A stretch of 64,000 nucleotides of DNA. It comes from Helicobacteraceae bacterium. Lineage in GTDB: Bacteria; Campylobacterota; Campylobacteria; Campylobacterales; SZUA-545. Position numbers and translations under genes: made by a program. Positions 1-64,000 of this stretch are shown here, piece by piece. The stretch is from contig JAITUT010000013.1 in assembly GCA_031286325.1 (NCBI GenBank), forward strand, positions 31,752 to 95,751, read 5' to 3'. The stretch's first letter is position 1. Every line of letters begins with the position of its first letter. The notes beneath the pieces were generated by a model. The model was not told where the DNA came from and searched no databases. It was given only the letters and a program-made list of their open reading frames with translations.

Positions 1-1916
1 GAAACGCCCATAGGCGTATCGTCGTCGTTGCCGAACCAGACGATCGTCTGCGTATCCGGCGTGAAACCCACAAACCACGCGTCGCGCGAATCGTTCGTAG
101 TCCCAGTTTTGCCCGCGATCTCAATGTTGTCGATTTTAGCGCGCCGCCCCGTGCCGCGAGTAACGGTGTCGCGCAAAACATCTATAATCAAATACGCCTG
201 ATCGGGGGTCGTTACGCGCGTGGAATTTGTTTCGTATTTTTTCGCGAAGCCGTCTCTGTTCTCCACGGAAGTCGCGATGCGAACGGATGTCCTCGCGCCG
301 TAGTTGCTGATCACGCTGTAATATTCGGCGAACTCCAGCAAATTTAGGCTGTGCGCGCCGAGCGCGATCGTCATATCGTATGGCAACGGCGGCGGAGGGA
401 AGTATTTGGTCAATTTGGCGAAAATTTGATCCATTCCCGCGGCGCCGACTAAGTTGATCGTGGCGAGGTTGCGCGAGTTAATCACGGCGTCGCGCGCGGT
501 CATAATACCCACATAGTCGCTGCCGAAGTTTTTAGGTCGCCAGACTTCTTCCTCGCCGTCCTTGCTTTTATTTGTAAAGACGCGCGTAATGTCGGCGATC
601 TGGCTTGCGGGCGAATAGCCCAAATCAAACGCCGCGAGATACACAAAGGGCTTAAAGGCGCTGCCAAGCTGTCGCCTTGCCTGAAACGCGCGGTTAAAGA
701 CGCTGCGCGAATAATCCACGCCGCCGACCAGCGCTAAAATATCCCCCGTTTGCTGGCGCGTGGTTACGATCGCGCCGTTTAGTAACGCTAATTTCGCGGC
801 GAGGCGGCTTGGGTTGATTATATATTTCGCAGAGCCGTTAGTCTCCTCCTCCATAACCATTCCCTGATAACGCTCAATCCGCGCGATCTCCTCGTCAAGC
901 GATTCGTTGCCGCCGTATTTGCGGCGCGCTTCTTTTAGCCTAGAATAACGTCCTACCTCGTCCGCCGAACCTTTGGCGACCTTTTCGGCGTTGACCTCAT
1001 AGCCGTTTCTGAGCGCGGCTTCGGCGGCTTGCTGCATCGCCAAATCGATCGTGGAATGTACGACATAACCGCCTGTTTTGATGTCGGGGAAATCCGTTTT
1101 AAGGAGCGATATGATCGCGTCTGTCGCGTATGGGGCGCGGTTTTTCGTCAAAGTATCGTTGTAAATTTGCGGGATTTCCAGCGCGGCTTCTTTATATTCC
1201 TCCTCGCTGATCCAGCCTAATGTGCGCATACGTTCAATTACCGTGTTCGCGCGGGCTAAAGTTTGCGGCAGCCGCCTTGTGGGATCGTATGAGCTCGGCG
1301 CGCGCGGCAAACCCGCCAAAATCGCGATTTCTTTCAGCGTCAGATCGCCTAGCTCTTTACGGAAGTAGCCGTTCGCCGCCGTGCGCACGCCGAAATATCC
1401 GTGTCCGAAAGAGATTTCGTTGAGGTAACGTTCCATAATTTGCTCTTTGGAGAGTTGGAGCTCCACGCGCATTGCGATCATCGCCTCAACGATCTTGCGA
1501 TCAAAAGATTTTTTGTTGGTCAAAAGCATATTTTTTACGAGTTGTTGCGTGATCGTGCTGCCGCCCTCGACCTTTCTGCCGGCGCGAATCATTTTGATAA
1601 ACGCGCGCAGGATCGCGTCCATATTTATACCGCTGTGCTCAAAAAACGCGGTGTCCTCAATCGCCACGATCGCCTCGATCATTCGCGAGGGAATACGGTT
1701 AAACGGCGCGTAGAGGCGGTGCTCATCGCCGAATACATTAGCGATTAGCTCGCCGCGCTGATCGTAAATTTGCGTTGTGAGTTGCGGGTTGTAGTAGATG
1801 AGCGGATCGGTATCTACGGCGATCGCCTTGCCGCTGTAAAGAATGCCGCCAACTCCCGCGCCGATCAAGCCCAAGACAGAGAAAATGACGACAAAAACGA
1901 TAATTTTCTTAAACAT
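1..1916 (-). CDS. mrcA: Penicillin-binding protein 1A family (transglycosylase/transpeptidase), C-terminus runs off the window
   Basis: Own reverse-strand translation: MFKKIIVFVVIFSVLG..., then EDTAFFEHSGINMDAILRAF, GGSTITQQLVKNMLL, ...GKTGTTNDSRDAWFVGFTPDTQTIVWFGNDDDTPMG at the window edge. Absent from the ORF track because it is truncated. Confidence 0.93.
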   Translation of the reverse strand, partial: MFKKIIVFVVIFSVLGLIGAGVGGILYSGKAIAVDTDPLIYYNPQLTTQIYDQRGELIANVFGDEHRLYAPFNRIPSRMIEAIVAIEDTAFFEHSGINMDAILRAFIKMIRAGRKVEGGSTITQQLVKNMLLTNKKSFDRKIVEAMIAMRVELQLSKEQIMERYLNEISFGHGYFGVRTAANGYFRKELGDLTLKEIAILAGLPRAPSSYDPTRRLPQTLARANTVIERMRTLGWISEEEYKEAALEIPQIYNDTLTKNRAPYATDAIISLLKTDFPDIKTGGYVVHSTIDLAMQQAAEAALRNGYEVNAEKVAKGSADEVGRYSRLKEARRKYGGNESLDEEIARIERYQGMVMEEETNGSAKYIINPSRLAAKLALLNGAIVTTRQQTGDILALVGGVDYSRSVFNRAFQARRQLGSAFKPFVYLAAFDLGYSPASQIADITRVFTNKSKDGEEEVWRPKNFGSDYVGIMTARDAVINSRNLATINLVGAAGMDQIFAKLTKYFPPPPLPYDMTIALGAHSLNLLEFAEYYSVISNYGARTSVRIATSVENRDGFAKKYETNSTRVTTPDQAYLIIDVLRDTVTRGTGRRAKIDNIEIAGKTGTTNDSRDAWFVGFTPDTQTIVWFGNDDDTPMGV

Positions 1917-2061
1917 TCCTTCTCCTAAAACTAGAAATTATAATGTTTTTCTACTTCGCGGGGCGGCAAAGCTCCTCTGCGATAAGGAATTAACTTTCTT
2001 ATCGCGGCGGAAATTTTGTTTCCGCGAGAAGTTTTTGACGCCTATTGCTATAATGGGCGTT

Positions 2062-2334
2062 ATGGAAGGGCAACTTATCGGTCTGGCTTCGGAAACATTC
2101 AAACTCGCGCTTATGATCGCCGCGCCGATGCTGCTCGGCGGGCTTGTCGCGGGTCTTCTCGTGAGCGTCTTTCAGGCGACCACGCAAATCAACGAAATGA
2201 CGCTTAGTTTCGTGCCGAAAATCCTCATCGTGGCGACGATTCTAATTTTCACAATGCCGTGGATGATGAACCTGATGATAGACTTCACCACGCGCGTCTT
2301 TGACCTTATTGACAAATTTCCGGAGAAGGGCTGA
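2062..2334 (+). CDS. fliQ: Flagellar biosynthesis protein FliQ (90 aa; track ORF 1843..2334 is over-extended)
   Basis: [54 protein letters not shown]... is the FliQ family pattern. Confidence 0.93.
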
Positions 2335-2750
2335 TGAGATCGTTTCGCAAAGAACTCACTTTTCACACGCCTACGCGCCGCGCGTTCATCAACATCACGC
2401 CGCAAGTGGAAGCCGCGCTGAAAGAGAGCGGCATTAGAGAGGGACTCTGCCTCGTTAACGCAATGCACATCACGGCGAGCGTCTTTATAAACGACGACGA
2501 AAGCGGCTTACACCGCGACTTTGAGCGTTGGCTGGAAAAACTCGCCCCCGAAAAGCCTTATGAGCAATACGATCACAACGGCTACGAAGACAACGCGGAC
2601 GCGCATATTAAACGCGCGATTATGGGGCGCGAGTGCGTAGCGGCGGTTACGGCGGGCAAGCTAGATTTCGGCACTTGGGAGCGGATTTTTTACGGTGAAT
2701 TTGACGGCAAACGCGATAAGCGGGTTTTGATAAAAATTATTGGGGAGTGA
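2334..2750 (+). CDS. YjbQ / UPF0047 family protein (secondary thiamine-phosphate synthase family)
   Basis: [31 protein letters not shown]...[26 protein letters not shown]. Confidence 0.88.
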
Positions 2751-2842
2751 TTTAATAAACGGACGGATCGCGCCGTTGCTAGCTAGGGTTTTAGCGCAAA
2801 GCGCGGCGGGTGAAAAAAGCTAAGAAGTTATCAATATAAGCT

Positions 2843-4012
2843 CTACTTTTTTGCTCTCGCGGGCAATCTGATACTCCGCAAAATCGGCAAACACAATAAA
2901 AGCGAGCAAAACAAGATCGCCGATCCAGCGTAGCCTACAAATTCCGCGCCTGTGCTGAGCGACACAAGCGAGCCGATAAATGCGCCCGCGCCGATCCCAA
3001 CGTTAAAAATTGAGGAATAAATTGAGTTCGCGACATCGGCGGCGTCTTTTGCCGCGTTCAAAAGTTTCGCCTGCAAACTCATAAAGATCATCACAACGAC
3101 CGTCCCCCACACAAGCGACGCCGCCAGCGCGAAAAACATACTGCTCGCCGCCAGCCGCAAGAGCAACAAAATCGCCGTCAGCGATACTAACGGCGCAATC
3201 AAAGTAACCGCCGGGCGCGCTTCGCCGAACCTGCCGTAGAGGTAGCTGCCAAGCAAGCCCGCGCCGCCCGCCGCGAGCAGCAGCAAATTCACGTGGTCTT
3301 TGTCAAATCCGTAATGCTCAAAAAACGGACCCACATAAATATACGCGGTAAATTCGCCCGAAACCACGATCGCGATCATCGCATAAACCCACAAAACCGC
3401 GGGGCGGCGTAAAATTACGGGCAGACTGCGCAAAGAGCCGCTGTTTTTGGCGGGCAACGAGGGCAAAAGCCTCCAGAGGGCGAACATTACCGCCGCCGAA
3501 ACCGCGCCGATTACCGCGAAAGTTACGCGCCAGCCGAACTCTTTGCCTAAAAATGAGCCGCCCGGCACGCCCAAAACCGCCGCGATCGAGCCGCCCGCGA
3601 TCAACGCGCCGATCGCTTTGGCGGCGGAGTTTTCGGGGGCGACGCGCACCGCGAGCGGCACGGCGATCGCCCAGAACAAAGCGTGCGAAGCCGCGACGCC
3701 AAGCCGCGCGGCTAAGAGGCTCTCGTAATTCGGCGCGCGGAAAACGAGGTAATGGCTCGCGATAAAGACTAAAAATAGAGCGATGATGAGTTTTTTGCGG
3801 TCAATTTTGGCGGTCGCGATCGTGAGCGGCAACGAGATCGCGGCGACCGTCCAAGCGTAGAAAGTCATCACATAGCCCGTGTCGGCGGGATTCATTTGGA
3901 AGTCCTCGCTAATGAGCGTCAAGAGCCCGATCGGCACAAATTCGGTGGTTTGGAAGATGAATGAGGCGAACGCCAGCGCCGCCACAGGCAACCAAGAGTG
4001 AAATTTACGCAA
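2843..4012 (-). CDS. MFS transporter (sugar/drug efflux type)
   Basis: 12-TM-like hydrophobic protein; FIFQTTEFVPIGLLTLISEDFQM...GYVMTFYAWTVAAISLPLTI. Confidence 0.85.
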   Translation of the reverse strand: MRKFHSWLPVAALAFASFIFQTTEFVPIGLLTLISEDFQMNPADTGYVMTFYAWTVAAISLPLTIATAKIDRKKLIIALFLVFIASHYLVFRAPNYESLLAARLGVAASHALFWAIAVPLAVRVAPENSAAKAIGALIAGGSIAAVLGVPGGSFLGKEFGWRVTFAVIGAVSAAVMFALWRLLPSLPAKNSGSLRSLPVILRRPAVLWVYAMIAIVVSGEFTAYIYVGPFFEHYGFDKDHVNLLLLAAGGAGLLGSYLYGRFGEARPAVTLIAPLVSLTAILLLLRLAASSMFFALAASLVWGTVVVMIFMSLQAKLLNAAKDAADVANSIYSSIFNVGIGAGAFIGSLVSLSTGAEFVGYAGSAILFCSLLLCLPILRSIRLPARAKK

Positions 4013-4378
4013 TTTTTATCCCGAAATTTTTGGCGAATTGTAGTGAAAGTTTGACGCGCTCTAGCTATTTTGGCTAGACCCGCGATCGCGGAGGAGATTG
4101 TCATTACGAGTGTTGAGCGATAGTAAAACGGCGGAACGTTCAAGTTCGTAGCGTAACAAAGAGGCGCGAACGCGCAAAATATAGGGTATGGCAAGCCGTT
4201 TTATTTGAGGCTTTACGCCGCTATGCGCCATATCCTAGATCGCGGCGCATAATCAAGTTGCGATCGCGCGGGCAAAGATCGTCATTGCAAGCGCGATCGG
4301 TTTATGGGCTTGAACTAAAACGTTCCGCCGCTAGGATTCCCAAAAATTACGAATTAACGAGTTTGAAAAAAACATAAC

Positions 4379-4401
4379 GGCGGGAAATGGAGATTCCCGC
4401 C
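4379..4401 (-). terminator. Intrinsic terminator hairpin downstream of giant gene A (GGCGGGAA-tctccat-TTCCCGCC followed by a U-run on the minus strand); preceded by a second C/G hairpin at 4419-4438
   Basis: Perfect inverted repeat and minus-strand T-run (...CCGTTATGTTTTTTTCAAAC); duplicated at 13889-13911. Confidence 0.75.
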
Positions 4402-4446
4402 TATTCGCGAAACGCGATCCCCCCCATAAAAGAGGGGGCAAAAACG

Positions 4447-7400
4447 TTACCACCAGATTCGCTGGGGAGCTTTACTTTCGTTCGCGTCGTCCTCAAAGTG
4501 TCTGCCCTTCGTTTCGCCCGTGCCGATCCACTTATCCCCTTCAGGTTTGAGGAATGTAACTTTACCCGTCGGGTGCTCATACGCCCTCAGACTACTATCA
4601 ATATCGCCTATATTGTGTCTGATGTCCAAGTATGGCTTCATACCCTGTTTATACCACAGATATGTCGGCACGGAGAGGTGCGAAATAAAGTCGCGCTTCC
4701 TGTCTTGCATACCATCTTTGTATTCCACTCGGAAATCCTTGCTGCCGCCAGCCGCAACGCCCTTTTGTTCGTGCAACTTGATGTTCGTTTCGACGAAAAG
4801 GCCTCCGTAATACGGCGAATACCATGTATCATTTATTTTAGCTTTTTGCGATTCGACTTTGACGCTAAAGTTCGCCTCCGAAGTTCCGTCAAAGGCTTGA
4901 TTCGGCGCGCCTGAGCTAGCGAGTATCCTAGCCCAACCCGCCGAGCCTACGCTTGTCGAAGCCGTGCTCGGCAAGGGGTGATTAAAGCCCGCGTTAGCCG
5001 CATTGTTAACCTCCGTGTTTGAAGATGACGGATTGTAATAGTCTATCGAGTAGGTCAAATACGCCTCTTCCGTATAAGAAACCACATCGTGAACATTCGC
5101 CCTGCCATAGACAAAGGTGATCTGGCTCGCATTGGCTGTGGTGCGGTTTTCATCATTAACGTTAGCCTTGTCGCTCCAGATAACGCCGCCCGTTACCGGG
5201 TTTTCGTTAATTTGACGATCGACATTCAAATCCGTTGTATCCTCAACGATCGTGATGTTGAAGTCCTGATTAGCGGATTTTAGGTGCGTCGGCAACATCG
5301 GCGTTGTTCTGCGCGTGAAGTTCCACATCGTATTGAGTTGCGCCTTACCTTGGAACTCCAAATTACTATAAGATGCGGAAGCCAATTCCGGTTGCAAACC
5401 CCAATCTTTACTCTCAATGTTCTGCTGGCTGAAATACCACTCGTTTGTATTCGGGTAGATCAGATCGCAGAATAGATCTTTCCTGTTAGCGCAAGTATCG
5501 TTGCCTGAAAGCACAAAGTACAAGCCGGGATATGAATCCGTGCGCTTCAAAGTCGGCAAGCTGTAGTTGCCCTCCGTATAGTTGCGCATCGTCTTGCCTT
5601 TCGCGCCGCGAGCCACTACCTCGCCGGTTACTCTAATAAAGGACTCGTTCGTATCGCCTGAATAATACGCCCACATATTCTTATCGCTTCCTGAAGAGAA
5701 CTGCAATGGCGAATCGAAAGTGAGACCTGTTACGGCAAAGTGGCTCAGACCAGATCGCAAAAGTTGCTCCGTAGCTCCGGCTATAAACTTGTCGCCTCGC
5801 TTAACGCCTTTGCCGCCTATGGAGCACCCGATCTTGTAATCGGCTTCATTATCCGAACTTCCCTCTCTACCGCCTGTCGGGCGATCGGCAATGTTTATAT
5901 AGTGCGCGTTGCCGGTTTTGACTGTATCGGGCATATTGGGATCGCCGGCTACAAGGCAGTCGTTAAACAACTGATCGGTGGCTGTCCAAGAGTTATCCTC
6001 AACTATTAAAGAGAATACCCCGACATCGGCAAATGTAATGTTGAGATCGCTCAAGCCGTCTACAAAGTTAGCTCCCGGAACGCCTTGTATTATTTCCCGA
6101 TTCGGCTGACCCAAATCCTCGTTCCAAGCGGGGCTTATAACGATAGCTCTGTTTGCGGAACTTTGGTTGTAACCAAACGCTCTGAATTTGCCGTTCGCGC
6201 TTGTCGGGATCGGCGCGCCCAAAACAAAGCCCCCTTTTGTCATACCCTCAATGCCGCTTACCAACACGGAAGGATCGTTTATGTAATCTACTTCGGCGAT
6301 CACATACGAGCCTGTATCCGCGTTCGCTACCGCGCCGTTCTTAATATGAGCGAGCTCAAAGTATCGCGGTTTCACGGCGAAGTTATCCAGCGAGAGCTCC
6401 GAAAGGGTGTCGTTATCGGTGAATTTAGACCACTTATCGGGCGTTTCAAAGTCTTCGTCTGTGTTGCCCGTGCATTTATATCCGCCGTTTTCACCGCTTG
6501 CGAACGCCGTTAGGCGAGAAGCCGCATCGTTGTTCGTAGCCATATCCACTCCCGCCACTTCGGCAAGGACATAGCGCGTTTCAATGCGAGCGTGTCTAAC
6601 GGCTCTCTGCGGAAACAGGACAACCTGACCGAAATCCGCTCCTTCCGCCCCGTCTGCGCGCACATTCACCAGCGCGTCTTCATAAGAGAATGAGGCGTTC
6701 CAATCGCTGATCGGATTGTATGAAAGGATGTTCCCGCTTTTGTCTTGAACCTCCTCTACGATCCTAGAGCACATCATCGCGCTGAATTTCTGATTCGTAT
6801 CTATGCCGCCCACGCGGATTATCGCGGGCTCGCCGATCTCTTTTGTGAAGAGGCGCACATTATTTACATCGGCGCGATCCGCGTTGGCTCTGGCGTGAGT
6901 GTTTTCGTTGCCGTCCCACGCACCAATGCCTTTAATCTCGGTGGCTTTGCCGAAGTTCATAGCGGTGTAACTATCCTTGCTAAGGCAGGTGTAGTGTACA
7001 TACGAGTAACCCGCTTCGTCCACAAGAGGGCTGTTTAGCGCGGGCAAATCATTCAGCGGGTAACGCATAGAGTCGTCGCAGTGGAAGATATTGCCGTCTT
7101 CGTCCGCTACATAATCAAGCCAATCGCCCGGGCGATAGTTGCCGTTAGGCTCCGTCTGAGGCATCGGGTTAGTCCTAAACGGTAGCCTAGACGGCGAGTT
7201 ATCCGCCAGCCCCGCTTGCGCCATAGGTCCCTGAGGCGGATAGTTGTAGGTGTCTGGATAATAAGTATTCGCTATAAAGAAGTCGCGCGGCAGATCGCGT
7301 AACTTTTTACCGCCATAGCTGATGTTGTCTAGGTCTTTATTGCCCATCCAGAATACCTTTTTCGGGCGGATTTTGCCGCTCTTAATGTGAGATCTGCCGC

Positions 7401-10400
7401 AAGAGTAATCCGAGATCCACCACCAAGTAACCACATCGCCCCACTCGTCAGGCTTGCCCTCGTATCGGCGATCGTATTGATTCTCTTTAATGCCCAGCTT
7501 TTCAAAGATAGATTGGAAGCCGCGATCGCCTAGCGTCCAGCCCGGCACGAAGCGCGGCCTTCTCGCGGCGCCCATACTCGTACTCTTTTCATTGTAATCA
7601 GCCGAATACATAGGCACATCGCAAGCCGAATCGTACGTGCCGCCGCCATAGCGGCAGTCTTCCTTACCCAAAAGGGTCGCGCCGCCTGGAGCGCCTTGTC
7701 CCGGCACCGGATTTTCGACAGTAATGATTTTGCCGTCTTTCTCAAACTTGACCGAGTAAATCCCAAGCGGTCCGTAGGGCCAGAAAGCGTTATTCCCTAT
7801 ATCCTCCACAAAGTATTTTTTACCCGGGAAGAAAATTCCCCGCATATCGTTGTAGGTACCGAGATAGTCGCGCCAGCCCGCTCTGCCGTCAGAGCCTGAT
7901 GATTTACGTTTTAAGAGCTGTTTGCGCACGTCCTCAAATATAGGTTGCGTAACCGGCACAAAGAACGCTAAGCCAAGCTGCGAACAACTATCTTGCTCGC
8001 GCGGCAACAAATCCGAAACATTAAAGGTTTCGTTAGCGTCCAGCGCGACAAACATCGTCATCATACCGCCAGTTTCGTCATCTAGCACCGTTGTTGTATC
8101 GCAGTAGGCGACGAACGGACGTTGCTCGATCGTACGTTTTTCCAGATCGGTTAAGCGCTTGGAGTTTTTCTCAAGGGGGCTCACATAGTAGTGCCCGCTT
8201 TGGAGCTTGCCCTTATTTTTTGGGCTTTCGTTGAGCTGTTTGCACGACTCAAAGGAGTAACGTTGAGCGTTGCCCGAGGCGTTGCCGATCTTGCCGCCCG
8301 TCGGATCAGCGCCTTTTGAGGCTTTGCAATCGCTTTCGCAGTCTACTTCAATTTTATTTCCGCGCACTCCCTCGTTGCCGTCATACTCGTATCTATAATC
8401 GCTTAATTGCGTTAATACAAGCATCGTCGGCTGGCAAGACTGTTGATATGAGTCGCCGTTTGGATTGATCTTCATTATCTGATCGTTCATACCCAAGATA
8501 ACGCCGCTTCTAACCGCTTGCGTGAAAGGAGTTTTACCGCCGCAACTGGGACTAAAGCTGCTCTTATCTCTGTCTATATAGAAAGACGTACCCTGCAAAT
8601 TCAAGTTGCTAAAGCCGGCGATAGGGGTTCCGCCCGACGCGTAGCTAATAAACTTGCCGTTCAAATCCACTCTAAACGATCGCGCAAATTTCGAATCGGT
8701 ACGGTCAAGCTCCGCTAAAGGCAACATCGGGATCGCAACTTTCTGCGCGGGGCGATAGTATTGCTTCCCTTGCATAGTAACAAAGCGGAAGTTGCTGTAA
8801 TCGCTCTGGAACGGCAACGGCAGATAATCTACTGGGAAAGTAGAGGGGTCTTTGGGATCGTATTTACCGCTCATATTTTCGCAATAAACCTCAATCGGCT
8901 CAATACCATTCGGGCGCGTATTGTCCGGATCGACTAAGAAGAATCCGTCTTTGATCGCCTTGCCCTCGCGAGCCGCTTGAGCTTTTAGGTATTTGCAGTT
9001 TTCGCTGTGGCAGATCGTCCCCGCGAAACCTACGCGGCTTCTCGCGGATTCCTCAATCGCGAGATCGCCCATACTCGCGTTGTAGTATCTGATCTTCGCC
9101 TCGTTTAAGACGTCAACGTCGTCTACGATCGTAATAGTTTTAGCGACGCTGATCGTAAATTCCATCTCAAAGGCGTCTCCGCAGCCGAAAAACTCGCCGG
9201 AGATGTTTGAGTCTCTCCTGTCGGCAAAGCAACTATCCCAATCCGCTTGCCGCACGCTGGCAGGTTTGCTTGTCATTCCTTGCTCTACGGGATCAATGCC
9301 GCTCTCAACCGTAGTGATCGTGCAGAAAACCGCCGTGGCGTTCATATCGCAGTTCACCACCGGATCAACCGAGTTTTGCGCGCCGCCGCTTCTGATCGCC
9401 CAGCGAGTTCGTTTGATACTGACATTCCTGATAGAGTTCATATCAAAAAACTCTTTAATGCCGTTATCTTCAAAGTCGTCAAAGATAATAGCGCTATTCG
9501 CGGGCTCTTTACCGCTGTTGTTAAACGAAATTTTGTAGGTTACATTCGCGTCCTCTAAGTTCGGCGCGCCGTCCGCGCCGCAAGTGCCGCTCCCTGGGCT
9601 GTAGCTCACATTCGCTTCTTTGCGGAAGCTATTGCCGAACTCAGGCGCGTAGATCATAGTGGAGAAACCGAAATACGCCAACTGAAACCAGTTGTTGTAG
9701 CCGTCTATGATCACATAAGTTTCGTTCTGATCGTTGCCTAAATGGTTGTGTAAATAATAGGTATGCAGGTCATAGCCGATTATAACTTCGCCCACGTCAG
9801 GCACATCTTGCCCGCCGCGCCCCTCTGGATCGCCGCGATCTATATATGGATAGCCTTGAGGCGTCCTGGAGTTACGGTAATTGCTGCCCATTAGCACGCT
9901 AGGCTCAGCCGTAGGATATTTAAGGGTTCCATAGGTCTTGTTGCCATACGCGCTAAATGTGGGGTATTGCCCTTTTGGAAATTTCCCCCTGCCGACGGGA
10001 CCCACGCTCACAGTAGATTGAAAGGCGTTATCCGCGCCGTTTTCAAAACTTTCCCAATGCTGATATATTCTACCCCACGAGGTATCTACATAGTCCAGTT
10101 TGGGCTGATAGCCCGAAATGGAGTTTTTGTATTCCGCGGGTCTGCGGGTAATGCCGAAGTTAGACGAGGCTGCGAAGCCGCTATACCATTGGCTATCGGC
10201 GGGATCTAAATTTGAATCCCTCGTGGCGTAGTTGGCGTGGTCTATGTTTTTCATTTTGCGATACGCCTCGTGCCCGTAATCATAAGGGAATATGTGTCTG
10301 TATCTGCCTTTCGCGCCGCTTGTTTGAATGGCTTCTATGCTATACATATAAAAGTGCTGTATGTAGTTGCCCAAGAGGTCTCTGCTGCCGCAATGCCTCC

Positions 10401-13400
10401 ATCCGCCAGTAGCGTCGCCGGGTTTCCAATTGCTCCTGCCGTTGCGGGGCCATTGATTGTGGTGCGCCGGGGGCATGTGGGTATTTATACAAAGCCTGTC
10501 GTCCGATTGCGATTCGCCGTTGCTGCCCATCACGATCAAAGTGGAGTTCACGTCGCCTCCGCGCGGAGTCCTAAAGCCGTCTAGCGCAATAGCATGACCG
10601 TTGGATTCAGTCCCCTCATAGATATCGTAAAGGGTTACTATTCTAGGCGGCGCGGAGGGCACTTCCATAGCGTAGCCTCTTTGGTCATAGACGGTTTTGC
10701 TCTGTTTGTAGCTAACGACAAGCGTCCAGCTGCCGTGAGTGGCGTATGGACCGCCGTTTCTGCGGGTTTTAACGCCGCTTACGAAATACGCGCCGTTCAC
10801 TTCGTTCGCCTTTTTGTCCTTCAAAAGCCAAGTCAAATCCACGCTGTTGGAGTAGTTGCAGTTACTCTCAAAGAGGTTGATGTATGTGCGATCCGCTCGC
10901 AGCGCGGTCGTGAAGCCAAATGGCGTCTCCAAAGTAACGCTCTTAGTCTGCTCCAGATTATTAGCCGCGTTGCTCTCGTTGGTGAATACACTATTGCAAT
11001 TGCCCATCGCCGGGCTATTGTAGGTGGTAAAGGCGTTATTACCGCTCGCGAGACGACCTATCCAATAGAGCCTAGCGTATGTGATCGTGGCGTCCTCGGG
11101 AATATCCAAAGTAGAGCCGCTCCTGCTTTCGCTCGGGTGCGCCTCTACGGGATCGGTCGCCTGTTGACCCGGTTTAAAGTTAATGTATTTGAGATTCCAA
11201 TTGTTGTAATCGTCATAACCCATAAATTGCGGATCGGCGCAGACGCCTATATTATTGTTGCCGCGACTCCCGCCGGTCTTGTCCCATCTGCCGGTGTTTC
11301 TGCTGTGGTTGTAGTAGCGATCCCCTTGCGTAGATGGTACGCACATAACCGAGTTGCCAATCGCCGCAATGTCGCCGTGTAGCATTTCTCTGTGAACTTG
11401 CTTGAAACTACTGGAGTATTCGGCGACATAATTTACTTTGATCGCCTTATAGTCAATGTAGCTGCCGATCTGATTCCCTCTGCAGCGGCGGCTAGCGCCG
11501 CTTCCCGTTATCTCATAGCCGTGATAAAAATCGTATTGCACATCGTATTCGCCCGGCTCTTTGGGCGCGTAGAATTGCAGGATATAATTTCCTCTCAAAG
11601 TATTGCTCGCCCCCCATCCTGGAGTGAGCAATGTTGTTCCATATACCGTTGAAACTTGTTCGTCGTCCCATTTGGTAGAAGCGTTTAGGACTTTAACCTG
11701 CACGCAACCCCAATTATTCGCGTTGGAATTGCTTATTCCCGTACTCCGCACGTAGCCCCAAACGCGCGCCCAAATAAGCGGCTCCTGATTTCCCACCGTA
11801 TATTGCGGTGTATGGAACTTTTCGGTATAGGTGCCGTTGTAGGTGATTGGGGAAAGCACGGGATCGACCGCTAGACTAAAAGTTGGGTTGTCGTCCTTGA
11901 GATAGGCTGTTTGAATATCTCTTATCTCCACCGCGCTGTTTATAATTTCAATGGCGTTTGGAATTTCCAATGTTTGAAATAACGCCCCATTGCACCTGCG
12001 ATCGCCCGTAACGCCTGTGGAGTTGTCGGCAACTGTGCTGGCGCCGCCGTTTCTGTTGTCGTAAAATCTAAAGCGCACCGTATATTTGCCGCCCGCAGTC
12101 GCCGCATACGGCACAGTTATTTGCCGAAAATCACTCGCGCCGTTTGCGGAAGTAGCTTGCGTAGTAGATGTGGTTTCGTGCGCGTTGTTATACCAATTGG
12201 GCGCGTCGTGCCAAACGCGGGTATTATTGATATTTACGATATCCGCTTCCATACAATTCCAGACTTTGTCGCGATCGCCGCCGTCCGTACCGGTGTGCGT
12301 CCCTGTGCGGCTTACTAATGTATCGAGCCTATAAGATAACTTTTGACCGCGCGAAACTTTTAAGGGCACGACAGCCGCGCTTGGGTTGTATCTTACGTTG
12401 CTGTTGCCTTGATAAGCCGTGCCGTCTGTGTTGGTGAATGATGTATAGCCTGTGGAGAAACCGAAGGCTACGCGAAGCGGCACTACATTGATCGAATAGT
12501 TTGACGATCCGTGATTATCCACGACTTGCAAAACGGCGTTGAGCATTTGATCGTTGATTTTCGTCCCCGCGCAATCCCCGCTCGGCGACGAATCGCCTTG
12601 AAAATATTCAACAAACAGGTCATAAGTGCCCGTATTAGTAGGCGCGAGCAACATTCTGCCGCCTACGTTCGCGCTATTTACAGCGTTGTTTGTGAATGAT
12701 ATATAGTTGGATGCGCCAGTCGCCGTCCAATTTATATTATTGTAGAAAGTTTTATAGTTGTTTGTGCCGGTCCCTCTGATCGTTACGCGGGTACAGCCGA
12801 AATTCAACGCGCTGCCGCTGCCGATCGTGAAGTCAAGGCGGAAAGGCACGATCGCGCCTTTGGCGACTTTGATCGTATCTGGCAAAAGATAGTTTCCCGT
12901 TTGTATCGTGTAGTTGTCGGTGGCGTAACCCCACGCGCTAAATCTAACTTTCGAGCTTATGTTGCCGATAGCCAAAGCCTCGCAAGGCAAGATCGCGAAG
13001 ATATAAAGCGCCATTAAAATAGTCGCGGCTAGAAATCCTGTTTTGCTACCGCGCGCGCGTCTGCCGCCATTGCTGTCATTGCGGGCTTTTCCGCGGCTTG
13101 TCTTTCGCTTTGCGGAGTTGTCGCTATGCTCCGCGATCTCGCGTTGACGAACGTCCGCTTTTTGCCGAGCCTTTGCTCTTTGCCAAAAAGAAAGGGGGCA
13201 AGTCGCCCCGTCCGCTTTATTATCGCAAAACGCGGCGTCTTTCGCGAAATTCGGCGTTAAACCAGCGCGATCCCCGCTAAATTTGCTGAATTTGCCGAGC
13301 TTGCCGTCAGTCGATTTTGCCGCGAATGAAGCGGGCGTGCCACGCTCGAGCCGCGCCGTTTCGCTATCTGCTAAACCTTCCGTATGGGTTTGGGTTTGCA

Positions 13401-13401
13401 T
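4447..13401 (-). CDS. Giant exported repeat/multidomain protein A (2984 aa): long N-leader + signal peptide, three Ig-like repeats, DUF11-like region, GON/fibrinogen-like domain, large conserved C-terminal region ending PQRIWW
   Basis: Single ORF; signal segment GFLAATILMALYIFAILPCEALA; SD-like AAAGGGG upstream of ATG; paralogous to 13957..18762; GON-like segment C-KYLKAQ...DGFFLVDPDNTRPNGIEPIEVYCENM. Confidence 0.85.
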   Translation of the reverse strand: MQTQTHTEGLADSETARLERGTPASFAAKSTDGKLGKFSKFSGDRAGLTPNFAKDAAFCDNKADGATCPLSFWQRAKARQKADVRQREIAEHSDNSAKRKTSRGKARNDSNGGRRARGSKTGFLAATILMALYIFAILPCEALAIGNISSKVRFSAWGYATDNYTIQTGNYLLPDTIKVAKGAIVPFRLDFTIGSGSALNFGCTRVTIRGTGTNNYKTFYNNINWTATGASNYISFTNNAVNSANVGGRMLLAPTNTGTYDLFVEYFQGDSSPSGDCAGTKINDQMLNAVLQVVDNHGSSNYSINVVPLRVAFGFSTGYTSFTNTDGTAYQGNSNVRYNPSAAVVPLKVSRGQKLSYRLDTLVSRTGTHTGTDGGDRDKVWNCMEADIVNINNTRVWHDAPNWYNNAHETTSTTQATSANGASDFRQITVPYAATAGGKYTVRFRFYDNRNGGASTVADNSTGVTGDRRCNGALFQTLEIPNAIEIINSAVEIRDIQTAYLKDDNPTFSLAVDPVLSPITYNGTYTEKFHTPQYTVGNQEPLIWARVWGYVRSTGISNSNANNWGCVQVKVLNASTKWDDEQVSTVYGTTLLTPGWGASNTLRGNYILQFYAPKEPGEYDVQYDFYHGYEITGSGASRRCRGNQIGSYIDYKAIKVNYVAEYSSSFKQVHREMLHGDIAAIGNSVMCVPSTQGDRYYNHSRNTGRWDKTGGSRGNNNIGVCADPQFMGYDDYNNWNLKYINFKPGQQATDPVEAHPSESRSGSTLDIPEDATITYARLYWIGRLASGNNAFTTYNSPAMGNCNSVFTNESNAANNLEQTKSVTLETPFGFTTALRADRTYINLFESNCNYSNSVDLTWLLKDKKANEVNGAYFVSGVKTRRNGGPYATHGSWTLVVSYKQSKTVYDQRGYAMEVPSAPPRIVTLYDIYEGTESNGHAIALDGFRTPRGGDVNSTLIVMGSNGESQSDDRLCINTHMPPAHHNQWPRNGRSNWKPGDATGGWRHCGSRDLLGNYIQHFYMYSIEAIQTSGAKGRYRHIFPYDYGHEAYRKMKNIDHANYATRDSNLDPADSQWYSGFAASSNFGITRRPAEYKNSISGYQPKLDYVDTSWGRIYQHWESFENGADNAFQSTVSVGPVGRGKFPKGQYPTFSAYGNKTYGTLKYPTAEPSVLMGSNYRNSRTPQGYPYIDRGDPEGRGGQDVPDVGEVIIGYDLHTYYLHNHLGNDQNETYVIIDGYNNWFQLAYFGFSTMIYAPEFGNSFRKEANVSYSPGSGTCGADGAPNLEDANVTYKISFNNSGKEPANSAIIFDDFEDNGIKEFFDMNSIRNVSIKRTRWAIRSGGAQNSVDPVVNCDMNATAVFCTITTVESGIDPVEQGMTSKPASVRQADWDSCFADRRDSNISGEFFGCGDAFEMEFTISVAKTITIVDDVDVLNEAKIRYYNASMGDLAIEESARSRVGFAGTICHSENCKYLKAQAAREGKAIKDGFFLVDPDNTRPNGIEPIEVYCENMSGKYDPKDPSTFPVDYLPLPFQSDYSNFRFVTMQGKQYYRPAQKVAIPMLPLAELDRTDSKFARSFRVDLNGKFISYASGGTPIAGFSNLNLQGTSFYIDRDKSSFSPSCGGKTPFTQAVRSGVILGMNDQIMKINPNGDSYQQSCQPTMLVLTQLSDYRYEYDGNEGVRGNKIEVDCESDCKASKGADPTGGKIGNASGNAQRYSFESCKQLNESPKNKGKLQSGHYYVSPLEKNSKRLTDLEKRTIEQRPFVAYCDTTTVLDDETGGMMTMFVALDANETFNVSDLLPREQDSCSQLGLAFFVPVTQPIFEDVRKQLLKRKSSGSDGRAGWRDYLGTYNDMRGIFFPGKKYFVEDIGNNAFWPYGPLGIYSVKFEKDGKIITVENPVPGQGAPGGATLLGKEDCRYGGGTYDSACDVPMYSADYNEKSTSMGAARRPRFVPGWTLGDRGFQSIFEKLGIKENQYDRRYEGKPDEWGDVVTWWWISDYSCGRSHIKSGKIRPKKVFWMGNKDLDNISYGGKKLRDLPRDFFIANTYYPDTYNYPPQGPMAQAGLADNSPSRLPFRTNPMPQTEPNGNYRPGDWLDYVADEDGNIFHCDDSMRYPLNDLPALNSPLVDEAGYSYVHYTCLSKDSYTAMNFGKATEIKGIGAWDGNENTHARANADRADVNNVRLFTKEIGEPAIIRVGGIDTNQKFSAMMCSRIVEEVQDKSGNILSYNPISDWNASFSYEDALVNVRADGAEGADFGQVVLFPQRAVRHARIETRYVLAEVAGVDMATNNDAASRLTAFASGENGGYKCTGNTDEDFETPDKWSKFTDNDTLSELSLDNFAVKPRYFELAHIKNGAVANADTGSYVIAEVDYINDPSVLVSGIEGMTKGGFVLGAPIPTSANGKFRAFGYNQSSANRAIVISPAWNEDLGQPNREIIQGVPGANFVDGLSDLNITFADVGVFSLIVEDNSWTATDQLFNDCLVAGDPNMPDTVKTGNAHYINIADRPTGGREGSSDNEADYKIGCSIGGKGVKRGDKFIAGATEQLLRSGLSHFAVTGLTFDSPLQFSSGSDKNMWAYYSGDTNESFIRVTGEVVARGAKGKTMRNYTEGNYSLPTLKRTDSYPGLYFVLSGNDTCANRKDLFCDLIYPNTNEWYFSQQNIESKDWGLQPELASASYSNLEFQGKAQLNTMWNFTRRTTPMLPTHLKSANQDFNITIVEDTTDLNVDRQINENPVTGGVIWSDKANVNDENRTTANASQITFVYGRANVHDVVSYTEEAYLTYSIDYYNPSSSNTEVNNAANAGFNHPLPSTASTSVGSAGWARILASSGAPNQAFDGTSEANFSVKVESQKAKINDTWYSPYYGGLFVETNIKLHEQKGVAAGGSKDFRVEYKDGMQDRKRDFISHLSVPTYLWYKQGMKPYLDIRHNIGDIDSSLRAYEHPTGKVTFLKPEGDKWIGTGETKGRHFEDDANESKAPQRIWW
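11410..12965 (-). repeat. Three tandem ~170-aa Ig-like repeats within giant protein A
   Basis: Each repeat has a [N/W/F]xC...[VI]x[VI] strand and a terminal Y-x-V-x-F/Y-x-FY...C-x-G motif: GCTRVTI/GDCAGT; NCMEADIV/RRCNGA; GCVQVKV/RRCRGN. Confidence 0.6.
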
Positions 13402-13849
13402 CTTACACCCCTTTCTTGAGCTTAAAGCTTAAACTATCCTTTTTAAGAAAGGTGAATGTAGCACACTTTAAACTATACTTACAATATTTTTTTTACTATA
13501 ATAAATTTAACTAAGTAATATATATATTTTTTTTAACTATTTTATTTTATTGTATTTTTATATTTAAAGATTTTTAACTTTATTTCGCTTTGCGAATTTC
13601 GCGACGAATCTCGGCTATAACTAGCTTGAACGCCTATCTTTGATTGCTTGCGAAAGTCGCTTATGGCTAATATTTAATAGTTGCGCTGTATATAATTTTA
13701 AGTTTACGGCGAAATTATTGTTAATAATTTTTTTTATGATAGATAATTTTTATTAAAATAAAATTACTATTAATAAAATTATGCTGATTATAAACCAAAT
13801 TTTATTTTAAGAAAGCGGGCAAACAACTTAAATTTGCTTGCGAATAGCC
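13402..13849. promoter_or_regulatory. AT-rich regulatory region upstream of giant gene A, homologous to 18763-19230
   Basis: Low-GC block with T-tracts; shared segments such as ggctataactNgcttNgaNNgctatNtttgat and ttaataaaattat. Confidence 0.6.
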
Positions 13850-13888
13850 CAAAAAATTACGAATTAACAGGTTTGAAAAAAATATAAC

Positions 13889-13911
13889 GGCGGGAAATGG
13901 AGATTCCCGCC
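13889..13911 (-). terminator. Intrinsic terminator of giant gene B (GGCGGGAA-tctccat-TTCCCGCC + U-run), with a second hairpin CCCCCTC-gcaaaa-GAGGGGG at 13929-13948
   Basis: Perfect inverted repeats directly 3' of the stop codon; minus-strand T-run. Confidence 0.78.
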
Positions 13912-13956
13912 TATTCGCGAAACGCGATCCCCCTCGCAAAAGAGGGGGCAAAAACG

Positions 13957-16900
13957 TTACCACCAGACTCGCTGGGGAACTTTACTTTCGTTCGCGTCGT
14001 CCTTAAAGTATCTGCTCTGCGTTTCACCCATGCCGATCCACTTATCCCGCTCGGGTTTGAGGAATGTAACTTTGCCCGTCGGGTGCTCGTACGCGCTGAG
14101 ATTATTACCGATAGTCCCCATATTGAGTCTAATGTCCTTATACGGTTTCATACTCGGTCTATACCACAGATACGTCGGCACGGAGAGGTGCGAAATAAAG
14201 TCGCGCTTCCTGTCTTGCATACCATCTTTGTATTCCACTCGGAAATCCTTGCTGCCGCTAGCCGCAACGCCCTTTTGCTCGTGCAATTTGATATTTGTCG
14301 CGGTAGCCTTACCGCCGGCATACGGCGAATACAAGATATTTATATCTACTCCGACTTTTTTCGATTCGACTTGGACGCTAAAGTTCGCCTCAGAAGTTCC
14401 GTCAAAGGCTTGTTTCGGACTGCCAGAGTTAGCGACTATTCTAGCCCAACCCGCCGAGCCTACGCCTGTCGAAGCCGTGCTTGGCAAGGGGCGATTAAAG
14501 CCCGCGTTAGCCTGACTCGAATCTGACGGATTGTAATAGTCTATCGAGTAGGTCAAATACGCCTCTTCCGTATAGGAAACCACATCGTGAACATTCGCCC
14601 TGCCATAGACAAAGGTGATCTGTCCCACATTGGCTTTGGTGCGGTTTTCACTTTCCTCCTTGCCGTTCCAAGTAATACCGCCCGTTACAGATTTTTCGTT
14701 AATTTGGCGATCTTTCGAAACCGACCTGTTATCCTCAACGATCGTAACGTTGAAGTCCTCGTTAGCGGCTTTGAGGTGCGTCGGCAACATCGGCGTTGTT
14801 CTGCGCGTGAAATTCCACATTGTATTGAGATCCGCCTTGCCCAGATCCCAATCTTTGTCGTTAATGTTCTTCTGGCTGAAATACCACTCGTTTGTATTCG
14901 GGTAGATCAGTTCGCAGAATAGATCTTTCCTGTTAGCGCAAGAAGTATTTTTGCCTGAGACCACAAAATACAAGCCGCCGGAGTTTGGATCCTCTTCGCG
15001 CGTCCGAGTCGGCAGGCTGTAGTTGCCCTCCGTATAGTTGCGCATCACGCCGCCCGCCGCGCCTAAAGCTTCTATCCTGCCGGTTATTTTGATAGCGGAC
15101 TCGTTCGTCGTGCCCGAATAATACGCCCACATATTCTTATCGCTTTCGTTAGAGAATACGAGAGGCGAGCTAAAATTGAGGTCTGTTACGGCAAAGCGGC
15201 TCAGACCAGATCGCAAAAGTTGTCTCGTAGCTCCGGCTACGAATTTACTGTTTTGGTTAATAACGCCCGCGCCGCCTATGGAGCACCCGATCTTGTAATC
15301 GGCTTCTCTATCCGAGCTTCCGTTTCTGCCGCTCTCCGGACGATTGGCAGTGTTTATATAGTGCGCGTTGCCGCTCTTGACTATCGTCGGCATAGTGTTA
15401 TCGTTAGCCATAAAGCAGTCGGCAGCCTGATCCGCGCTTGTCCAAGCGCTATCCTCAACTATTAAATAGAATACCCCGACATCGGCGAATGTAATGTTGA
15501 GATCGCTCAAGCCGTCTACAAAGTTAGCTCCCGAATCGCCTTTTATTATTGCCTGATTTGGCTGACCTAAGTTCTCGTTCCAAGCGGGGCTCATAACGAT
15601 AGCTCCGCTTGCCGAATTCTGGTTGTAGCCCAACGCTTTGAAATTTCGGTTCGCGCTTGTCGGGATCGGCGCGCCCAAAACAAAGCCGCCGTTTGTCATA
15701 CCGCTAACGCCGCTTACCAGCGCGGAGGGATTGTTTTGGTATTTTACTTCGGCGATCAGATACGGCGCCGTATCCGCTATTGAGCCGCCCTTATTAACAT
15801 AGGAGAGCTCAAAGTATCGCGGTTTCACGGCGAAGCTATCCAGCGAGACATTCACAAGAGTACTCTCGTTGGTGAATTTAGACCACTTTTCGGGCGTTTC
15901 AAAGTCGGCGTCTGTGTTGCCCGCGCATTTATATCCGCCGTTTGCGGCATTTGCGAACGCCGCTGCGCGAGAGTTCCAATCGCTTCCGATCGTAGTCATA
16001 TCCACTTCCGCCACATCGGCAAGGACATAGCGCGTTTCAATGCGCGCGTTTTTAACGGCTTTTTTCGGAAATAGAGTAACCTGACCGAAATCCGCTCCCT
16101 CCGCCGCGTTTGTGCGCAAATTCTCCTGCGCCTCGTCATAAGAGAACGAAGCGTTCCAATCGCTGATCGGATTGTACGCGACGACGCCGTTTCTGCCTTG
16201 AACCTCCTCTACGATCCTAGAGCACATCATCGCGCTGAATTTCTGCTCCTGATCTATGCCGCCCACGCGGATTACCGCGGGCTCGCCGATCTCTTTTGTG
16301 AAGAGGCGAGCGTTTAACGCGCTAGCGCGTTCCCTATTGGCTTTGGAGTGAGTTTCTGCGTTGCCGTCCCACGCGTTCACGCCTTTGATCTCGACGCCTT
16401 TTCTAAAGTTCATACTGGTGTAACTATCCTTGCTAAGGCAGGTGTAGTGTACATAAGAGTAGCCCGCCTCGTTCACACGAGAATCGCCTATCGCTGGCAA
16501 GTCGTTCAGCGGGTAACGACGGGAGTCGTCGCAGTGGAAGATATTGCCGTCATTATCCGCTACATAATCCATCCAGTCGCCCGGGTTATAGTTGCCGTTA
16601 GGCTCCGTCTGAGGCATACTGCTGTAATTACCGATGTTCCTCACAAAGTAGGTGGGCGGGAGATCGCGCAAACTTCTGCCGTCGCTTGTTTTGACGCTGT
16701 CTAAGTCTTTGTTGAGCCAGAATACCTTTTTCGGACGGATTTTGCCGGTTTTATGGTGAGGCGCGCCGCAAGAGAAATCAGACGCCCACCACCAAGTAAC
16801 CACATCGCCCCACTGGCTAGGGTCTTTCTCGTATCGGCGATCGTATTGATTCTCTCTAATGCCCAGCGTCTCAAAGATAGACTGGAAACCGCGATCGCCC

Positions 16901-18762
16901 AATGTCCAGCCCGGCACAAAGCGCGGTCTTTGCCCGAGTCCCGCGCTCTGGCTCTTTTGATTGTAATTAGCCGAATACATAGGCACATCGCAAGCCGAAT
17001 CGTACGTGCCTCCGCCGTCGCGGCAGTCCTCTTTGCCCAAAAGGGTCGTGCCCGCTGGAAGTTTGTCGCCCGGAGAGAGAGTAACCACTTTGCCGTTCTG
17101 CTGATACTTGCTCGCGTAAATTCCCAGCGGTCCGTAGGGCCAGAAGTCGTTAACGCCTATGCTCTCTACAAAGTATTTTTTACCCGGAAAGAAAATTGCC
17201 CGCATATCGTTATAGCTACCGAGATAATCGCGCCAGCCCGCTCTGCCGTTGGAGCCGTTTTTGCGGCGTAAGAGCTGTTTGCGCACGTCTTCGAATATAG
17301 GTTGCGTAACAGGCACAAAGAACGCCAAGCCAAGCTGCGAGCAGCTATCTTGCTCGCGCGGCAACAAGTCCGCGACATTAAAGGTCTCGTTAGCGTCCAG
17401 CGCGATAAACATCGTCATCATACCGCCGTTTTCGCCCTCTGTGGTCGTTTTGTCGCAGTAGGCGACGAACGGACGTTGCTCAATCGTGCCTTTTCCCAGA
17501 TTGGTTAAGCGCTTGGAGTTTTTATCAAAGGGACTCAGATAGTAGTGTCCGCTGGGGAGCTTGCCCTTATGTTTGTTTTCGTTGAGTTGTTTGCACGACT
17601 CAAAAGAATAACGCATATTGTTATCCGAGTCCTTTCCGGTCTTGCCGCCCGTTTGCTTCGCGCCTTTTGAGACGTTACAATTGCCGCCGCAATCTACCTC
17701 AATTTTATTCCCGCGCACTTCTTCGTTGCCGTCAGACTCGTATGTGTAATCGTTTAACTGCGTCAAGACAAGCGCGGTCGGCTGGCAAGACGATATACTA
17801 CTGACGGCTGGGTTGACCTTCATTATCTGATCGTTCATACCCAAAATAAGACTGCTTCCGCCTGATTGAGTGAAACCGGGTCGGGCGCCGCAAGCGGAGC
17901 TAAAACTGCTCTTATTTCTGTCTATATAGAACGGCGTACCCTGTAAGTTCAAGTTGCTAAAGCTTGCGCCCGACCCAGAACTAATAAACTTGCCGCTCAA
18001 ATTCACTTTAATAGATCGAGTAGAGCGGTCATACTCCGCCACAGGCAACATCGGGATCGCCTCTTTCCGCGCGGGGCGATAGTATTGATTCCCTATCCCG
18101 CTGACAAAGCGGAAGTTGCTGTAATCGCTCTGGAACGGCAACGGCAGGTAATCTACTGGGAAAGTAGAGGAATCGCTAGGGTTGTATCCGCCGCCCATAT
18201 TTTCGCAATAAACCTCAAACGGCTCGAAACCGTTCGCTTTCGCGCCGTCTGGATCTATTAAGAAGAACCCGTCTTGGCTCGTCTTGCCTTGCGCTTTTAA
18301 GTCTTTGCAGCTTTCGCCGAGTCTGATCGTCTCCGCCGCTAAAGCCTCGCAAGGCAAGATCGCGAAGATAGAAAGCAACATTAAAATAGTCGCGGCTAGA
18401 AATCCTGATTTGCTATCGCGCGCGCGCCTACTGCCGTCGCTAGCGTCATTGCGGGCTTCCGCGCGGCTTGTCTTGCGCTTTGCTAGCTTGTCACCGCGCT
18501 CCGCGATCTCGCGTTGGCGGGCGTTCGCTTTTTGGCGAGCGTTCGCTCTTTGCCGAAACGAAAGAATATAAGTCGCCCCGCCCGCTTTATTATCGCAAAA
18601 CGCGGCGTCTTTCGCTAAATTCGGCGTTAAACCAGCGCGATCCCCGCTGAATCTGCCGAGTCCGCCGCCAGCCGATTTTACCCCAAACAAAGCGAGCTTC
18701 CTGTGCGCCAGTCGCGCCGCTTCGCTATGTGACAAACTTTTTATATGGGTTTGAGTTTGCAT
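13957..18762 (-). CDS. Giant exported protein B (1601 aa), paralog of protein A lacking the N-terminal Ig-like/DUF11-like module
   Basis: Same leader (MQTQTH...GDRAGLTPNLAKDAAFCDNKA...AILPCEALA) and near-identical C-terminal ~1440 aa; GON-like DGFFLIDPDGAKANGFEPFEVYCENM. Confidence 0.85.
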   Translation of the reverse strand: MQTQTHIKSLSHSEAARLAHRKLALFGVKSAGGGLGRFSGDRAGLTPNLAKDAAFCDNKAGGATYILSFRQRANARQKANARQREIAERGDKLAKRKTSRAEARNDASDGSRRARDSKSGFLAATILMLLSIFAILPCEALAAETIRLGESCKDLKAQGKTSQDGFFLIDPDGAKANGFEPFEVYCENMGGGYNPSDSSTFPVDYLPLPFQSDYSNFRFVSGIGNQYYRPARKEAIPMLPVAEYDRSTRSIKVNLSGKFISSGSGASFSNLNLQGTPFYIDRNKSSFSSACGARPGFTQSGGSSLILGMNDQIMKVNPAVSSISSCQPTALVLTQLNDYTYESDGNEEVRGNKIEVDCGGNCNVSKGAKQTGGKTGKDSDNNMRYSFESCKQLNENKHKGKLPSGHYYLSPFDKNSKRLTNLGKGTIEQRPFVAYCDKTTTEGENGGMMTMFIALDANETFNVADLLPREQDSCSQLGLAFFVPVTQPIFEDVRKQLLRRKNGSNGRAGWRDYLGSYNDMRAIFFPGKKYFVESIGVNDFWPYGPLGIYASKYQQNGKVVTLSPGDKLPAGTTLLGKEDCRDGGGTYDSACDVPMYSANYNQKSQSAGLGQRPRFVPGWTLGDRGFQSIFETLGIRENQYDRRYEKDPSQWGDVVTWWWASDFSCGAPHHKTGKIRPKKVFWLNKDLDSVKTSDGRSLRDLPPTYFVRNIGNYSSMPQTEPNGNYNPGDWMDYVADNDGNIFHCDDSRRYPLNDLPAIGDSRVNEAGYSYVHYTCLSKDSYTSMNFRKGVEIKGVNAWDGNAETHSKANRERASALNARLFTKEIGEPAVIRVGGIDQEQKFSAMMCSRIVEEVQGRNGVVAYNPISDWNASFSYDEAQENLRTNAAEGADFGQVTLFPKKAVKNARIETRYVLADVAEVDMTTIGSDWNSRAAAFANAANGGYKCAGNTDADFETPEKWSKFTNESTLVNVSLDSFAVKPRYFELSYVNKGGSIADTAPYLIAEVKYQNNPSALVSGVSGMTNGGFVLGAPIPTSANRNFKALGYNQNSASGAIVMSPAWNENLGQPNQAIIKGDSGANFVDGLSDLNITFADVGVFYLIVEDSAWTSADQAADCFMANDNTMPTIVKSGNAHYINTANRPESGRNGSSDREADYKIGCSIGGAGVINQNSKFVAGATRQLLRSGLSRFAVTDLNFSSPLVFSNESDKNMWAYYSGTTNESAIKITGRIEALGAAGGVMRNYTEGNYSLPTRTREEDPNSGGLYFVVSGKNTSCANRKDLFCELIYPNTNEWYFSQKNINDKDWDLGKADLNTMWNFTRRTTPMLPTHLKAANEDFNVTIVEDNRSVSKDRQINEKSVTGGITWNGKEESENRTKANVGQITFVYGRANVHDVVSYTEEAYLTYSIDYYNPSDSSQANAGFNRPLPSTASTGVGSAGWARIVANSGSPKQAFDGTSEANFSVQVESKKVGVDINILYSPYAGGKATATNIKLHEQKGVAASGSKDFRVEYKDGMQDRKRDFISHLSVPTYLWYRPSMKPYKDIRLNMGTIGNNLSAYEHPTGKVTFLKPERDKWIGMGETQSRYFKDDANESKVPQRVWW

Positions 18763-19230
18763 ATTACACCCCTTTCTTTGGATTTGGAGTTAAAACTCCT
18801 TTTATAAGGTGAGGTGAGCGTACCACACTCTGCGCCACACATACAATATTTTTTTTGCTCTACTGAATTTTCATAAGGAACATAGTTTTTCTTTCTTTAT
18901 TATTTTCTTTTATTTTTATATCCAAAGATTTTAGAATTTATGTTGCTTTACGAACTTTGCGCGGATCATTTTAATTTTCGTGTTTTTATGGCTATAACTG
19001 GCTTCGATGGCTATTTTTGATCGCTTGTAAAAGTAGCTTATGACTAATGTTTAATAGTTACGCCATATATTATTATTAAGTTTAGGCGCGATCGTTGCTA
19101 ACGTTTGCTTTTTGAGATAGAAAATTTTTATTAAAATAAAATAGTTATTAATAAAATTATTCTAATTATAAAACCAAATTTATTTTCAGAAATAGAAAAA
19201 ACAGCTTAAATTTACTTGTAAATTAGCCGC
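18763..19230. promoter_or_regulatory. AT-rich regulatory region upstream of giant gene B, homologous to 13402-13849
   Basis: Shared low-GC sequence and identical SD context (AAAGGGGTGTAA-ATG region). Confidence 0.6.
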
Positions 19231-19564
19231 GCCATATTTCACGCTCAAAAACAACAAAGGGCGCGGTTATGAAATATGTAACTTTAGATGAGTTTATGGT
19301 TTTATCCGCATATTCAAATATATATTATTCATTTATGCCGAGACGATTGCGCCGCGCGCCGCAACAAGGCGCGCCATCGCGAGAGCCCTCTTTTTGGCTC
19401 GCTTTGTACCCGCCGAACGCTTGGAAGCGTAAGCGTTACGTCCAACCGATGACCCACAAGGAAAGCGAACGCAAAGACTATGCGATAGGCGATAACGGTG
19501 TTATGATGAACGCGAAAGGTCGGGTTTAGTACGGGGCGACATCATTCTTTACAGCTCCGCTAGA

Positions 19565-19999
19565 TTATTGCCGCTCCTCCGTCCAGATCGCCACTGAGTT
19601 GTACCCTAAATAGTGCCGCGCCTCCCAAGTATAGCGGCGATATGAATCGCTCTTGGCGCAACGGTAATATGTAAAAGTCCCGTAGTAGTCTGAGCGCGTG
19701 ATTGTTGGATCGCACGTAAAGTATTTAAAATACAAGTCGTTCTTATAGCTCTCGAATTTCACATCTATATTTGGCACGACAGTTGATCTATATTCCCTTT
19801 GCAACGCAAAAACGCCGCAACCTTGCAGCTGATCTTCTCTCTCGTATGGATAGGCAAAGGGCGCAAAGTTCGCGAAAATATCGTTTGAGTCTTTGTATCC
19901 CATCCATTGCCCGTCAGAGCAATAATCCGAATCGCCGCCGCCATTAGAGCAAGCGAGAAGCGCGAACGCCGAGAGCAATATAAGCAACGTCTTATACAT
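19565..19999 (-). CDS. Small lipoprotein (144 aa)
   Basis: MYKTLLILLSAFALLACSNGGG lipobox (LLAC). Confidence 0.65.
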   Translation of the reverse strand: MYKTLLILLSAFALLACSNGGGDSDYCSDGQWMGYKDSNDIFANFAPFAYPYEREDQLQGCGVFALQREYRSTVVPNIDVKFESYKNDLYFKYFTCDPTITRSDYYGTFTYYRCAKSDSYRRYTWEARHYLGYNSVAIWTEERQ

Positions 20000-20070
20000 A
20001 ATCGTCTCCTTGCGAATTTGCGCGATAATTTATAGCGCGATTGTGGCGAAAATGTGATTAAAATATCATT

Positions 20071-20769
20071 ATGTCCGCGCCTACGATAAACAAAAGCTGG
20101 AATCCCGTAACGGGTTGCGATAAATTTTCCGCCGGTTGCGCTAATTGCTACGCCAAAGCTATGGCTTTGAGATTGCGAGAGATCGGCGCGCCGAAATACC
20201 GCTTTGGCTTTGCGGTAACGCTTCACGAAAAAGCTCTTGCAGAGCCCTTTGGCTGGCGCAAACCGCGCGGGATTTTTATGTGCTCAATGGCGGACATTTT
20301 TCATTCGGCGGCGACAGATGAATTTTTAGATCGTATTCTCGCCGTAATGCGCCAAACGCCGCGCCATCGCTACTATTTGCTCACAAAACGCGCCGAACGA
20401 ATGGCGGAGTTTTTCACAGCTCGCGACGCGCCTCGCAACTTGTGGCTTGGGGTAACGATCGAGAACCGCGCCGCGAAATACAGACTCCAAATTTTGCGCG
20501 AAATTAACGCGGCGGGCAGATTTATCTGCTGCGAGCCTTTGCTGGAAGATTTAGGCGATCTAAACCTCGCGGGAATAAATTGGGTGATCGCGGGCGCCGA
20601 AAGCGGGCAAAGAGCTAGGAGAGCCGATCCTGAGTGGTTTTACAAGATCGCTAATCAAGCAAAAGCGCAAAACAGCGAATTTTCGTGCTCCGAAATCAAC
20701 GGTTTTACGACATCAAAACTTGCCGAAAAAGCGGGAAAATTTGCCGAAAAGACGCTCTTTGACTTTTAG
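20071..20769 (+). CDS. DUF5131 / phage Gp37-Gp68 family protein (radical-SAM-like Cys motif)
   Basis: KSWNPVTGCDKFSAGCANCYAKAMALRL...GIFMCSMADIFH...YYLLTKRAERM. Confidence 0.85.
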   Translation: MSAPTINKSWNPVTGCDKFSAGCANCYAKAMALRLREIGAPKYRFGFAVTLHEKALAEPFGWRKPRGIFMCSMADIFHSAATDEFLDRILAVMRQTPRHRYYLLTKRAERMAEFFTARDAPRNLWLGVTIENRAAKYRLQILREINAAGRFICCEPLLEDLGDLNLAGINWVIAGAESGQRARRADPEWFYKIANQAKAQNSEFSCSEINGFTTSKLAEKAGKFAEKTLFDF

Positions 20770-21437
20770 ATAAGCGTCGCGGCGTAGATCGCGGCGGTTT
20801 CGGAGCGCAAAATTAGCGCGCCGCCAAGCGAAAATTTAGGAAAAGGCGTCAAAAGTTCCAGATCGCGCGCGCCAAATCCGCCCTCCGCGCCGATTACGAT
20901 CGTCTTATTTGCGATCCGCGTTTTATTAGAGCTCGTCAAAACCTCGCCGCCAAAGTCCAAAACCGCCAAATCCGCCGAAGCCGAAGTCAAATCCGCTAAC
21001 TTCGCCTCCGCTACGATCATTTTGCGCGATCTGCCGCACTGTTCGCACGAAGCGGCGACAATGCGATCGAAGCGCGTCAAATCGAGGCGAAAATTACCCT
21101 GCGATCTCTCGCCCCAAACCAAATTTAACTTACCGACTCCTAACTCGTTTAAAAACGGCAGAGTTTTTTCAATCGTCTTGGGATCGGTTACAAACCACGC
21201 CAAAGCGCCGCCGCCGCCCAAAACGATCTCGCGCCGCGAGCTAAGCAAATTCAATACGGCTTTTCGGCGATCAAGCAGGGCGATCTCGTATTCGTATAAA
21301 TTATCGTCCGCTAAATTTCTGAGATTTACGCGCGACCCAGCTTGCAAGCGCAGGGCTTTAATATGCAAAGCGGCTGAGTCCGCGCCGCCTAAAACAAGAG
21401 AGCTTTCGCCAGCTTGCGCGTGAAAGAGAAAGCGCAT
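20766..21437 (-). CDS. rsmE: 16S rRNA (uracil1498-N3)-methyltransferase RsmE
   Basis: VWGERSQGNFRLDLTRFDRIVAASCEQCGRSRKM...IGAEGGFGARDLELL. Confidence 0.9.
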   Translation of the reverse strand: MRFLFHAQAGESSLVLGGADSAALHIKALRLQAGSRVNLRNLADDNLYEYEIALLDRRKAVLNLLSSRREIVLGGGGALAWFVTDPKTIEKTLPFLNELGVGKLNLVWGERSQGNFRLDLTRFDRIVAASCEQCGRSRKMIVAEAKLADLTSASADLAVLDFGGEVLTSSNKTRIANKTIVIGAEGGFGARDLELLTPFPKFSLGGALILRSETAAIYAATLI

Positions 21438-22753
21438 TAGTTTTGCGTCGCCCTCTTTTTCATCTCGTTGTGGAATGTCGCCGAGAGGCGCGTAACGCCG
21501 TTGCTGTTTTTGAGCGCGACGTAGTCGATCGTGGCTTTCAGATCGCGGGCTTTTTTCAGGAACGCGACTTTTTCTTCGTTTTTCAGCCCGTCTTTGCGCA
21601 CATTGCGGAGCGAGAGCGGATTGGTCGGACCGCCGCCTTTGCGCACTTCAAAGTGCACGTGCGATCCTGTGGTAACGCCGCTGCTCCCGACATAACCTAT
21701 CAGTTGCCCTTGTTTCACGCGCGATCCGCCCGAAATTTTGGAGAAGCCGTTTAAGTGCGCGTAACGAGTCTCCCAACCGTTGCGGTGTTCTACTACCACC
21801 ACTTTGCCGTAACCTTGATCGCACGATTTTTGGCAACCGGCAAAACGCACGGTGCCGTCTCCTACGCTATAAACGGGCGTGCCTGTCGGCGCGGCGAAAT
21901 CCACGCCCAAGTGCGGACGCTCATAGCCGTATATCGGGTGCATTCTGCCGCCCGGCATATAGCCGCTCGTTACCCGCGCGTATTCAATCGGGCGTTCAAT
22001 AAACATACTTAATAATGTGTTGCCGATGTCGTCGTAGTAGGCTTCGTCCTCTTGGCGGTAAAATGCGTAAATGCGATTTTTGCGGAGCTCCAAAAACGCC
22101 GAATGCACTAAGATCGCCCCCCAAGTGCGCCCGAGACGGATTTTGCGATCATAGATCGCGGCGATTGAGTCGTTTCGCTGGACATCTCGGCGAAAATCTA
22201 CGCGTGTGTCGTAGATCGCCGAAAGCTCGGTGGAAAGTTTGTTATTGCCGGTAATTTCGCGCAAATCCACTTGAATAGAGTTTTGAATCCGCGTGTGCAA
22301 AGTCTCGTTAACGATCATATATTTGATCGGCACGATCTCAATTTTATATTTTTTCGCGTTCTCCTGCGGCGTCTCTTTTTTAGGCTCCTCCGCCGCTAAA
22401 CTGTAGGCGCGCGGGAAGTTTTGCGCCGCGTAAATTTCCTCGTCGTTCGGCGCGATCCTATAGAGCGAAATTTGCTGCTCCTCTCTGATAGGAATCAACG
22501 CGTGCAATAACACGCCCGTCTCCGCGTCTCTGTGCTCGTAAAATTGCGTCTTATCGCCGATAGTTTTGAGCTCGCCGTAAGTTTCATCGTCAAGTTCAGC
22601 CAAAATTAACGGCGCGATATTATTAGCCACCAAATAATCGTAAAAGGTCATATTCGTCTGCCAAGTTTGCTCTGAGACTTGGTTAGCTTCCATTTGAGCC
22701 GCCGTAATCAGAAAGAGCGTGGTAAAGAGCGCGATTTTCAGCAAATTTTTCAC
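21437..22753 (-). CDS. M23 family peptidoglycan metallopeptidase
   Basis: GGRMHPIYGYERPHLGVDFAAPTGTPVYSVGDGTVRFAG...SGVTTGSHVHFEV (HxxxD, HxH). Confidence 0.9.
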   Translation of the reverse strand: MKNLLKIALFTTLFLITAAQMEANQVSEQTWQTNMTFYDYLVANNIAPLILAELDDETYGELKTIGDKTQFYEHRDAETGVLLHALIPIREEQQISLYRIAPNDEEIYAAQNFPRAYSLAAEEPKKETPQENAKKYKIEIVPIKYMIVNETLHTRIQNSIQVDLREITGNNKLSTELSAIYDTRVDFRRDVQRNDSIAAIYDRKIRLGRTWGAILVHSAFLELRKNRIYAFYRQEDEAYYDDIGNTLLSMFIERPIEYARVTSGYMPGGRMHPIYGYERPHLGVDFAAPTGTPVYSVGDGTVRFAGCQKSCDQGYGKVVVVEHRNGWETRYAHLNGFSKISGGSRVKQGQLIGYVGSSGVTTGSHVHFEVRKGGGPTNPLSLRNVRKDGLKNEEKVAFLKKARDLKATIDYVALKNSNGVTRLSATFHNEMKKRATQN

Positions 22754-22863
22754 TTTTTTCCTTAGAGTTAAGAGTCCGCGATTATAGCGAAATCGCCAAT
22801 TATTAGCAAATTTTTAACTTTTAGCGCGTTTTTTATATAATTTTCTTTTTTTTAGGACGAAAT

Positions 22864-23286
22864 TTGAGAGCAATCTCGCTTGTTTTTGCCGCTGTTTTGG
22901 CGCTTCTCGGCTGTTCGGTTAAAAATCGCGAAGTAGATTTAGCGAAATCTTGCAACGCTTTATTGTATGAAAGCGAATCGCTGGACTTTCAGCTGAGCCG
23001 CGATCGCGGATTAGCGGAAAGCGCGCGTAAAGAGGGCGTGTTGCCCTTTCATATGTTTGTGGTCTCGCTGGGCGCGATGGCGAGCGCGGCGAGCGCGGTA
23101 TCCCCGCCCGGTACGGCGCTTGCGTTTGAGGGCGCGAGCGTCTATGTTTTGCCCGCGCTCACGGTGGGTTATTACAATAAATTTATCGCGCCGAAAGAGA
23201 TAATCGATCGTTACGATTATTTAGAGAATCGCCGCGCGATTTTAGACAAATTATTAGAGGAAAAAAGTTGCAAAAAAGCGATATGA
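22864..23286 (+). CDS. Putative lipoprotein (TTG start)
   Basis: RAISLVFAAVLALLGCSVKN lipobox. Confidence 0.6.
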   Translation: MRAISLVFAAVLALLGCSVKNREVDLAKSCNALLYESESLDFQLSRDRGLAESARKEGVLPFHMFVVSLGAMASAASAVSPPGTALAFEGASVYVLPALTVGYYNKFIAPKEIIDRYDYLENRRAILDKLLEEKSCKKAI

Positions 23287-25019
23287 AACTGCTTATTCTT
23301 AATGATTTTTTAGGGTGCGAAAGCATTGGCAAAAGCGCGATTTTCCCGCAGTTAAAGTGTAGCGAGGAATCGGCGTTAATTTTGCGCGAACTTACTAAAA
23401 TTTATCTGCAAGGGACCGCGGAGATTTCCATATTCGCGTTGCTTACGGAAGTATGCAAATTCGATCGCTTGGATTACTTAAATCATATCGGCGAAATAAG
23501 AGAGCTTTTAGAGCTAGGCTGGATCGTGATGCCGAGTTTGCATAAATCGCGGGCGGGCGATCTGGTTTCGTTAGAGCTTTTGCACGAAAATATCTCGCTT
23601 TCGGTTACATTTATGAAGTTGCTTGAAGAGGGGAGTTTGGAAGTTGAGCTTCCAGAGGCTAAACCTTATGGCGATCAATTGGAGTATTTGCAAGATGAAT
23701 TCGCCAGAATTGGTCTATACCAAAAACTCGCGTTAATTCGTCAAAATTACGATAATACTTCGCCGAATTTTATACGCGTTAAAAACAGAATTGCTTTGAT
23801 TGAAAATCAAATTAAAACGCGGGTAAATATCTCTAAAAATCCGCCTAAACTGATTAAGTATTTCAAAGATCGCCATTTGAATGAAAAAGAGCGCGTTATT
23901 TTTTTAGCGCTTTTGAAAGAGGAATACGGCGGCGCGGATGAAAATTTGCGCGATATGAATACGCTTATAGAGCTTATCAGTTTCAATGATTTTGAGAAGA
24001 TTAAGAATCGCAGCCTCTTGGAGGAAAACTCTCCGCTTATTTCAAAAGGCATAGTCGATTACGACGAAGTTTTAACGCCGTTCGGAGGGATTAGCCGATC
24101 GTTTTTCATCGCCGAAGGCGTTTTGAGCGATATTATGCGTCCAAAAAAGAAGGTAAAACAAAAAATTAAAATTGAAACGCTCATTAAAGAGCAAGAGATA
24201 TTTGAATTAGTTGATCCCAAAACCACATTAGAAGATGTGGTTTTACACCCTGAAACGCGCGAACTTTTAGATAATTTAATCCGCCAAATGGATCATAAAG
24301 TATTAAAACGTTTGAAAGATTGGGGGATTAAAGATAAAACGCGCGGAATCGACGCCAAAATAATTTTTCACGGCGCACCCGGAACAGGCAAAACAATGAC
24401 CGCCTATTCCGTTGCGAAAACATTAAAAAAACAGGTGATCTCATTTGATTGCTCTAAAATTTTGTCAATGTATGTCGGCGAAAGTGAAAAAAACACCAGA
24501 AAAATATTCGATACTTATAAAGAGATCGTGCAAAAGACAAATACGCAACCGATCTTGCTGCTAAACGAAGCCGATCAATTTTTGTCCGGGCGCGTTACAA
24601 GCGGCGTTTCCGGGGCGGAAAAAATGCATAATCAAATGCAAAATATCTTTTTAGAACAAATTGAAAAATTCGAGGGTGTTTTGATCGCCACTACAAATTT
24701 GCTGGATAATATAGATTCGGCGTTCTCGCGCAGGTTTGATTATAAAATTAAATTTGAGAAACCAAATGAGGCGCAGAGGTTACTAATTTGGCAAAAACAC
24801 TTGCCCAAAACAGCGCCGTTTTCAGAGGATTTTAATGTTAATAATTTAGTGAAACATCCGCTCACTGGAGCGCAGATCGCATTAGCGGTTAGAAGCGCGG
24901 CAATGATAGTTGCGGCAAACGAAAAAGGGGTTTTTAATATGGAGGTTTTTGAAAAGGCAATCAAAAACGAATTAAGCGGAGCTTTCGACTATGAAAAAAC
25001 ATTGGGATTTTTGTCGTAA
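23283..25019 (+). CDS. AAA-family ATPase (central AAA domain, large N-terminal region)
   Basis: Walker A FHGAPGTGKTMTAYSVA; Walker B-like QPILLLNEADQFL; ATTNLLDNIDSAFSRRFDYKIKF. ORF track start is 23268; ATG at 23283. Confidence 0.85.
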   Translation: MKLLILNDFLGCESIGKSAIFPQLKCSEESALILRELTKIYLQGTAEISIFALLTEVCKFDRLDYLNHIGEIRELLELGWIVMPSLHKSRAGDLVSLELLHENISLSVTFMKLLEEGSLEVELPEAKPYGDQLEYLQDEFARIGLYQKLALIRQNYDNTSPNFIRVKNRIALIENQIKTRVNISKNPPKLIKYFKDRHLNEKERVIFLALLKEEYGGADENLRDMNTLIELISFNDFEKIKNRSLLEENSPLISKGIVDYDEVLTPFGGISRSFFIAEGVLSDIMRPKKKVKQKIKIETLIKEQEIFELVDPKTTLEDVVLHPETRELLDNLIRQMDHKVLKRLKDWGIKDKTRGIDAKIIFHGAPGTGKTMTAYSVAKTLKKQVISFDCSKILSMYVGESEKNTRKIFDTYKEIVQKTNTQPILLLNEADQFLSGRVTSGVSGAEKMHNQMQNIFLEQIEKFEGVLIATTNLLDNIDSAFSRRFDYKIKFEKPNEAQRLLIWQKHLPKTAPFSEDFNVNNLVKHPLTGAQIALAVRSAAMIVAANEKGVFNMEVFEKAIKNELSGAFDYEKTLGFLS

Positions 25020-25642
25020 TGTTGGACGAGATTATTAATTTTATAGTAAATTTAGTAGCCCAAATGGGCTATGCGGGAATTTTTATTATGATGTTTTTGG
25101 AGAGTAGCTTTTTTCCGTTTCCTAGCGAAGTTGCGATAATTCCCGCGGGATATTTGGTTAGTAAAGGTGAAATGAATTTATATCTTGTGATCTTTTGCGC
25201 TATTGCTGGCAGTTTGTGCGGCGCGTTATTTAACTATTATTTAGCGGTTACATTAGGGCGCAAAATGTTAATTAAATACGGGCATTATGTATTTTTCACC
25301 GAAAAAGTAATGAAAAAAGTAGAGGATTATTTCGCCGCGCACGGACATATTTCTACATTTAGCGGGCGTTTAATCCCTGTTGTAAGGCAATATATCTCTT
25401 TACCAGCGGGGCTTGCGAAAATGAATATATTTTTATTTTCGTTTTTCACAGCTTTGGGCGCGGGAATTTGGGTGATAGTTTTGGCGCTTTTGGGCTATTT
25501 TTTAGGCGCGAACGAGGAGGTTATAAAACCATATTTAACCAACGCGGTAATAATTACAATAATCGCTGTTTCCGCGCTTATTTTTATCTATTTTATACGG
25601 CATAAAAATAAAAGGGAGAAAAATCGTGAAAATCGGCGTTAA
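25019..25642 (+). CDS. DedA family membrane protein
   Basis: MFLESSFFPFPSEVAIIPAGYLVSKGEMN...FSGRLIPVVRQYISLPAGLAKM. Confidence 0.92.
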   Translation: MLDEIINFIVNLVAQMGYAGIFIMMFLESSFFPFPSEVAIIPAGYLVSKGEMNLYLVIFCAIAGSLCGALFNYYLAVTLGRKMLIKYGHYVFFTEKVMKKVEDYFAAHGHISTFSGRLIPVVRQYISLPAGLAKMNIFLFSFFTALGAGIWVIVLALLGYFLGANEEVIKPYLTNAVIITIIAVSALIFIYFIRHKNKREKNRENRR

Positions 25643-26315
25643 ATCATTAAAAATCTTTCACGAAAACAACGCGATCGTGGATATTGCTTTCAGCGTTAAA
25701 AATTCATTAGGAATCGTAGGTAAAAGCGGGAGCGGAAAAAGTTTGACATTAAAAGCGCTTTTAAATTTATTACCGAATACTATGCGCCGCGAAATTTCGC
25801 TGGACTCCGACTTTGAATTTATAAACGGTAAAACAATCGCTTATGTGCCGCAAAACCCATTTACCGCGTTAAGCCCGATGAGCAAAATTAAAGATCAATT
25901 TTTCGCGCCTAAAGAAAAACAAGAAAAGTTGTTAAAAGATATGAATTTAGAACCCGCGCTTTTAGATCGTTTTCCCGCTGAATTAAGCGGCGGGCAATTG
26001 CAAAGAACAATTATCGCAACGGCGATCGCGAACGACGTGAAATTATTATTATTAGACGAGCCTACAACCGCATTAGACACCAAAAGCAAAAACGCCGTTT
26101 TAGAGATATTAAAAGAGCTCAAAAAAACAATCAATATAGTTTTTGTCTCACACGATATAAAGAGCGTCTCGGACGTATGCGAAACAATATGCGTGTTAGA
26201 TCGCGGCAGAATTGTAGAAGAAAACTCATCGGAAAATTTACTTAGATCGCCGAAATCAAACGAAGCAAAAGAGCTAATTAACTCCGATTTTTCTCTGCGA
26301 AGTTTCCGCGAATAA
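25626..26315 (+). CDS. ABC transporter ATP-binding protein (oligopeptide/nickel type)
   Basis: GKSGSGKSLTLKALL, YVPQNPFTALSPM, LSGGQLQRTIIATAIA, LLLLDEPTTALD. Confidence 0.88.
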   Translation: MKIGVKSLKIFHENNAIVDIAFSVKNSLGIVGKSGSGKSLTLKALLNLLPNTMRREISLDSDFEFINGKTIAYVPQNPFTALSPMSKIKDQFFAPKEKQEKLLKDMNLEPALLDRFPAELSGGQLQRTIIATAIANDVKLLLLDEPTTALDTKSKNAVLEILKELKKTINIVFVSHDIKSVSDVCETICVLDRGRIVEENSSENLLRSPKSNEAKELINSDFSLRSFRE

Positions 26316-26339
26316 AACAACGAATAAATTCGGCGAAAA

Positions 26340-27620
26340 TTAAAGTTCTGCGGCGTCGCCCGCGCCGTGAGGATCGAAAGCGGCGGGCGCATTAGGAGGC
26401 ATAATAGGTTTCGGCGCGCGCTTAAAGTATGGTTTACGTCCGCTACGATCGCGGTTGTTGCGGTTTTGATCGCGGTTTTGATCGCGACTTTGATTTTGAC
26501 TGCGGGCGCGCTCACGGCTTTGACTAGGATCGCGGCTATAATTTTGATTGCCTTTTTCGCCCATCTTCGTAGGGTTTAGGTTTTGACTAGGATCGCGACT
26601 ATAACTTTGTTTGTTCTTAGATCGTGAAGTTTGCGGATATCGCGAAGAGTCTGAATTTGAATTGTCCGCTTTCGCCTCAAAACTTCCGCTTTGATTTTCA
26701 CTATTTTTTGCCGCGTTTTGCGCCCCGCTTCGCCCTGAATTTTGCGCCGAAAGCTCTTTTCTAGCCGCTTGAAATTTTTTGAGCAAATTATGCGCTAAGA
26801 GATAACCCTCCGATCGCGCCGCCGCTTCCGCCGCCATAACTTTCGCCTCTTTCATTCGCGCCCTGAAAACGGGCAAAAACCGTTTCGGGATACAGCGCAG
26901 GTCAATCAAAAGCCTATTGCGGTTGTAATTTTTCAAGATCAGATCGGCTTCGGGGTCTTTATGAAAATACTTGATAAAGTTGTCCTCGCTCGTAATGTCA
27001 ATCTCTCTAAGCCGCGCGTCCGTCAGGCGCCGTCGCCCGTTGCTTTTGATCAAATACTCGCCGTCAAAATAGATGCTAGGAATTGAATCGGAGTTGTCGC
27101 CGCGTAAAAGATGCGCTTTGAAAGCGTGGCTGTCGTATTTCAAGAAACTTTTGCCGCCGATACTATATTGGTTGATGTTTGCGCTGCGCAAAAGTTGCGT
27201 CAAATCTTTGTCGGATGACAAAATCAGGTGTTGCTTCGCGCGCGGCGCGTAAAACCTGCAAGCCATCGCGATCAGATCGTCCGCTTCAAGCCGCTCGACG
27301 CCTACGATCGGAAAGGGCAGATTCTCTTTCATCTCGGCGTCAATTTCATTTTGGAGGCGGTGCAATTCGTCCCAATCCACATCGTCAATTAAACGGCGTT
27401 CGGCGCGGCGGCGTTTGTAACCCCCAAAGACATCGGCGCGCCAATAGTCGCCTTTGTCGGTGAAAATGTATAGATCGCCAAATCTGCGAAATCGTCTCAA
27501 AAGCGCGAAAATTCTTGATAAAAAGGCGTTTCGCAGGTGATCTTTGGAATAGATTAACCCGCGTTTTTTAAGCCCGAACGCCACTTGAATAAATAATGAT
27601 GAAAAATCCAATAAGATCAC
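26340..27620 (-). CDS. FEN/5'-3' exonuclease-like protein with long low-complexity S/R/D/Q/N-rich C-terminal tail
   Basis: VERLEADDLIAMACRFYAPRAKQHLILSSDKDLTQLL...GDNSDSIPSIYFDGEYLIK; tail ...YSRDPSQ...NYSRDPSQSRERARSQNQSRDQNRDQNRNNRDR. Confidence 0.75.
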   Translation of the reverse strand: MILLDFSSLFIQVAFGLKKRGLIYSKDHLRNAFLSRIFALLRRFRRFGDLYIFTDKGDYWRADVFGGYKRRRAERRLIDDVDWDELHRLQNEIDAEMKENLPFPIVGVERLEADDLIAMACRFYAPRAKQHLILSSDKDLTQLLRSANINQYSIGGKSFLKYDSHAFKAHLLRGDNSDSIPSIYFDGEYLIKSNGRRRLTDARLREIDITSEDNFIKYFHKDPEADLILKNYNRNRLLIDLRCIPKRFLPVFRARMKEAKVMAAEAAARSEGYLLAHNLLKKFQAARKELSAQNSGRSGAQNAAKNSENQSGSFEAKADNSNSDSSRYPQTSRSKNKQSYSRDPSQNLNPTKMGEKGNQNYSRDPSQSRERARSQNQSRDQNRDQNRNNRDRSGRKPYFKRAPKPIMPPNAPAAFDPHGAGDAAEL

Positions 27621-27749
27621 CCAAAAACTCCCAATCGTTTTAGAACCCGTATTTTACAATAGATTTAACAAATTGCCTTGATCCGCGTCTTCTCCTAAAT
27701 ATCAAAATTAGGTTATTATTCAGGAAATTTTCCAAAGTGAGGCGATTTT

Positions 27750-28220
27750 ATGGGTCATCAAAAAGACAATAACCAGCCCGCCGAAGCGAGTATGGATCAG
27801 GTTAGAGAGTTGCTTTTCGGATCGCAGATGCGCCAAGTGGCGGATCGCCTCCAACGCAAAGACGACGAGGTGAGATCGCGTTTGGAGGAGATAACTAGCG
27901 ATCATCGCGCGGCGGTTGAAAAGTTAGAGCGCGCGCTTTATGACGCGGACGCGGCGACGAGCGAAAAAATTACGCAACTCTACGCCGATCTTGAAAACCG
28001 CGCCAAACATCTTTCGGAATCGATTTCCAAAACCGAGAGCAATTTAAGCGTGTCTATGGCTGATATTGCCGATAAACTTTTAGCCGCGATCGCCGATCGC
28101 CACCAAGAGGCGACAAATTTGACGCGCCAAGTTGAGAGCGATCTGCGCCGCGATCTGGCGAGTAAAGAATCGCTAGCGAACGCCTTGCGCGAATTAGCCG
28201 ACAAAATATCGCGAGGATAA
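27750..28220 (+). CDS. Coiled-coil protein of GTPase module (156 aa)
   Basis: Heptad-like, charged; N-terminal MDQVRELLFGSQMRQVADRLQRKDDEV motif matches the N-terminal QQLRELLFAREIAIVENLRKLFGEE of the next gene. Confidence 0.7.
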   Translation: MGHQKDNNQPAEASMDQVRELLFGSQMRQVADRLQRKDDEVRSRLEEITSDHRAAVEKLERALYDADAATSEKITQLYADLENRAKHLSESISKTESNLSVSMADIADKLLAAIADRHQEATNLTRQVESDLRRDLASKESLANALRELADKISRG

Positions 28221-28227
28221 ATAATAG

Positions 28228-30069
28228 ATGAATAGCGAAGAGATCGCGTTGCCGCCCGAAGTTTTGAGCGAAACGATTGCGGAGAAACCCGCCGCCGCTC
28301 AAAAAAAGGCGCGTTCCGAAATTCCCGAAGCGCCAAGCGATCCAGAAGCGCAACAATTAAGAGAGCTTTTATTCGCTCGCGAGATCGCGATCGTAGAAAA
28401 TTTGAGAAAATTATTCGGCGAGGAGGCGAACGCCAAAGATTTAACGCAGCTGATCGCGGATTCTATCGCCAAAACCGCAGGCAAAGACGACAGATTCACA
28501 TACACGATCTTGCCCGCGGTTGAAAAGATCGTACGGCAATCTATGCACGACAACAAACAAGCTTTTATAGATGTCTTATTTCCGTTAATTGGTCCCTCTA
28601 TCCGCAAATCTATCGCCGAAAACTTTCGCGATATGCTTAATAACTTTTCGAGAACTTTGGAAAATTCGCTCTCGTGGCAAGGAATCCGCTGGCGTTTGGA
28701 GGCGTTGCGCAGCGGTAAAACTTTCAGCGAAGTCGTCTTGTTGCGCACCATTATTTATCGCGTGGAGCAGGCGTTTTTAATCCACGCCGAGACGGGGCTT
28801 GTCCTTTCGCACATCGTAAATACCGAAGTTGAGTCGCAAGACGCCGATATGCTCAGCGCGATGCTAACGGCGATCAATGATTTTGTAAAAGATGTGTTTA
28901 GACAGAACGGATCGCAATCGACTAACCTAGAATCGCTCAGAATGGGCGAATTTAATATCATTATTGAGCGGCAAAAAGATATTTATATAGCTTGCGTCGT
29001 GCGCGGCGCGCCGCCGATGTCGCTCTACGATCGCGTAAATGACGCGTTAGATCGCATAGGAGCCGAGTTTGCGCAGCAGATTCGCGAATTTGACGGCGAT
29101 ACCGCGCCCTTTGGTTACGCCAACACATTTTTAGAGCCGCTTTTGGACGCGCGTTACGCGAGCGAGCACAAGCCGTTTCCAACCTGGGGCAAAGTGATTA
29201 CAAGCGTCGCTTTGACGTTTTTGATCTTCGGCGGCGTTTATTTTATATATAGAGAAATTGTGTTTAATAAAGAATTTAACATCATTCTGAACCGCTTGCA
29301 AGACGCGCAGGGGGTTATGTTGGTGGGACAAAGCGAAACAACAGACGGCAAAGTGCGCCTGACGCTAATGCGGGACGAATTCGCCAAACCAATCTACGAG
29401 ATCGTCGGCGATATAAAGAGCGCGCGCGATATTCGCTTTGAAGAGATTCCATATGTTTCGGTGGAAAACGAGATCGTCTATCGGAGAATTCTCTCGCAAC
29501 TCAAAGTGCCGCAGGGCGCGGAATTTTTCTACGACAACGGCGTGGCGTCTCTATACGGCGAAGCGACTACCGAGTGGATAGACGACGCGAAGCGGATTTT
29601 GCAGTCGACGGCGGGGGTGAAAGAGATCAACGCAGAGAACATCAGCGATCCAGAGCTAGTTTATGTATTAGATATGATAGATCGCATAGAGGCGTGCGTG
29701 ATTGAGTTTCCGTTCAACAAGAGCCAGCCTGTGGGCGCAAACGCGGCGGAATTTTTGCGCCTCGCGGATATGCTGGCGGAACTTGAATACGCCGCCTCTA
29801 AGATCGGCTTTCTGCCGAATGTCGTGATTTACGGGCACGCCGATTCGTCGGGTACGGCGCTTCGCAACTACGAGCTCAGCCGCGAGCGCGGCGCCGCTCT
29901 AGCCGCCCTCCTTTACGCGCGCGGAAGCGCGATTCCAATTAGCGTCTATGGAATGGGCTCCGACCACCCCAAAGAGGGCTCAAAGACTAGCGGCAACGCG
30001 GATCAAAAGAGCCGCCGCATAGAAATTAAGGTCAGGTTGCTTAGATCAACCCATTCTAATCTATCTTAG
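28228..30069 (+). CDS. Membrane protein: cytosolic Roadblock/LC7-like region, one TM helix, periplasmic BON-like + OmpA-like peptidoglycan-binding domain
   Basis: VEQAFLIHAETGLVLSHIVNTEVESQDADMLSAMLTAINDFVKDVF...GEFNIIIERQKDIYIACVVRGAPP; TM GKVITSVALTFLIFGGVYFIY; OmpA VVIYGHADSSGTALRNYELSRERGAALAALLYARG...GMGSDHP...DQKSRRIEIKV. Confidence 0.8.
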   Translation: MNSEEIALPPEVLSETIAEKPAAAQKKARSEIPEAPSDPEAQQLRELLFAREIAIVENLRKLFGEEANAKDLTQLIADSIAKTAGKDDRFTYTILPAVEKIVRQSMHDNKQAFIDVLFPLIGPSIRKSIAENFRDMLNNFSRTLENSLSWQGIRWRLEALRSGKTFSEVVLLRTIIYRVEQAFLIHAETGLVLSHIVNTEVESQDADMLSAMLTAINDFVKDVFRQNGSQSTNLESLRMGEFNIIIERQKDIYIACVVRGAPPMSLYDRVNDALDRIGAEFAQQIREFDGDTAPFGYANTFLEPLLDARYASEHKPFPTWGKVITSVALTFLIFGGVYFIYREIVFNKEFNIILNRLQDAQGVMLVGQSETTDGKVRLTLMRDEFAKPIYEIVGDIKSARDIRFEEIPYVSVENEIVYRRILSQLKVPQGAEFFYDNGVASLYGEATTEWIDDAKRILQSTAGVKEINAENISDPELVYVLDMIDRIEACVIEFPFNKSQPVGANAAEFLRLADMLAELEYAASKIGFLPNVVIYGHADSSGTALRNYELSRERGAALAALLYARGSAIPISVYGMGSDHPKEGSKTSGNADQKSRRIEIKVRLLRSTHSNLS

Positions 30070-30144
30070 TTAAGTAGCTTTCCGTAATAATCGTTAAGCA
30101 ACTTTCCGCAATAATTCATAAAATTTTTAAAAAGGCGGCGCGAG

Positions 30145-30654
30145 ATGATACAGAAGAAAATTTGCTTGCTAGGCGCATTTTCGGTAGGTAAAACTTCGCT
30201 TGTGAGCCAGTTTGTCCATTCGGTCTTCTCAGATCGTTACCTATCTACGATTGGCGTCAAAATCAGCAAAAAAGAGATGACAATAGACAACAATCAGATG
30301 ACTATGGTGATATGGGATTTGGAGGGCAAAGATGTCTATACCGATGTGAAAGTCTCGTATTTGCGCGGCGCAAGCGGCTTTTTCATAGTGGCGGACGGGA
30401 CGCGCAAAGAGACTTTTGACGACGCGATGGGTATACACAAACTCGCTATCGGCGCGATCGGCAACGAAGTGCCCTGCTATCTTTTATTAAACAAATCAGA
30501 CCTTACGCAAAAGTGGGAGATCACGGACGATATGATTACGGACGCTATGAAAAAGGGCGTCAAGGCGTTTATGACCTCCGCGCGTACGGGACATTCAGTC
30601 GCCGAGGCTTTTGAGGCTTTGGCGCGAGATATGATGAGCGGAGAAACGAAATGA
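30145..30654 (+). CDS. Ras/Rab-like small GTPase
   Basis: GAFSVGKTSLVSQFVH (P-loop), STIGVKI, WDLEGKD (G3), LNKSD (G4), TSARTG (G5). Confidence 0.88.
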   Translation: MIQKKICLLGAFSVGKTSLVSQFVHSVFSDRYLSTIGVKISKKEMTIDNNQMTMVIWDLEGKDVYTDVKVSYLRGASGFFIVADGTRKETFDDAMGIHKLAIGAIGNEVPCYLLLNKSDLTQKWEITDDMITDAMKKGVKAFMTSARTGHSVAEAFEALARDMMSGETK

Positions 30655-31571
30655 GTGACAAAAACCAACTCGCGCTGGATATTTTGAACGCGTTGAACAT
30701 CGCTGTTTTGGAGCGCGTAGGCGAGCGCAAATTCGCGGTCTTGGGCGATCCTCCCGCCTTTTACAACAAATTTTTTCCGCCAAACGCCGTCGGCTATTGC
30801 GCCGAACCCTGGGAACATTCGCCAATGCTTGATCTTTTTATTAAAGACGCCGAACTTTTCTTTGAGAAAGAGACGCAAGGCGCGTTCAGCAGCGGCGTAT
30901 GGCAAGAGGACGGCAAGGCGGAAGGCGAGACGGCGTTGATCGCGGAGGCTATTTATGTGGGCGATCGCCGCGTGATCACGATCCGATGCCTGCAAGAGGA
31001 TTACCGCGATCGCGTGGGGATATTAAACGATATGCGCAACAATTTGCTAGAGCAACGCCAAGTGGAGCAAAATCTTGAAAGTTTCCGCGAAAAATCACGC
31101 ATAGACGCTTTGACGGGGCTCTTTAACCGCGCGACTTTTGTGGAATTGCTTCACGGCGCGCTTGCCGAAAGCAACGCGAAAATGTTGCAAGTTTCGCTGG
31201 TAATGCTAGACATTGACAACTTCAAAAAATTCAACGACACCTACGGACACCTCGCGGGCGATGAAGTTTTGCGATCGCTGGGCGTGTTTATACAAGATTG
31301 TTGCACGGGCGACGAGATCGCGGCGCGTTACGGCGGCGAGGAGTTTTGCGTGGTTTTGCGCGATGTCTCGCAGGAAAACACTCTGAGCTTCGCCCACAAA
31401 ATTTGCGAAGGCGTGCGCAAAATTCGCATTGCCGCTCTGCCCGCGATCACGATCAGCGTAGGTTGCGCGATCTACCGCCGCAATGAGAGTTCGGAGCAGT
31501 TTATTAAGCGGGCGGATATGGCGCTTTACGACATTAAATATAGCACCAAAAACGGCGTTTCAATGCGCTAA
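30651..31571 (+). CDS. Diguanylate cyclase (GGEEF) with uncharacterised N-terminal sensor-like domain
   Basis: DALTGLFNRATFVELL...LDIDNFKKFNDTYGHLAGDEVL...ARYGGEEFCVVL. Confidence 0.92.
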   Translation: MSDKNQLALDILNALNIAVLERVGERKFAVLGDPPAFYNKFFPPNAVGYCAEPWEHSPMLDLFIKDAELFFEKETQGAFSSGVWQEDGKAEGETALIAEAIYVGDRRVITIRCLQEDYRDRVGILNDMRNNLLEQRQVEQNLESFREKSRIDALTGLFNRATFVELLHGALAESNAKMLQVSLVMLDIDNFKKFNDTYGHLAGDEVLRSLGVFIQDCCTGDEIAARYGGEEFCVVLRDVSQENTLSFAHKICEGVRKIRIAALPAITISVGCAIYRRNESSEQFIKRADMALYDIKYSTKNGVSMR

Positions 31572-31688
31572 GGCGGCGCGGGTCGCTTTTAGTTTTACCG
31601 CCTCTGATTTCGTTCTAACTTCGTTTTGCGCGGCTTTGGGATAGACTTTTTGGTCTTTCCATTGCCGCAATTTCTCCAGATGTAAAAA

Positions 31689-33368
31689 TTACCTCCGATT
31701 TAACATATTCCAAAGTTCGCAATCTCCCCCTAGATCGCGCGCTTTTTCAGCGTCTTTTCTCGCTAGATCGTAATTTTTCAATTCATAATAGGTAATGCCG
31801 CGATTGCAATAAGCTTCGGCGTTTTCCGCGTCAAGATTGATCGCTCTCGTACAATCCTCAATCGCTTGAGTGTATTTTTGCAGTTTTCTATACGCATTGC
31901 CGCGATTGTTATACGCCGCCAAATTATCGGGGTCTAACTCGATCGCTTGCGTAAAATCTCTGATCGCTTGATCGTATTTTTGTAGCTCGTCATACGCATA
32001 ACCGCGATTGTTGTAGGCTGAAGCGTCTTTTGGATCAAGTTCGATCGCTTGCGTAAAATCTTTAATCGCTTCTTTGTAATTTTGCAGTTTGCTATACACA
32101 AAACCGCGATTGCTGTAAGCCAAAGCATATTTTGGGTTAAGCGTGATCGCTTTCGTGAAATCCGCGATCGCTTGCTTGTAATTTTCCAGTTCATTATGCG
32201 CATAACCGCGATTATTGTAAGCCGAAGCGTTTTGCGGATCAAGCTCTATTGCTTGCGTAAAATCTCTGATCGCCTCTTTGTAATTTCGCGCTTCCCTATA
32301 CGCAATGCCGCGATTTTTGTAAGCTTCGGCGTTTTTTGGATCAAGCGCGATCGCTTGCGTATAATTTGCTATCGCTTCGCTGTATTTTTCCTGTTCGAAA
32401 TACGCATTACCGCGATTGTTGTAATATAAAGTGTCTTCTTTTAGATCGGGGTTAAAGTCAAACTCTATTGCTTTCGTATAATCCGCAATCGCTTGATCGT
32501 AATCTTTCAGTTTATCATACGCATCGCCGCGAAGGGAGTAAGATACAGTATATCTTGGGCGAAGCTCGATCGCTTTCGTAAAATCTTGAATCGCTTGATT
32601 GTAATCTTGCAGTTCCATATACGCATAGCCGCGATCGTTGTAACATGTTGCATAGTTGTCGTTGTTGTAATAGCCATCACAGTTATAGCGATTATATTCT
32701 GAGAAAAGCTCGATCGCTTTCGTAAAATCTTGAATCGCTTGATTGTAATCTTGCAGTTCCATATACGCATAGCCGCGATTTGTGTAATGGTAACCAAATT
32801 TTGGGTCAAGCTCGATAGCTTTTGTATAATCTTCAATCGCTCGATCGTAATTTAGCAATTTTCTATACGCATCGCCGCGATGTTCGTAATATGAAGCCTT
32901 CTCATATAAAGCCTTGTTTGGGTCAAGATCGATCGCTAACGAATACAAGTTTATAGCGTCTTGATAATCTCCGCATGCATAAGCCTTTTCAGCTTGTTCA
33001 AAGAGCTTGTCTGAGTCTTGCGATTCGTCATTCGCTCCGATCGCTTTCGCGTAACATCGGTTAGACCTATCGTTTTTTAATACAAGCGCGATAACATCTA
33101 TTATCTCCGTAGCGGCGGTTTCGTCTATAAATTTCTCCTCCATTAGTTCACGCGCCCGCTTCTTTTTGCAAGCGACAAGATCGTCCGCGTTCGCTATTTC
33201 CCCCGCCGCGCCTATTTCTAGAGCGATCAGCAATAAATCTCGCTCCTTTTTATACTCGTTTTGAGTATAGTCGGATAGCAACCTCTTTGCCGTCGCTACA
33301 TCTAATAGCGCGTCTTTACCCTCTTTCTCCGCCATACTTAAAAGCGCGTTTACAAAACCCTGATCCAT
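31689..33368 (-). CDS. TPR protein (about 12 tandem TPRs) with N-terminal ~100-aa helical domain shared with the next gene
   Basis: Repeated NNRGYAYxELxxYxQAIxDFTxAIELDPxxAxAY units. Confidence 0.92.
   Translation of the reverse strand: MDQGFVNALLSMAEKEGKDALLDVATAKRLLSDYTQNEYKKERDLLLIALEIGAAGEIANADDLVACKKKRARELMEEKFIDETAATEIIDVIALVLKNDRSNRCYAKAIGANDESQDSDKLFEQAEKAYACGDYQDAINLYSLAIDLDPNKALYEKASYYEHRGDAYRKLLNYDRAIEDYTKAIELDPKFGYHYTNRGYAYMELQDYNQAIQDFTKAIELFSEYNRYNCDGYYNNDNYATCYNDRGYAYMELQDYNQAIQDFTKAIELRPRYTVSYSLRGDAYDKLKDYDQAIADYTKAIEFDFNPDLKEDTLYYNNRGNAYFEQEKYSEAIANYTQAIALDPKNAEAYKNRGIAYREARNYKEAIRDFTQAIELDPQNASAYNNRGYAHNELENYKQAIADFTKAITLNPKYALAYSNRGFVYSKLQNYKEAIKDFTQAIELDPKDASAYNNRGYAYDELQKYDQAIRDFTQAIELDPDNLAAYNNRGNAYRKLQKYTQAIEDCTRAINLDAENAEAYCNRGITYYELKNYDLARKDAEKARDLGGDCELWNMLNRR
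31740..32920 (-). repeat. ~102-bp tandem DNA repeats encoding TPRs; two nearly identical units around 32572-32645 and 32706-32780
   Basis: ctcgatcgctttcgtaaaatcttgaatcgcttgattgtaatcttgcagttccatatacgcatagccgcgat occurs twice. Confidence 0.85.
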
Positions 33369-33383
33369 ACTTAGCCTTTATTA

Positions 33384-34181
33384 TTACCCCTCTTTAATCA
33401 CCAAAGTTCCCGCCAAAATATCGTGAAAGGCGCGTTTTTGTTTGTCAAAGATCACCCAAAAATAGCCCAGAAGAAACGGCAAAGTAGAGAGTATATACGC
33501 GAAATACCGCCCCACAAGCTGCCCCGCGCTTGGTTTGCCGAGCGTTTTGGCGTTTACAATCTTGATTTTTAGTTTCTTTTTGCCCGGCGTCGCCTGCCAT
33601 TTGCTCCAGAAAAATATCACCCAAACAAAGCATAAAATATGCAGACACAACTTCATATAGTTTTCTAGCTCGTCTTTGTTTGCCGCATACTCCCGCACGC
33701 CATAAGCCGAAATCCAGACAGTTGTGATCGCGACCAGAATGGGAAGTAAAATTAAGCAGTCAATCAGCATTGCTATAAGCCGATCCGTAAAGGTCGCGTA
33801 GGGAATTTGCTCGCTTTCAGGTTGCGAGGTTTGTTCCATTGCGATCGCGGCGTCTTGCGGTTTGTTCGCGATCTGTCCCTTATCCGCACGAAGTAATGCC
33901 GCCAAAAGCGCGATCGTCCATACCGCGTCATTTTCGCTCATAGAGCATTTCTCTCTCAGCATGAGAATTTGCGCCTCGCGAGCCGTAGCAAAATCCTCCG
34001 CGATCTCAATTTCACGCGCGACTCCCGCCTCCGCCGCTTTGACGATCAAGCCGCGCTCGCGCTTAAAGTCGCTCTGCGCGTATTGCGGCAAGAGGCTCTT
34101 GCAACGCGCCGCGTCCGTGAGGGCGATTTTGCCCTCGTTGGCAATTAAATTTTGGAGCACAAATTGCAGTCCCATTTCCAT
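33384..34181 (-). CDS. RDD family membrane protein with the same N-terminal helical domain as the TPR protein
   Basis: YATFTDRLIAMLIDCLILLPILVAITT...WQATPGKKKLKIKIVNAKT...GQLVGRYFAYILSTLPFLLGYFWVIFDKQKRAFHDILAGTLVI. Confidence 0.85.
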   Translation of the reverse strand: MEMGLQFVLQNLIANEGKIALTDAARCKSLLPQYAQSDFKRERGLIVKAAEAGVAREIEIAEDFATAREAQILMLREKCSMSENDAVWTIALLAALLRADKGQIANKPQDAAIAMEQTSQPESEQIPYATFTDRLIAMLIDCLILLPILVAITTVWISAYGVREYAANKDELENYMKLCLHILCFVWVIFFWSKWQATPGKKKLKIKIVNAKTLGKPSAGQLVGRYFAYILSTLPFLLGYFWVIFDKQKRAFHDILAGTLVIKEG

Positions 34182-34315
34182 TGTTTTTCCTTTTTGGCTT
34201 GGTTTTTTTGGCGGATTTCACGTATCTCGCGATCCGTTGCGCCGCGTTAATCGCGCGATTATAGCAATCATTCAAATAATTCTAATCTGGCTGTCGCCCT
34301 CGCTCGCAATGGCGG

Positions 34316-35560
34316 CTACCGATCAAGATCGCGTAATTTTTCCAGCCATTCGGCAAGCGTTTTTTCGTAGCCGATCGCCTTTAATTCCACAAACCGCGCA
34401 ATGCCCTTTGGGTCGTTCAAATAATTTTGCTTCACATAGCCGCCGAAATTATGCGGATATTTGTAGCCCTCGCCGCGACCTAATTTTTTCGCGCCGTCAT
34501 AGTGCGCGTCTTTCAAATAGTCTGGCACCTCCAAAATCAGCCCGTCTCCAATCGCTAAAAGCGCGTCGTCAATCGCCGTGATCGCGGTGTTGGATTTGGG
34601 CGAGCAAGCGAGGTAGATCGCGCACTGCGAGAGGATAATCCGCGCCTCTGGCATACCGATCTGCGCTACAGAGTTAAAGCACGCGCTCGTCAAAATCGCC
34701 GCCTGCGGATTCGCGTTGCCAATGTCTTCGCTGGCGAAGATCGCAAGCCGCCTCGCGATAAATCGCGGCTCTTCGCCGCCTTTCAAGAGCCGCGCCAAAT
34801 AATAGATCGCGGCGTCAGGATCGCTACCGCGCAGACTTTTGATCATCGCGGAGGCGAGGTTGTAGTGCGTCTCGGATTCGCTCGATCCGTCATTTAAGGC
34901 GTTTGGGCGCAGACTGCGCAAAGTCTCGATCCGCAGCTCGTCGCCGCTTTCGGCAAGCAACGCGAACTCCAAAAGTTTCAGCATTGATCTCGCGTCTCCC
35001 GCGGCGGAATCCAGCAGATATTCGCGCGCGCTATCTCCGATCTTCGCGCCGCTCATAAGGATCGCGCGATCCAAAACAAACGTCAAATCCTCGCGTTCAA
35101 GCGGCTTAAACTCAAAGAGCAGCGACCTTGATCGCACCGCGCCCGTAAGCGCGAAAAACGGATTTTCGGTACTCGCGCCGATTATCATCGCGTCATTATT
35201 CTCCATTACGGGCAACAAAATTTCAAGTTGGTTTTTGCTGAGGCGGTGCGTTTCGTCAATAAAAATTAGGGGTTTGGAGAGCGAATTTTTGTTCGCCTCC
35301 ACGATCGCGCGAAGTTCGGAAATTTGCAAACTCGTCGCGTTTTTTTCAAAGCAGATTAGCCCGAAATTATTGGAAATTATCCGCGCCAAAGTCGTCTTGC
35401 CTGTGCCGGGCGGACCGAAAAAAAAGGCGTGAAAAAAGGCGCGTTTCTCAATTAACTTGCGCAACGCGCCGCCCTCGCCAAGAAGTTTTTTTTGCCCCGC
35501 AAATTCCTCTAAACTCTGCGGGCGCAAAATTTTCGCAAAGTCAAAATGCTGTTCGCTCAT
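34316..35560 (-). CDS. rarA: Replication-associated recombination protein A (RarA/MgsA AAA ATPase)
   Basis: LRPQSLEEFAGQKKLLGEGGALRKLIEK...FFGPPGTGKTTLARII...FIDETHRLSKNQ; IGASTENPFFAL. Confidence 0.92.
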   Translation of the reverse strand: MSEQHFDFAKILRPQSLEEFAGQKKLLGEGGALRKLIEKRAFFHAFFFGPPGTGKTTLARIISNNFGLICFEKNATSLQISELRAIVEANKNSLSKPLIFIDETHRLSKNQLEILLPVMENNDAMIIGASTENPFFALTGAVRSRSLLFEFKPLEREDLTFVLDRAILMSGAKIGDSAREYLLDSAAGDARSMLKLLEFALLAESGDELRIETLRSLRPNALNDGSSESETHYNLASAMIKSLRGSDPDAAIYYLARLLKGGEEPRFIARRLAIFASEDIGNANPQAAILTSACFNSVAQIGMPEARIILSQCAIYLACSPKSNTAITAIDDALLAIGDGLILEVPDYLKDAHYDGAKKLGRGEGYKYPHNFGGYVKQNYLNDPKGIARFVELKAIGYEKTLAEWLEKLRDLDR

Positions 35561-35577
35561 TGCGCAAGTTTAGCGAA

Positions 35578-36636
35578 TTACTGCGTTTCGTCCGCCTTGA
35601 CCCAGCCGATCTTCTGATCGGGGAGGAGGATTTTCACATAGCCGTTCTTTTCTTTCAGCACGGCGGCGGTGATTTGGCGATCGGTGGCGTAAAAAATCGT
35701 GCTTGTCTCGGTGGGCAAAAGCCTGATTTGCGCGCCCTTTTTGATCGTAATATCCGCCTCGCGCATAGCGATGTAAAAAATCAGCGCGACCGCCGCGATC
35801 GCGCCGAAGAGGTAAATAATTTTGCGCGTGAAAAACGAAATCGCCACAAAAATCAGCGAAAATAGCGACAAGAGGATCGTGTTCATCCAAGGAAAGGCGC
35901 GTTTATTCGGGTTTATGTCGGTATGCTCAATGTCCGCGTCTTGCAAATTCGTAAGATCAAGCGTAACCGCCACGCGCTTATAATCGCCGCTTTCGGGGCT
36001 GAAATAATAGAAATTGAGCTCGCTCATCGCGGCGGGCGCGATCGCGTAATAAAAAATGTGCATCCAGCCGTCTTTGTGCTCCACGCGCTCAATGCCTTGA
36101 CTTTCGCCGAATTGCTCCAAACGGAAGCGGTCAATGTTTGAGAGCGGCGCGCGAATCTCCATCGCCACTATATTTTGCGTCTCGGAGTAGCGATCGGCTT
36201 TCTGATCTACGACCTCTAATTTGTCGGTCAAAACGCCGCAAAATCTTGGGTTCGCCACGAGTTTGATCGCGCTCGCGCGAACGGATTGCGCCAACGCGAC
36301 ATCTTCCGCGCCTTCGGTGTCGATCATCGTAACCATAACTTGCGGGAATACCACATTCGGCGCGGTGATCTCGTATGAAAGTTTTAGCGATCTACGGTTT
36401 TCATCTACCCTTTGCCAGCGCGGCTCGCCCGATACGCGGCGCGCCCCTTCGGCGTCGCTTCCGAAAGAAGTTTGCAGACGCTCAAAATTTTGCTCCGTAA
36501 CCACGGCGTTATAAGTAACGGATACGACTTGCCCCACATAAAGTCGCTCGGGAAGCGGATCGCTTGAGACAAAGATAGTTTTTGGCGCCGCGAACGCGCT
36601 TAACGCGAACAATAAGACGATAAGTTTGCTTTTCAT
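35578..36636 (-). CDS. Exported BatD-like protein with C-terminal TM segments and bacterial SH3-like domain
   Basis: Signal peptide MKSKLIVLLFALSAFA; SDPLPERLYVGQVVSVTYNAVV; C-terminal IKKGAQIRLLPTETSTIFY...GYVKILLPDQKIGWVKAD. Confidence 0.65.
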   Translation of the reverse strand: MKSKLIVLLFALSAFAAPKTIFVSSDPLPERLYVGQVVSVTYNAVVTEQNFERLQTSFGSDAEGARRVSGEPRWQRVDENRRSLKLSYEITAPNVVFPQVMVTMIDTEGAEDVALAQSVRASAIKLVANPRFCGVLTDKLEVVDQKADRYSETQNIVAMEIRAPLSNIDRFRLEQFGESQGIERVEHKDGWMHIFYYAIAPAAMSELNFYYFSPESGDYKRVAVTLDLTNLQDADIEHTDINPNKRAFPWMNTILLSLFSLIFVAISFFTRKIIYLFGAIAAVALIFYIAMREADITIKKGAQIRLLPTETSTIFYATDRQITAAVLKEKNGYVKILLPDQKIGWVKADETQ

Positions 36637-36682
36637 AGGCGTATTTTTAGCGGTTTTAGTCTTAAATGGGTATCATTTGATT

Positions 36683-37447
36683 ATGCAAATATCGGTTGTG
36701 ATACGGACATTTAACGCCGCAGCGCGTTTCGCGGAAGTTTTGAGCTCTCTTAAAGGCTTCGCCGACGAAATTGTGGCAATAGACTGCGGCAGTAATGACG
36801 AGACCCTTGCGATCGCAAGAGATTTCGGCGCGAAGATCATAAACCAAGAGTGGCTCGGATTTGCCGCGCAAGCGAACGAGGGCTTTAAGCACGCTACGGC
36901 GGAATGGGTATTTTTGCTTGATCAAGACGAGGTCGTGAGCGACGAGTTGCGATCGGCTGTGTTAGAGGAGTTAAAAAACCCTCGCTATGACGGATATTTC
37001 ATTAACCGACAGACGATCTACTTCGGCGAAAAGTTAAATTACACTTGGCAGCCGGAGTTTATATTTAGGCTCGCGAAGCGCGGCGCGAACGCGCGTTGCG
37101 AAGGCGCTGATCCGCACCCAAAGATGATTTGCGACGGCAAAATAGGGCGGATTGACAAAAAATATAAACTTTTGCATTATTCGTATCAAAATTGGCGCGA
37201 TCAATTGCGCAAAAGCGTGGATTACGCAGAAGTCGGCGCGCGATCTATGTTTTCGCGCGGCAAAAAAGCCTCGCTCTACAAAATAATTTTCAGTCCTCTG
37301 GTGGCGTTTCTTAGATCATATCTTTTTAAGTTGGGCTTTTTGGACGGCAAGCTCGGGCTAATCGCGGCGGGTAGCTCGGCAATTTATACTTTTATGAAAT
37401 ATGTGTTTTTATACGAATTGGATCGCGATGCTGGCAAAGCGGTATGA
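36683..37447 (+). CDS. Family 2 glycosyltransferase (LPS core type)
   Basis: MQISVVIRTFNAAARFAEVLSSLKGFADEIVAIDCGSNDET...WVFLLDQDEVV. Confidence 0.88.
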   Translation: MQISVVIRTFNAAARFAEVLSSLKGFADEIVAIDCGSNDETLAIARDFGAKIINQEWLGFAAQANEGFKHATAEWVFLLDQDEVVSDELRSAVLEELKNPRYDGYFINRQTIYFGEKLNYTWQPEFIFRLAKRGANARCEGADPHPKMICDGKIGRIDKKYKLLHYSYQNWRDQLRKSVDYAEVGARSMFSRGKKASLYKIIFSPLVAFLRSYLFKLGFLDGKLGLIAAGSSAIYTFMKYVFLYELDRDAGKAV

Positions 37448-37839
37448 ATTTAGCGAATTAGGCGATGAGCGCGGCGGGTTCGCGGCGGTAGAGGCGGGGC
37501 GCGATTTGCCAATTAAGCGCGTATATTTTATTTACGGCGCGAATGACGCCGTCAGACGCGGGTTGCGCGCGCGCGAAGCCTTGCGGGAAGTTGTAAATTT
37601 TTGCTTGGTAACGGGCGCATTAAGGAGATCGTAGAGATGCAAGCGCCGCGACTTGGCGCGAAGGCGCAAAAAGCGCTCGGAATTAAATCTATGGTGTGGC
37701 GTGAAATGTCTGATTTTAGCGCGGATTGTATCCTCGCGGTCTTCGCCAGCGAGTTTTACGACGAGAGCGATTATATCCGCGATTACTCGGAGTTTTTGGC
37801 GCAAGCCGATCGGAGTTTTTGGCGCAAGCCGAGGCGTGA
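37428..37839 (+). pseudogene. Degenerate QdtA/FdtA (WxcM-like) sugar 3,4-ketoisomerase cupin, frameshifted
   Basis: Frame 1: EFSELGDERGGFAAVEAGRDLPIKRVYFIYGANDAVRRGLRARE; other frame: SMVWREMSDFSADCILAVFASEFYDESDYIRDYSEFLAQA; 23-bp tandem duplication at the 3' end. Confidence 0.78.
37787..37832. repeat. Perfect 23-bp tandem duplication (tcggagtttttggcgcaagccga x2)
   Basis: Read directly from sequence. Confidence 0.97.
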
Positions 37840-37842
37840 TCT

Positions 37843-38931
37843 ATGGACTTTGAATTTCTAGCGATTGACTACCGCAACCCCGCTTTCAGCGTGGCAATGC
37901 TCCTCATTACGATCGCGGCGATCTCGCTGATCGATTACTTTTTGAACGCGGCGCGAATGAGGCGGCAAGACAAAAATGTTGAGCGATTTTTGACGCGCTT
38001 TTCCGCGTTGCAAAACAAGCAATACCGCGATCTAGCGGCGTTAGGCTTGCCTCCTGAATCGCTGATTTTTATGGCGCAGACGGCGTATAAAAGCGGCGAA
38101 TTTAGCGAGGCGATCCACATTTATTTGGCGATTTTGGAAACGACAACGGAAGCGGCGAAAAAAGTTGAGATTATGAACGCGCTTGGCGCCGCATATCACA
38201 AGGCGGGCTTTTACAAGCGCAGCGGCGATATTTTGCTGGAATCTTTGCGGCTAAAAGCGCGGAACAAAGGGGCTTTGGAGCTGCTTTTAAGGATTTACGA
38301 AACCACCCGCGAATACGATTTGGCAATTGAGGTTTTGGAGTCTTTAGAGGAGCTAGAGGGCGCGGCGGATTCGCGTTTCAAAGAGAAAGCGTTGCTGCGC
38401 GCCGGATCGTTAATAAGAAATCGCGCTTTAAGCGATCAAAAACGTGAAGAAGAATTGCTCGAATTATATGCGAAATCGCCTGATTTATTTCGCTTAATTT
38501 TAGAGTATTTTTTGGCGAAAAATCCTGAAAAAGCGTGGGAGTTAATTAACCCAGATCGGCTAGATGAAGCTTTAGATATTTTTTGGCGAATTAACGTTAA
38601 TATATTTAATGCTGAAATTGCTAAAAAATATGATATTTTATTTGAGCTTTTCAGCGCGAAAGGATATTTCGCGAAAGGCGAAGAAAAAAGTTGCGCGAAG
38701 ATATTTGAATTTGATATTTTAATTAAGTTAAAAGAGTATAGAAATTCCGCTGATTTGGAGTTTTCGTATCGTTGCCCCGCTTGCCACGCGAGTTTTCCCG
38801 CGCACTTTTACCGCTGTCCCGCTTGTAAAAGCGCGTTATTCGCGAAAGTTGAGACGACTTTGGTTAAAAACGAAGCTACGAAAGACGAATTGGAAAGAAA
38901 CGATTATGAAGTCGGCGCGAATTTTTACTGA
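37843..38931 (+). CDS. Membrane-anchored TPR protein with C-terminal zinc-ribbon (LapB-like architecture)
   Basis: N-terminal TM; TPR-like helices; C-terminal YRCPACHASFPAHFYRCPACKSALFAKV. Confidence 0.7.
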   Translation: MDFEFLAIDYRNPAFSVAMLLITIAAISLIDYFLNAARMRRQDKNVERFLTRFSALQNKQYRDLAALGLPPESLIFMAQTAYKSGEFSEAIHIYLAILETTTEAAKKVEIMNALGAAYHKAGFYKRSGDILLESLRLKARNKGALELLLRIYETTREYDLAIEVLESLEELEGAADSRFKEKALLRAGSLIRNRALSDQKREEELLELYAKSPDLFRLILEYFLAKNPEKAWELINPDRLDEALDIFWRINVNIFNAEIAKKYDILFELFSAKGYFAKGEEKSCAKIFEFDILIKLKEYRNSADLEFSYRCPACHASFPAHFYRCPACKSALFAKVETTLVKNEATKDELERNDYEVGANFY

Positions 38932-39325
38932 CGGATCGTCTCTGGGAAACCCTGGAGCAGGCGGTTGGTGCGCGATTTTGCGCTATAAAGAACACGAAAA
39001 AGTAATTAGCGGCGGCGAAAAATTCACGACAAACAATCGTATGGAATTAACTGCCGCAATCGAGGCTTTAAGAGCGTTAAGAGAACCGTGCGAAGTGGAG
39101 TTATTTACAGATAGCGAATATGTTGCGAAAGGAATTAACGAATGGCTCAAAAATTGGGTGAAAAAAGATTTCGCTAAAGTGAAAAACGACGATCTTTGGC
39201 GATCGTATTTAATCCACGCGGAACGACATATAATTAAAGCGATTTGGGTGAAAGGGCACAATGGGCATATTGAAAACGAAAGGTGCGATAAAAAAGCTAA
39301 AGAAGAGGCGGAAAAACAGCAATGA
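38906..39325 (+). CDS. rnhA: Ribonuclease HI
   Basis: ARIFTDGSSLGNPGAGGWCAIL...NNRMELTAAIEAL...LFTDSEYV...WVKGHNGHIENERCD. Confidence 0.94.
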   Translation: MKSARIFTDGSSLGNPGAGGWCAILRYKEHEKVISGGEKFTTNNRMELTAAIEALRALREPCEVELFTDSEYVAKGINEWLKNWVKKDFAKVKNDDLWRSYLIHAERHIIKAIWVKGHNGHIENERCDKKAKEEAEKQQ

Positions 39326-39984
39326 ATTTAGATGAATTTCAGGCGAATTTAGGATATGTTTTTAGAGATCAAAATTTGCTTATTGAGGCGATCACGCATA
39401 AGAGTAGCGATAATAAAAATAATTACGAAAGATTAGAGTTTTTGGGCGACGCTGCGCTTGATTTGATCGTAGCGGAGTATTTATTCGCGAAATTTCCCGC
39501 CGAAAACGAGGGCGTTTTGACCGAGCTACACATCGCGCTCGTCAAAGAGAGCGCGTTGGCGCTGATCGCAAGCGCTTTGGGACTTGATAAAATCCTGAAA
39601 ATCGCGAGCCACGCGCTCAAAAACAAGATCAAAATTGACGCGGTCGCGGCGGATTCATACGAGGCGGTCATCGGCGCGCTCTTTTTAGAGGCTGGTTTCG
39701 CGGCGGCGAAAGAGGCGGCGATTCGCGCGATGGAGCGCGTTTTTCCGAGCGTTGCCCCCGAAAATTTGCTCTGCCACAACTACAAGGCGAAGTTGCAGGA
39801 GGCGACTCAGGCGCGTTTTGGCGAGTTGCCTATTTACCGCGTGGCGCGCGAAAGCGGCGCCGACCACAAAAAAACCTTTGAAATTGAGGTTTTGGTGGGC
39901 GACAAACGACTTGGAATCGCGCTCGCCAAAAGCAAAAAAGCCGCCGAGCAAGAGGCGGCTAGAATGGCTTTGTTGAAGTTGTAA
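39322..39984 (+). CDS. rnc: Ribonuclease III
   Basis: ITHKSSDNKNNYERLEFLGDAALDLIVAEYLF; C-terminal dsRBD. Confidence 0.94.
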   Translation: MNLDEFQANLGYVFRDQNLLIEAITHKSSDNKNNYERLEFLGDAALDLIVAEYLFAKFPAENEGVLTELHIALVKESALALIASALGLDKILKIASHALKNKIKIDAVAADSYEAVIGALFLEAGFAAAKEAAIRAMERVFPSVAPENLLCHNYKAKLQEATQARFGELPIYRVARESGADHKKTFEIEVLVGDKRLGIALAKSKKAAEQEAARMALLKL

Positions 39985-40294
39985 CTTTTTGCTTGTTTAA
40001 CTTCGCAGACGAGCAAAGCTCGTCCTTGCGACCAAAGTCTCCGCCTTTGGAATCCTCGCAAATTGCCGTTCAGCCTTGCTGGGCAATTTGCGCCCGTTGC
40101 GTTACTCGCGCTACCGCTCAACTTCGCTTTTGCTTCGTTTCGCTACCGCGAGCGCAACGGGAATAATAGGTTTTATTTGGGCTTCGTGGCTCTTAAATGC
40201 CGCGCGATCAGGGTCACGAGTAATTCAAAGGCTATAATTCCGCCAAAATTGGTCGTAGCGAAAGCTTTGCTCCTATGAAAAGTAAAGGATCAAA

Positions 40295-42103
40295 ATGTGC
40301 GGCATAGTAGGTTTCATCGGAAATAAAGAGATTAAGAACGTCCTTTTAAGCGGGCTAAAAGAGCTTGAATATCGCGGCTACGACAGCGCGGGGCTCGCGG
40401 TGCTGCAAAATGGCAAAATCGACATTTTCAAGGCGGTCGGCAAACTAAAAAACCTCGTGGATAAGACCGCAAATTACGCGCCGACGGGCTTTGCGGCGGG
40501 GATCGCGCATACCAGATGGGCGACGCACGGCAAACCGACAGAGATCAACGCGCACCCGCACCAAGGCGATCGCGCGTTCGTGGTGCATAACGGAATCATT
40601 GAAAATTATATGTCGCTCAAAGAGACGCTCATAAAATCAGGGGCGAAGTTCGTCAGCCAGACCGATACCGAAGTTATCGCGCACCTTTACGACCATTTTT
40701 TACGCGATCTGGGCGAGCCCAAAGCGGCGTTCGCGCGGACGATCGAGGCTATTGAGGGGGCGTACGCGATCTTGCTATTGGACGAGGCGATGGACGGCGC
40801 GATCTTTTTCGCCAAAAAGCACTCGCCGCTAGAAATCGGCAAAGTTGGCGGCGAAATTTACTTCGCTTCCAGCGACGCGCCGCTTGTGGGAATTTGCGAC
40901 TCCGCGATTTATTTGGAGGACGATTCGTGGGGGTGGGCGAACGCCTCCGAGATCGCGATCTTTAAGGATAAAGAGCCGCAAAATACCCCCGCCAAGCCGC
41001 TTCCCGCCACGCAAACGGGAGCGCAGAAAGAGGGTTTTAGATTTTTTATGGAAAAGGAAATCTACGAGCAATCGCGCGTAGTCGGCGAGACGATAATGGG
41101 GCGCGTGGCGGGCGATTCGGTGCGGTTTGACGAAATTGGCGAAGGCTTTTTGGACGGCGTTAGCGCATTGCGGCTTGTGGCGTGCGGGACGAGCTACCAC
41201 GCGGCGATGACGGCTTGTTATCTCTTTGAGCGGCTGGCGAAAATTGAGGCGCGAGCCGAGATCGCGAGCGAATTTCGCTATCGCGAGGCGATTTTGCGCG
41301 AGGGCGAGTTATTTATCGTGATTTCACAGAGCGGCGAGACGGCGGATACTTTGGAGGCGTTGAAGCTCGCGAAAAAAGCGGGCGTCTTGACTCTGGCGAT
41401 CTGCAATGTGGATAATTCGTCGATCGTCCGCGAGGCGCATACGGCGATTTTGACGCGAGCGGGGATTGAAAAGGGCGTGGCTTCGACAAAGGCGTTCGCG
41501 ACTCAAACGATGGTTTTGTGGCTTTTGGCGCTTTTGATCGGCGATCGGCGCGGCGCGATCTCGGCGGATTTAATGTCGCGCGAGATTATGGCGATCAGGA
41601 AATCCGCGCTCGCGCTGCAAGTTCGCGAGGAGACGCACGATCTAATCCGCCGTATGACGAAGCGATATTTATACGGGCACGGGTTTTTCTACATCGGGCG
41701 CGATATTTTCTACCCGCTGGCGCTTGAAGGCGCGCTGAAATTGAAAGAAATCAGTTACCTCCATGCGGAGGGTTATCCCGCGGGCGAGATGAAACACGGA
41801 CCGATCGCGCTGGCGGATGCGGAACTTTTCACGATCGCCTTAATGCCGCGCGCGATTTTGCGTGAAAAGACGCGGAGCAATGTGGAGGAGTTGATAGCGC
41901 GCGACTCAACTCTGCTCGCGATCAGCGGCGAGGAGTTTCCACTCGCGGACGATCTGCTGCCGATCGCGGCGAGCGATCACCCGATGTTGGAGTTTTACGA
42001 AATGATGGTCGCAATCCAATTGCTCGCCCTTGAAATCGCGGTGCGGCTCGGCAACGATGTGGATATGCCGCGCAATCTGGCGAAGAGCGTAACGGTGGAG
42101 TAG
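40295..42103 (+). CDS. glmS: Glutamine--fructose-6-phosphate aminotransferase (isomerizing)
   Basis: MCGIVGFIGNKEIKNVLLSGLKELEYRGYDSAG...C-terminal PRNLAKSVTVE. Confidence 0.96.
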   Translation: MCGIVGFIGNKEIKNVLLSGLKELEYRGYDSAGLAVLQNGKIDIFKAVGKLKNLVDKTANYAPTGFAAGIAHTRWATHGKPTEINAHPHQGDRAFVVHNGIIENYMSLKETLIKSGAKFVSQTDTEVIAHLYDHFLRDLGEPKAAFARTIEAIEGAYAILLLDEAMDGAIFFAKKHSPLEIGKVGGEIYFASSDAPLVGICDSAIYLEDDSWGWANASEIAIFKDKEPQNTPAKPLPATQTGAQKEGFRFFMEKEIYEQSRVVGETIMGRVAGDSVRFDEIGEGFLDGVSALRLVACGTSYHAAMTACYLFERLAKIEARAEIASEFRYREAILREGELFIVISQSGETADTLEALKLAKKAGVLTLAICNVDNSSIVREAHTAILTRAGIEKGVASTKAFATQTMVLWLLALLIGDRRGAISADLMSREIMAIRKSALALQVREETHDLIRRMTKRYLYGHGFFYIGRDIFYPLALEGALKLKEISYLHAEGYPAGEMKHGPIALADAELFTIALMPRAILREKTRSNVEELIARDSTLLAISGEEFPLADDLLPIAASDHPMLEFYEMMVAIQLLALEIAVRLGNDVDMPRNLAKSVTVE

Positions 42104-42385
42104 ACGTTTTGCTAGGAAAATTAAAGCTAAATCGGCGGCGCGCTCGGCGTTAAAAGACATAAACGGCAAATAAAGCGCAATTTTTGAAAACCTGCCAAAG
42201 CGCGTAGCTAATTGGAGCGAAAAATTATCGCCGCTATGGCTGTCGCTGTTTTCAGTATAACGGAAAAGTTGCGCTTGGCGGTTTTCCGCCGGCGTTTGAC
42301 TTTTTTAAGATGAAGCGATAGCGATGTTTATTCTTGCGATCCGCGGACGCGGTTTGGTAATCTTTTGTTTGCGGCGTTCATTAGG

Positions 42386-42904
42386 CTATAAAGCCTCGCC
42401 TCGCAAAGCGTATTGCAATCCTGCGATCGCGCCGAAAACCTCAATAAATTTATCCGTTACAAAGTAATCGGCTGTGAATTTGAGATCGCGGAAAAGCAGT
42501 TGCCCTTCGCCAATCGCGACTTTGCGCGCAAACGGAAATTTGCGCTCGGCGACCATTTTCATAAAAACATCGCCAGGAACCGAATCGTCAATCGCTGTGA
42601 TCGCGTTAATAACATTCACGAAATAAAATTGCCCCGCGTCCGTTACGATCGGCGAAATTTTCACCAAATTCGCTATTTTTTCCTCAAAAAACCGTTTAAT
42701 TTTCTCATTCACGATCAAAACCCCGCCGTAATAACACGACGCGTCAAAGTCCTTGCCGCTCTCCGCGAATTTCATACGAAACGGCTTCGGCGCGCGCGAC
42801 AACTCCTCCCAATCGCGCGTCAAAAAAAGCGAGTTGAAATCCTTGCCCTCGTCAAAAATCAGATGTTTGTAGCCCTGCGCCTGCTCAATCTGATAAATTT
42901 TCAT
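42386..42904 (-). CDS. Hypothetical protein, weak resemblance to Imm11/DUF1629-type immunity proteins
   Basis: Single clean ORF; overall pattern only. Confidence 0.5.
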   Translation of the reverse strand: MKIYQIEQAQGYKHLIFDEGKDFNSLFLTRDWEELSRAPKPFRMKFAESGKDFDASCYYGGVLIVNEKIKRFFEEKIANLVKISPIVTDAGQFYFVNVINAITAIDDSVPGDVFMKMVAERKFPFARKVAIGEGQLLFRDLKFTADYFVTDKFIEVFGAIAGLQYALRGEAL

Positions 42905-42969
42905 CGCGCCCTCCGTTTAAGGGAATATTTTAACCGATATAATCTTGAAATTAGGAGCAAAAAGCGCCG

Positions 42970-43650
42970 ATGAAAATCACATTCGTAACGACTTTTCGCA
43001 GTTTAATTGAGCCGTATTTTGAGGATTCCGTGCTGAAAAAAGCGCGCGATCGCGGAGCTTTCGCGGTGGATTTCATAAACCCGCGCGACTTTTCGCGCGA
43101 TCGCTGGAAAAAGACCGACGACATTGTGAGCGGCGGCGGCGCGGGAATGTTGATGACTTGCCAGCCGCTCTTTGACGCGCTGAAATTCGCGCGATCGCGC
43201 GCGCCTAAAGCGCGGATAATTTTCCCGTTGCCCGCCGCGAAGCCGTTTAACAACCGCGACGCTCGCCGCCTTGCTTCGCGCGATGAAATCGTCTTTGTCT
43301 GCGGGCGATACGAAGGGATTGACGAGCGCGTGATTGAGACGTTCGCGGACGAGGTTTTCAGCGTCGGCGACTTTGTGGTTACGGGCGGCGAGTTGCCCGC
43401 CGCGATGATGAGCGACGCGATTTTGCGCTTTGTGGGCGGCGTTTTGGGCGATGAAACTTCGGCTATTGACGAAAGTTTTGAAACTGGGCTTTTGGAAGCG
43501 CCGAACTTCACGAAGCCCGCGGTTTTCAAGGATCGCGGCGTGAAACGCGGCGCGCCTGATGTTTTGTTAAACGGCAACCATAAAATGATCGCCGCGTATA
43601 GAAACTCGCTCGCGAAGTTAAAAACCCTCTGGTTTCGCCCTGATCTCTAA
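42970..43650 (+). CDS. trmD: tRNA (guanine37-N1)-methyltransferase TrmD
   Basis: VSGGGAGMLMTCQPLFDAL...VFVCGRYEGIDERVIETFADEVFSVGDFVVTGGELPAAMM. Confidence 0.94.
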   Translation: MKITFVTTFRSLIEPYFEDSVLKKARDRGAFAVDFINPRDFSRDRWKKTDDIVSGGGAGMLMTCQPLFDALKFARSRAPKARIIFPLPAAKPFNNRDARRLASRDEIVFVCGRYEGIDERVIETFADEVFSVGDFVVTGGELPAAMMSDAILRFVGGVLGDETSAIDESFETGLLEAPNFTKPAVFKDRGVKRGAPDVLLNGNHKMIAAYRNSLAKLKTLWFRPDL

Positions 43651-43683
43651 CAATCTTGTCTAAGCGGCAAAATCGCCGCGCCG

Positions 43684-43878
43684 CTACTTCTCGCCTTGCG
43701 CGGCTTTAAGAGCGGCGGCGATCAAAGTTTTACGCGCGAAACTGCTAATAGAGAGCGTTTCGAGTTTTGCGGCGGCGGCGATCGTCTCGTATTCTTCCGC
43801 GCTTGTAACGATGTGAACTTGCCGCTCCCGCTTTACCCCTTTCACGGCGTTTTGGTTTCCTTTTTTCGCGCCCCTCAT
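43684..43878 (-). CDS. Small RHH/mobilisation-like DNA-binding protein (64 aa)
   Basis: MRGAKKGNQNAVKGVKRERQVHIVTSAEEYETIAAAAKLETLSISSFARKTLIAAA. Confidence 0.6.
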   Translation of the reverse strand: MRGAKKGNQNAVKGVKRERQVHIVTSAEEYETIAAAAKLETLSISSFARKTLIAAALKAAQGEK

Positions 43879-43962
43879 TTTTGATCCTTTTTCATTTCTG
43901 ATCGCGCGTTTATCGCCCGATCCGCTTATGGATCGGGCGATCGTTTAGGGATAAACCCAACT

Positions 43963-44073
43963 TTAAGCGGCTTGTATATCGCCGCCTTTTTGATATGGCA
44001 AATTTGCTAGAATTACTCCCAGCAAACCAAACACAAATCCCAGCAAACCCAATACCGACCAATCCAAATTCAT
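43963..44073 (-). CDS. Mini membrane protein (36 aa)
   Basis: MNLDWSVLGLLGFVFGLLGVILANLPYQKGGDIQAA*; not in ORF track (below its size cut). Confidence 0.45.
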   Translation of the reverse strand: MNLDWSVLGLLGFVFGLLGVILANLPYQKGGDIQAA

Positions 44074-44306
44074 AGCTCCGCCTTTTTAAGTTTTATATAA
44101 AGACTTGCAGAAAATAAAGCGGCGGCGATCAAACCGCCGTCCTTATTTTCAAATAAAGCCGCTAAAGCCGCTCCGACCGCTATTAAATAAAGAAAATCAC
44201 TAATCGCGGTTAAAGCCGTTAAAGCGGCGATCTTATCATATCGCGGCAAACCAAAAATAAACTTTTTAATCGCCTCGCGGCGTGGCAAAAACCGCGCCAA
44301 ACCCAT
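44070..44306 (-). CDS. Small membrane protein (78 aa)
   Basis: Hydrophobic; overlaps the 36-aa ORF start by 4 nt. Confidence 0.5.
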   Translation of the reverse strand: MGLARFLPRREAIKKFIFGLPRYDKIAALTALTAISDFLYLIAVGAALAALFENKDGGLIAAALFSASLYIKLKKAEL

Positions 44307-44511
44307 AGCCTTAATCTATAGCTGTAGCAAAACAAGCAAGCAAAGCAATCGTTATATACGCCGCGCAACAGATCGCAAGGTTGCGGATTTGATCCGCGAT
44401 CTTAGCGATCACGATCTCTTAAAAAAGAAATTTTAGCTTACGGAATAACAAAAACAGAGGAAAGTTACGATCGCAACTACAAGATCGGGGGGTATTTCAA
44501 AGCGCGAGAAG

Positions 44512-45297
44512 TTAAAAAATAATCCGCCCCGAATTTGCGTAAATGTTCGCTTTGCCGCCGCGCGCGAAACCGACAAGCGTAACGCCGTAGGCGAACGCCG
44601 ATTTCACGCCTTGCATCGTAACCGCCGCCTTGCTCGCCGCGATCGGAATCCTGTGCATTACGCACTTCATCACCATTTCCATTGAGAGTCTGCCGCTTGA
44701 TATTAACGCCGATCGCGACAAATCCGCGCCCGCAAGCCGCGCTTTGCCCGCGGCTTTATCGATCGCGCTGTGGCGGCCAATGTCCTCCGCGCCGAATTCG
44801 CCTCCGTCTTCAAGCAAAATCAGCGCGCGATGGGTCGCGCCCGTGAGCGCGAAGAGTTCGGTCGGCTCGGCGAATTTTTCCACCGCTTTTAGCAGCCGCG
44901 CGATCCTCATTGTGTAGCCCGCCGCGACAAAATCGCACTCAATTTTTTCCTCAACATTGCCCGTAACGCCCACGCAACAGCCGCTTGTCAGCGTCTTTTC
45001 GCGAAACAAATTGCGCCGCGCCGCCTCGTCAATTTCGGCTTCGGCATAGACCGCCAAACCGTCCTCCGCGATCGCGAGCGATTTGATCGCGCTTACGTCG
45101 CGCACCACCCCCTCTGAAAGCAAAAATCCTACGAGGTGCGCGTCTTGATCCTGCGGCAGAGTCATCACACTTAAAAGTTTTTCGCCGTTCAAATAGAACG
45201 CCACCCGCTCTTCTCTCGCGACAAAGTCTGATTTGCGCGCGATCTTTTCGCCGTCAAAGTACTCTGTCAAAATCTCTTTCGCGCCGTTTTGAGCCAT
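44512..45297 (-). CDS. fdhD: Formate dehydrogenase accessory sulfurtransferase FdhD
   Basis: LTSGCCVGVTGN; FALTGATHRALIL...GAEDIGRHSAIDKAAGKA...SSGRLSMEMVMK. Confidence 0.92.
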   Translation of the reverse strand: MAQNGAKEILTEYFDGEKIARKSDFVAREERVAFYLNGEKLLSVMTLPQDQDAHLVGFLLSEGVVRDVSAIKSLAIAEDGLAVYAEAEIDEAARRNLFREKTLTSGCCVGVTGNVEEKIECDFVAAGYTMRIARLLKAVEKFAEPTELFALTGATHRALILLEDGGEFGAEDIGRHSAIDKAAGKARLAGADLSRSALISSGRLSMEMVMKCVMHRIPIAASKAAVTMQGVKSAFAYGVTLVGFARGGKANIYANSGRIIF

Positions 45298-45441
45298 AAA
45301 TTTCCTTGAAAACTTAAGGCGATTATAGCGATCTCGCGCCTTTTTTCGCGCGGAAATTTAGCAAAAGTTGATCCGACCCAGCTCAATTTTTTTGATATAA
45401 TCACGCGAAAGTTTCAGCAAAACCACAAAGGCAATTCATAA

Positions 45442-46323
45442 ATGAGCGGCAAAAGTCTATACGAAACACTCGGCGTGGCGGCGGGCGCTAGCGATGACGA
45501 GATCAAAAAAGCCTACCGCAAACTCGCGCGCAAATATCACCCCGACATCAATAAGGAGAGCGGCGCGGAGGAAAAATTCAAGGAGATCAACGCCGCCTAC
45601 GAAATTTTGAGCGATCCGAAAAAACGCGCGCAATACGATCAATTCGGCGATTCAATGTTCGGCAATCAGTCTTTTCACGATTTCACGAGATCGCGCGGCG
45701 GGGCGAACTTTGATTTGAACGATATTTTGAACCAAATTTTCGGCGGCGGCGGATTTAACGGAGGCTTCGGCGGATTTGGCAAAGGCGGCGGTTTCAAGAG
45801 CTTCGACAGCGATTTCGGCTTTTTTGACGCGGATATTAACGCGCGTATGATCGTGTCCTTTGAGGTCGCGATCCTAGGCGGCGAGCGGCAAATTGAGGTC
45901 GCGGGCGAGTCAATGAAGATCAAAATTCCCGCAGGTATCAAGGACGGCGAGACGCTGCGCGTGCGCGGGCGCGGCAAGGCGAACGGCAATCAGCGCGGCG
46001 ATCTGCTTTTATCGGTCGCGATCGAACCCTCCGCCGAATATACGCGAGAGGGCGAGGATTTGACAAAGACGATTTTTGTGCCGCTCAAAACCGCGATCTT
46101 CGGCGGTAAAACGGCGGTCGGCGCGATCACAGGCGATTTCACGTTGAAAATTCCGGCGGGGCTTAAAGGCGGGCAGAAGTTTCGCATTAAAGGCGCGGGC
46201 GCTACAGATCGCAAAAGCGGCGCGAAAGGCGATTTGTATTTGATCGCGCAAATTATCGCGCCGAACGGCGATACGCTCGATCTAGAATTTGCGAAAATTT
46301 TGCAAGAGAAGCTGCCTGATTAA
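45442..46323 (+). CDS. cbpA: DnaJ/CbpA family co-chaperone
   Basis: J-domain [33 protein letters not shown]; DnaJ C-terminal domain. Confidence 0.92.
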
Positions 46324-46495
46324 GACGGATCGCCAATGACAAAAGCCGCGATCGCCAAACAAAAGCCTATAAATTCCGCCGTTTATGGCGAATTCGCGAG
46401 GCTGAAGCTAACGACAAATTTCGTGAGTTCCCAAGGGGCTAGCCTTTTGGTCAATGCGGCGGTTAAAGCCGTCGCGAAAAATTAAAGGAGAATAT

Positions 46496-46873
46496 ATGCA
46501 CTCTTACGAAGAGCCCGTCTATATGATTAGCATTGTCGCGAAAGCGCTGGAAGTGCACCCGCAAACCCTGCGCCAATACGAGCGCGAGGGGCTCATTAGC
46601 CCTGGCAGATCGGTCGGCAAAGCGCGCCTCTACTCACAGCGCGATATTGATGAAATTAAGCTAGTTTTAAACCTCACGCGCGAAATGGGCGTCAATATCG
46701 CGGGCGTGGAGGTTGCGCTCTCTCTCAAACGTCAGATCGCCGAAATGCAAAGGGAGATTGAGAGCCTGCGCGCGCGCCTCGCAAATGTGAATGAAAACGG
46801 CTTGGTGCCTCAATCAAAGCAGATCGCGCCGATCTCCTCGCGCAAAATTATCGTGGCGGATCAGAATGATTGA
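46496..46873 (+). CDS. hspR: MerR-family heat-shock repressor HspR
   Basis: YMISIVAKALEVHPQTLRQYEREGLISPGRSVGKARLYSQRDIDEIKLV; adjacent to cbpA. Confidence 0.9.
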   Translation: MHSYEEPVYMISIVAKALEVHPQTLRQYEREGLISPGRSVGKARLYSQRDIDEIKLVLNLTREMGVNIAGVEVALSLKRQIAEMQREIESLRARLANVNENGLVPQSKQIAPISSRKIIVADQND

Positions 46874-46930
46874 TCGCCTTGCGGTTTTTGCTGTGATCGC
46901 GCTGAAAATTCGCGCTCCAAAGCCCAAATA

Positions 46931-48538
46931 ATGAACGCCGCCGACTCGCAAAATTCGCTTCTAAATATCAAAGAGGCGAGCCTTTGGGCTAGCAGCTTTC
47001 TCGGCAAAAATGTAACCGCGTCAAACATTGCGTATTTGATCCAATACGGCAGAGTGCGCAAGATCGTGGAAAACGGCGCGACTTTGATCGCGCTTGACGA
47101 GCTAAAAAGCTATTATAATTCATATAAAAATTCGCGCGAAAATTTTTTCAAAGATAAACTAGGAGGCGATCTAAATTGGATTTTATCTTTCGAGCAATAT
47201 AAAGAAGCCGAAACGACAAAACATATTCACAGATTGCACCCGTATAAAGGTAAATTTATCCCGCAGCTCGCGGAGTATTTTTTGTGCGATCGCACAGATA
47301 ATTTGAAACGCGAAATTTATTTCAAAAAAGGCGATATTGTTTTAGACCCGTTTTGCGGAAGCGGGACAACTTTGGCGCAAGCAAACGAGCTTTATATCCA
47401 CGCGATCGGCGTGGATATTTCGGAATTTAACGCGCTAATATCAAATTGCAAAATAGCGAAATACGATATTGCGCTTTTGCAATCCAAAATTACAAAAATT
47501 ACAAAAGATTTGGAGGTTTTTGTTAGAGATTCAAACGCGACCCAGTTTGAGGCGAAATTAGCCGAAGAGCTAAAAAGTTTTAACGACAAATATTTTCCCG
47601 CGCAAGAGTATAAATATCTTGTGCGGACGGGCGAAATAGATGAAATTAAATACGGCGCGGAAAAAGAGAAAGAATTTTTGCCAATTTACGAGAATTTGAC
47701 GCGAAAATATAATATAAAATTACGCCAAGAAAAAAGCGAAACTTTTTTAGATAAATGGTATTCAAAACACATCAGAGACGAAATAGATTTTGTTAATGCG
47801 AAAATTCAAGAAATAGACGACGGAAACACGCGAAACATAATAAGCGTTATTTTGAGCCGCGCGATCAGAAGCTGCCGCGCGACGACTCACGCGGATCTGG
47901 CTACTTTAATTGAGCCCGCAACAACTACTTATTATTGCGCGAAACACGGCAAAATTTGCAAACCGATTTTTTCTATAGTTAAATGGTGGAAAACATATTG
48001 CAAAGATACGATTCTGCGTTTAGCGGAATTTGATAAATTACGCACCGATACATACCAAATTTGCTTTGCGGGAGACAGCAAAAATATAGATATTTTTAAT
48101 TGCGTTAAAACGCAAAATAAGGAGTTTTACGAATTGCTTCAAAAGCAAAAAATAAAAGGGATATTTTCATCGCCGCCCTATGTGGGTTTAATTGATTATC
48201 ATGAACAGCACGCATACGCTTACGATCTATTTGCTTTTGAACGCAAAGACGCCCTTGAGATCGGCTCTCTTTCAAACGGACAAACAAGAGAGGCGCGACA
48301 AAATTATGTAGAAGGAGTTGCGGCGGTATTAAATAATTGCAAACGATTTTTAGCGGATAATTACGATGTGTTTCTTGTGGCAAACGACAAACATAATATT
48401 TATCCCGCGATCGCCGAAAAAGCGAATATGGAAATCGCGAATCGTTTTAACCGCCCCGTGCTCAACAGGTCTGAAAAAGACAAAACGGCGTATTCCGAAA
48501 CTATATTTCATTTAAAGGAAAAATATGGCGCTGACTAA
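46931..48538 (+). CDS. Type II DNA methyltransferase with N-terminal HTH-like region
   Basis: DPFCGSGTTLAQANELYIHAIGVDISEFN and FSSPPYVGLIDYHEQHAYAYDLF (SPPY motif). Confidence 0.88.
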   Translation: MNAADSQNSLLNIKEASLWASSFLGKNVTASNIAYLIQYGRVRKIVENGATLIALDELKSYYNSYKNSRENFFKDKLGGDLNWILSFEQYKEAETTKHIHRLHPYKGKFIPQLAEYFLCDRTDNLKREIYFKKGDIVLDPFCGSGTTLAQANELYIHAIGVDISEFNALISNCKIAKYDIALLQSKITKITKDLEVFVRDSNATQFEAKLAEELKSFNDKYFPAQEYKYLVRTGEIDEIKYGAEKEKEFLPIYENLTRKYNIKLRQEKSETFLDKWYSKHIRDEIDFVNAKIQEIDDGNTRNIISVILSRAIRSCRATTHADLATLIEPATTTYYCAKHGKICKPIFSIVKWWKTYCKDTILRLAEFDKLRTDTYQICFAGDSKNIDIFNCVKTQNKEFYELLQKQKIKGIFSSPPYVGLIDYHEQHAYAYDLFAFERKDALEIGSLSNGQTREARQNYVEGVAAVLNNCKRFLADNYDVFLVANDKHNIYPAIAEKANMEIANRFNRPVLNRSEKDKTAYSETIFHLKEKYGAD

Positions 48539-49298
48539 CAGCCAGAAAACCGAAATTAAAAATGTGATTGCGAATTGCTTGCGCAATAAATTTGAAAACT
48601 ATGAAGCAAAAAATAATTTTATGCCGTTTCACTTTCGTTTGCTCGGCAAAGACAGGTTGGCTTTATATTCATTTATGCAATCGCTTTTTACCACATTTGG
48701 CGCTTCGATTTTTGAGCCGGTTGCGGCGGCTTTGGCAAAACCAAAATTCGCTAGAGTTGAGACGCAATATACGGTTGGCGATAAAATTTTCGCCGATTGC
48801 CAGCAAAGCGTGCAGAAAATTATAAATCAATTAACCATAAATCCAAAACCAAACAAGATCGCGGAGTTAGCAATTTTGCAAAGCTCTCTGCGCGGAAATA
48901 TCAACAAATTAAAACCAGCAAAAGTTGATTTGCTTGTAGAGACAAAATTCGGCGAAAAATATATGTTTGATCTTAAAACCGTGAAACCCAATAAAGGCGA
49001 CTTTCAAAAATATAAACAAACTTTATTAGAGTGGGCGGGGATCGCATATACGGCGGACAAAAACGCGAAAGTAAATACATTGATTGCGATCCCATACAAT
49101 CCGTATGAGCCAGAGCCGTATCAATTTTGGACATTAGCTGGAATGCTTGATTTGGAAAACGAGCTCAAGGTCGCTGAAAATTTTTGGGATTTTTTAGGCG
49201 GCGACGGCGCGTATAACGATCTCTTGCATTGCTTTGAGCAAGCGGGCATAGAGCTGCGCCCCGAAATAGACAATTATTTCGCTAGATTTAACGAATAA
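48525..49298 (+). CDS. Type II restriction endonuclease, TdeIII-like
   Basis: KVDLLVETKFGEKYMFDLKTVKPNKGDFQKYKQTLLEWAG (D..D-x-K-like nuclease core); overlaps methyltransferase by 14 nt. Confidence 0.75.
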   Translation: MALTNSQKTEIKNVIANCLRNKFENYEAKNNFMPFHFRLLGKDRLALYSFMQSLFTTFGASIFEPVAAALAKPKFARVETQYTVGDKIFADCQQSVQKIINQLTINPKPNKIAELAILQSSLRGNINKLKPAKVDLLVETKFGEKYMFDLKTVKPNKGDFQKYKQTLLEWAGIAYTADKNAKVNTLIAIPYNPYEPEPYQFWTLAGMLDLENELKVAENFWDFLGGDGAYNDLLHCFEQAGIELRPEIDNYFARFNE

Positions 49299-50412
49299 AT
49301 ATAGGCTCAATTGTAATTAGCGCGATCTCATTCGGCGCGAACATTCGCAAAGCGGGACCCCAATAGCCGACCCCGCGCGAAACATAAATTTTGCGCCGAT
49401 CGTCAATATCGTATAATCCAGCCACAAAATCATTCGCGATCCCTACAAGAAAATTAAACGGAAAAATTTGCCCGCCGTGCGTGTGCCCGCTGAGCATTAG
49501 ATCAAAGGAATTTTCAGGGTATAAAAACGCGCCGTTCGGCTGGTGTGAAAGCGCTAGTATAAAATTGTCGTTTTTAGTGTTTTTCAGCGATAAATTAGCG
49601 TCGGGCAAAAACGCGCCGGGTCGTTTGCCGCTTATATCTAAAATTCCAGCAATATATATTTCGCCGAAATCTCCTTTTAAGTTAATCGAGGCGTTTCGCA
49701 AAGTAGTTACATTTAATTCCTCTAAATAATCCATCGCGGCGATCGCGTCTGAAAATAATTCGTGATTGCCGCTGACAAAATAAATTCCGTATTTAGATTT
49801 CACTTTTGTCGCGGCGGCGATCGGCTCTTTAATTTTATCTAATTTCGCGTCAAAGAGATCGCCCGTGATCACAATAATATCCGCGTTAAGATCGCTAGTC
49901 TGCGCCGCGATCCGCTCGGCAAAAGACGTCATTAAAGCCGCGCCGTTTCCGATATGAAGATCGGTTAAATGCGCGATCGTAATCGGCGCGATAATTTTAT
50001 CGCTTTTGATCGTAATTTTGTTAATAATAGGCGCGGTCGAGGCGGCGCAAACTCCATAAATTAAATAAAGCGTGGCAAGCGCAGAAAATCCGGCGCGGAT
50101 TTTAACAGAAAAGCGATCGCTTTTAATAATTATTTTCGTAATTCTCGCAGACCAATCGGCGATTAAACTAAACATAAAAAACACATATACGATCCCGATA
50201 AAAAGCGCGAATAAATCTTCAAAATATCCGGGCAAAATTTCCGTACGCCTTAACGGTAAATAGCTCACCGACAAAATCACGCAAAAAAATACTAAAAAAT
50301 ATAATGATTTTTTCACTATGTTTCTAATCGGCAGCGGGCGAATTAAAGCATAGCAGATCGCCGCGCTCATCAAGAGATAAACTAACGCCGAAATTATAAA
50401 AAATTTACTCAT
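49288..50412 (-). CDS. Membrane-associated metallophosphoesterase
   Basis: LTDLHIGNGAAL, ITGDLFDA, VSGNHEL, LSGHTHGGQIFP. Confidence 0.92.
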   Translation of the reverse strand: MSKFFIISALVYLLMSAAICYALIRPLPIRNIVKKSLYFLVFFCVILSVSYLPLRRTEILPGYFEDLFALFIGIVYVFFMFSLIADWSARITKIIIKSDRFSVKIRAGFSALATLYLIYGVCAASTAPIINKITIKSDKIIAPITIAHLTDLHIGNGAALMTSFAERIAAQTSDLNADIIVITGDLFDAKLDKIKEPIAAATKVKSKYGIYFVSGNHELFSDAIAAMDYLEELNVTTLRNASINLKGDFGEIYIAGILDISGKRPGAFLPDANLSLKNTKNDNFILALSHQPNGAFLYPENSFDLMLSGHTHGGQIFPFNFLVGIANDFVAGLYDIDDRRKIYVSRGVGYWGPALRMFAPNEIALITIEPIFIR

Positions 50413-50476
50413 TTTTCGCCTCCAAAAGGGCGCATTATATTAAAATTAGGCAAAATGCGCGGTAAAAAGGCAAGCG

Positions 50477-51514
50477 ATGAACCTCACAAAATATGTTCAG
50501 TGCGCGGGCTGAGCGGGCAAAATGGGTCAGTTTGACCTTACCGAAATTTTGCCGCCGCTTGGCGATCGCGCCGCCGAAAATGACGAAATCCTGCGCGGAA
50601 TCGGCGATGACGCCGCCGTCTTCAAAGTCGCCGAAAATATCGCGATCGTGCAGACCGCGGACTTTATCGCGCCTGTAGTGGACGACCCGTTTGACTTTGG
50701 ACGGATCGCGGCGGCGAACGCGCTGAGCGACATTTTCGCGATGGGCGCGGAGGCGAAAACCGCGCTCGCGCTCGTAATGCACGACAACATCAATGTGCCG
50801 CTCGACGCGCTGCGCGAAATTTTAGCCGGCGGCGTAGAGAAAGCGCGCGAAGCAAGAGCGGCGATCATCGGCGGGCACTCGGTAAGCGACCGCGAGATGA
50901 AATACGGCCTCGCGGTAACGGGCGTCTGCGATCCGCGCCGCTTTTGGCGCAACGACACAGCGCGATCCGGCGACGCGCTGATCCTCACGAAACCGCTCGG
51001 AATGGGCATTTTGACGACCGCCGCGAAACGCGATTTGGCGAGCAAAGTCGCGTTGCGAGAGGCGGTTGACTTTATGGCGCGGCTAAATTTATACGCGGCG
51101 CGGGCGGCGGCGGCGTTCGAGATTCACGCGGCGACGGACATCACGGGCTTTGGCTTGATCGGGCACGCTTTGGAGATGGCGCGATCCGATTTGACTTTTG
51201 AGGTGGATTTTGCCGCCGTGCCGTATTTGCGGACCGCGCTCTCTTTCGCTTCGCAAGGAATAGCGCCCGGCGGCACTTTGGGAAACCGCGAATTTGCGAT
51301 TTCGCGCGAGCGCGGAGTTGAGATCGCGCGGAATTTAACGGAAGCCGAATCGCTGATAATTTTTGACGCGCAAACAAGCGGCGGCTTGCTGCTCGCGGCG
51401 CGCGGCGATCAGGCGGCGCAATGCTTAGACGCGATCAAAGCCGCTGGGGACGAACGCGCGGCGATTATCGGGCGCGTTAGAGACCGCGCAAATTCCGCGA
51501 TCGTGGTGGGGTGA
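50477..51514 (+). CDS. selD: Selenide, water dikinase SelD, predicted selenoprotein (Sec at codon 12, TGA 50510-50512)
   Basis: MNLTKYVQCAG[TGA]AGKMGQFDLTEILPPLGDRA...GDDAAVF...; reading through TGA restores the canonical N-terminus; track ORF starts only at 50522. Confidence 0.9.
50524..50538 (+). promoter_or_regulatory. Candidate bacterial SECIS hairpin GGGTCA-GTT-TGACCT, loop 17 nt after the TGA
   Basis: Perfect inverted repeat with G at first loop position, at bacterial SECIS spacing. Confidence 0.65.
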
Positions 51515-51897
51515 TCGCGAACTAAAAGATCGCGCGAGTTCATATCTGTCAAATGCCTTTTGAAATGATCCGAAAATGGGAAATCGAATGTCGCGAAAAA
51601 TTGGCGAGCAAAGCTTATAAACACTAATTTTGATATAAAAAACGCTGACGAAATCCGCCGCGACATTTCAGCCTCACATTTACACGATATCTCATAATAG
51701 ATGAAAGCGAGCACTTTGGTTAGATAATCTGCGTTTCCCCGCCGGCGGACTTACCGCGATCTCATACAAACTTCACCCATTTGCGTAAATTTCTCATCTC
51801 TTGGAGACCAGGGAGCTTTTGAGGGCTTTGGCGATCACGCGCGAACTCTTTTTTCTTGTCTTTTAGCGCGATTGTTATGGCGTTCTTATTCAATTTT

Positions 51898-52197
51898 TTA
51901 GGCGGCGCGTTCTAGGAATTTGTTGGGCTTTTGCCCCTTTACGCTCTTTATAAAGTCCGTATGGGGTTTTGAAGGCTTTTTTGGTTTTAGGAACGATCGG
52001 GGGGTTTTGCGTTTGTCGTAAACGCCTGTACCCTCGTGAACATATTCGGCGTAGAGCGCGCCCTTTTTACTCCTATGGTAACTTGCGGATTTGTTTATAT
52101 TTGAGGCGTCCATTGTGAAATTTTGGCGCAGTATGCCGCTTCGCAAAGGAGCTTCTAAGGTCGCTTGTTTTGATAGCTTCGCGATAGTTCCCGTCAT
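51898..52197 (-). CDS. Phage HK97 gp10-like protein, probably prophage remnant
   Basis: GALYAEYVHEGTGVYDKRKTPRSF...KGQKPNKFLERAA. Confidence 0.55.
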   Translation of the reverse strand: MTGTIAKLSKQATLEAPLRSGILRQNFTMDASNINKSASYHRSKKGALYAEYVHEGTGVYDKRKTPRSFLKPKKPSKPHTDFIKSVKGQKPNKFLERAA

Positions 52198-52528
52198 TCA
52201 ATATTATCTCTCGCCGATCTGGTCGCGCGGACAACTTAATATCTTGTTCCGCGATCTTCGTCCTCTCGCGTTTGCTCTTCTATCTCGTCTAGGTACTCCA
52301 ATAGTTCTTTGTCAGCTTTTGGCTTTTCTTCGGTAGTCCATATATAGCCGCATCGCTCGCACTTGCGCGCCAGCGCAGGTTGGTGGTGGATTTGACAGTT
52401 TTTAACACTCTGCTGTCGCTGTTGGCGCATTTGGGACGCCACATTTATTTTTCCTTCGTTTTTTGGCGTGGATTATCGCTTGCAAGGCGCGAATTACTTT
52501 CGCGGCGCGCGCCTTACGACCGCGCGTT

Positions 52529-53383
52529 TTAAGGTTTGTCAAAGACAAATTGGTTGCAACCCATTTTGCCCGCGCAGGTGAAAAGCCGCCGCAAAACAAA
52601 GCCCCGATCGCGGAAAAAATAGAAAATCTCCTCCGGTTTCGCGACTTCAAAGGGATAGCCGCCGATCCAATCAACAACATCGTAATATGGCGACATTCCG
52701 CGTGATTTCACGTAATTTTTCCAACGCTCAAAGGGTTTGAGGCGCAAAAAATCCAGCAAAATTATGGGACACCAAAAGCCTGCGAGGGCGAGCGCGATCA
52801 TTAGTTTTTTAATCGGCGCGGGCGATTTGACATACGCGCGTTTGACGACGCGCCATATTTTGGATTTTATCCCCTGATCGTTGTAGATTGAGAGGAAGAG
52901 CTTGCCGTTTTCGCCCGACTTTTGCCCCCCCCCCCCTGCAACCAGCGGCGCGACGAGGGCGAGCGCCTTATACATATCGCCCGTATGGTGCAAAACGCCC
53001 CACGAATAGACGATGTCAAAAGTCCCCAGCGATGCGAGAAATTCCGCGTCCAGCGCGTTTCCTTCCGTGATCCGCCAGCGATCATCGTCCGCGAAATAGC
53101 GTCGTTTCAATTCCAACGCGCAGGCAACGGACTTCGTATCGTAGTCAAAACTCACGACCTCAGCTCCCAGCCGCATAGCCGCGAGCGAGTGGATTCCGCT
53201 GCCGCTGCCGATGTCTAAAAACCTTTTGCCGTTCAGATTTTCACGCTCTAAATTCATTTTAAGGTCTTTTTCAGCCTCGCCAATTCGCTCCTCGTTTAGC
53301 GATCGCAAAAAATCGCTCCAATTTTCGCCGAAAGCGAAGCGATCGCCGCTTTTGATCTCATTTTCCGCTGAATTTTCACTCAT
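52529..53383 (-). CDS. SAM-dependent methyltransferase with internal G12 tract (ON frame)
   Basis: NGKRFLDIGSGSGIHSLAAMRLGAEVVSFDYD...FDIVYSWGVLHHTGDMYKAL; poly-G encodes AGGGGQ. Confidence 0.85.
   Translation of the reverse strand: MSENSAENEIKSGDRFAFGENWSDFLRSLNEERIGEAEKDLKMNLERENLNGKRFLDIGSGSGIHSLAAMRLGAEVVSFDYDTKSVACALELKRRYFADDDRWRITEGNALDAEFLASLGTFDIVYSWGVLHHTGDMYKALALVAPLVAGGGGQKSGENGKLFLSIYNDQGIKSKIWRVVKRAYVKSPAPIKKLMIALALAGFWCPIILLDFLRLKPFERWKNYVKSRGMSPYYDVVDWIGGYPFEVAKPEEIFYFFRDRGFVLRRLFTCAGKMGCNQFVFDKP
52925..52936. repeat. Poly-C12 (poly-G on coding strand) homopolymer
   Basis: Read directly; tttg-C12-tgcaacc. Confidence 0.95.
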
Positions 53384-53582
53384 TTTTTGCCTTTATTAAA
53401 GTTCAGGCGATTTTATCAAAACGCCTCATTTGGGTTTTTTCGCTCTTAATTTGTTTAACGCGAAAAATCCGCTTTCGCGCTCCAACTCACGTTTTTAGCC
53501 ATTGCGTCGCCCTCTTAGCAATTCGCCCCAAATCCAAATAAGATATAATTTTTTTCGGCTTAAATATAAAAAAGGATTTAAT

Positions 53583-55217
53583 GTGATACTTTCAGTTATC
53601 CCGTCAATTCGCGGGAGAATGATCTTTACGATGCTTTTGCTGACATTTGTGGCGAACGCGACCTACACCGTGTTCGCCTACCAGTTGCGCAAAGCGGACG
53701 TTTTGGAGATGATTGACGATCGCCTAAAAATCGCTACGGGCGCGGCGGCGCGCTTTATACCAGAGGAGCTTATAGAGGATGCGGCTGAGGGGAATATAAG
53801 CGCGGAGGCGTTCAACAAATATGCTTTCCTCCTGAAAAAATTCGCCGTAGAGAACGATTTGGAGTATGTTTATCTGCTGATTAAAGCCGCTGACGGCTGG
53901 CGTTTCGCGATAGATATACCCACGGACGAGGAGTTCAAAAAGAATGTAAGCTTACAACCGCTAGAGCTTTACGCCGAACCGCCCGCCGAGCTTGAAAGCG
54001 TCTATAAAAACGGCGGGATCGCCCATATGAACTACTCGGACGAATGGGGCAATCACCGTGGCGCCATAGCGTTGCATCAAACAAAAAGCGGGTTGAAATT
54101 TGTGGCGGCGGCGGATGTCTCCGCCGAAAATTTGGACGAATTTTTAAACCGCACTTTATATGTCAGCTTGATGATTAGCGCCGCGATCTTTGCCGCCAAC
54201 GCGATTATCTGTTATTTGATCGTTACGAAACTTTTGTCGCCGCTCTCCGCCGCGCAGATAGAGATTCGCGCGATTCATGCCGAGATGAATTTGGCGCGCC
54301 GCGCGCAAGAGGGCAAAGACGAGATCGGTCGCCTCTGCACCGATCTAAACGAGCTTTTAACCGACTTGCAAAGGGCGATCGGAGCGGCCAAAGGAAACGC
54401 CGCGGCGAACAGTAACGCGAGCGAACAGTTAAAGATCGGCGGCAACGCGATCTACGAGAGAGTCGCGCAGAGCCGCCGCGCCGCATCCACGATCATAGAG
54501 GACGGCAAAAAGGCGAGCGACCTTTTGCGCACTTTGGAGGCGACATTTTCCGAGAGCGGGCGCGATATGAGCTCAACTGCGAAAGACGTGCGCCACACCA
54601 AAGAGGAAATCGGTAAATTTACCGCGCTCGCCCAGAAAGAGGGCGCGGCTTGGCAGGACATTTCAGAGCGGCTTTCGGGTTTGGCGAAAGAAGCCGATCA
54701 GACGAAGTCTGTTTTGAACACGATAGGCGATATTGCGGATCAGACGAATTTGCTCGCTTTGAACGCCGCGATTGAGGCGGCGCGCGCGGGTGAGCACGGG
54801 CGCGGTTTCGCGGTGGTTGCCGATGAAGTTAGGAAGCTTGCCGAGCGCACGCAGCGCAGCCTCTCTGAAACAAGCGCGACAATTACGGCGATCGTGCAGT
54901 CTATCAGCGACATCGCGTCAATGATGGAGGCAAATTCGGGCGACTTCTTGAAGTTGGTGGATAGCGCGCAGCAAGCGGCGCAAGTTATGGACGGAACAGC
55001 CGCGCAAATCGTCGCCACGCACGATACGATGGAGAAAGCTACCGAAGATTCCGCGTTGATTTTGTCAAAAACGCAAGCGGTTTTAGGGGCGGTTAGCGAG
55101 ATCGGCAAGGCGAGCGAGGAGAGCGCGGCGGCGGTGAAAGAGATTTCGGACGCGGCGGCGAATATCAGCGTAATGAGCGTCTCCCTGAAACGCGAATTAG
55201 ACAAATTTAATGTGTAG
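53583..55217 (+). CDS. Methyl-accepting chemotaxis protein (GTG start likely)
   Basis: [50 protein letters not shown] signature. Confidence 0.94.
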
Positions 55218-55364
55218 CGCGTTTGCGTTAGAGTTACACTTCGGCGCGTTCCCTCGTGATAAGGTTTAACTAGGTTTTGAAAAATGGATACAGTCCCTAT
55301 TAAAAGCGCTAACATTAACAGAGCCGCGCGCATTATATTCTGATGAGACTTGCCGCCCTTTAAC

Positions 55365-55661
55365 CTAACGACGCGGATTGACGCGGTTTTTCTCTATCTT
55401 GATCGTAAGATAGACGCTTATGGCGGCGCAGAAAGCCGCAACCGCAAAACCATAAAAACTAAACTGGAAAAACGTTACCAAAAGCGCGCCCGCCGACACT
55501 TTTTCGCGCCAATCGGCAATCCGCTTTAAGATATAAGACGGCGAGAATGGCGCGAGGATCGCTTTGAACAAGTTTATCAAAATTTTTACGATAAAAATAT
55601 AACAGCAATGATTATCCCAAGCCGATTTTCGCCTTACCGCCAAAATCGCGCCGCTACTCAA
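55365..55661 (-). CDS. Small membrane protein
   Basis: Hydrophobic; WREKVSAGALLVTFFQFSFYGFAVAAFCAAISVYL. Confidence 0.4.
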   Translation of the reverse strand: MSSGAILAVRRKSAWDNHCCYIFIVKILINLFKAILAPFSPSYILKRIADWREKVSAGALLVTFFQFSFYGFAVAAFCAAISVYLTIKIEKNRVNPRR

Positions 55662-55743
55662 TCGCTAGCGACGGCTTAGTTGTCCCGCGCCCTGATTTTA
55701 CGGCGTGATTTTTCACGGTATAGCGCGGCGTAAAAGGGCGCGA

Positions 55744-55932
55744 ATGTTTGAGTGGATAAGAGTAAAGCACAGACAAAAGCGGCTCGCCGATCTGTATGAA
55801 AAAATCGCGGCTGGGTCGGCGATCGGCGCGTTTTTTCAAGAGGGCGGTTTAATTTCGGGCGCATTTTTTTGTTTATTATTCGCCCGATTGTCTTTTTACT
55901 TTGACGATTTATATAACAGGGGGCAAAAATGA
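55744..55932 (+). CDS. Small membrane protein
   Basis: LYEKIAAGSAIGAFFQEGGLISGAFFCLLFARLSFYF. Confidence 0.4.
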   Translation: MFEWIRVKHRQKRLADLYEKIAAGSAIGAFFQEGGLISGAFFCLLFARLSFYFDDLYNRGQK

Positions 55933-56126
55933 GTAACTTTGTAATTCTTTGTTCTATTTTCGTGTTAATTGGCATTTACGCCGTAATTGGAATGGAATAT
56001 AACAAGCGGCGCGAAGCCAAAGAGGACGGCGCGGGTTTGGCGGGGGCGCGAGGTCGGATCGGAATTTTTGCGATCCGCCGCCAAAGCCGATCCCGCGCTC
56101 TCCAATTCCGCATTCCGCAATTTCTT

Positions 56127-56267
56127 TTATTTCTCGCCCCGCGCGGCTTTAAGAGCGGCGGCGATCGTCTCGTATTCTTCCGCGTTCGTAACGATGTGGA
56201 CTTACCGCTCCCGCTTTTTTTTCGCGGGTTTATCGGCGTTTTGATTGCCTTTTTTCGCGCCTTTCAT
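56127..56267 (-). pseudogene. Broken second copy of the RHH-like small gene at 43684-43878
   Basis: MKGAKKGNQNADKPAKKKRER*VHIVTNAEEYETIAAALKAARGEK*: CAA->TAA nonsense and internal deletion. Confidence 0.8.
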
Positions 56268-56319
56268 TTGTTTCCTTTCTTTGTGGGCGGGGATAATCCC
56301 GCCCGTTTGCGCCGTAACG

Positions 56320-56430
56320 TTATTTAACCAAGCCGAGCCGCTTATCCTCTTGCCTACTAGCATACAAGACAAACGCCGAGCCGATTAAGACAAAAACCGA
56401 CATTGCCGCCAAAATAGCATAAACCAGCAT
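56320..56430 (-). CDS. Mini membrane protein (36 aa)
   Basis: MLVYAILAAMSVFVLIGSAFVLYASRQEDKRLGLVK*. Confidence 0.4.
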   Translation of the reverse strand: MLVYAILAAMSVFVLIGSAFVLYASRQEDKRLGLVK

Positions 56431-56690
56431 TATTGCTTTCTCCTTTTTTCTATGATATAGGCTATCAGCGCGGCTGTTATTATAAACATAAAGCCTATGA
56501 TAATAGTAATGACGATCGTTTTAACGCCAGCTTTCTCGCCTATTCCAAGCAAAGCGGCGAGAAAAGTCATTCCCACTATAAATACGCCTAACTTGCCGAG
56601 CGAAGTAATGGCGATCACCTCAGAACCAGCGAGTTTATTAAGCGCGGTATTATCGCGCCCGCGCTTATTATGCGTCCGCTTTAACGCCAT
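56430..56690 (-). CDS. Small two-TM membrane protein (86 aa)
   Basis: Two hydrophobic segments, charged termini; stop/start abuts the 36-aa ORF. Confidence 0.5.
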   Translation of the reverse strand: MALKRTHNKRGRDNTALNKLAGSEVIAITSLGKLGVFIVGMTFLAALLGIGEKAGVKTIVITIIIGFMFIITAALIAYIIEKRRKQ

Positions 56691-56896
56691 ATATATCCCC
56701 TTGCTTTTGTAAAATTATTTCACAATAATTTCTATAATTTGTCAAAGGTTTTCGTGATTTTTTACAAAGTTTTACTACAAGACGAACATCGCGCCGCGCC
56801 GAAATTTCACGGCGCGATCGGCAGGTCAAGAGGTCGGTAAGTATTGGGCGTTTTGGCTAAGGCTAGTTTTAATGTGCGGCGAAAACTCCAAAATCG

Positions 56897-58501
56897 TTAA
56901 TTTTTCGCTTCGTCTCGGCGGCGAAACGAGAGGGCTTCGAGGAAATCCGCTTTGGTGATCGCGGAGCGACTTTCAAGATCGGCGATTGTGCGTGAGATAC
57001 GGCGCAATTTGTCGATCGCGCGCTGGCTTAGAGCAAACCGCGCCGCCGCTTGGCTCAACGCTGTTTCCGCGTCAGCCTCCATCGCGCAAAAACGCGCCGT
57101 TTCGCTTTCGGACAACTTCGCGTTCCACGAATTTTGCCCGCGCGATCGCATCATCTTAAACGCCGCAAAAACGCGCTCTCGCATCTCGCGCGAAGTAATA
57201 TCGCCCGCCGCTTCCTCGTTAATTTCGTTCATTTTCACGAAAAGATCAATGCGATCAAGAAACGGATCGCTCAGGCGCGATTGATACCGCGCGATCTCAA
57301 TAGGAGCGCAGCGGCACTCGCGCGAGGGGCTGAAAAGATTTCCGCACGGGCACGGGTTCATCGCCGCCGCGAAAAGAAAGCGCGTTTCGTAAATAATTTT
57401 GCTATTAACGCGCGAAATGAGCAGGCGATTATCTTCCAAAGGCTCTCTCATAGCCTCTAAAATCACCTTTGAAAAGTGCGGCAACTCGTCAAAAAATAAA
57501 ACGCCGCCGTTTGCCAGCGCGACTTCGCCCATTTTGGATTCGCGGCTGCCGCCGCCGAAGATACTAGCGCGGGTCGCGGTGTGGTGCGGGTTGCGCAATG
57601 GTCGCCGCGCTTTGAACTCAGCCTCCCGCTCCTCAATTGAGGCGAGGCTCGCCTGCTCCAAAACCTCCGCGAGGCTCATCGGCGGCAAAATTTCGGCGAG
57701 ACGTTTAACAATCATACTTTTGCCGCTACCGGGCGCGCCGCTAAGTAAAATGTTATGAAAGCCCGCCGCCGCGATCAGAGCCGCGCGTTTGGCGTGCTTC
57801 TGCCCGCGCACATCGGCGAAGTCCAGCGCGAAGTTCTCCTCGTAAAAATACTCGCGATCAAGGACGATCGTCCGCGCCTCAAACGCCGCGCTCGCCGCAG
57901 GGCAAATCGCGATTTCGCCGCTGAAAAACATTATCGCCTCGCGCAAAGTCCGCGCAGGATACGCCGTTACCCCAGGAATTTTCGCCAGCAAGGGCGCGCT
58001 AATAGGATCGGTAACAACACGCTCCAAAACGCCCTGCCTAGCAAGGCTCAAAGCCAAAGCGAATGTGGCGGGATTCGCGCGGACTTCGCCGTCTAATCCC
58101 AACTCGCCGAAGCAGAAAAAGTCGCCGAAATCCGCCGTTTCGTTTTGCAGCGCGATCAAAAGCGCGATCGCGAGATCAATCTGCGATCCCGCCTTTTTCA
58201 GATCGCTCGGGCTTAAATTAACGGTGATTTTCAGCGGCGGGAATTTATACGCGCTCAAAAGCAACGCGGATTTTACGCGATCCCGCGCTTCTTTGATCGC
58301 CTCGTCACCCAAACCCACGATCGCGAACGCGGGCAATCCGCGCGTGAAACTCGCTTCACAAGAGACTTCGCGGGCGATCGCCCCTTCCAAAGTCGCGCTG
58401 CGCAGGCTTTTCAAACGGAACGGGCTAAACGCCAGATCGTTTGGCGTCGGCTCCTGCGAAGATAACTCGCGCGGCGTTAATTCTTGCGAGTTTTCTTCCA
58501 C
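56897..58501 (-). CDS. YifB/ComM-family Mg-chelatase-like AAA ATPase
   Basis: FAIVGLGDEAIKEARDRVKSAL...LLSGAPGSGKSMIVKRLAEILPPM...NPHHTATRASIFGGG. Confidence 0.93.
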   Translation of the reverse strand: MEENSQELTPRELSSQEPTPNDLAFSPFRLKSLRSATLEGAIAREVSCEASFTRGLPAFAIVGLGDEAIKEARDRVKSALLLSAYKFPPLKITVNLSPSDLKKAGSQIDLAIALLIALQNETADFGDFFCFGELGLDGEVRANPATFALALSLARQGVLERVVTDPISAPLLAKIPGVTAYPARTLREAIMFFSGEIAICPAASAAFEARTIVLDREYFYEENFALDFADVRGQKHAKRAALIAAAGFHNILLSGAPGSGKSMIVKRLAEILPPMSLAEVLEQASLASIEEREAEFKARRPLRNPHHTATRASIFGGGSRESKMGEVALANGGVLFFDELPHFSKVILEAMREPLEDNRLLISRVNSKIIYETRFLFAAAMNPCPCGNLFSPSRECRCAPIEIARYQSRLSDPFLDRIDLFVKMNEINEEAAGDITSREMRERVFAAFKMMRSRGQNSWNAKLSESETARFCAMEADAETALSQAAARFALSQRAIDKLRRISRTIADLESRSAITKADFLEALSFRRRDEAKN

Positions 58502-58983
58502 TCTTTTTCAAACTTTTTGCGTTTTAGGAGCGAGAGCCGCTCTACGAAAAGCCGCCCTTCAAGGTGATCGTATTCGTGCTGGATCACGACTGCGTAAAGC
58601 CCCGAAGCCTCCTCGCGGCGCGGACAACCGTCGCGATCGTAAAACTCCACAACGATCCTTTGAAAACGCGCGACCTCCTCGTTATATTCTGGAATGCTCA
58701 AACACCCCTCGGAGTAAATCATCTCGCCCTCCGCCTCTACGATCTTGGGGTTTATGAACTCTCTCCACCCCTCCTCCGTCTGATCGCCCTTTTCGTCTGG
58801 CAAATTGACGATAAACGCGCAAATCGGCTCGCCCACTTGAACCGCCGCGAACCCGACTCCCCCTGCTTGCAGCATAATAAATCGCATATCGTCTAAAAGC
58901 CCGTGCAGTTTCACGTCAAATTCAGTAACGGGTTTGCTCTTTTGTCGGAGGCGGCGATCGGGATATACGAGAATTTTGCGCAT
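58477..58983 (-). CDS. def: Peptide deformylase
   Basis: GVGFAAVQVGEPI, YSEGCLSIPEY, QHEYDHLEG. Confidence 0.95.
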   Translation of the reverse strand: MRKILVYPDRRLRQKSKPVTEFDVKLHGLLDDMRFIMLQAGGVGFAAVQVGEPICAFIVNLPDEKGDQTEEGWREFINPKIVEAEGEMIYSEGCLSIPEYNEEVARFQRIVVEFYDRDGCPRREEASGLYAVVIQHEYDHLEGRLFVERLSLLKRKKFEKEWKKTRKN

Positions 58984-58993
58984 TAAAACCCGC

Positions 58994-60118
58994 TTATGAT
59001 TTCTCCGCGCTCCGCTCGCCCGCGTGCGCGTGGGTGAGCGCGGGCGCGGGCGCGGATGCGGGCGCGGCTGGCGCGGCGGGCGCGGGCGCGATCACATAAA
59101 TTTGTTTTTCGTTGTCGGCTTGATTCATCGCGTCAAGCGATCGCACCATTACGCTTTCGGGGTCTGGCGCGCCCCCTAGCGACGCGATCCCAATGCTAAT
59201 TTCCAATTTAATTTCGTCGTCGGAGATGAAAAAGTGAGAGCCGTTTGTCGTCTCCGTGATACGCAAGGCGGCGCGCGCCGCGTTCTTCTCGTCCGTGTGT
59301 TTAAGGAGCATCGCGAAACAGCCCTCTCCAAAGTGCGCCACCACATCGCTCCTGCGCGAGGTTTTCATAAACAATTTTGAGATCGTGCGGTTAATGAGCA
59401 AAAGTTGCTTTTCGTTGGGGATTTTATCTTTAATGTTTTTGGAGAGTTTCGCCAAAATCAGCGAGCTCTCGTGTTTCAACTTCGCGATCTGCGCGATCTC
59501 TAATTTAATTTGCTCAACCAAATAACGTTTATTGAAAATTCCGTATTGCGCGTCGTAGATCGTCTCGCCCTTTACCTCTTGGATAATTTTCGCCGACTTT
59601 GTGTAGAGGTTTTTGATGATGATCGCCTGTGAATTTAGGGTGCTGTTAAGTTTTTCCAGATCGTTATTGAGAGCTAATGTGAGATTTTGCAACGCGCCCG
59701 GGCTGTTAACGCCGCGCGATTCTTGCATACGGCGTTTGGAGATCAGCGTCATATTGCTGACATTTTTGAAGAGCGTGGCGACATTTTGCAAAATTTCTCT
59801 AAAGATCGTGAAGCTGTCTTGGAGCTGTTGCTCCATTTTCATTCGCTTTTCATCTTCGGCGTTGCCGTCGCCCTCAATGAAATCGTTTACCGACTTACGA
59901 AACTCATAAGGCTTTTCGTCTAGGAGCTTTTCAAAATACATTTGATAGTAATTTGGTAGCGGCGGCAATGAATCTTTTGCTAATTCGTCTAAAACCGAGC
60001 GCACAAAAACGTCCATTTCGCTCCCCGAAGCGCCTGAACGAGGTAGCGCGCCGCTTGCGAGGGACGCTCCGCCCTCCGCCGACGCCGCGTTTGCGGCTGG
60101 ATTTTTACGCAATAACAT
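58994..60118 (-). CDS. Degenerate GGDEF-domain protein with Ala/Pro-rich C-terminus
   Basis: YDAQYGIFNKRYLVEQIKLEI...RRSDVVAHFGEGCFAMLLKHTDEKNAARAALRI. Confidence 0.75.
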   Translation of the reverse strand: MLLRKNPAANAASAEGGASLASGALPRSGASGSEMDVFVRSVLDELAKDSLPPLPNYYQMYFEKLLDEKPYEFRKSVNDFIEGDGNAEDEKRMKMEQQLQDSFTIFREILQNVATLFKNVSNMTLISKRRMQESRGVNSPGALQNLTLALNNDLEKLNSTLNSQAIIIKNLYTKSAKIIQEVKGETIYDAQYGIFNKRYLVEQIKLEIAQIAKLKHESSLILAKLSKNIKDKIPNEKQLLLINRTISKLFMKTSRRSDVVAHFGEGCFAMLLKHTDEKNAARAALRITETTNGSHFFISDDEIKLEISIGIASLGGAPDPESVMVRSLDAMNQADNEKQIYVIAPAPAAPAAPASAPAPALTHAHAGERSAEKS

Positions 60119-60436
60119 AAAATTTACTCCTTTTGTCGCAAATCGACTTCTCGCGGGAGCAAAGCGGAGGCTCCGACCACAAATTAAAGTCTTTAGAGAC
60201 TTCCGAAAATCGCGATTGCTTTTGCCGTCATTATAGGCTCAACTCGCAATCTCTTGCGGAAAGCCGCCTTTTCACCCGCTTTGCCGCTCATTGCCGCAAA
60301 CAGAGCGGGAATAAGTTAGTTTTTTGGGCTTCGACTCTTAAACGCCGCCTTAACGCTTTTCTCCCGTCATTACGGCGAATGCCGCAATCTCACATTAACG
60401 CGACGGGCGAAAAGCGATCGTTATCGCTAATTTTAA

Positions 60437-61027
60437 TCACTTCAAACTTCGTTCCACGACGGCGTCTATTATGCCGTAATTTTTCGCCTCGTTCGCGCTC
60501 ATATAAAAGTCGCGATCAGTGTCGGTTTGTATCGTTTCAAGCGGTTTGCCTGTGTTGGAGGCTAAAATTTCATTCAAAATCGACTTAATCCGCACGATCT
60601 CTTTCGCCTGAATTTCAATATCGGTCGCCTGCCCCTGCGCGCCGCCAAGCGGCTGGTGAAGCATAATGCGCGAATGCGGCAACGCGTGACGTTTGCCCTT
60701 TGCGCCGCACGAGAGCAGAAACGCGCCCATTGACGCCGCCTGACCTATGCAAATTGTGGCGACATCGGGCTTGACATACTGCATCGTGTCGTAGATCGCC
60801 ATACCGCTTGTAATAACGCCGCCGGGCGAATTGATATAGAGGTAAATGTCCTTTTCTGGGTCTTCCGCCTCCAAAAATAAAAGTTGCGCCACGATCGAGC
60901 TCGCCACGCCGTCGTCAATTTCCCCGCCTAGCATTACTATGCGATCTTTTAACAGCCGCGAATAAATATCGTAACTGCGTTCGCCGCGCCCGCTTCTTTC
61001 TATCACGTATGGAATGTAGTAACTCAT
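60437..61027 (-). CDS. clpP: ATP-dependent Clp protease proteolytic subunit
   Basis: [35 protein letters not shown]...[11 protein letters not shown]...[12 protein letters not shown]. Confidence 0.96.
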
Positions 61028-61198
61028 TAACTTTGATCCTTTAATTTGGCTTCGCGAAACGGCAAAGCCGCCTCTTTGCCGCAAATGACTTTACATCGCT
61101 TTTTGGCGATACGCGATCAGGGTCGCAGCGAAAATAACAGGTTTTGTTCGGGCTTCGCCCCTCTTAAACGCAAAGCGATCGCGAACTTTTTATAGGTC

Positions 61199-62575
61199 TT
61201 ACTCCGCTTCTTTTTTCTTCGCCGATTTTTTAGGCTTCGCTTCTGAAACGTTTCCCTGCGTTTCTGAAACGTTTCCCTGCGCTTCGCCCCCCGCTTTCAT
61301 ATCCAAAAGTTTCGTCAAAACGCGATCTTCCATAAGCGACATTCTGATAACCGCGAACAAATTGTTCGCGCGGTAATAATCCAGCAGAGATTTCGGATCC
61401 TGCCCCGTCTGTAGCGCCTGATAGTAGATCGCCTGCGCGACCTCTTGATCGCTGACTTTAACATCTTCTTTTTTGGCGATCGCGTCAATAATAAACGTGG
61501 TTTTAACGCGCTCTTTCGCCTCCTCGCGAAACTCCTCGCGCAGGGCTTTCAACGCTTTTTCATCGCTTTTGAGCGCGTTTAACTCCTCGTTGCTCATTAA
61601 CCCAGCTTTTTGCCCCGCCAAATGGTCAATCTCCTGCTCCAAAATCACCTCGGGCAGATCAAAATCATATTTTTTGACGAGCGCTTCTAAAGCTTGCGGG
61701 CGCAACTCTTCGTTGTAAAGTTTCGCCTTTTTCTCCTCGCGCAAAGTGTTTGTCATATATTCGCGCAATTTTTGGGCGTTCGCGTCTTTCACGTTTGGCA
61801 GAAGTTTTTTCGCGATCTCGTCGGTAATTTCCGCTTTGGTTTTCATCTTGATCGCGTTGAGTTTTACGACAAATTTCACATCTTTGCCCGCGAAATCCGC
61901 CGCGTGATAATCTTTTGGAAAAGTTACCGCGAACTCTTTTGTTTCGCTCTTTTTCATACCGAGCATTTGGTCTTCAAAGCCGGGAATGAAACTTTTAGAG
62001 CCGATTTTGAGATCGTATTTCTCCGCGCTCGCGCCGCGCGCCTCTTTGCCGTCAATGGAGCCTTTGAAGTCAAAGTTCGCGATGTCGCCGTTTGCTAGGG
62101 CGCGATCCTCTTTGATCTCTTCAAGCGGCGTTACGCTATCCGCCGCGCGCTCTAACATATCGTTTAGCTCTTTATCCAAAACTTCTACGAATTGCGCGGC
62201 GGGAATTAACGCCTGATAGTCGCCTAGATCAAAGCGCGGGCGTAAAGAAACTTTGAGCTCTAGCGACAAAGCGCCGTCTTTTTCGTCCGCTTTAGAGACG
62301 ATCGGCGCGCCTACAACGTTGTTTTTATCTATGGTTTTGAGCCCCTCTTCAAAGGCGGCGTTCGCCAAATGGCTCATTGCCTCGTTTCTTAGATCGCTTT
62401 TGAAACGTTCTTTAATTACCGCGACGGGGACTTTGCCCTTTCTGAAACCTTTAATATCCGCGCTCTTTGCGAGATTTGCCGCCGCGCGATCCTCCGCTTT
62501 GCAGATCGCCGCTTGATCGTAGATCGCCGTAATGATCGCGTTCGCGTCGTTTAACTTCTTTACCAATACGCTCAT
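61199..62575 (-). CDS. tig: Trigger factor
   Basis: KSADIKGFRKGKVPVAVIKERF...; FKBP domain; downstream of clpP. Confidence 0.94.
   Translation of the reverse strand: MSVLVKKLNDANAIITAIYDQAAICKAEDRAAANLAKSADIKGFRKGKVPVAVIKERFKSDLRNEAMSHLANAAFEEGLKTIDKNNVVGAPIVSKADEKDGALSLELKVSLRPRFDLGDYQALIPAAQFVEVLDKELNDMLERAADSVTPLEEIKEDRALANGDIANFDFKGSIDGKEARGASAEKYDLKIGSKSFIPGFEDQMLGMKKSETKEFAVTFPKDYHAADFAGKDVKFVVKLNAIKMKTKAEITDEIAKKLLPNVKDANAQKLREYMTNTLREEKKAKLYNEELRPQALEALVKKYDFDLPEVILEQEIDHLAGQKAGLMSNEELNALKSDEKALKALREEFREEAKERVKTTFIIDAIAKKEDVKVSDQEVAQAIYYQALQTGQDPKSLLDYYRANNLFAVIRMSLMEDRVLTKLLDMKAGGEAQGNVSETQGNVSEAKPKKSAKKKEAE
61240..61281. repeat. 21-nt tandem repeat (x2) in the tig C-terminal tail encoding (A/T)QGNVSE
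   Basis: ttctgaaacgtttccctgcg repeated; protein GEAQGNVSETQGNVSEAKPKK. Confidence 0.9.
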
Positions 62576-62782
62576 ATCTTGCCCTGTGTTGAAAATAGTG
62601 GGAGATTTTAGCTAAAAGCAACTTCTTTAAGCGGACTGCGAGATTAGACTTATAAAGCGGAGTGTGGAAATTTATTTGACGATATTTTAGAGGGAAACTC
62701 CCTTAAAACCCTATTTTAGGAGTTTTAAGGGAGAACCAAGCCGTTTGCGATCGGCAAGAGGGAGTTCTCTAACTTAAATTAG

Positions 62783-63991
62783 TTAGAACGATACTCTCAT
62801 ACCCACGCCGAATTCGGTCGCGGATTTTTTCGCCTCTTTGGTAGCGTTGCCGCCGAGCAAGCCGTTGCCGTCAACGTTTTTTGCCGCGGTGTTTTTAACG
62901 CCGAGGTAAGCCATAAAGTCTTTGCCCCAGTTTTTGCCAATCTGCGCGCTTATTTGCGTAACGTCAGAGTCCCACGGCAACCCCAGAGCATCGGTAGCGC
63001 CAAGCAGGTTAATACCCGCGGCGTTTGCAAGCGCGAGTCCGGTGGCCGCATCTGCCGCGGCGCCTAATTTAGGCTCGTCGAAGCTAACTTGGCGGAATGC
63101 CAAGTTCACAAAGACGCCGTCGCTAAGGCTAACGGTAACTGGCACTAAGATCGTGGTAACAGTTACGTCGTCAATATCCGCCGCTTTTTTCGTTACGTCG
63201 CTCGCGTCGATTTGCTCATAGTACGCGCCTACGCTAAAGCCGCTCGTAGCGAAGTTTACGCCCGCGAAGAGCGAAGTTACCGCTTCGTCAGCCGCAGGAA
63301 CGTGCGCGCTCTCGTAACCTAAACCGATTTTAAGACCCGCCGCCTCAACAGGGACGATCGCGCCTAGCGAGTAATGGAAGCCGTTGTTCGGTTCGTCGCC
63401 AGCACTATCCACTACGGGGACAATAGCCAACGCTAAAGTCGTGCCGCCGATAGCCGCCGCGGGAGCTACATAAGCGATCGCGCCTTGCAAGCGGCGATCA
63501 GTCATGAGGCGAAGCTCGGAAATCGTATCCGCGCTAGAGATACCGCCGGAACCGCGAGCCGCTAATTTATACGGAGTATCGTGGTTGCCGATAAGTACTG
63601 TGCCGAAACCGCCCGCGAGACCTACGTAGCTGTTGCGGTTGCTTATTTCGCCGTCGTTATCGCCTTGACCGTAGCTTGTAGCGGGGGTTATGCCGCCGCC
63701 GTTAGCAGCCACGCCGCCAGCGGCAAGACCGTTCTGCCCATTTACAGGGTTAAAGCCTACTTCCACTTGATAAACAGCGGTTAAACCGCCGGCAAGACCG
63801 TGCGCTCCAGTAAGACCAAAGCGGGAGCTGTATGATTTCACGCTGATTGCGTTTTTGGTTTGGTTGCCCACAAAATAAGAACCGACTTCGCCAGTAATCT
63901 GACCATAAGGTTTAAGGGCATCGCCATCCGCCGCAAACGCGGAAACTGCAAGAGCGGCTACAGCCGCAACGCTCAACTTGATTGCTTTCAT
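62783..63991 (-). CDS. Outer membrane porin (MOMP/gram-negative porin family)
   Basis: Signal MKAIKLSVAAVAALAVSAFA; YGQITGEVGSYFVG...SYSSRFGLTGAHGLAGGLTAVYQVEVGF; terminal F. Confidence 0.88.
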   Translation of the reverse strand: MKAIKLSVAAVAALAVSAFAADGDALKPYGQITGEVGSYFVGNQTKNAISVKSYSSRFGLTGAHGLAGGLTAVYQVEVGFNPVNGQNGLAAGGVAANGGGITPATSYGQGDNDGEISNRNSYVGLAGGFGTVLIGNHDTPYKLAARGSGGISSADTISELRLMTDRRLQGAIAYVAPAAAIGGTTLALAIVPVVDSAGDEPNNGFHYSLGAIVPVEAAGLKIGLGYESAHVPAADEAVTSLFAGVNFATSGFSVGAYYEQIDASDVTKKAADIDDVTVTTILVPVTVSLSDGVFVNLAFRQVSFDEPKLGAAADAATGLALANAAGINLLGATDALGLPWDSDVTQISAQIGKNWGKDFMAYLGVKNTAAKNVDGNGLLGGNATKEAKKSATEFGVGMRVSF

Positions 63992-64000
63992 TTACTCTCC

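Follow-up and report, generated by a model that had tools for sequence, protein, structure and literature searches.

Does a run of twelve G residues inside a methyltransferase gene of an uncultured Helicobacteraceae bacterium act as a phase-variable switch, as was proposed from the sequence of the window (the whole 64,000-nucleotide stretch of DNA analysed here), or is it simply a row of glycine codons? The run lies exactly where the original prediction had placed it, within an ORF that matches Methyltransf_11 (E=3e-10), and the gene is made up as follows:

52529..53383, minus strand: 284-aa class I SAM-dependent methyltransferase, ON (ORF, Pfam, predicted structure and fold search)
52925..52936, minus strand: G12 homopolymer (C12 on the plus strand), in frame, encoding four Gly as GGG x4
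53189..53218, minus strand: SAM-binding motif I LDIGSGSGIH, residues 56-65, 5' of the tract and retained in the OFF products
52646..52702, minus strand: C-terminal conserved block RGMSPYYDVVDWIGGYPFE, residues 228-246, missing from the OFF products

A homopolymer tract in the reading frame of the gene

A run scan of the 64 kb returned C12 at 52925-52936 as the sole homopolymer longer than 8, so that it is indeed the longest of the window; C/G runs occur in lengths up to 7 and then jump to 12, and the remaining 8-mers are all A or T. None of 100 dinucleotide-preserving shuffles of the window contained a 12-mer homopolymer, and a first-order model of the window predicts 0.0004 G/C runs of at least 12 per 64 kb. 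The tract occupies nt 448-459 of the 855-nt ORF, in phase 0 at codon 150, and its context in the protein is LVAPLVA-GGGG-QKSG. GGG accounts for 12.9% of the Gly codons in the long ORFs of the window, and four of them running would be expected by chance at about 3e-4 per Gly4. At least 11 kb separate the tract from each contig end, and both of its flanks are clean coding sequence.

In simulations, tracts of 9, 12 and 15 G remain in frame and give proteins of 283-285 aa, and those of 10, 11, 13, 14 and 16 G shift the frame and give 171-192 aa (171 aa for 11 G, 191 aa for 13 G and 284 aa for 12 G). The methyltransferase gene is ON as assembled, its 12 G keeping the 284-aa frame as had been supposed. 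Slippage by one base in either direction would truncate the protein, as was also foreseen, though slightly later than the predicted half of it: the products of 171 and 191 aa amount to 60-67% of the protein.

The methyltransferase and its probable substrate

Matches to class I SAM methyltransferase families span residues 56-152 (Pfam Methyltransf_11, 3e-10; Methyltransf_12, 5e-10; Methyltransf_25, 8e-9), and the invariant columns of motif I in the homologue alignment are L56, D57, G59, G61, S62, G63 and H65. The predicted structure (mean pLDDT 81.5, pTM 0.81) retrieved UbiG, AtmM and RebM, along with numerous further class I enzymes, with Foldseek (TM about 0.5, E about 1e-10), while a profile of nine homologues searched against the PDB found UbiG (E=1.3e-6) and other small-molecule methyltransferases (E about 1e-6). 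The Rossmann fold, the glycine-rich motif I and the Pfam and fold matches together assign the protein to the class I SAM methyltransferases. The solved enzymes UbiG, AtmM and RebM are Rossmann-fold SAM methyltransferases like the window enzyme, but share only 10-19% identity with it and none of them defines its substrate; neither the solved structures nor the fold search indicated one. NCBIfam matches were far under the curated cut-offs, and no named function could therefore be assigned. In the predicted structure, the tract together with the next four residues lies in a loop (local pLDDT about 63) between helix 137-147 and strand 160-168, which we take to be the pre-beta-5 loop of the Rossmann fold, often reading 'kPGG'. 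The orthologues read APNGKL at this place.

The genomic setting offers further hints. Within the window the gene is isolated, flanked by a SelD-like gene and a chemotaxis gene, with no glycan locus around it:

53502..55217, plus strand: methyl-accepting chemotaxis protein, divergent neighbour, outside any glycan locus (its true start is probably near 53583)

In five related genomes (G001, G003, G004, G006 and G011) the orthologue is found just 3' of an AsnB-like gene, with one gene intervening in G003 and G004, and a glycosyltransferase lies upstream wherever the sequence extends far enough. In the G004 cluster the orthologue is preceded by a GT4 glycosyltransferase gene and followed by one for a NeuB-type synthase; the G013 copies do not have this glycan-locus setting. 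The window's own genome has an AsnB-like gene (59% identity to that of G004) that stops at C62:920, and no methyltransferase follows it; the methyltransferase thus appears to have moved away from its former position. Among 23 distant homologues from other phyla, Glycos_transf_1 was present in 24 of the 90 nearest neighbours, which also include AsnB, flippase, epimerase and polysaccharide-synthesis genes. Because of these AsnB and glycosyltransferase neighbourhoods, in relatives and distant homologues alike, a surface glycan is the likely substrate. A role in surface modification, as originally suggested, is supported by the gene neighbourhoods of the relatives, but not by the position of the window copy outside a glycan locus. 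Elsewhere in the window (46931-49298) there is a type II restriction-modification pair, an N6_N4 methylase (PADLOC MTase_II, E=3e-225) and a TdeIII-type endonuclease (RE_TdeIII, E=6e-77).

Poly-G tracts across the genome and the family

The assembly to which the window belongs comprises 2.05 Mb in 96 contigs and is 98% complete. Against expectations scaled from the window's own base composition (first-order model), it is strikingly rich in G/C runs, with 26 of at least 9 where 1.8 were expected (about 15 times) and 20 of at least 12 where 0.014 were expected, and A/T runs of at least 9 are depleted (22 versus 247 expected). Runs of at least 9 number 39-63 in each of the other six genomes of the genus and 26-54 in three genomes of one sister genus, and 0-1 in five further genera of the family (one genome each). 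Some other families of the order are also rich in poly-G, one of them having 17-68.

Fourteen of the 26 runs are no more than about 100 bp away from the end of a contig, where fewer than one would be expected by chance; assemblers evidently break at the tracts. Such breaks agree with length heterogeneity and also with plain sequencing difficulty. Away from contig ends the tracts are 9-18 long; we place no trust in the lengths seen at contig ends (20-47). In two cases a pair of contig ends represents the two sides of one tract (C79 with G21 and C29 with G47; C90 with G14 and C76 with G36), and the sequence beyond some of the contig-end tracts is G-rich noise.

No match to MutL was found in the window's genome with a model that matches 14 of 14 controls, and the single match to MutS was weak, partial and below the MutS1 cut-off. 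The background thus appears free of MutS1 and MutL, with nothing above cut-off. This condition is typical of Campylobacterales and is not strictly defining for contingency genes.

Besides the window gene, tracts away from contig ends were identified in three methyltransferase genes (on C77, C92 and C33), a GT92 glycosyltransferase gene (C22), two EptA-like phosphoethanolamine transferase genes on C26 (G9 in frame, G15 out of frame) and a type III Mod gene on C49 (MTase_III, E=3e-179) that adjoins a REase_III gene (E=4e-133). The window methyltransferase and the G9 EptA gene are in frame at the tract, and the C33 methyltransferase, the G15 EptA-like gene and Mod are out of frame yet open on either side of it. 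Phase variation typically shows itself in sequence by genes that are open but out of frame, and such genes therefore support a switch; the mixture of in-frame and out-of-frame loci is what phase variation would leave in a consensus genome. In the Mod gene (G000:C49:2682-6498, L173) the tract consists of G17, then C and A10; it lies some 33 codons past the start and is out of frame. This locus is a candidate phasevarion, which would switch DNA methylation and hence many genes at once.

A recent insert in the window gene

Comparison with homologues places the tract in an insert:

52913..52936, minus strand: 24-nt in-frame insert, the tract plus CAAAAGTCGGGC (GGGGQKSG), missing in all eight aligned homologues; its exact edges vary with the alignment

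These 24 extra nucleotides (GGGGGGGGGGGGCAAAAGTCGGGC) set the window gene apart, in frame, from every orthologue. The orthologues (61-68% identity) come from four genomes of the same genus (G001, G003, G004 and G006) and two of the sister genus (G011 and G013), and the tract was absent from all six (the first copy in the case of G013). Nor was there any G/C run of at least 8 near the gene in 80 homologous loci from named genomes. A search of the genome bin for a second copy of the locus with another tract length yielded only paralogues and a 5' fragment.

The wider methyltransferase family does carry tracts, at other positions. A paralogue on C77 of the same genome (44% identity) has G10 some 20 codons ahead of its stop, and the second G013 copy (53% identity) has G13 at about alignment residue 200. 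Since the tract positions differ, the family has gained tracts independently, at least three times at three sites. The tract-free orthologues, together with an in-frame insert in a predicted surface loop, indicate that the window tract is a recent and lineage-specific gain of a putative switch. In an EptA-like gene of the same genome, too, the G9 belongs to a small insert, which a tract-free paralogue on C47 lacks. The other tract genes (Mod, EptA and the C92 methyltransferase) mostly lack close orthologues within the genus, and such matches as there were had no tract.

Several further copies are worth describing. The G005 orthologue is split across C122 and C160 (L063, L082), which overlap by about 100 bp; it has no tract, and its downstream sequence is unlike that of the close relative. 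The G014 copy has a broken frame and no tract. A second methyltransferase family with poly-G is represented by L201 (G013:C29) and L217 (G004:C34), with tracts at different sites; in L201 an out-of-frame G13 occupies the pre-beta-5 loop (VLLDN-G), the one that holds the tract in the window gene. Finally, 174 bp of G000:C86 (L166:8000-8172) match the start of the methyltransferase gene (its first codons and the region before them) at 84% identity, and the N-terminal 30 codons continue in frame into a lipoprotein-like ORF (8068-8691), which could be read as a 5' remnant or as promoter capture.

A probable switch and its alternatives

We consider it likely that the G12 run is a simple-sequence poly-G contingency (phase-variation) tract. 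It has the hallmarks of a contingency gene, i.e. a tract of at least 8 G in an ORF beyond chance, a product truncated by a change of one unit, tracts over-represented genome-wide, and ON and OFF loci coexisting in the same genome. With more than 20 slippery runs in the genome, the G12 tract is very probably one of the known random on/off switches. Replication slippage, presumably at a high rate, would gain or lose one G in the tract. Lengths of 3n would give the full 283-285-aa enzyme (ON), and at other lengths the frame would shift just past the tract and reach a stop after 171-192 aa (OFF), the products being presumably inactive. The poly-Gly would extend the loop ahead of beta-strand 5 in the predicted structure, and given this location the protein should accommodate several lengths that keep the frame. 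The group that the enzyme methylates is probably a sugar or another part of a surface glycan, so that switching would yield cells with and without the methyl decoration, perhaps with escape from phages or from the host as the benefit.

Some features argue against a switch. The six tract-free orthologues give no sign of selective retention, the tract is two thirds toward loss of function and away from the start codon, the products of 171-191 aa retain the SAM-binding half, and the gene is outside a glycan locus. As an alternative, the poly-Gly insertion might be neutral or structural, a loop extension that the protein tolerates, with GGG codons by coincidence and no switch role; the orthologues manage without it, and the insert is in frame in a loop predicted to be flexible. 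We regard this as rather unlikely, given the improbable series of four GGG codons (about 3e-4 per Gly4) and a genome in which G runs, several of which lie out of frame, exceed expectation about 15-fold. Moreover, a G12 tract in cells without MutS1 and MutL would be expected to slip anyway, and this alternative then amounts to switching that is unselected.

It is very unlikely that the tract is truly of another length or a poly-G read error. Problems of this kind affect the assembly, in which 14 of the 26 runs lie near contig ends, noise follows some of them, and the same tract appears at differing lengths in two contig pairs. For G12, we rejected an assembly artefact on the basis of its distance from contig ends (at least 11 kb), its clean coding flanks and the fact that 12 G exactly restores the conserved downstream frame, which a one-base error would break. 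Long homopolymers can also slip in RNA polymerase, and transcriptional or ribosomal slippage would produce full-length and short protein in a fixed ratio from unchanged DNA; this we deem scarcely credible, because the length and frame of the other tracts vary in the DNA itself, and this variation speaks for slippage at the DNA level.

A phase-variable switch, the central proposal for this locus, is thus backed indirectly by the genome-wide poly-G excess and the out-of-frame tracts in otherwise intact genes, by the lack of a MutL match and of any match above the MutS1 cut-off, and by the richness of the genus in poly-G tracts (26-63 per genome, against 0-1 in four of five sampled sister genera). 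The first reading, a probable poly-G phase-variable methyltransferase that is ON in the assembly, was correct in kind.

Comparison with known phase-variable systems

Tracts of this type are well described in the order. In a PhasomeIt survey of 77 Campylobacter genomes, poly-G/C made up 91% of repeats, and SAM-dependent methyltransferases were among the core phase-variable genes of C. fetus (e.g. UbiE_3, CFT03427_0876, _1512 and _1581) (PMC6321876). The window gene resembles this phasome in that poly-G/C in ORFs is the dominant repeat, methyltransferases recur and the host belongs to the same order; it differs in that its lineage is uncultured and its tract a recent insert without counterpart in the orthologues. 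Campylobacter tracts are mostly of 9-10 G, with 13-15 rare (PMC6321876), compared to 9-18 away from contig ends in the window's genome. The parallel originally drawn with Campylobacter accordingly applies at the level of the order and not to Campylobacter itself, the host being from an uncultured lineage.

At the level of single genes, the capsular methyltransferase Cj1420c (CJJ81176_1419) of C. jejuni carries G9, and both ON and OFF forms occur in populations (PMC6097035). Like the window gene it has poly-G inside a methyltransferase ORF, and it is tied to surface-glycan decoration; Cj1420c, however, is in the capsule locus and the window gene outside any glycan locus. H. canadensis also has methyltransferases with internal tracts of G9-13 like that of the window gene (HCAN_0647 methyltransferase, G11, 9-12 in reads; HCAN_0671, G13; HCAN_0659 methylase, G9) (PMC2823697). 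Length variation in reads has been seen in H. canadensis, whereas the window tract is known from one assembly. C-terminal tracts of H. canadensis alter the protein tail (PMC2823697), and a similar tail change would be expected for the C77 paralogue. A literature search for reports of phase variation among termite-gut Helicobacteraceae, or for uncultured genomes in general, yielded no relevant paper.

The most thoroughly studied cases of poly-G phase variation are those of Campylobacter and Helicobacter that are pathogens of vertebrates. Those relatives of the window's genome that bear names are MAGs labelled 'Helicobacteraceae bacterium' (Iy174_bin57, Cc175_bin116 and Im510_bin14); from the form of their names, they appear to be termite-gut MAGs, e.g. 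of the survey PMC9137090. Poly-G on a full scale (26-63 tracts of at least 9 per genome) in an uncultured, apparently termite-gut genus suggests that the habit is of use to commensals or symbionts as well, perhaps in defence against phages. What is new here is the phasome in an uncultured lineage and the recency of the tract, this kind of switch being already well known in the group. Tract-free orthologues alongside paralogues with a tract elsewhere provide a rare view of a stable gene becoming a switch. Possibly, and we offer this tentatively, the genus (its habitat probably the insect gut) repeatedly gains poly-G de novo, as small in-frame loop inserts in surface-modification enzymes, whereby genes stable in its sisters become switches. 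If true, one family with tracts at different sites or none would make the birth of contingency loci traceable.

Poly-G tracts at lipoprotein-type genes

Further tracts of the genome are situated 5' or 3' of lipoprotein-type signal sequences. Four start regions (L032, L035, L039 and L044, on contigs C10, C16, C24 and C32) are alike and, on the poly-C strand, consist of a short leader, C16-23 and, in one of three frames, a signal resembling those of lipoproteins or secreted proteins (e.g. RRYKLVAFAFAALFLVSGC), each region running into a different surface-type protein. This arrangement looks like a reusable, switchable signal-peptide cassette. At other loci (L033, L042, L050, L052 and L053, on C79/C29, C90/C76 and C13) the poly-G comes right after the lipobox cysteine, reading LAGC or IACG.. 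and then poly-Gly, as in a lipoprotein with a poly-Gly linker and a frame set by the tract; two of these lipoproteins are split between contigs at the tract.
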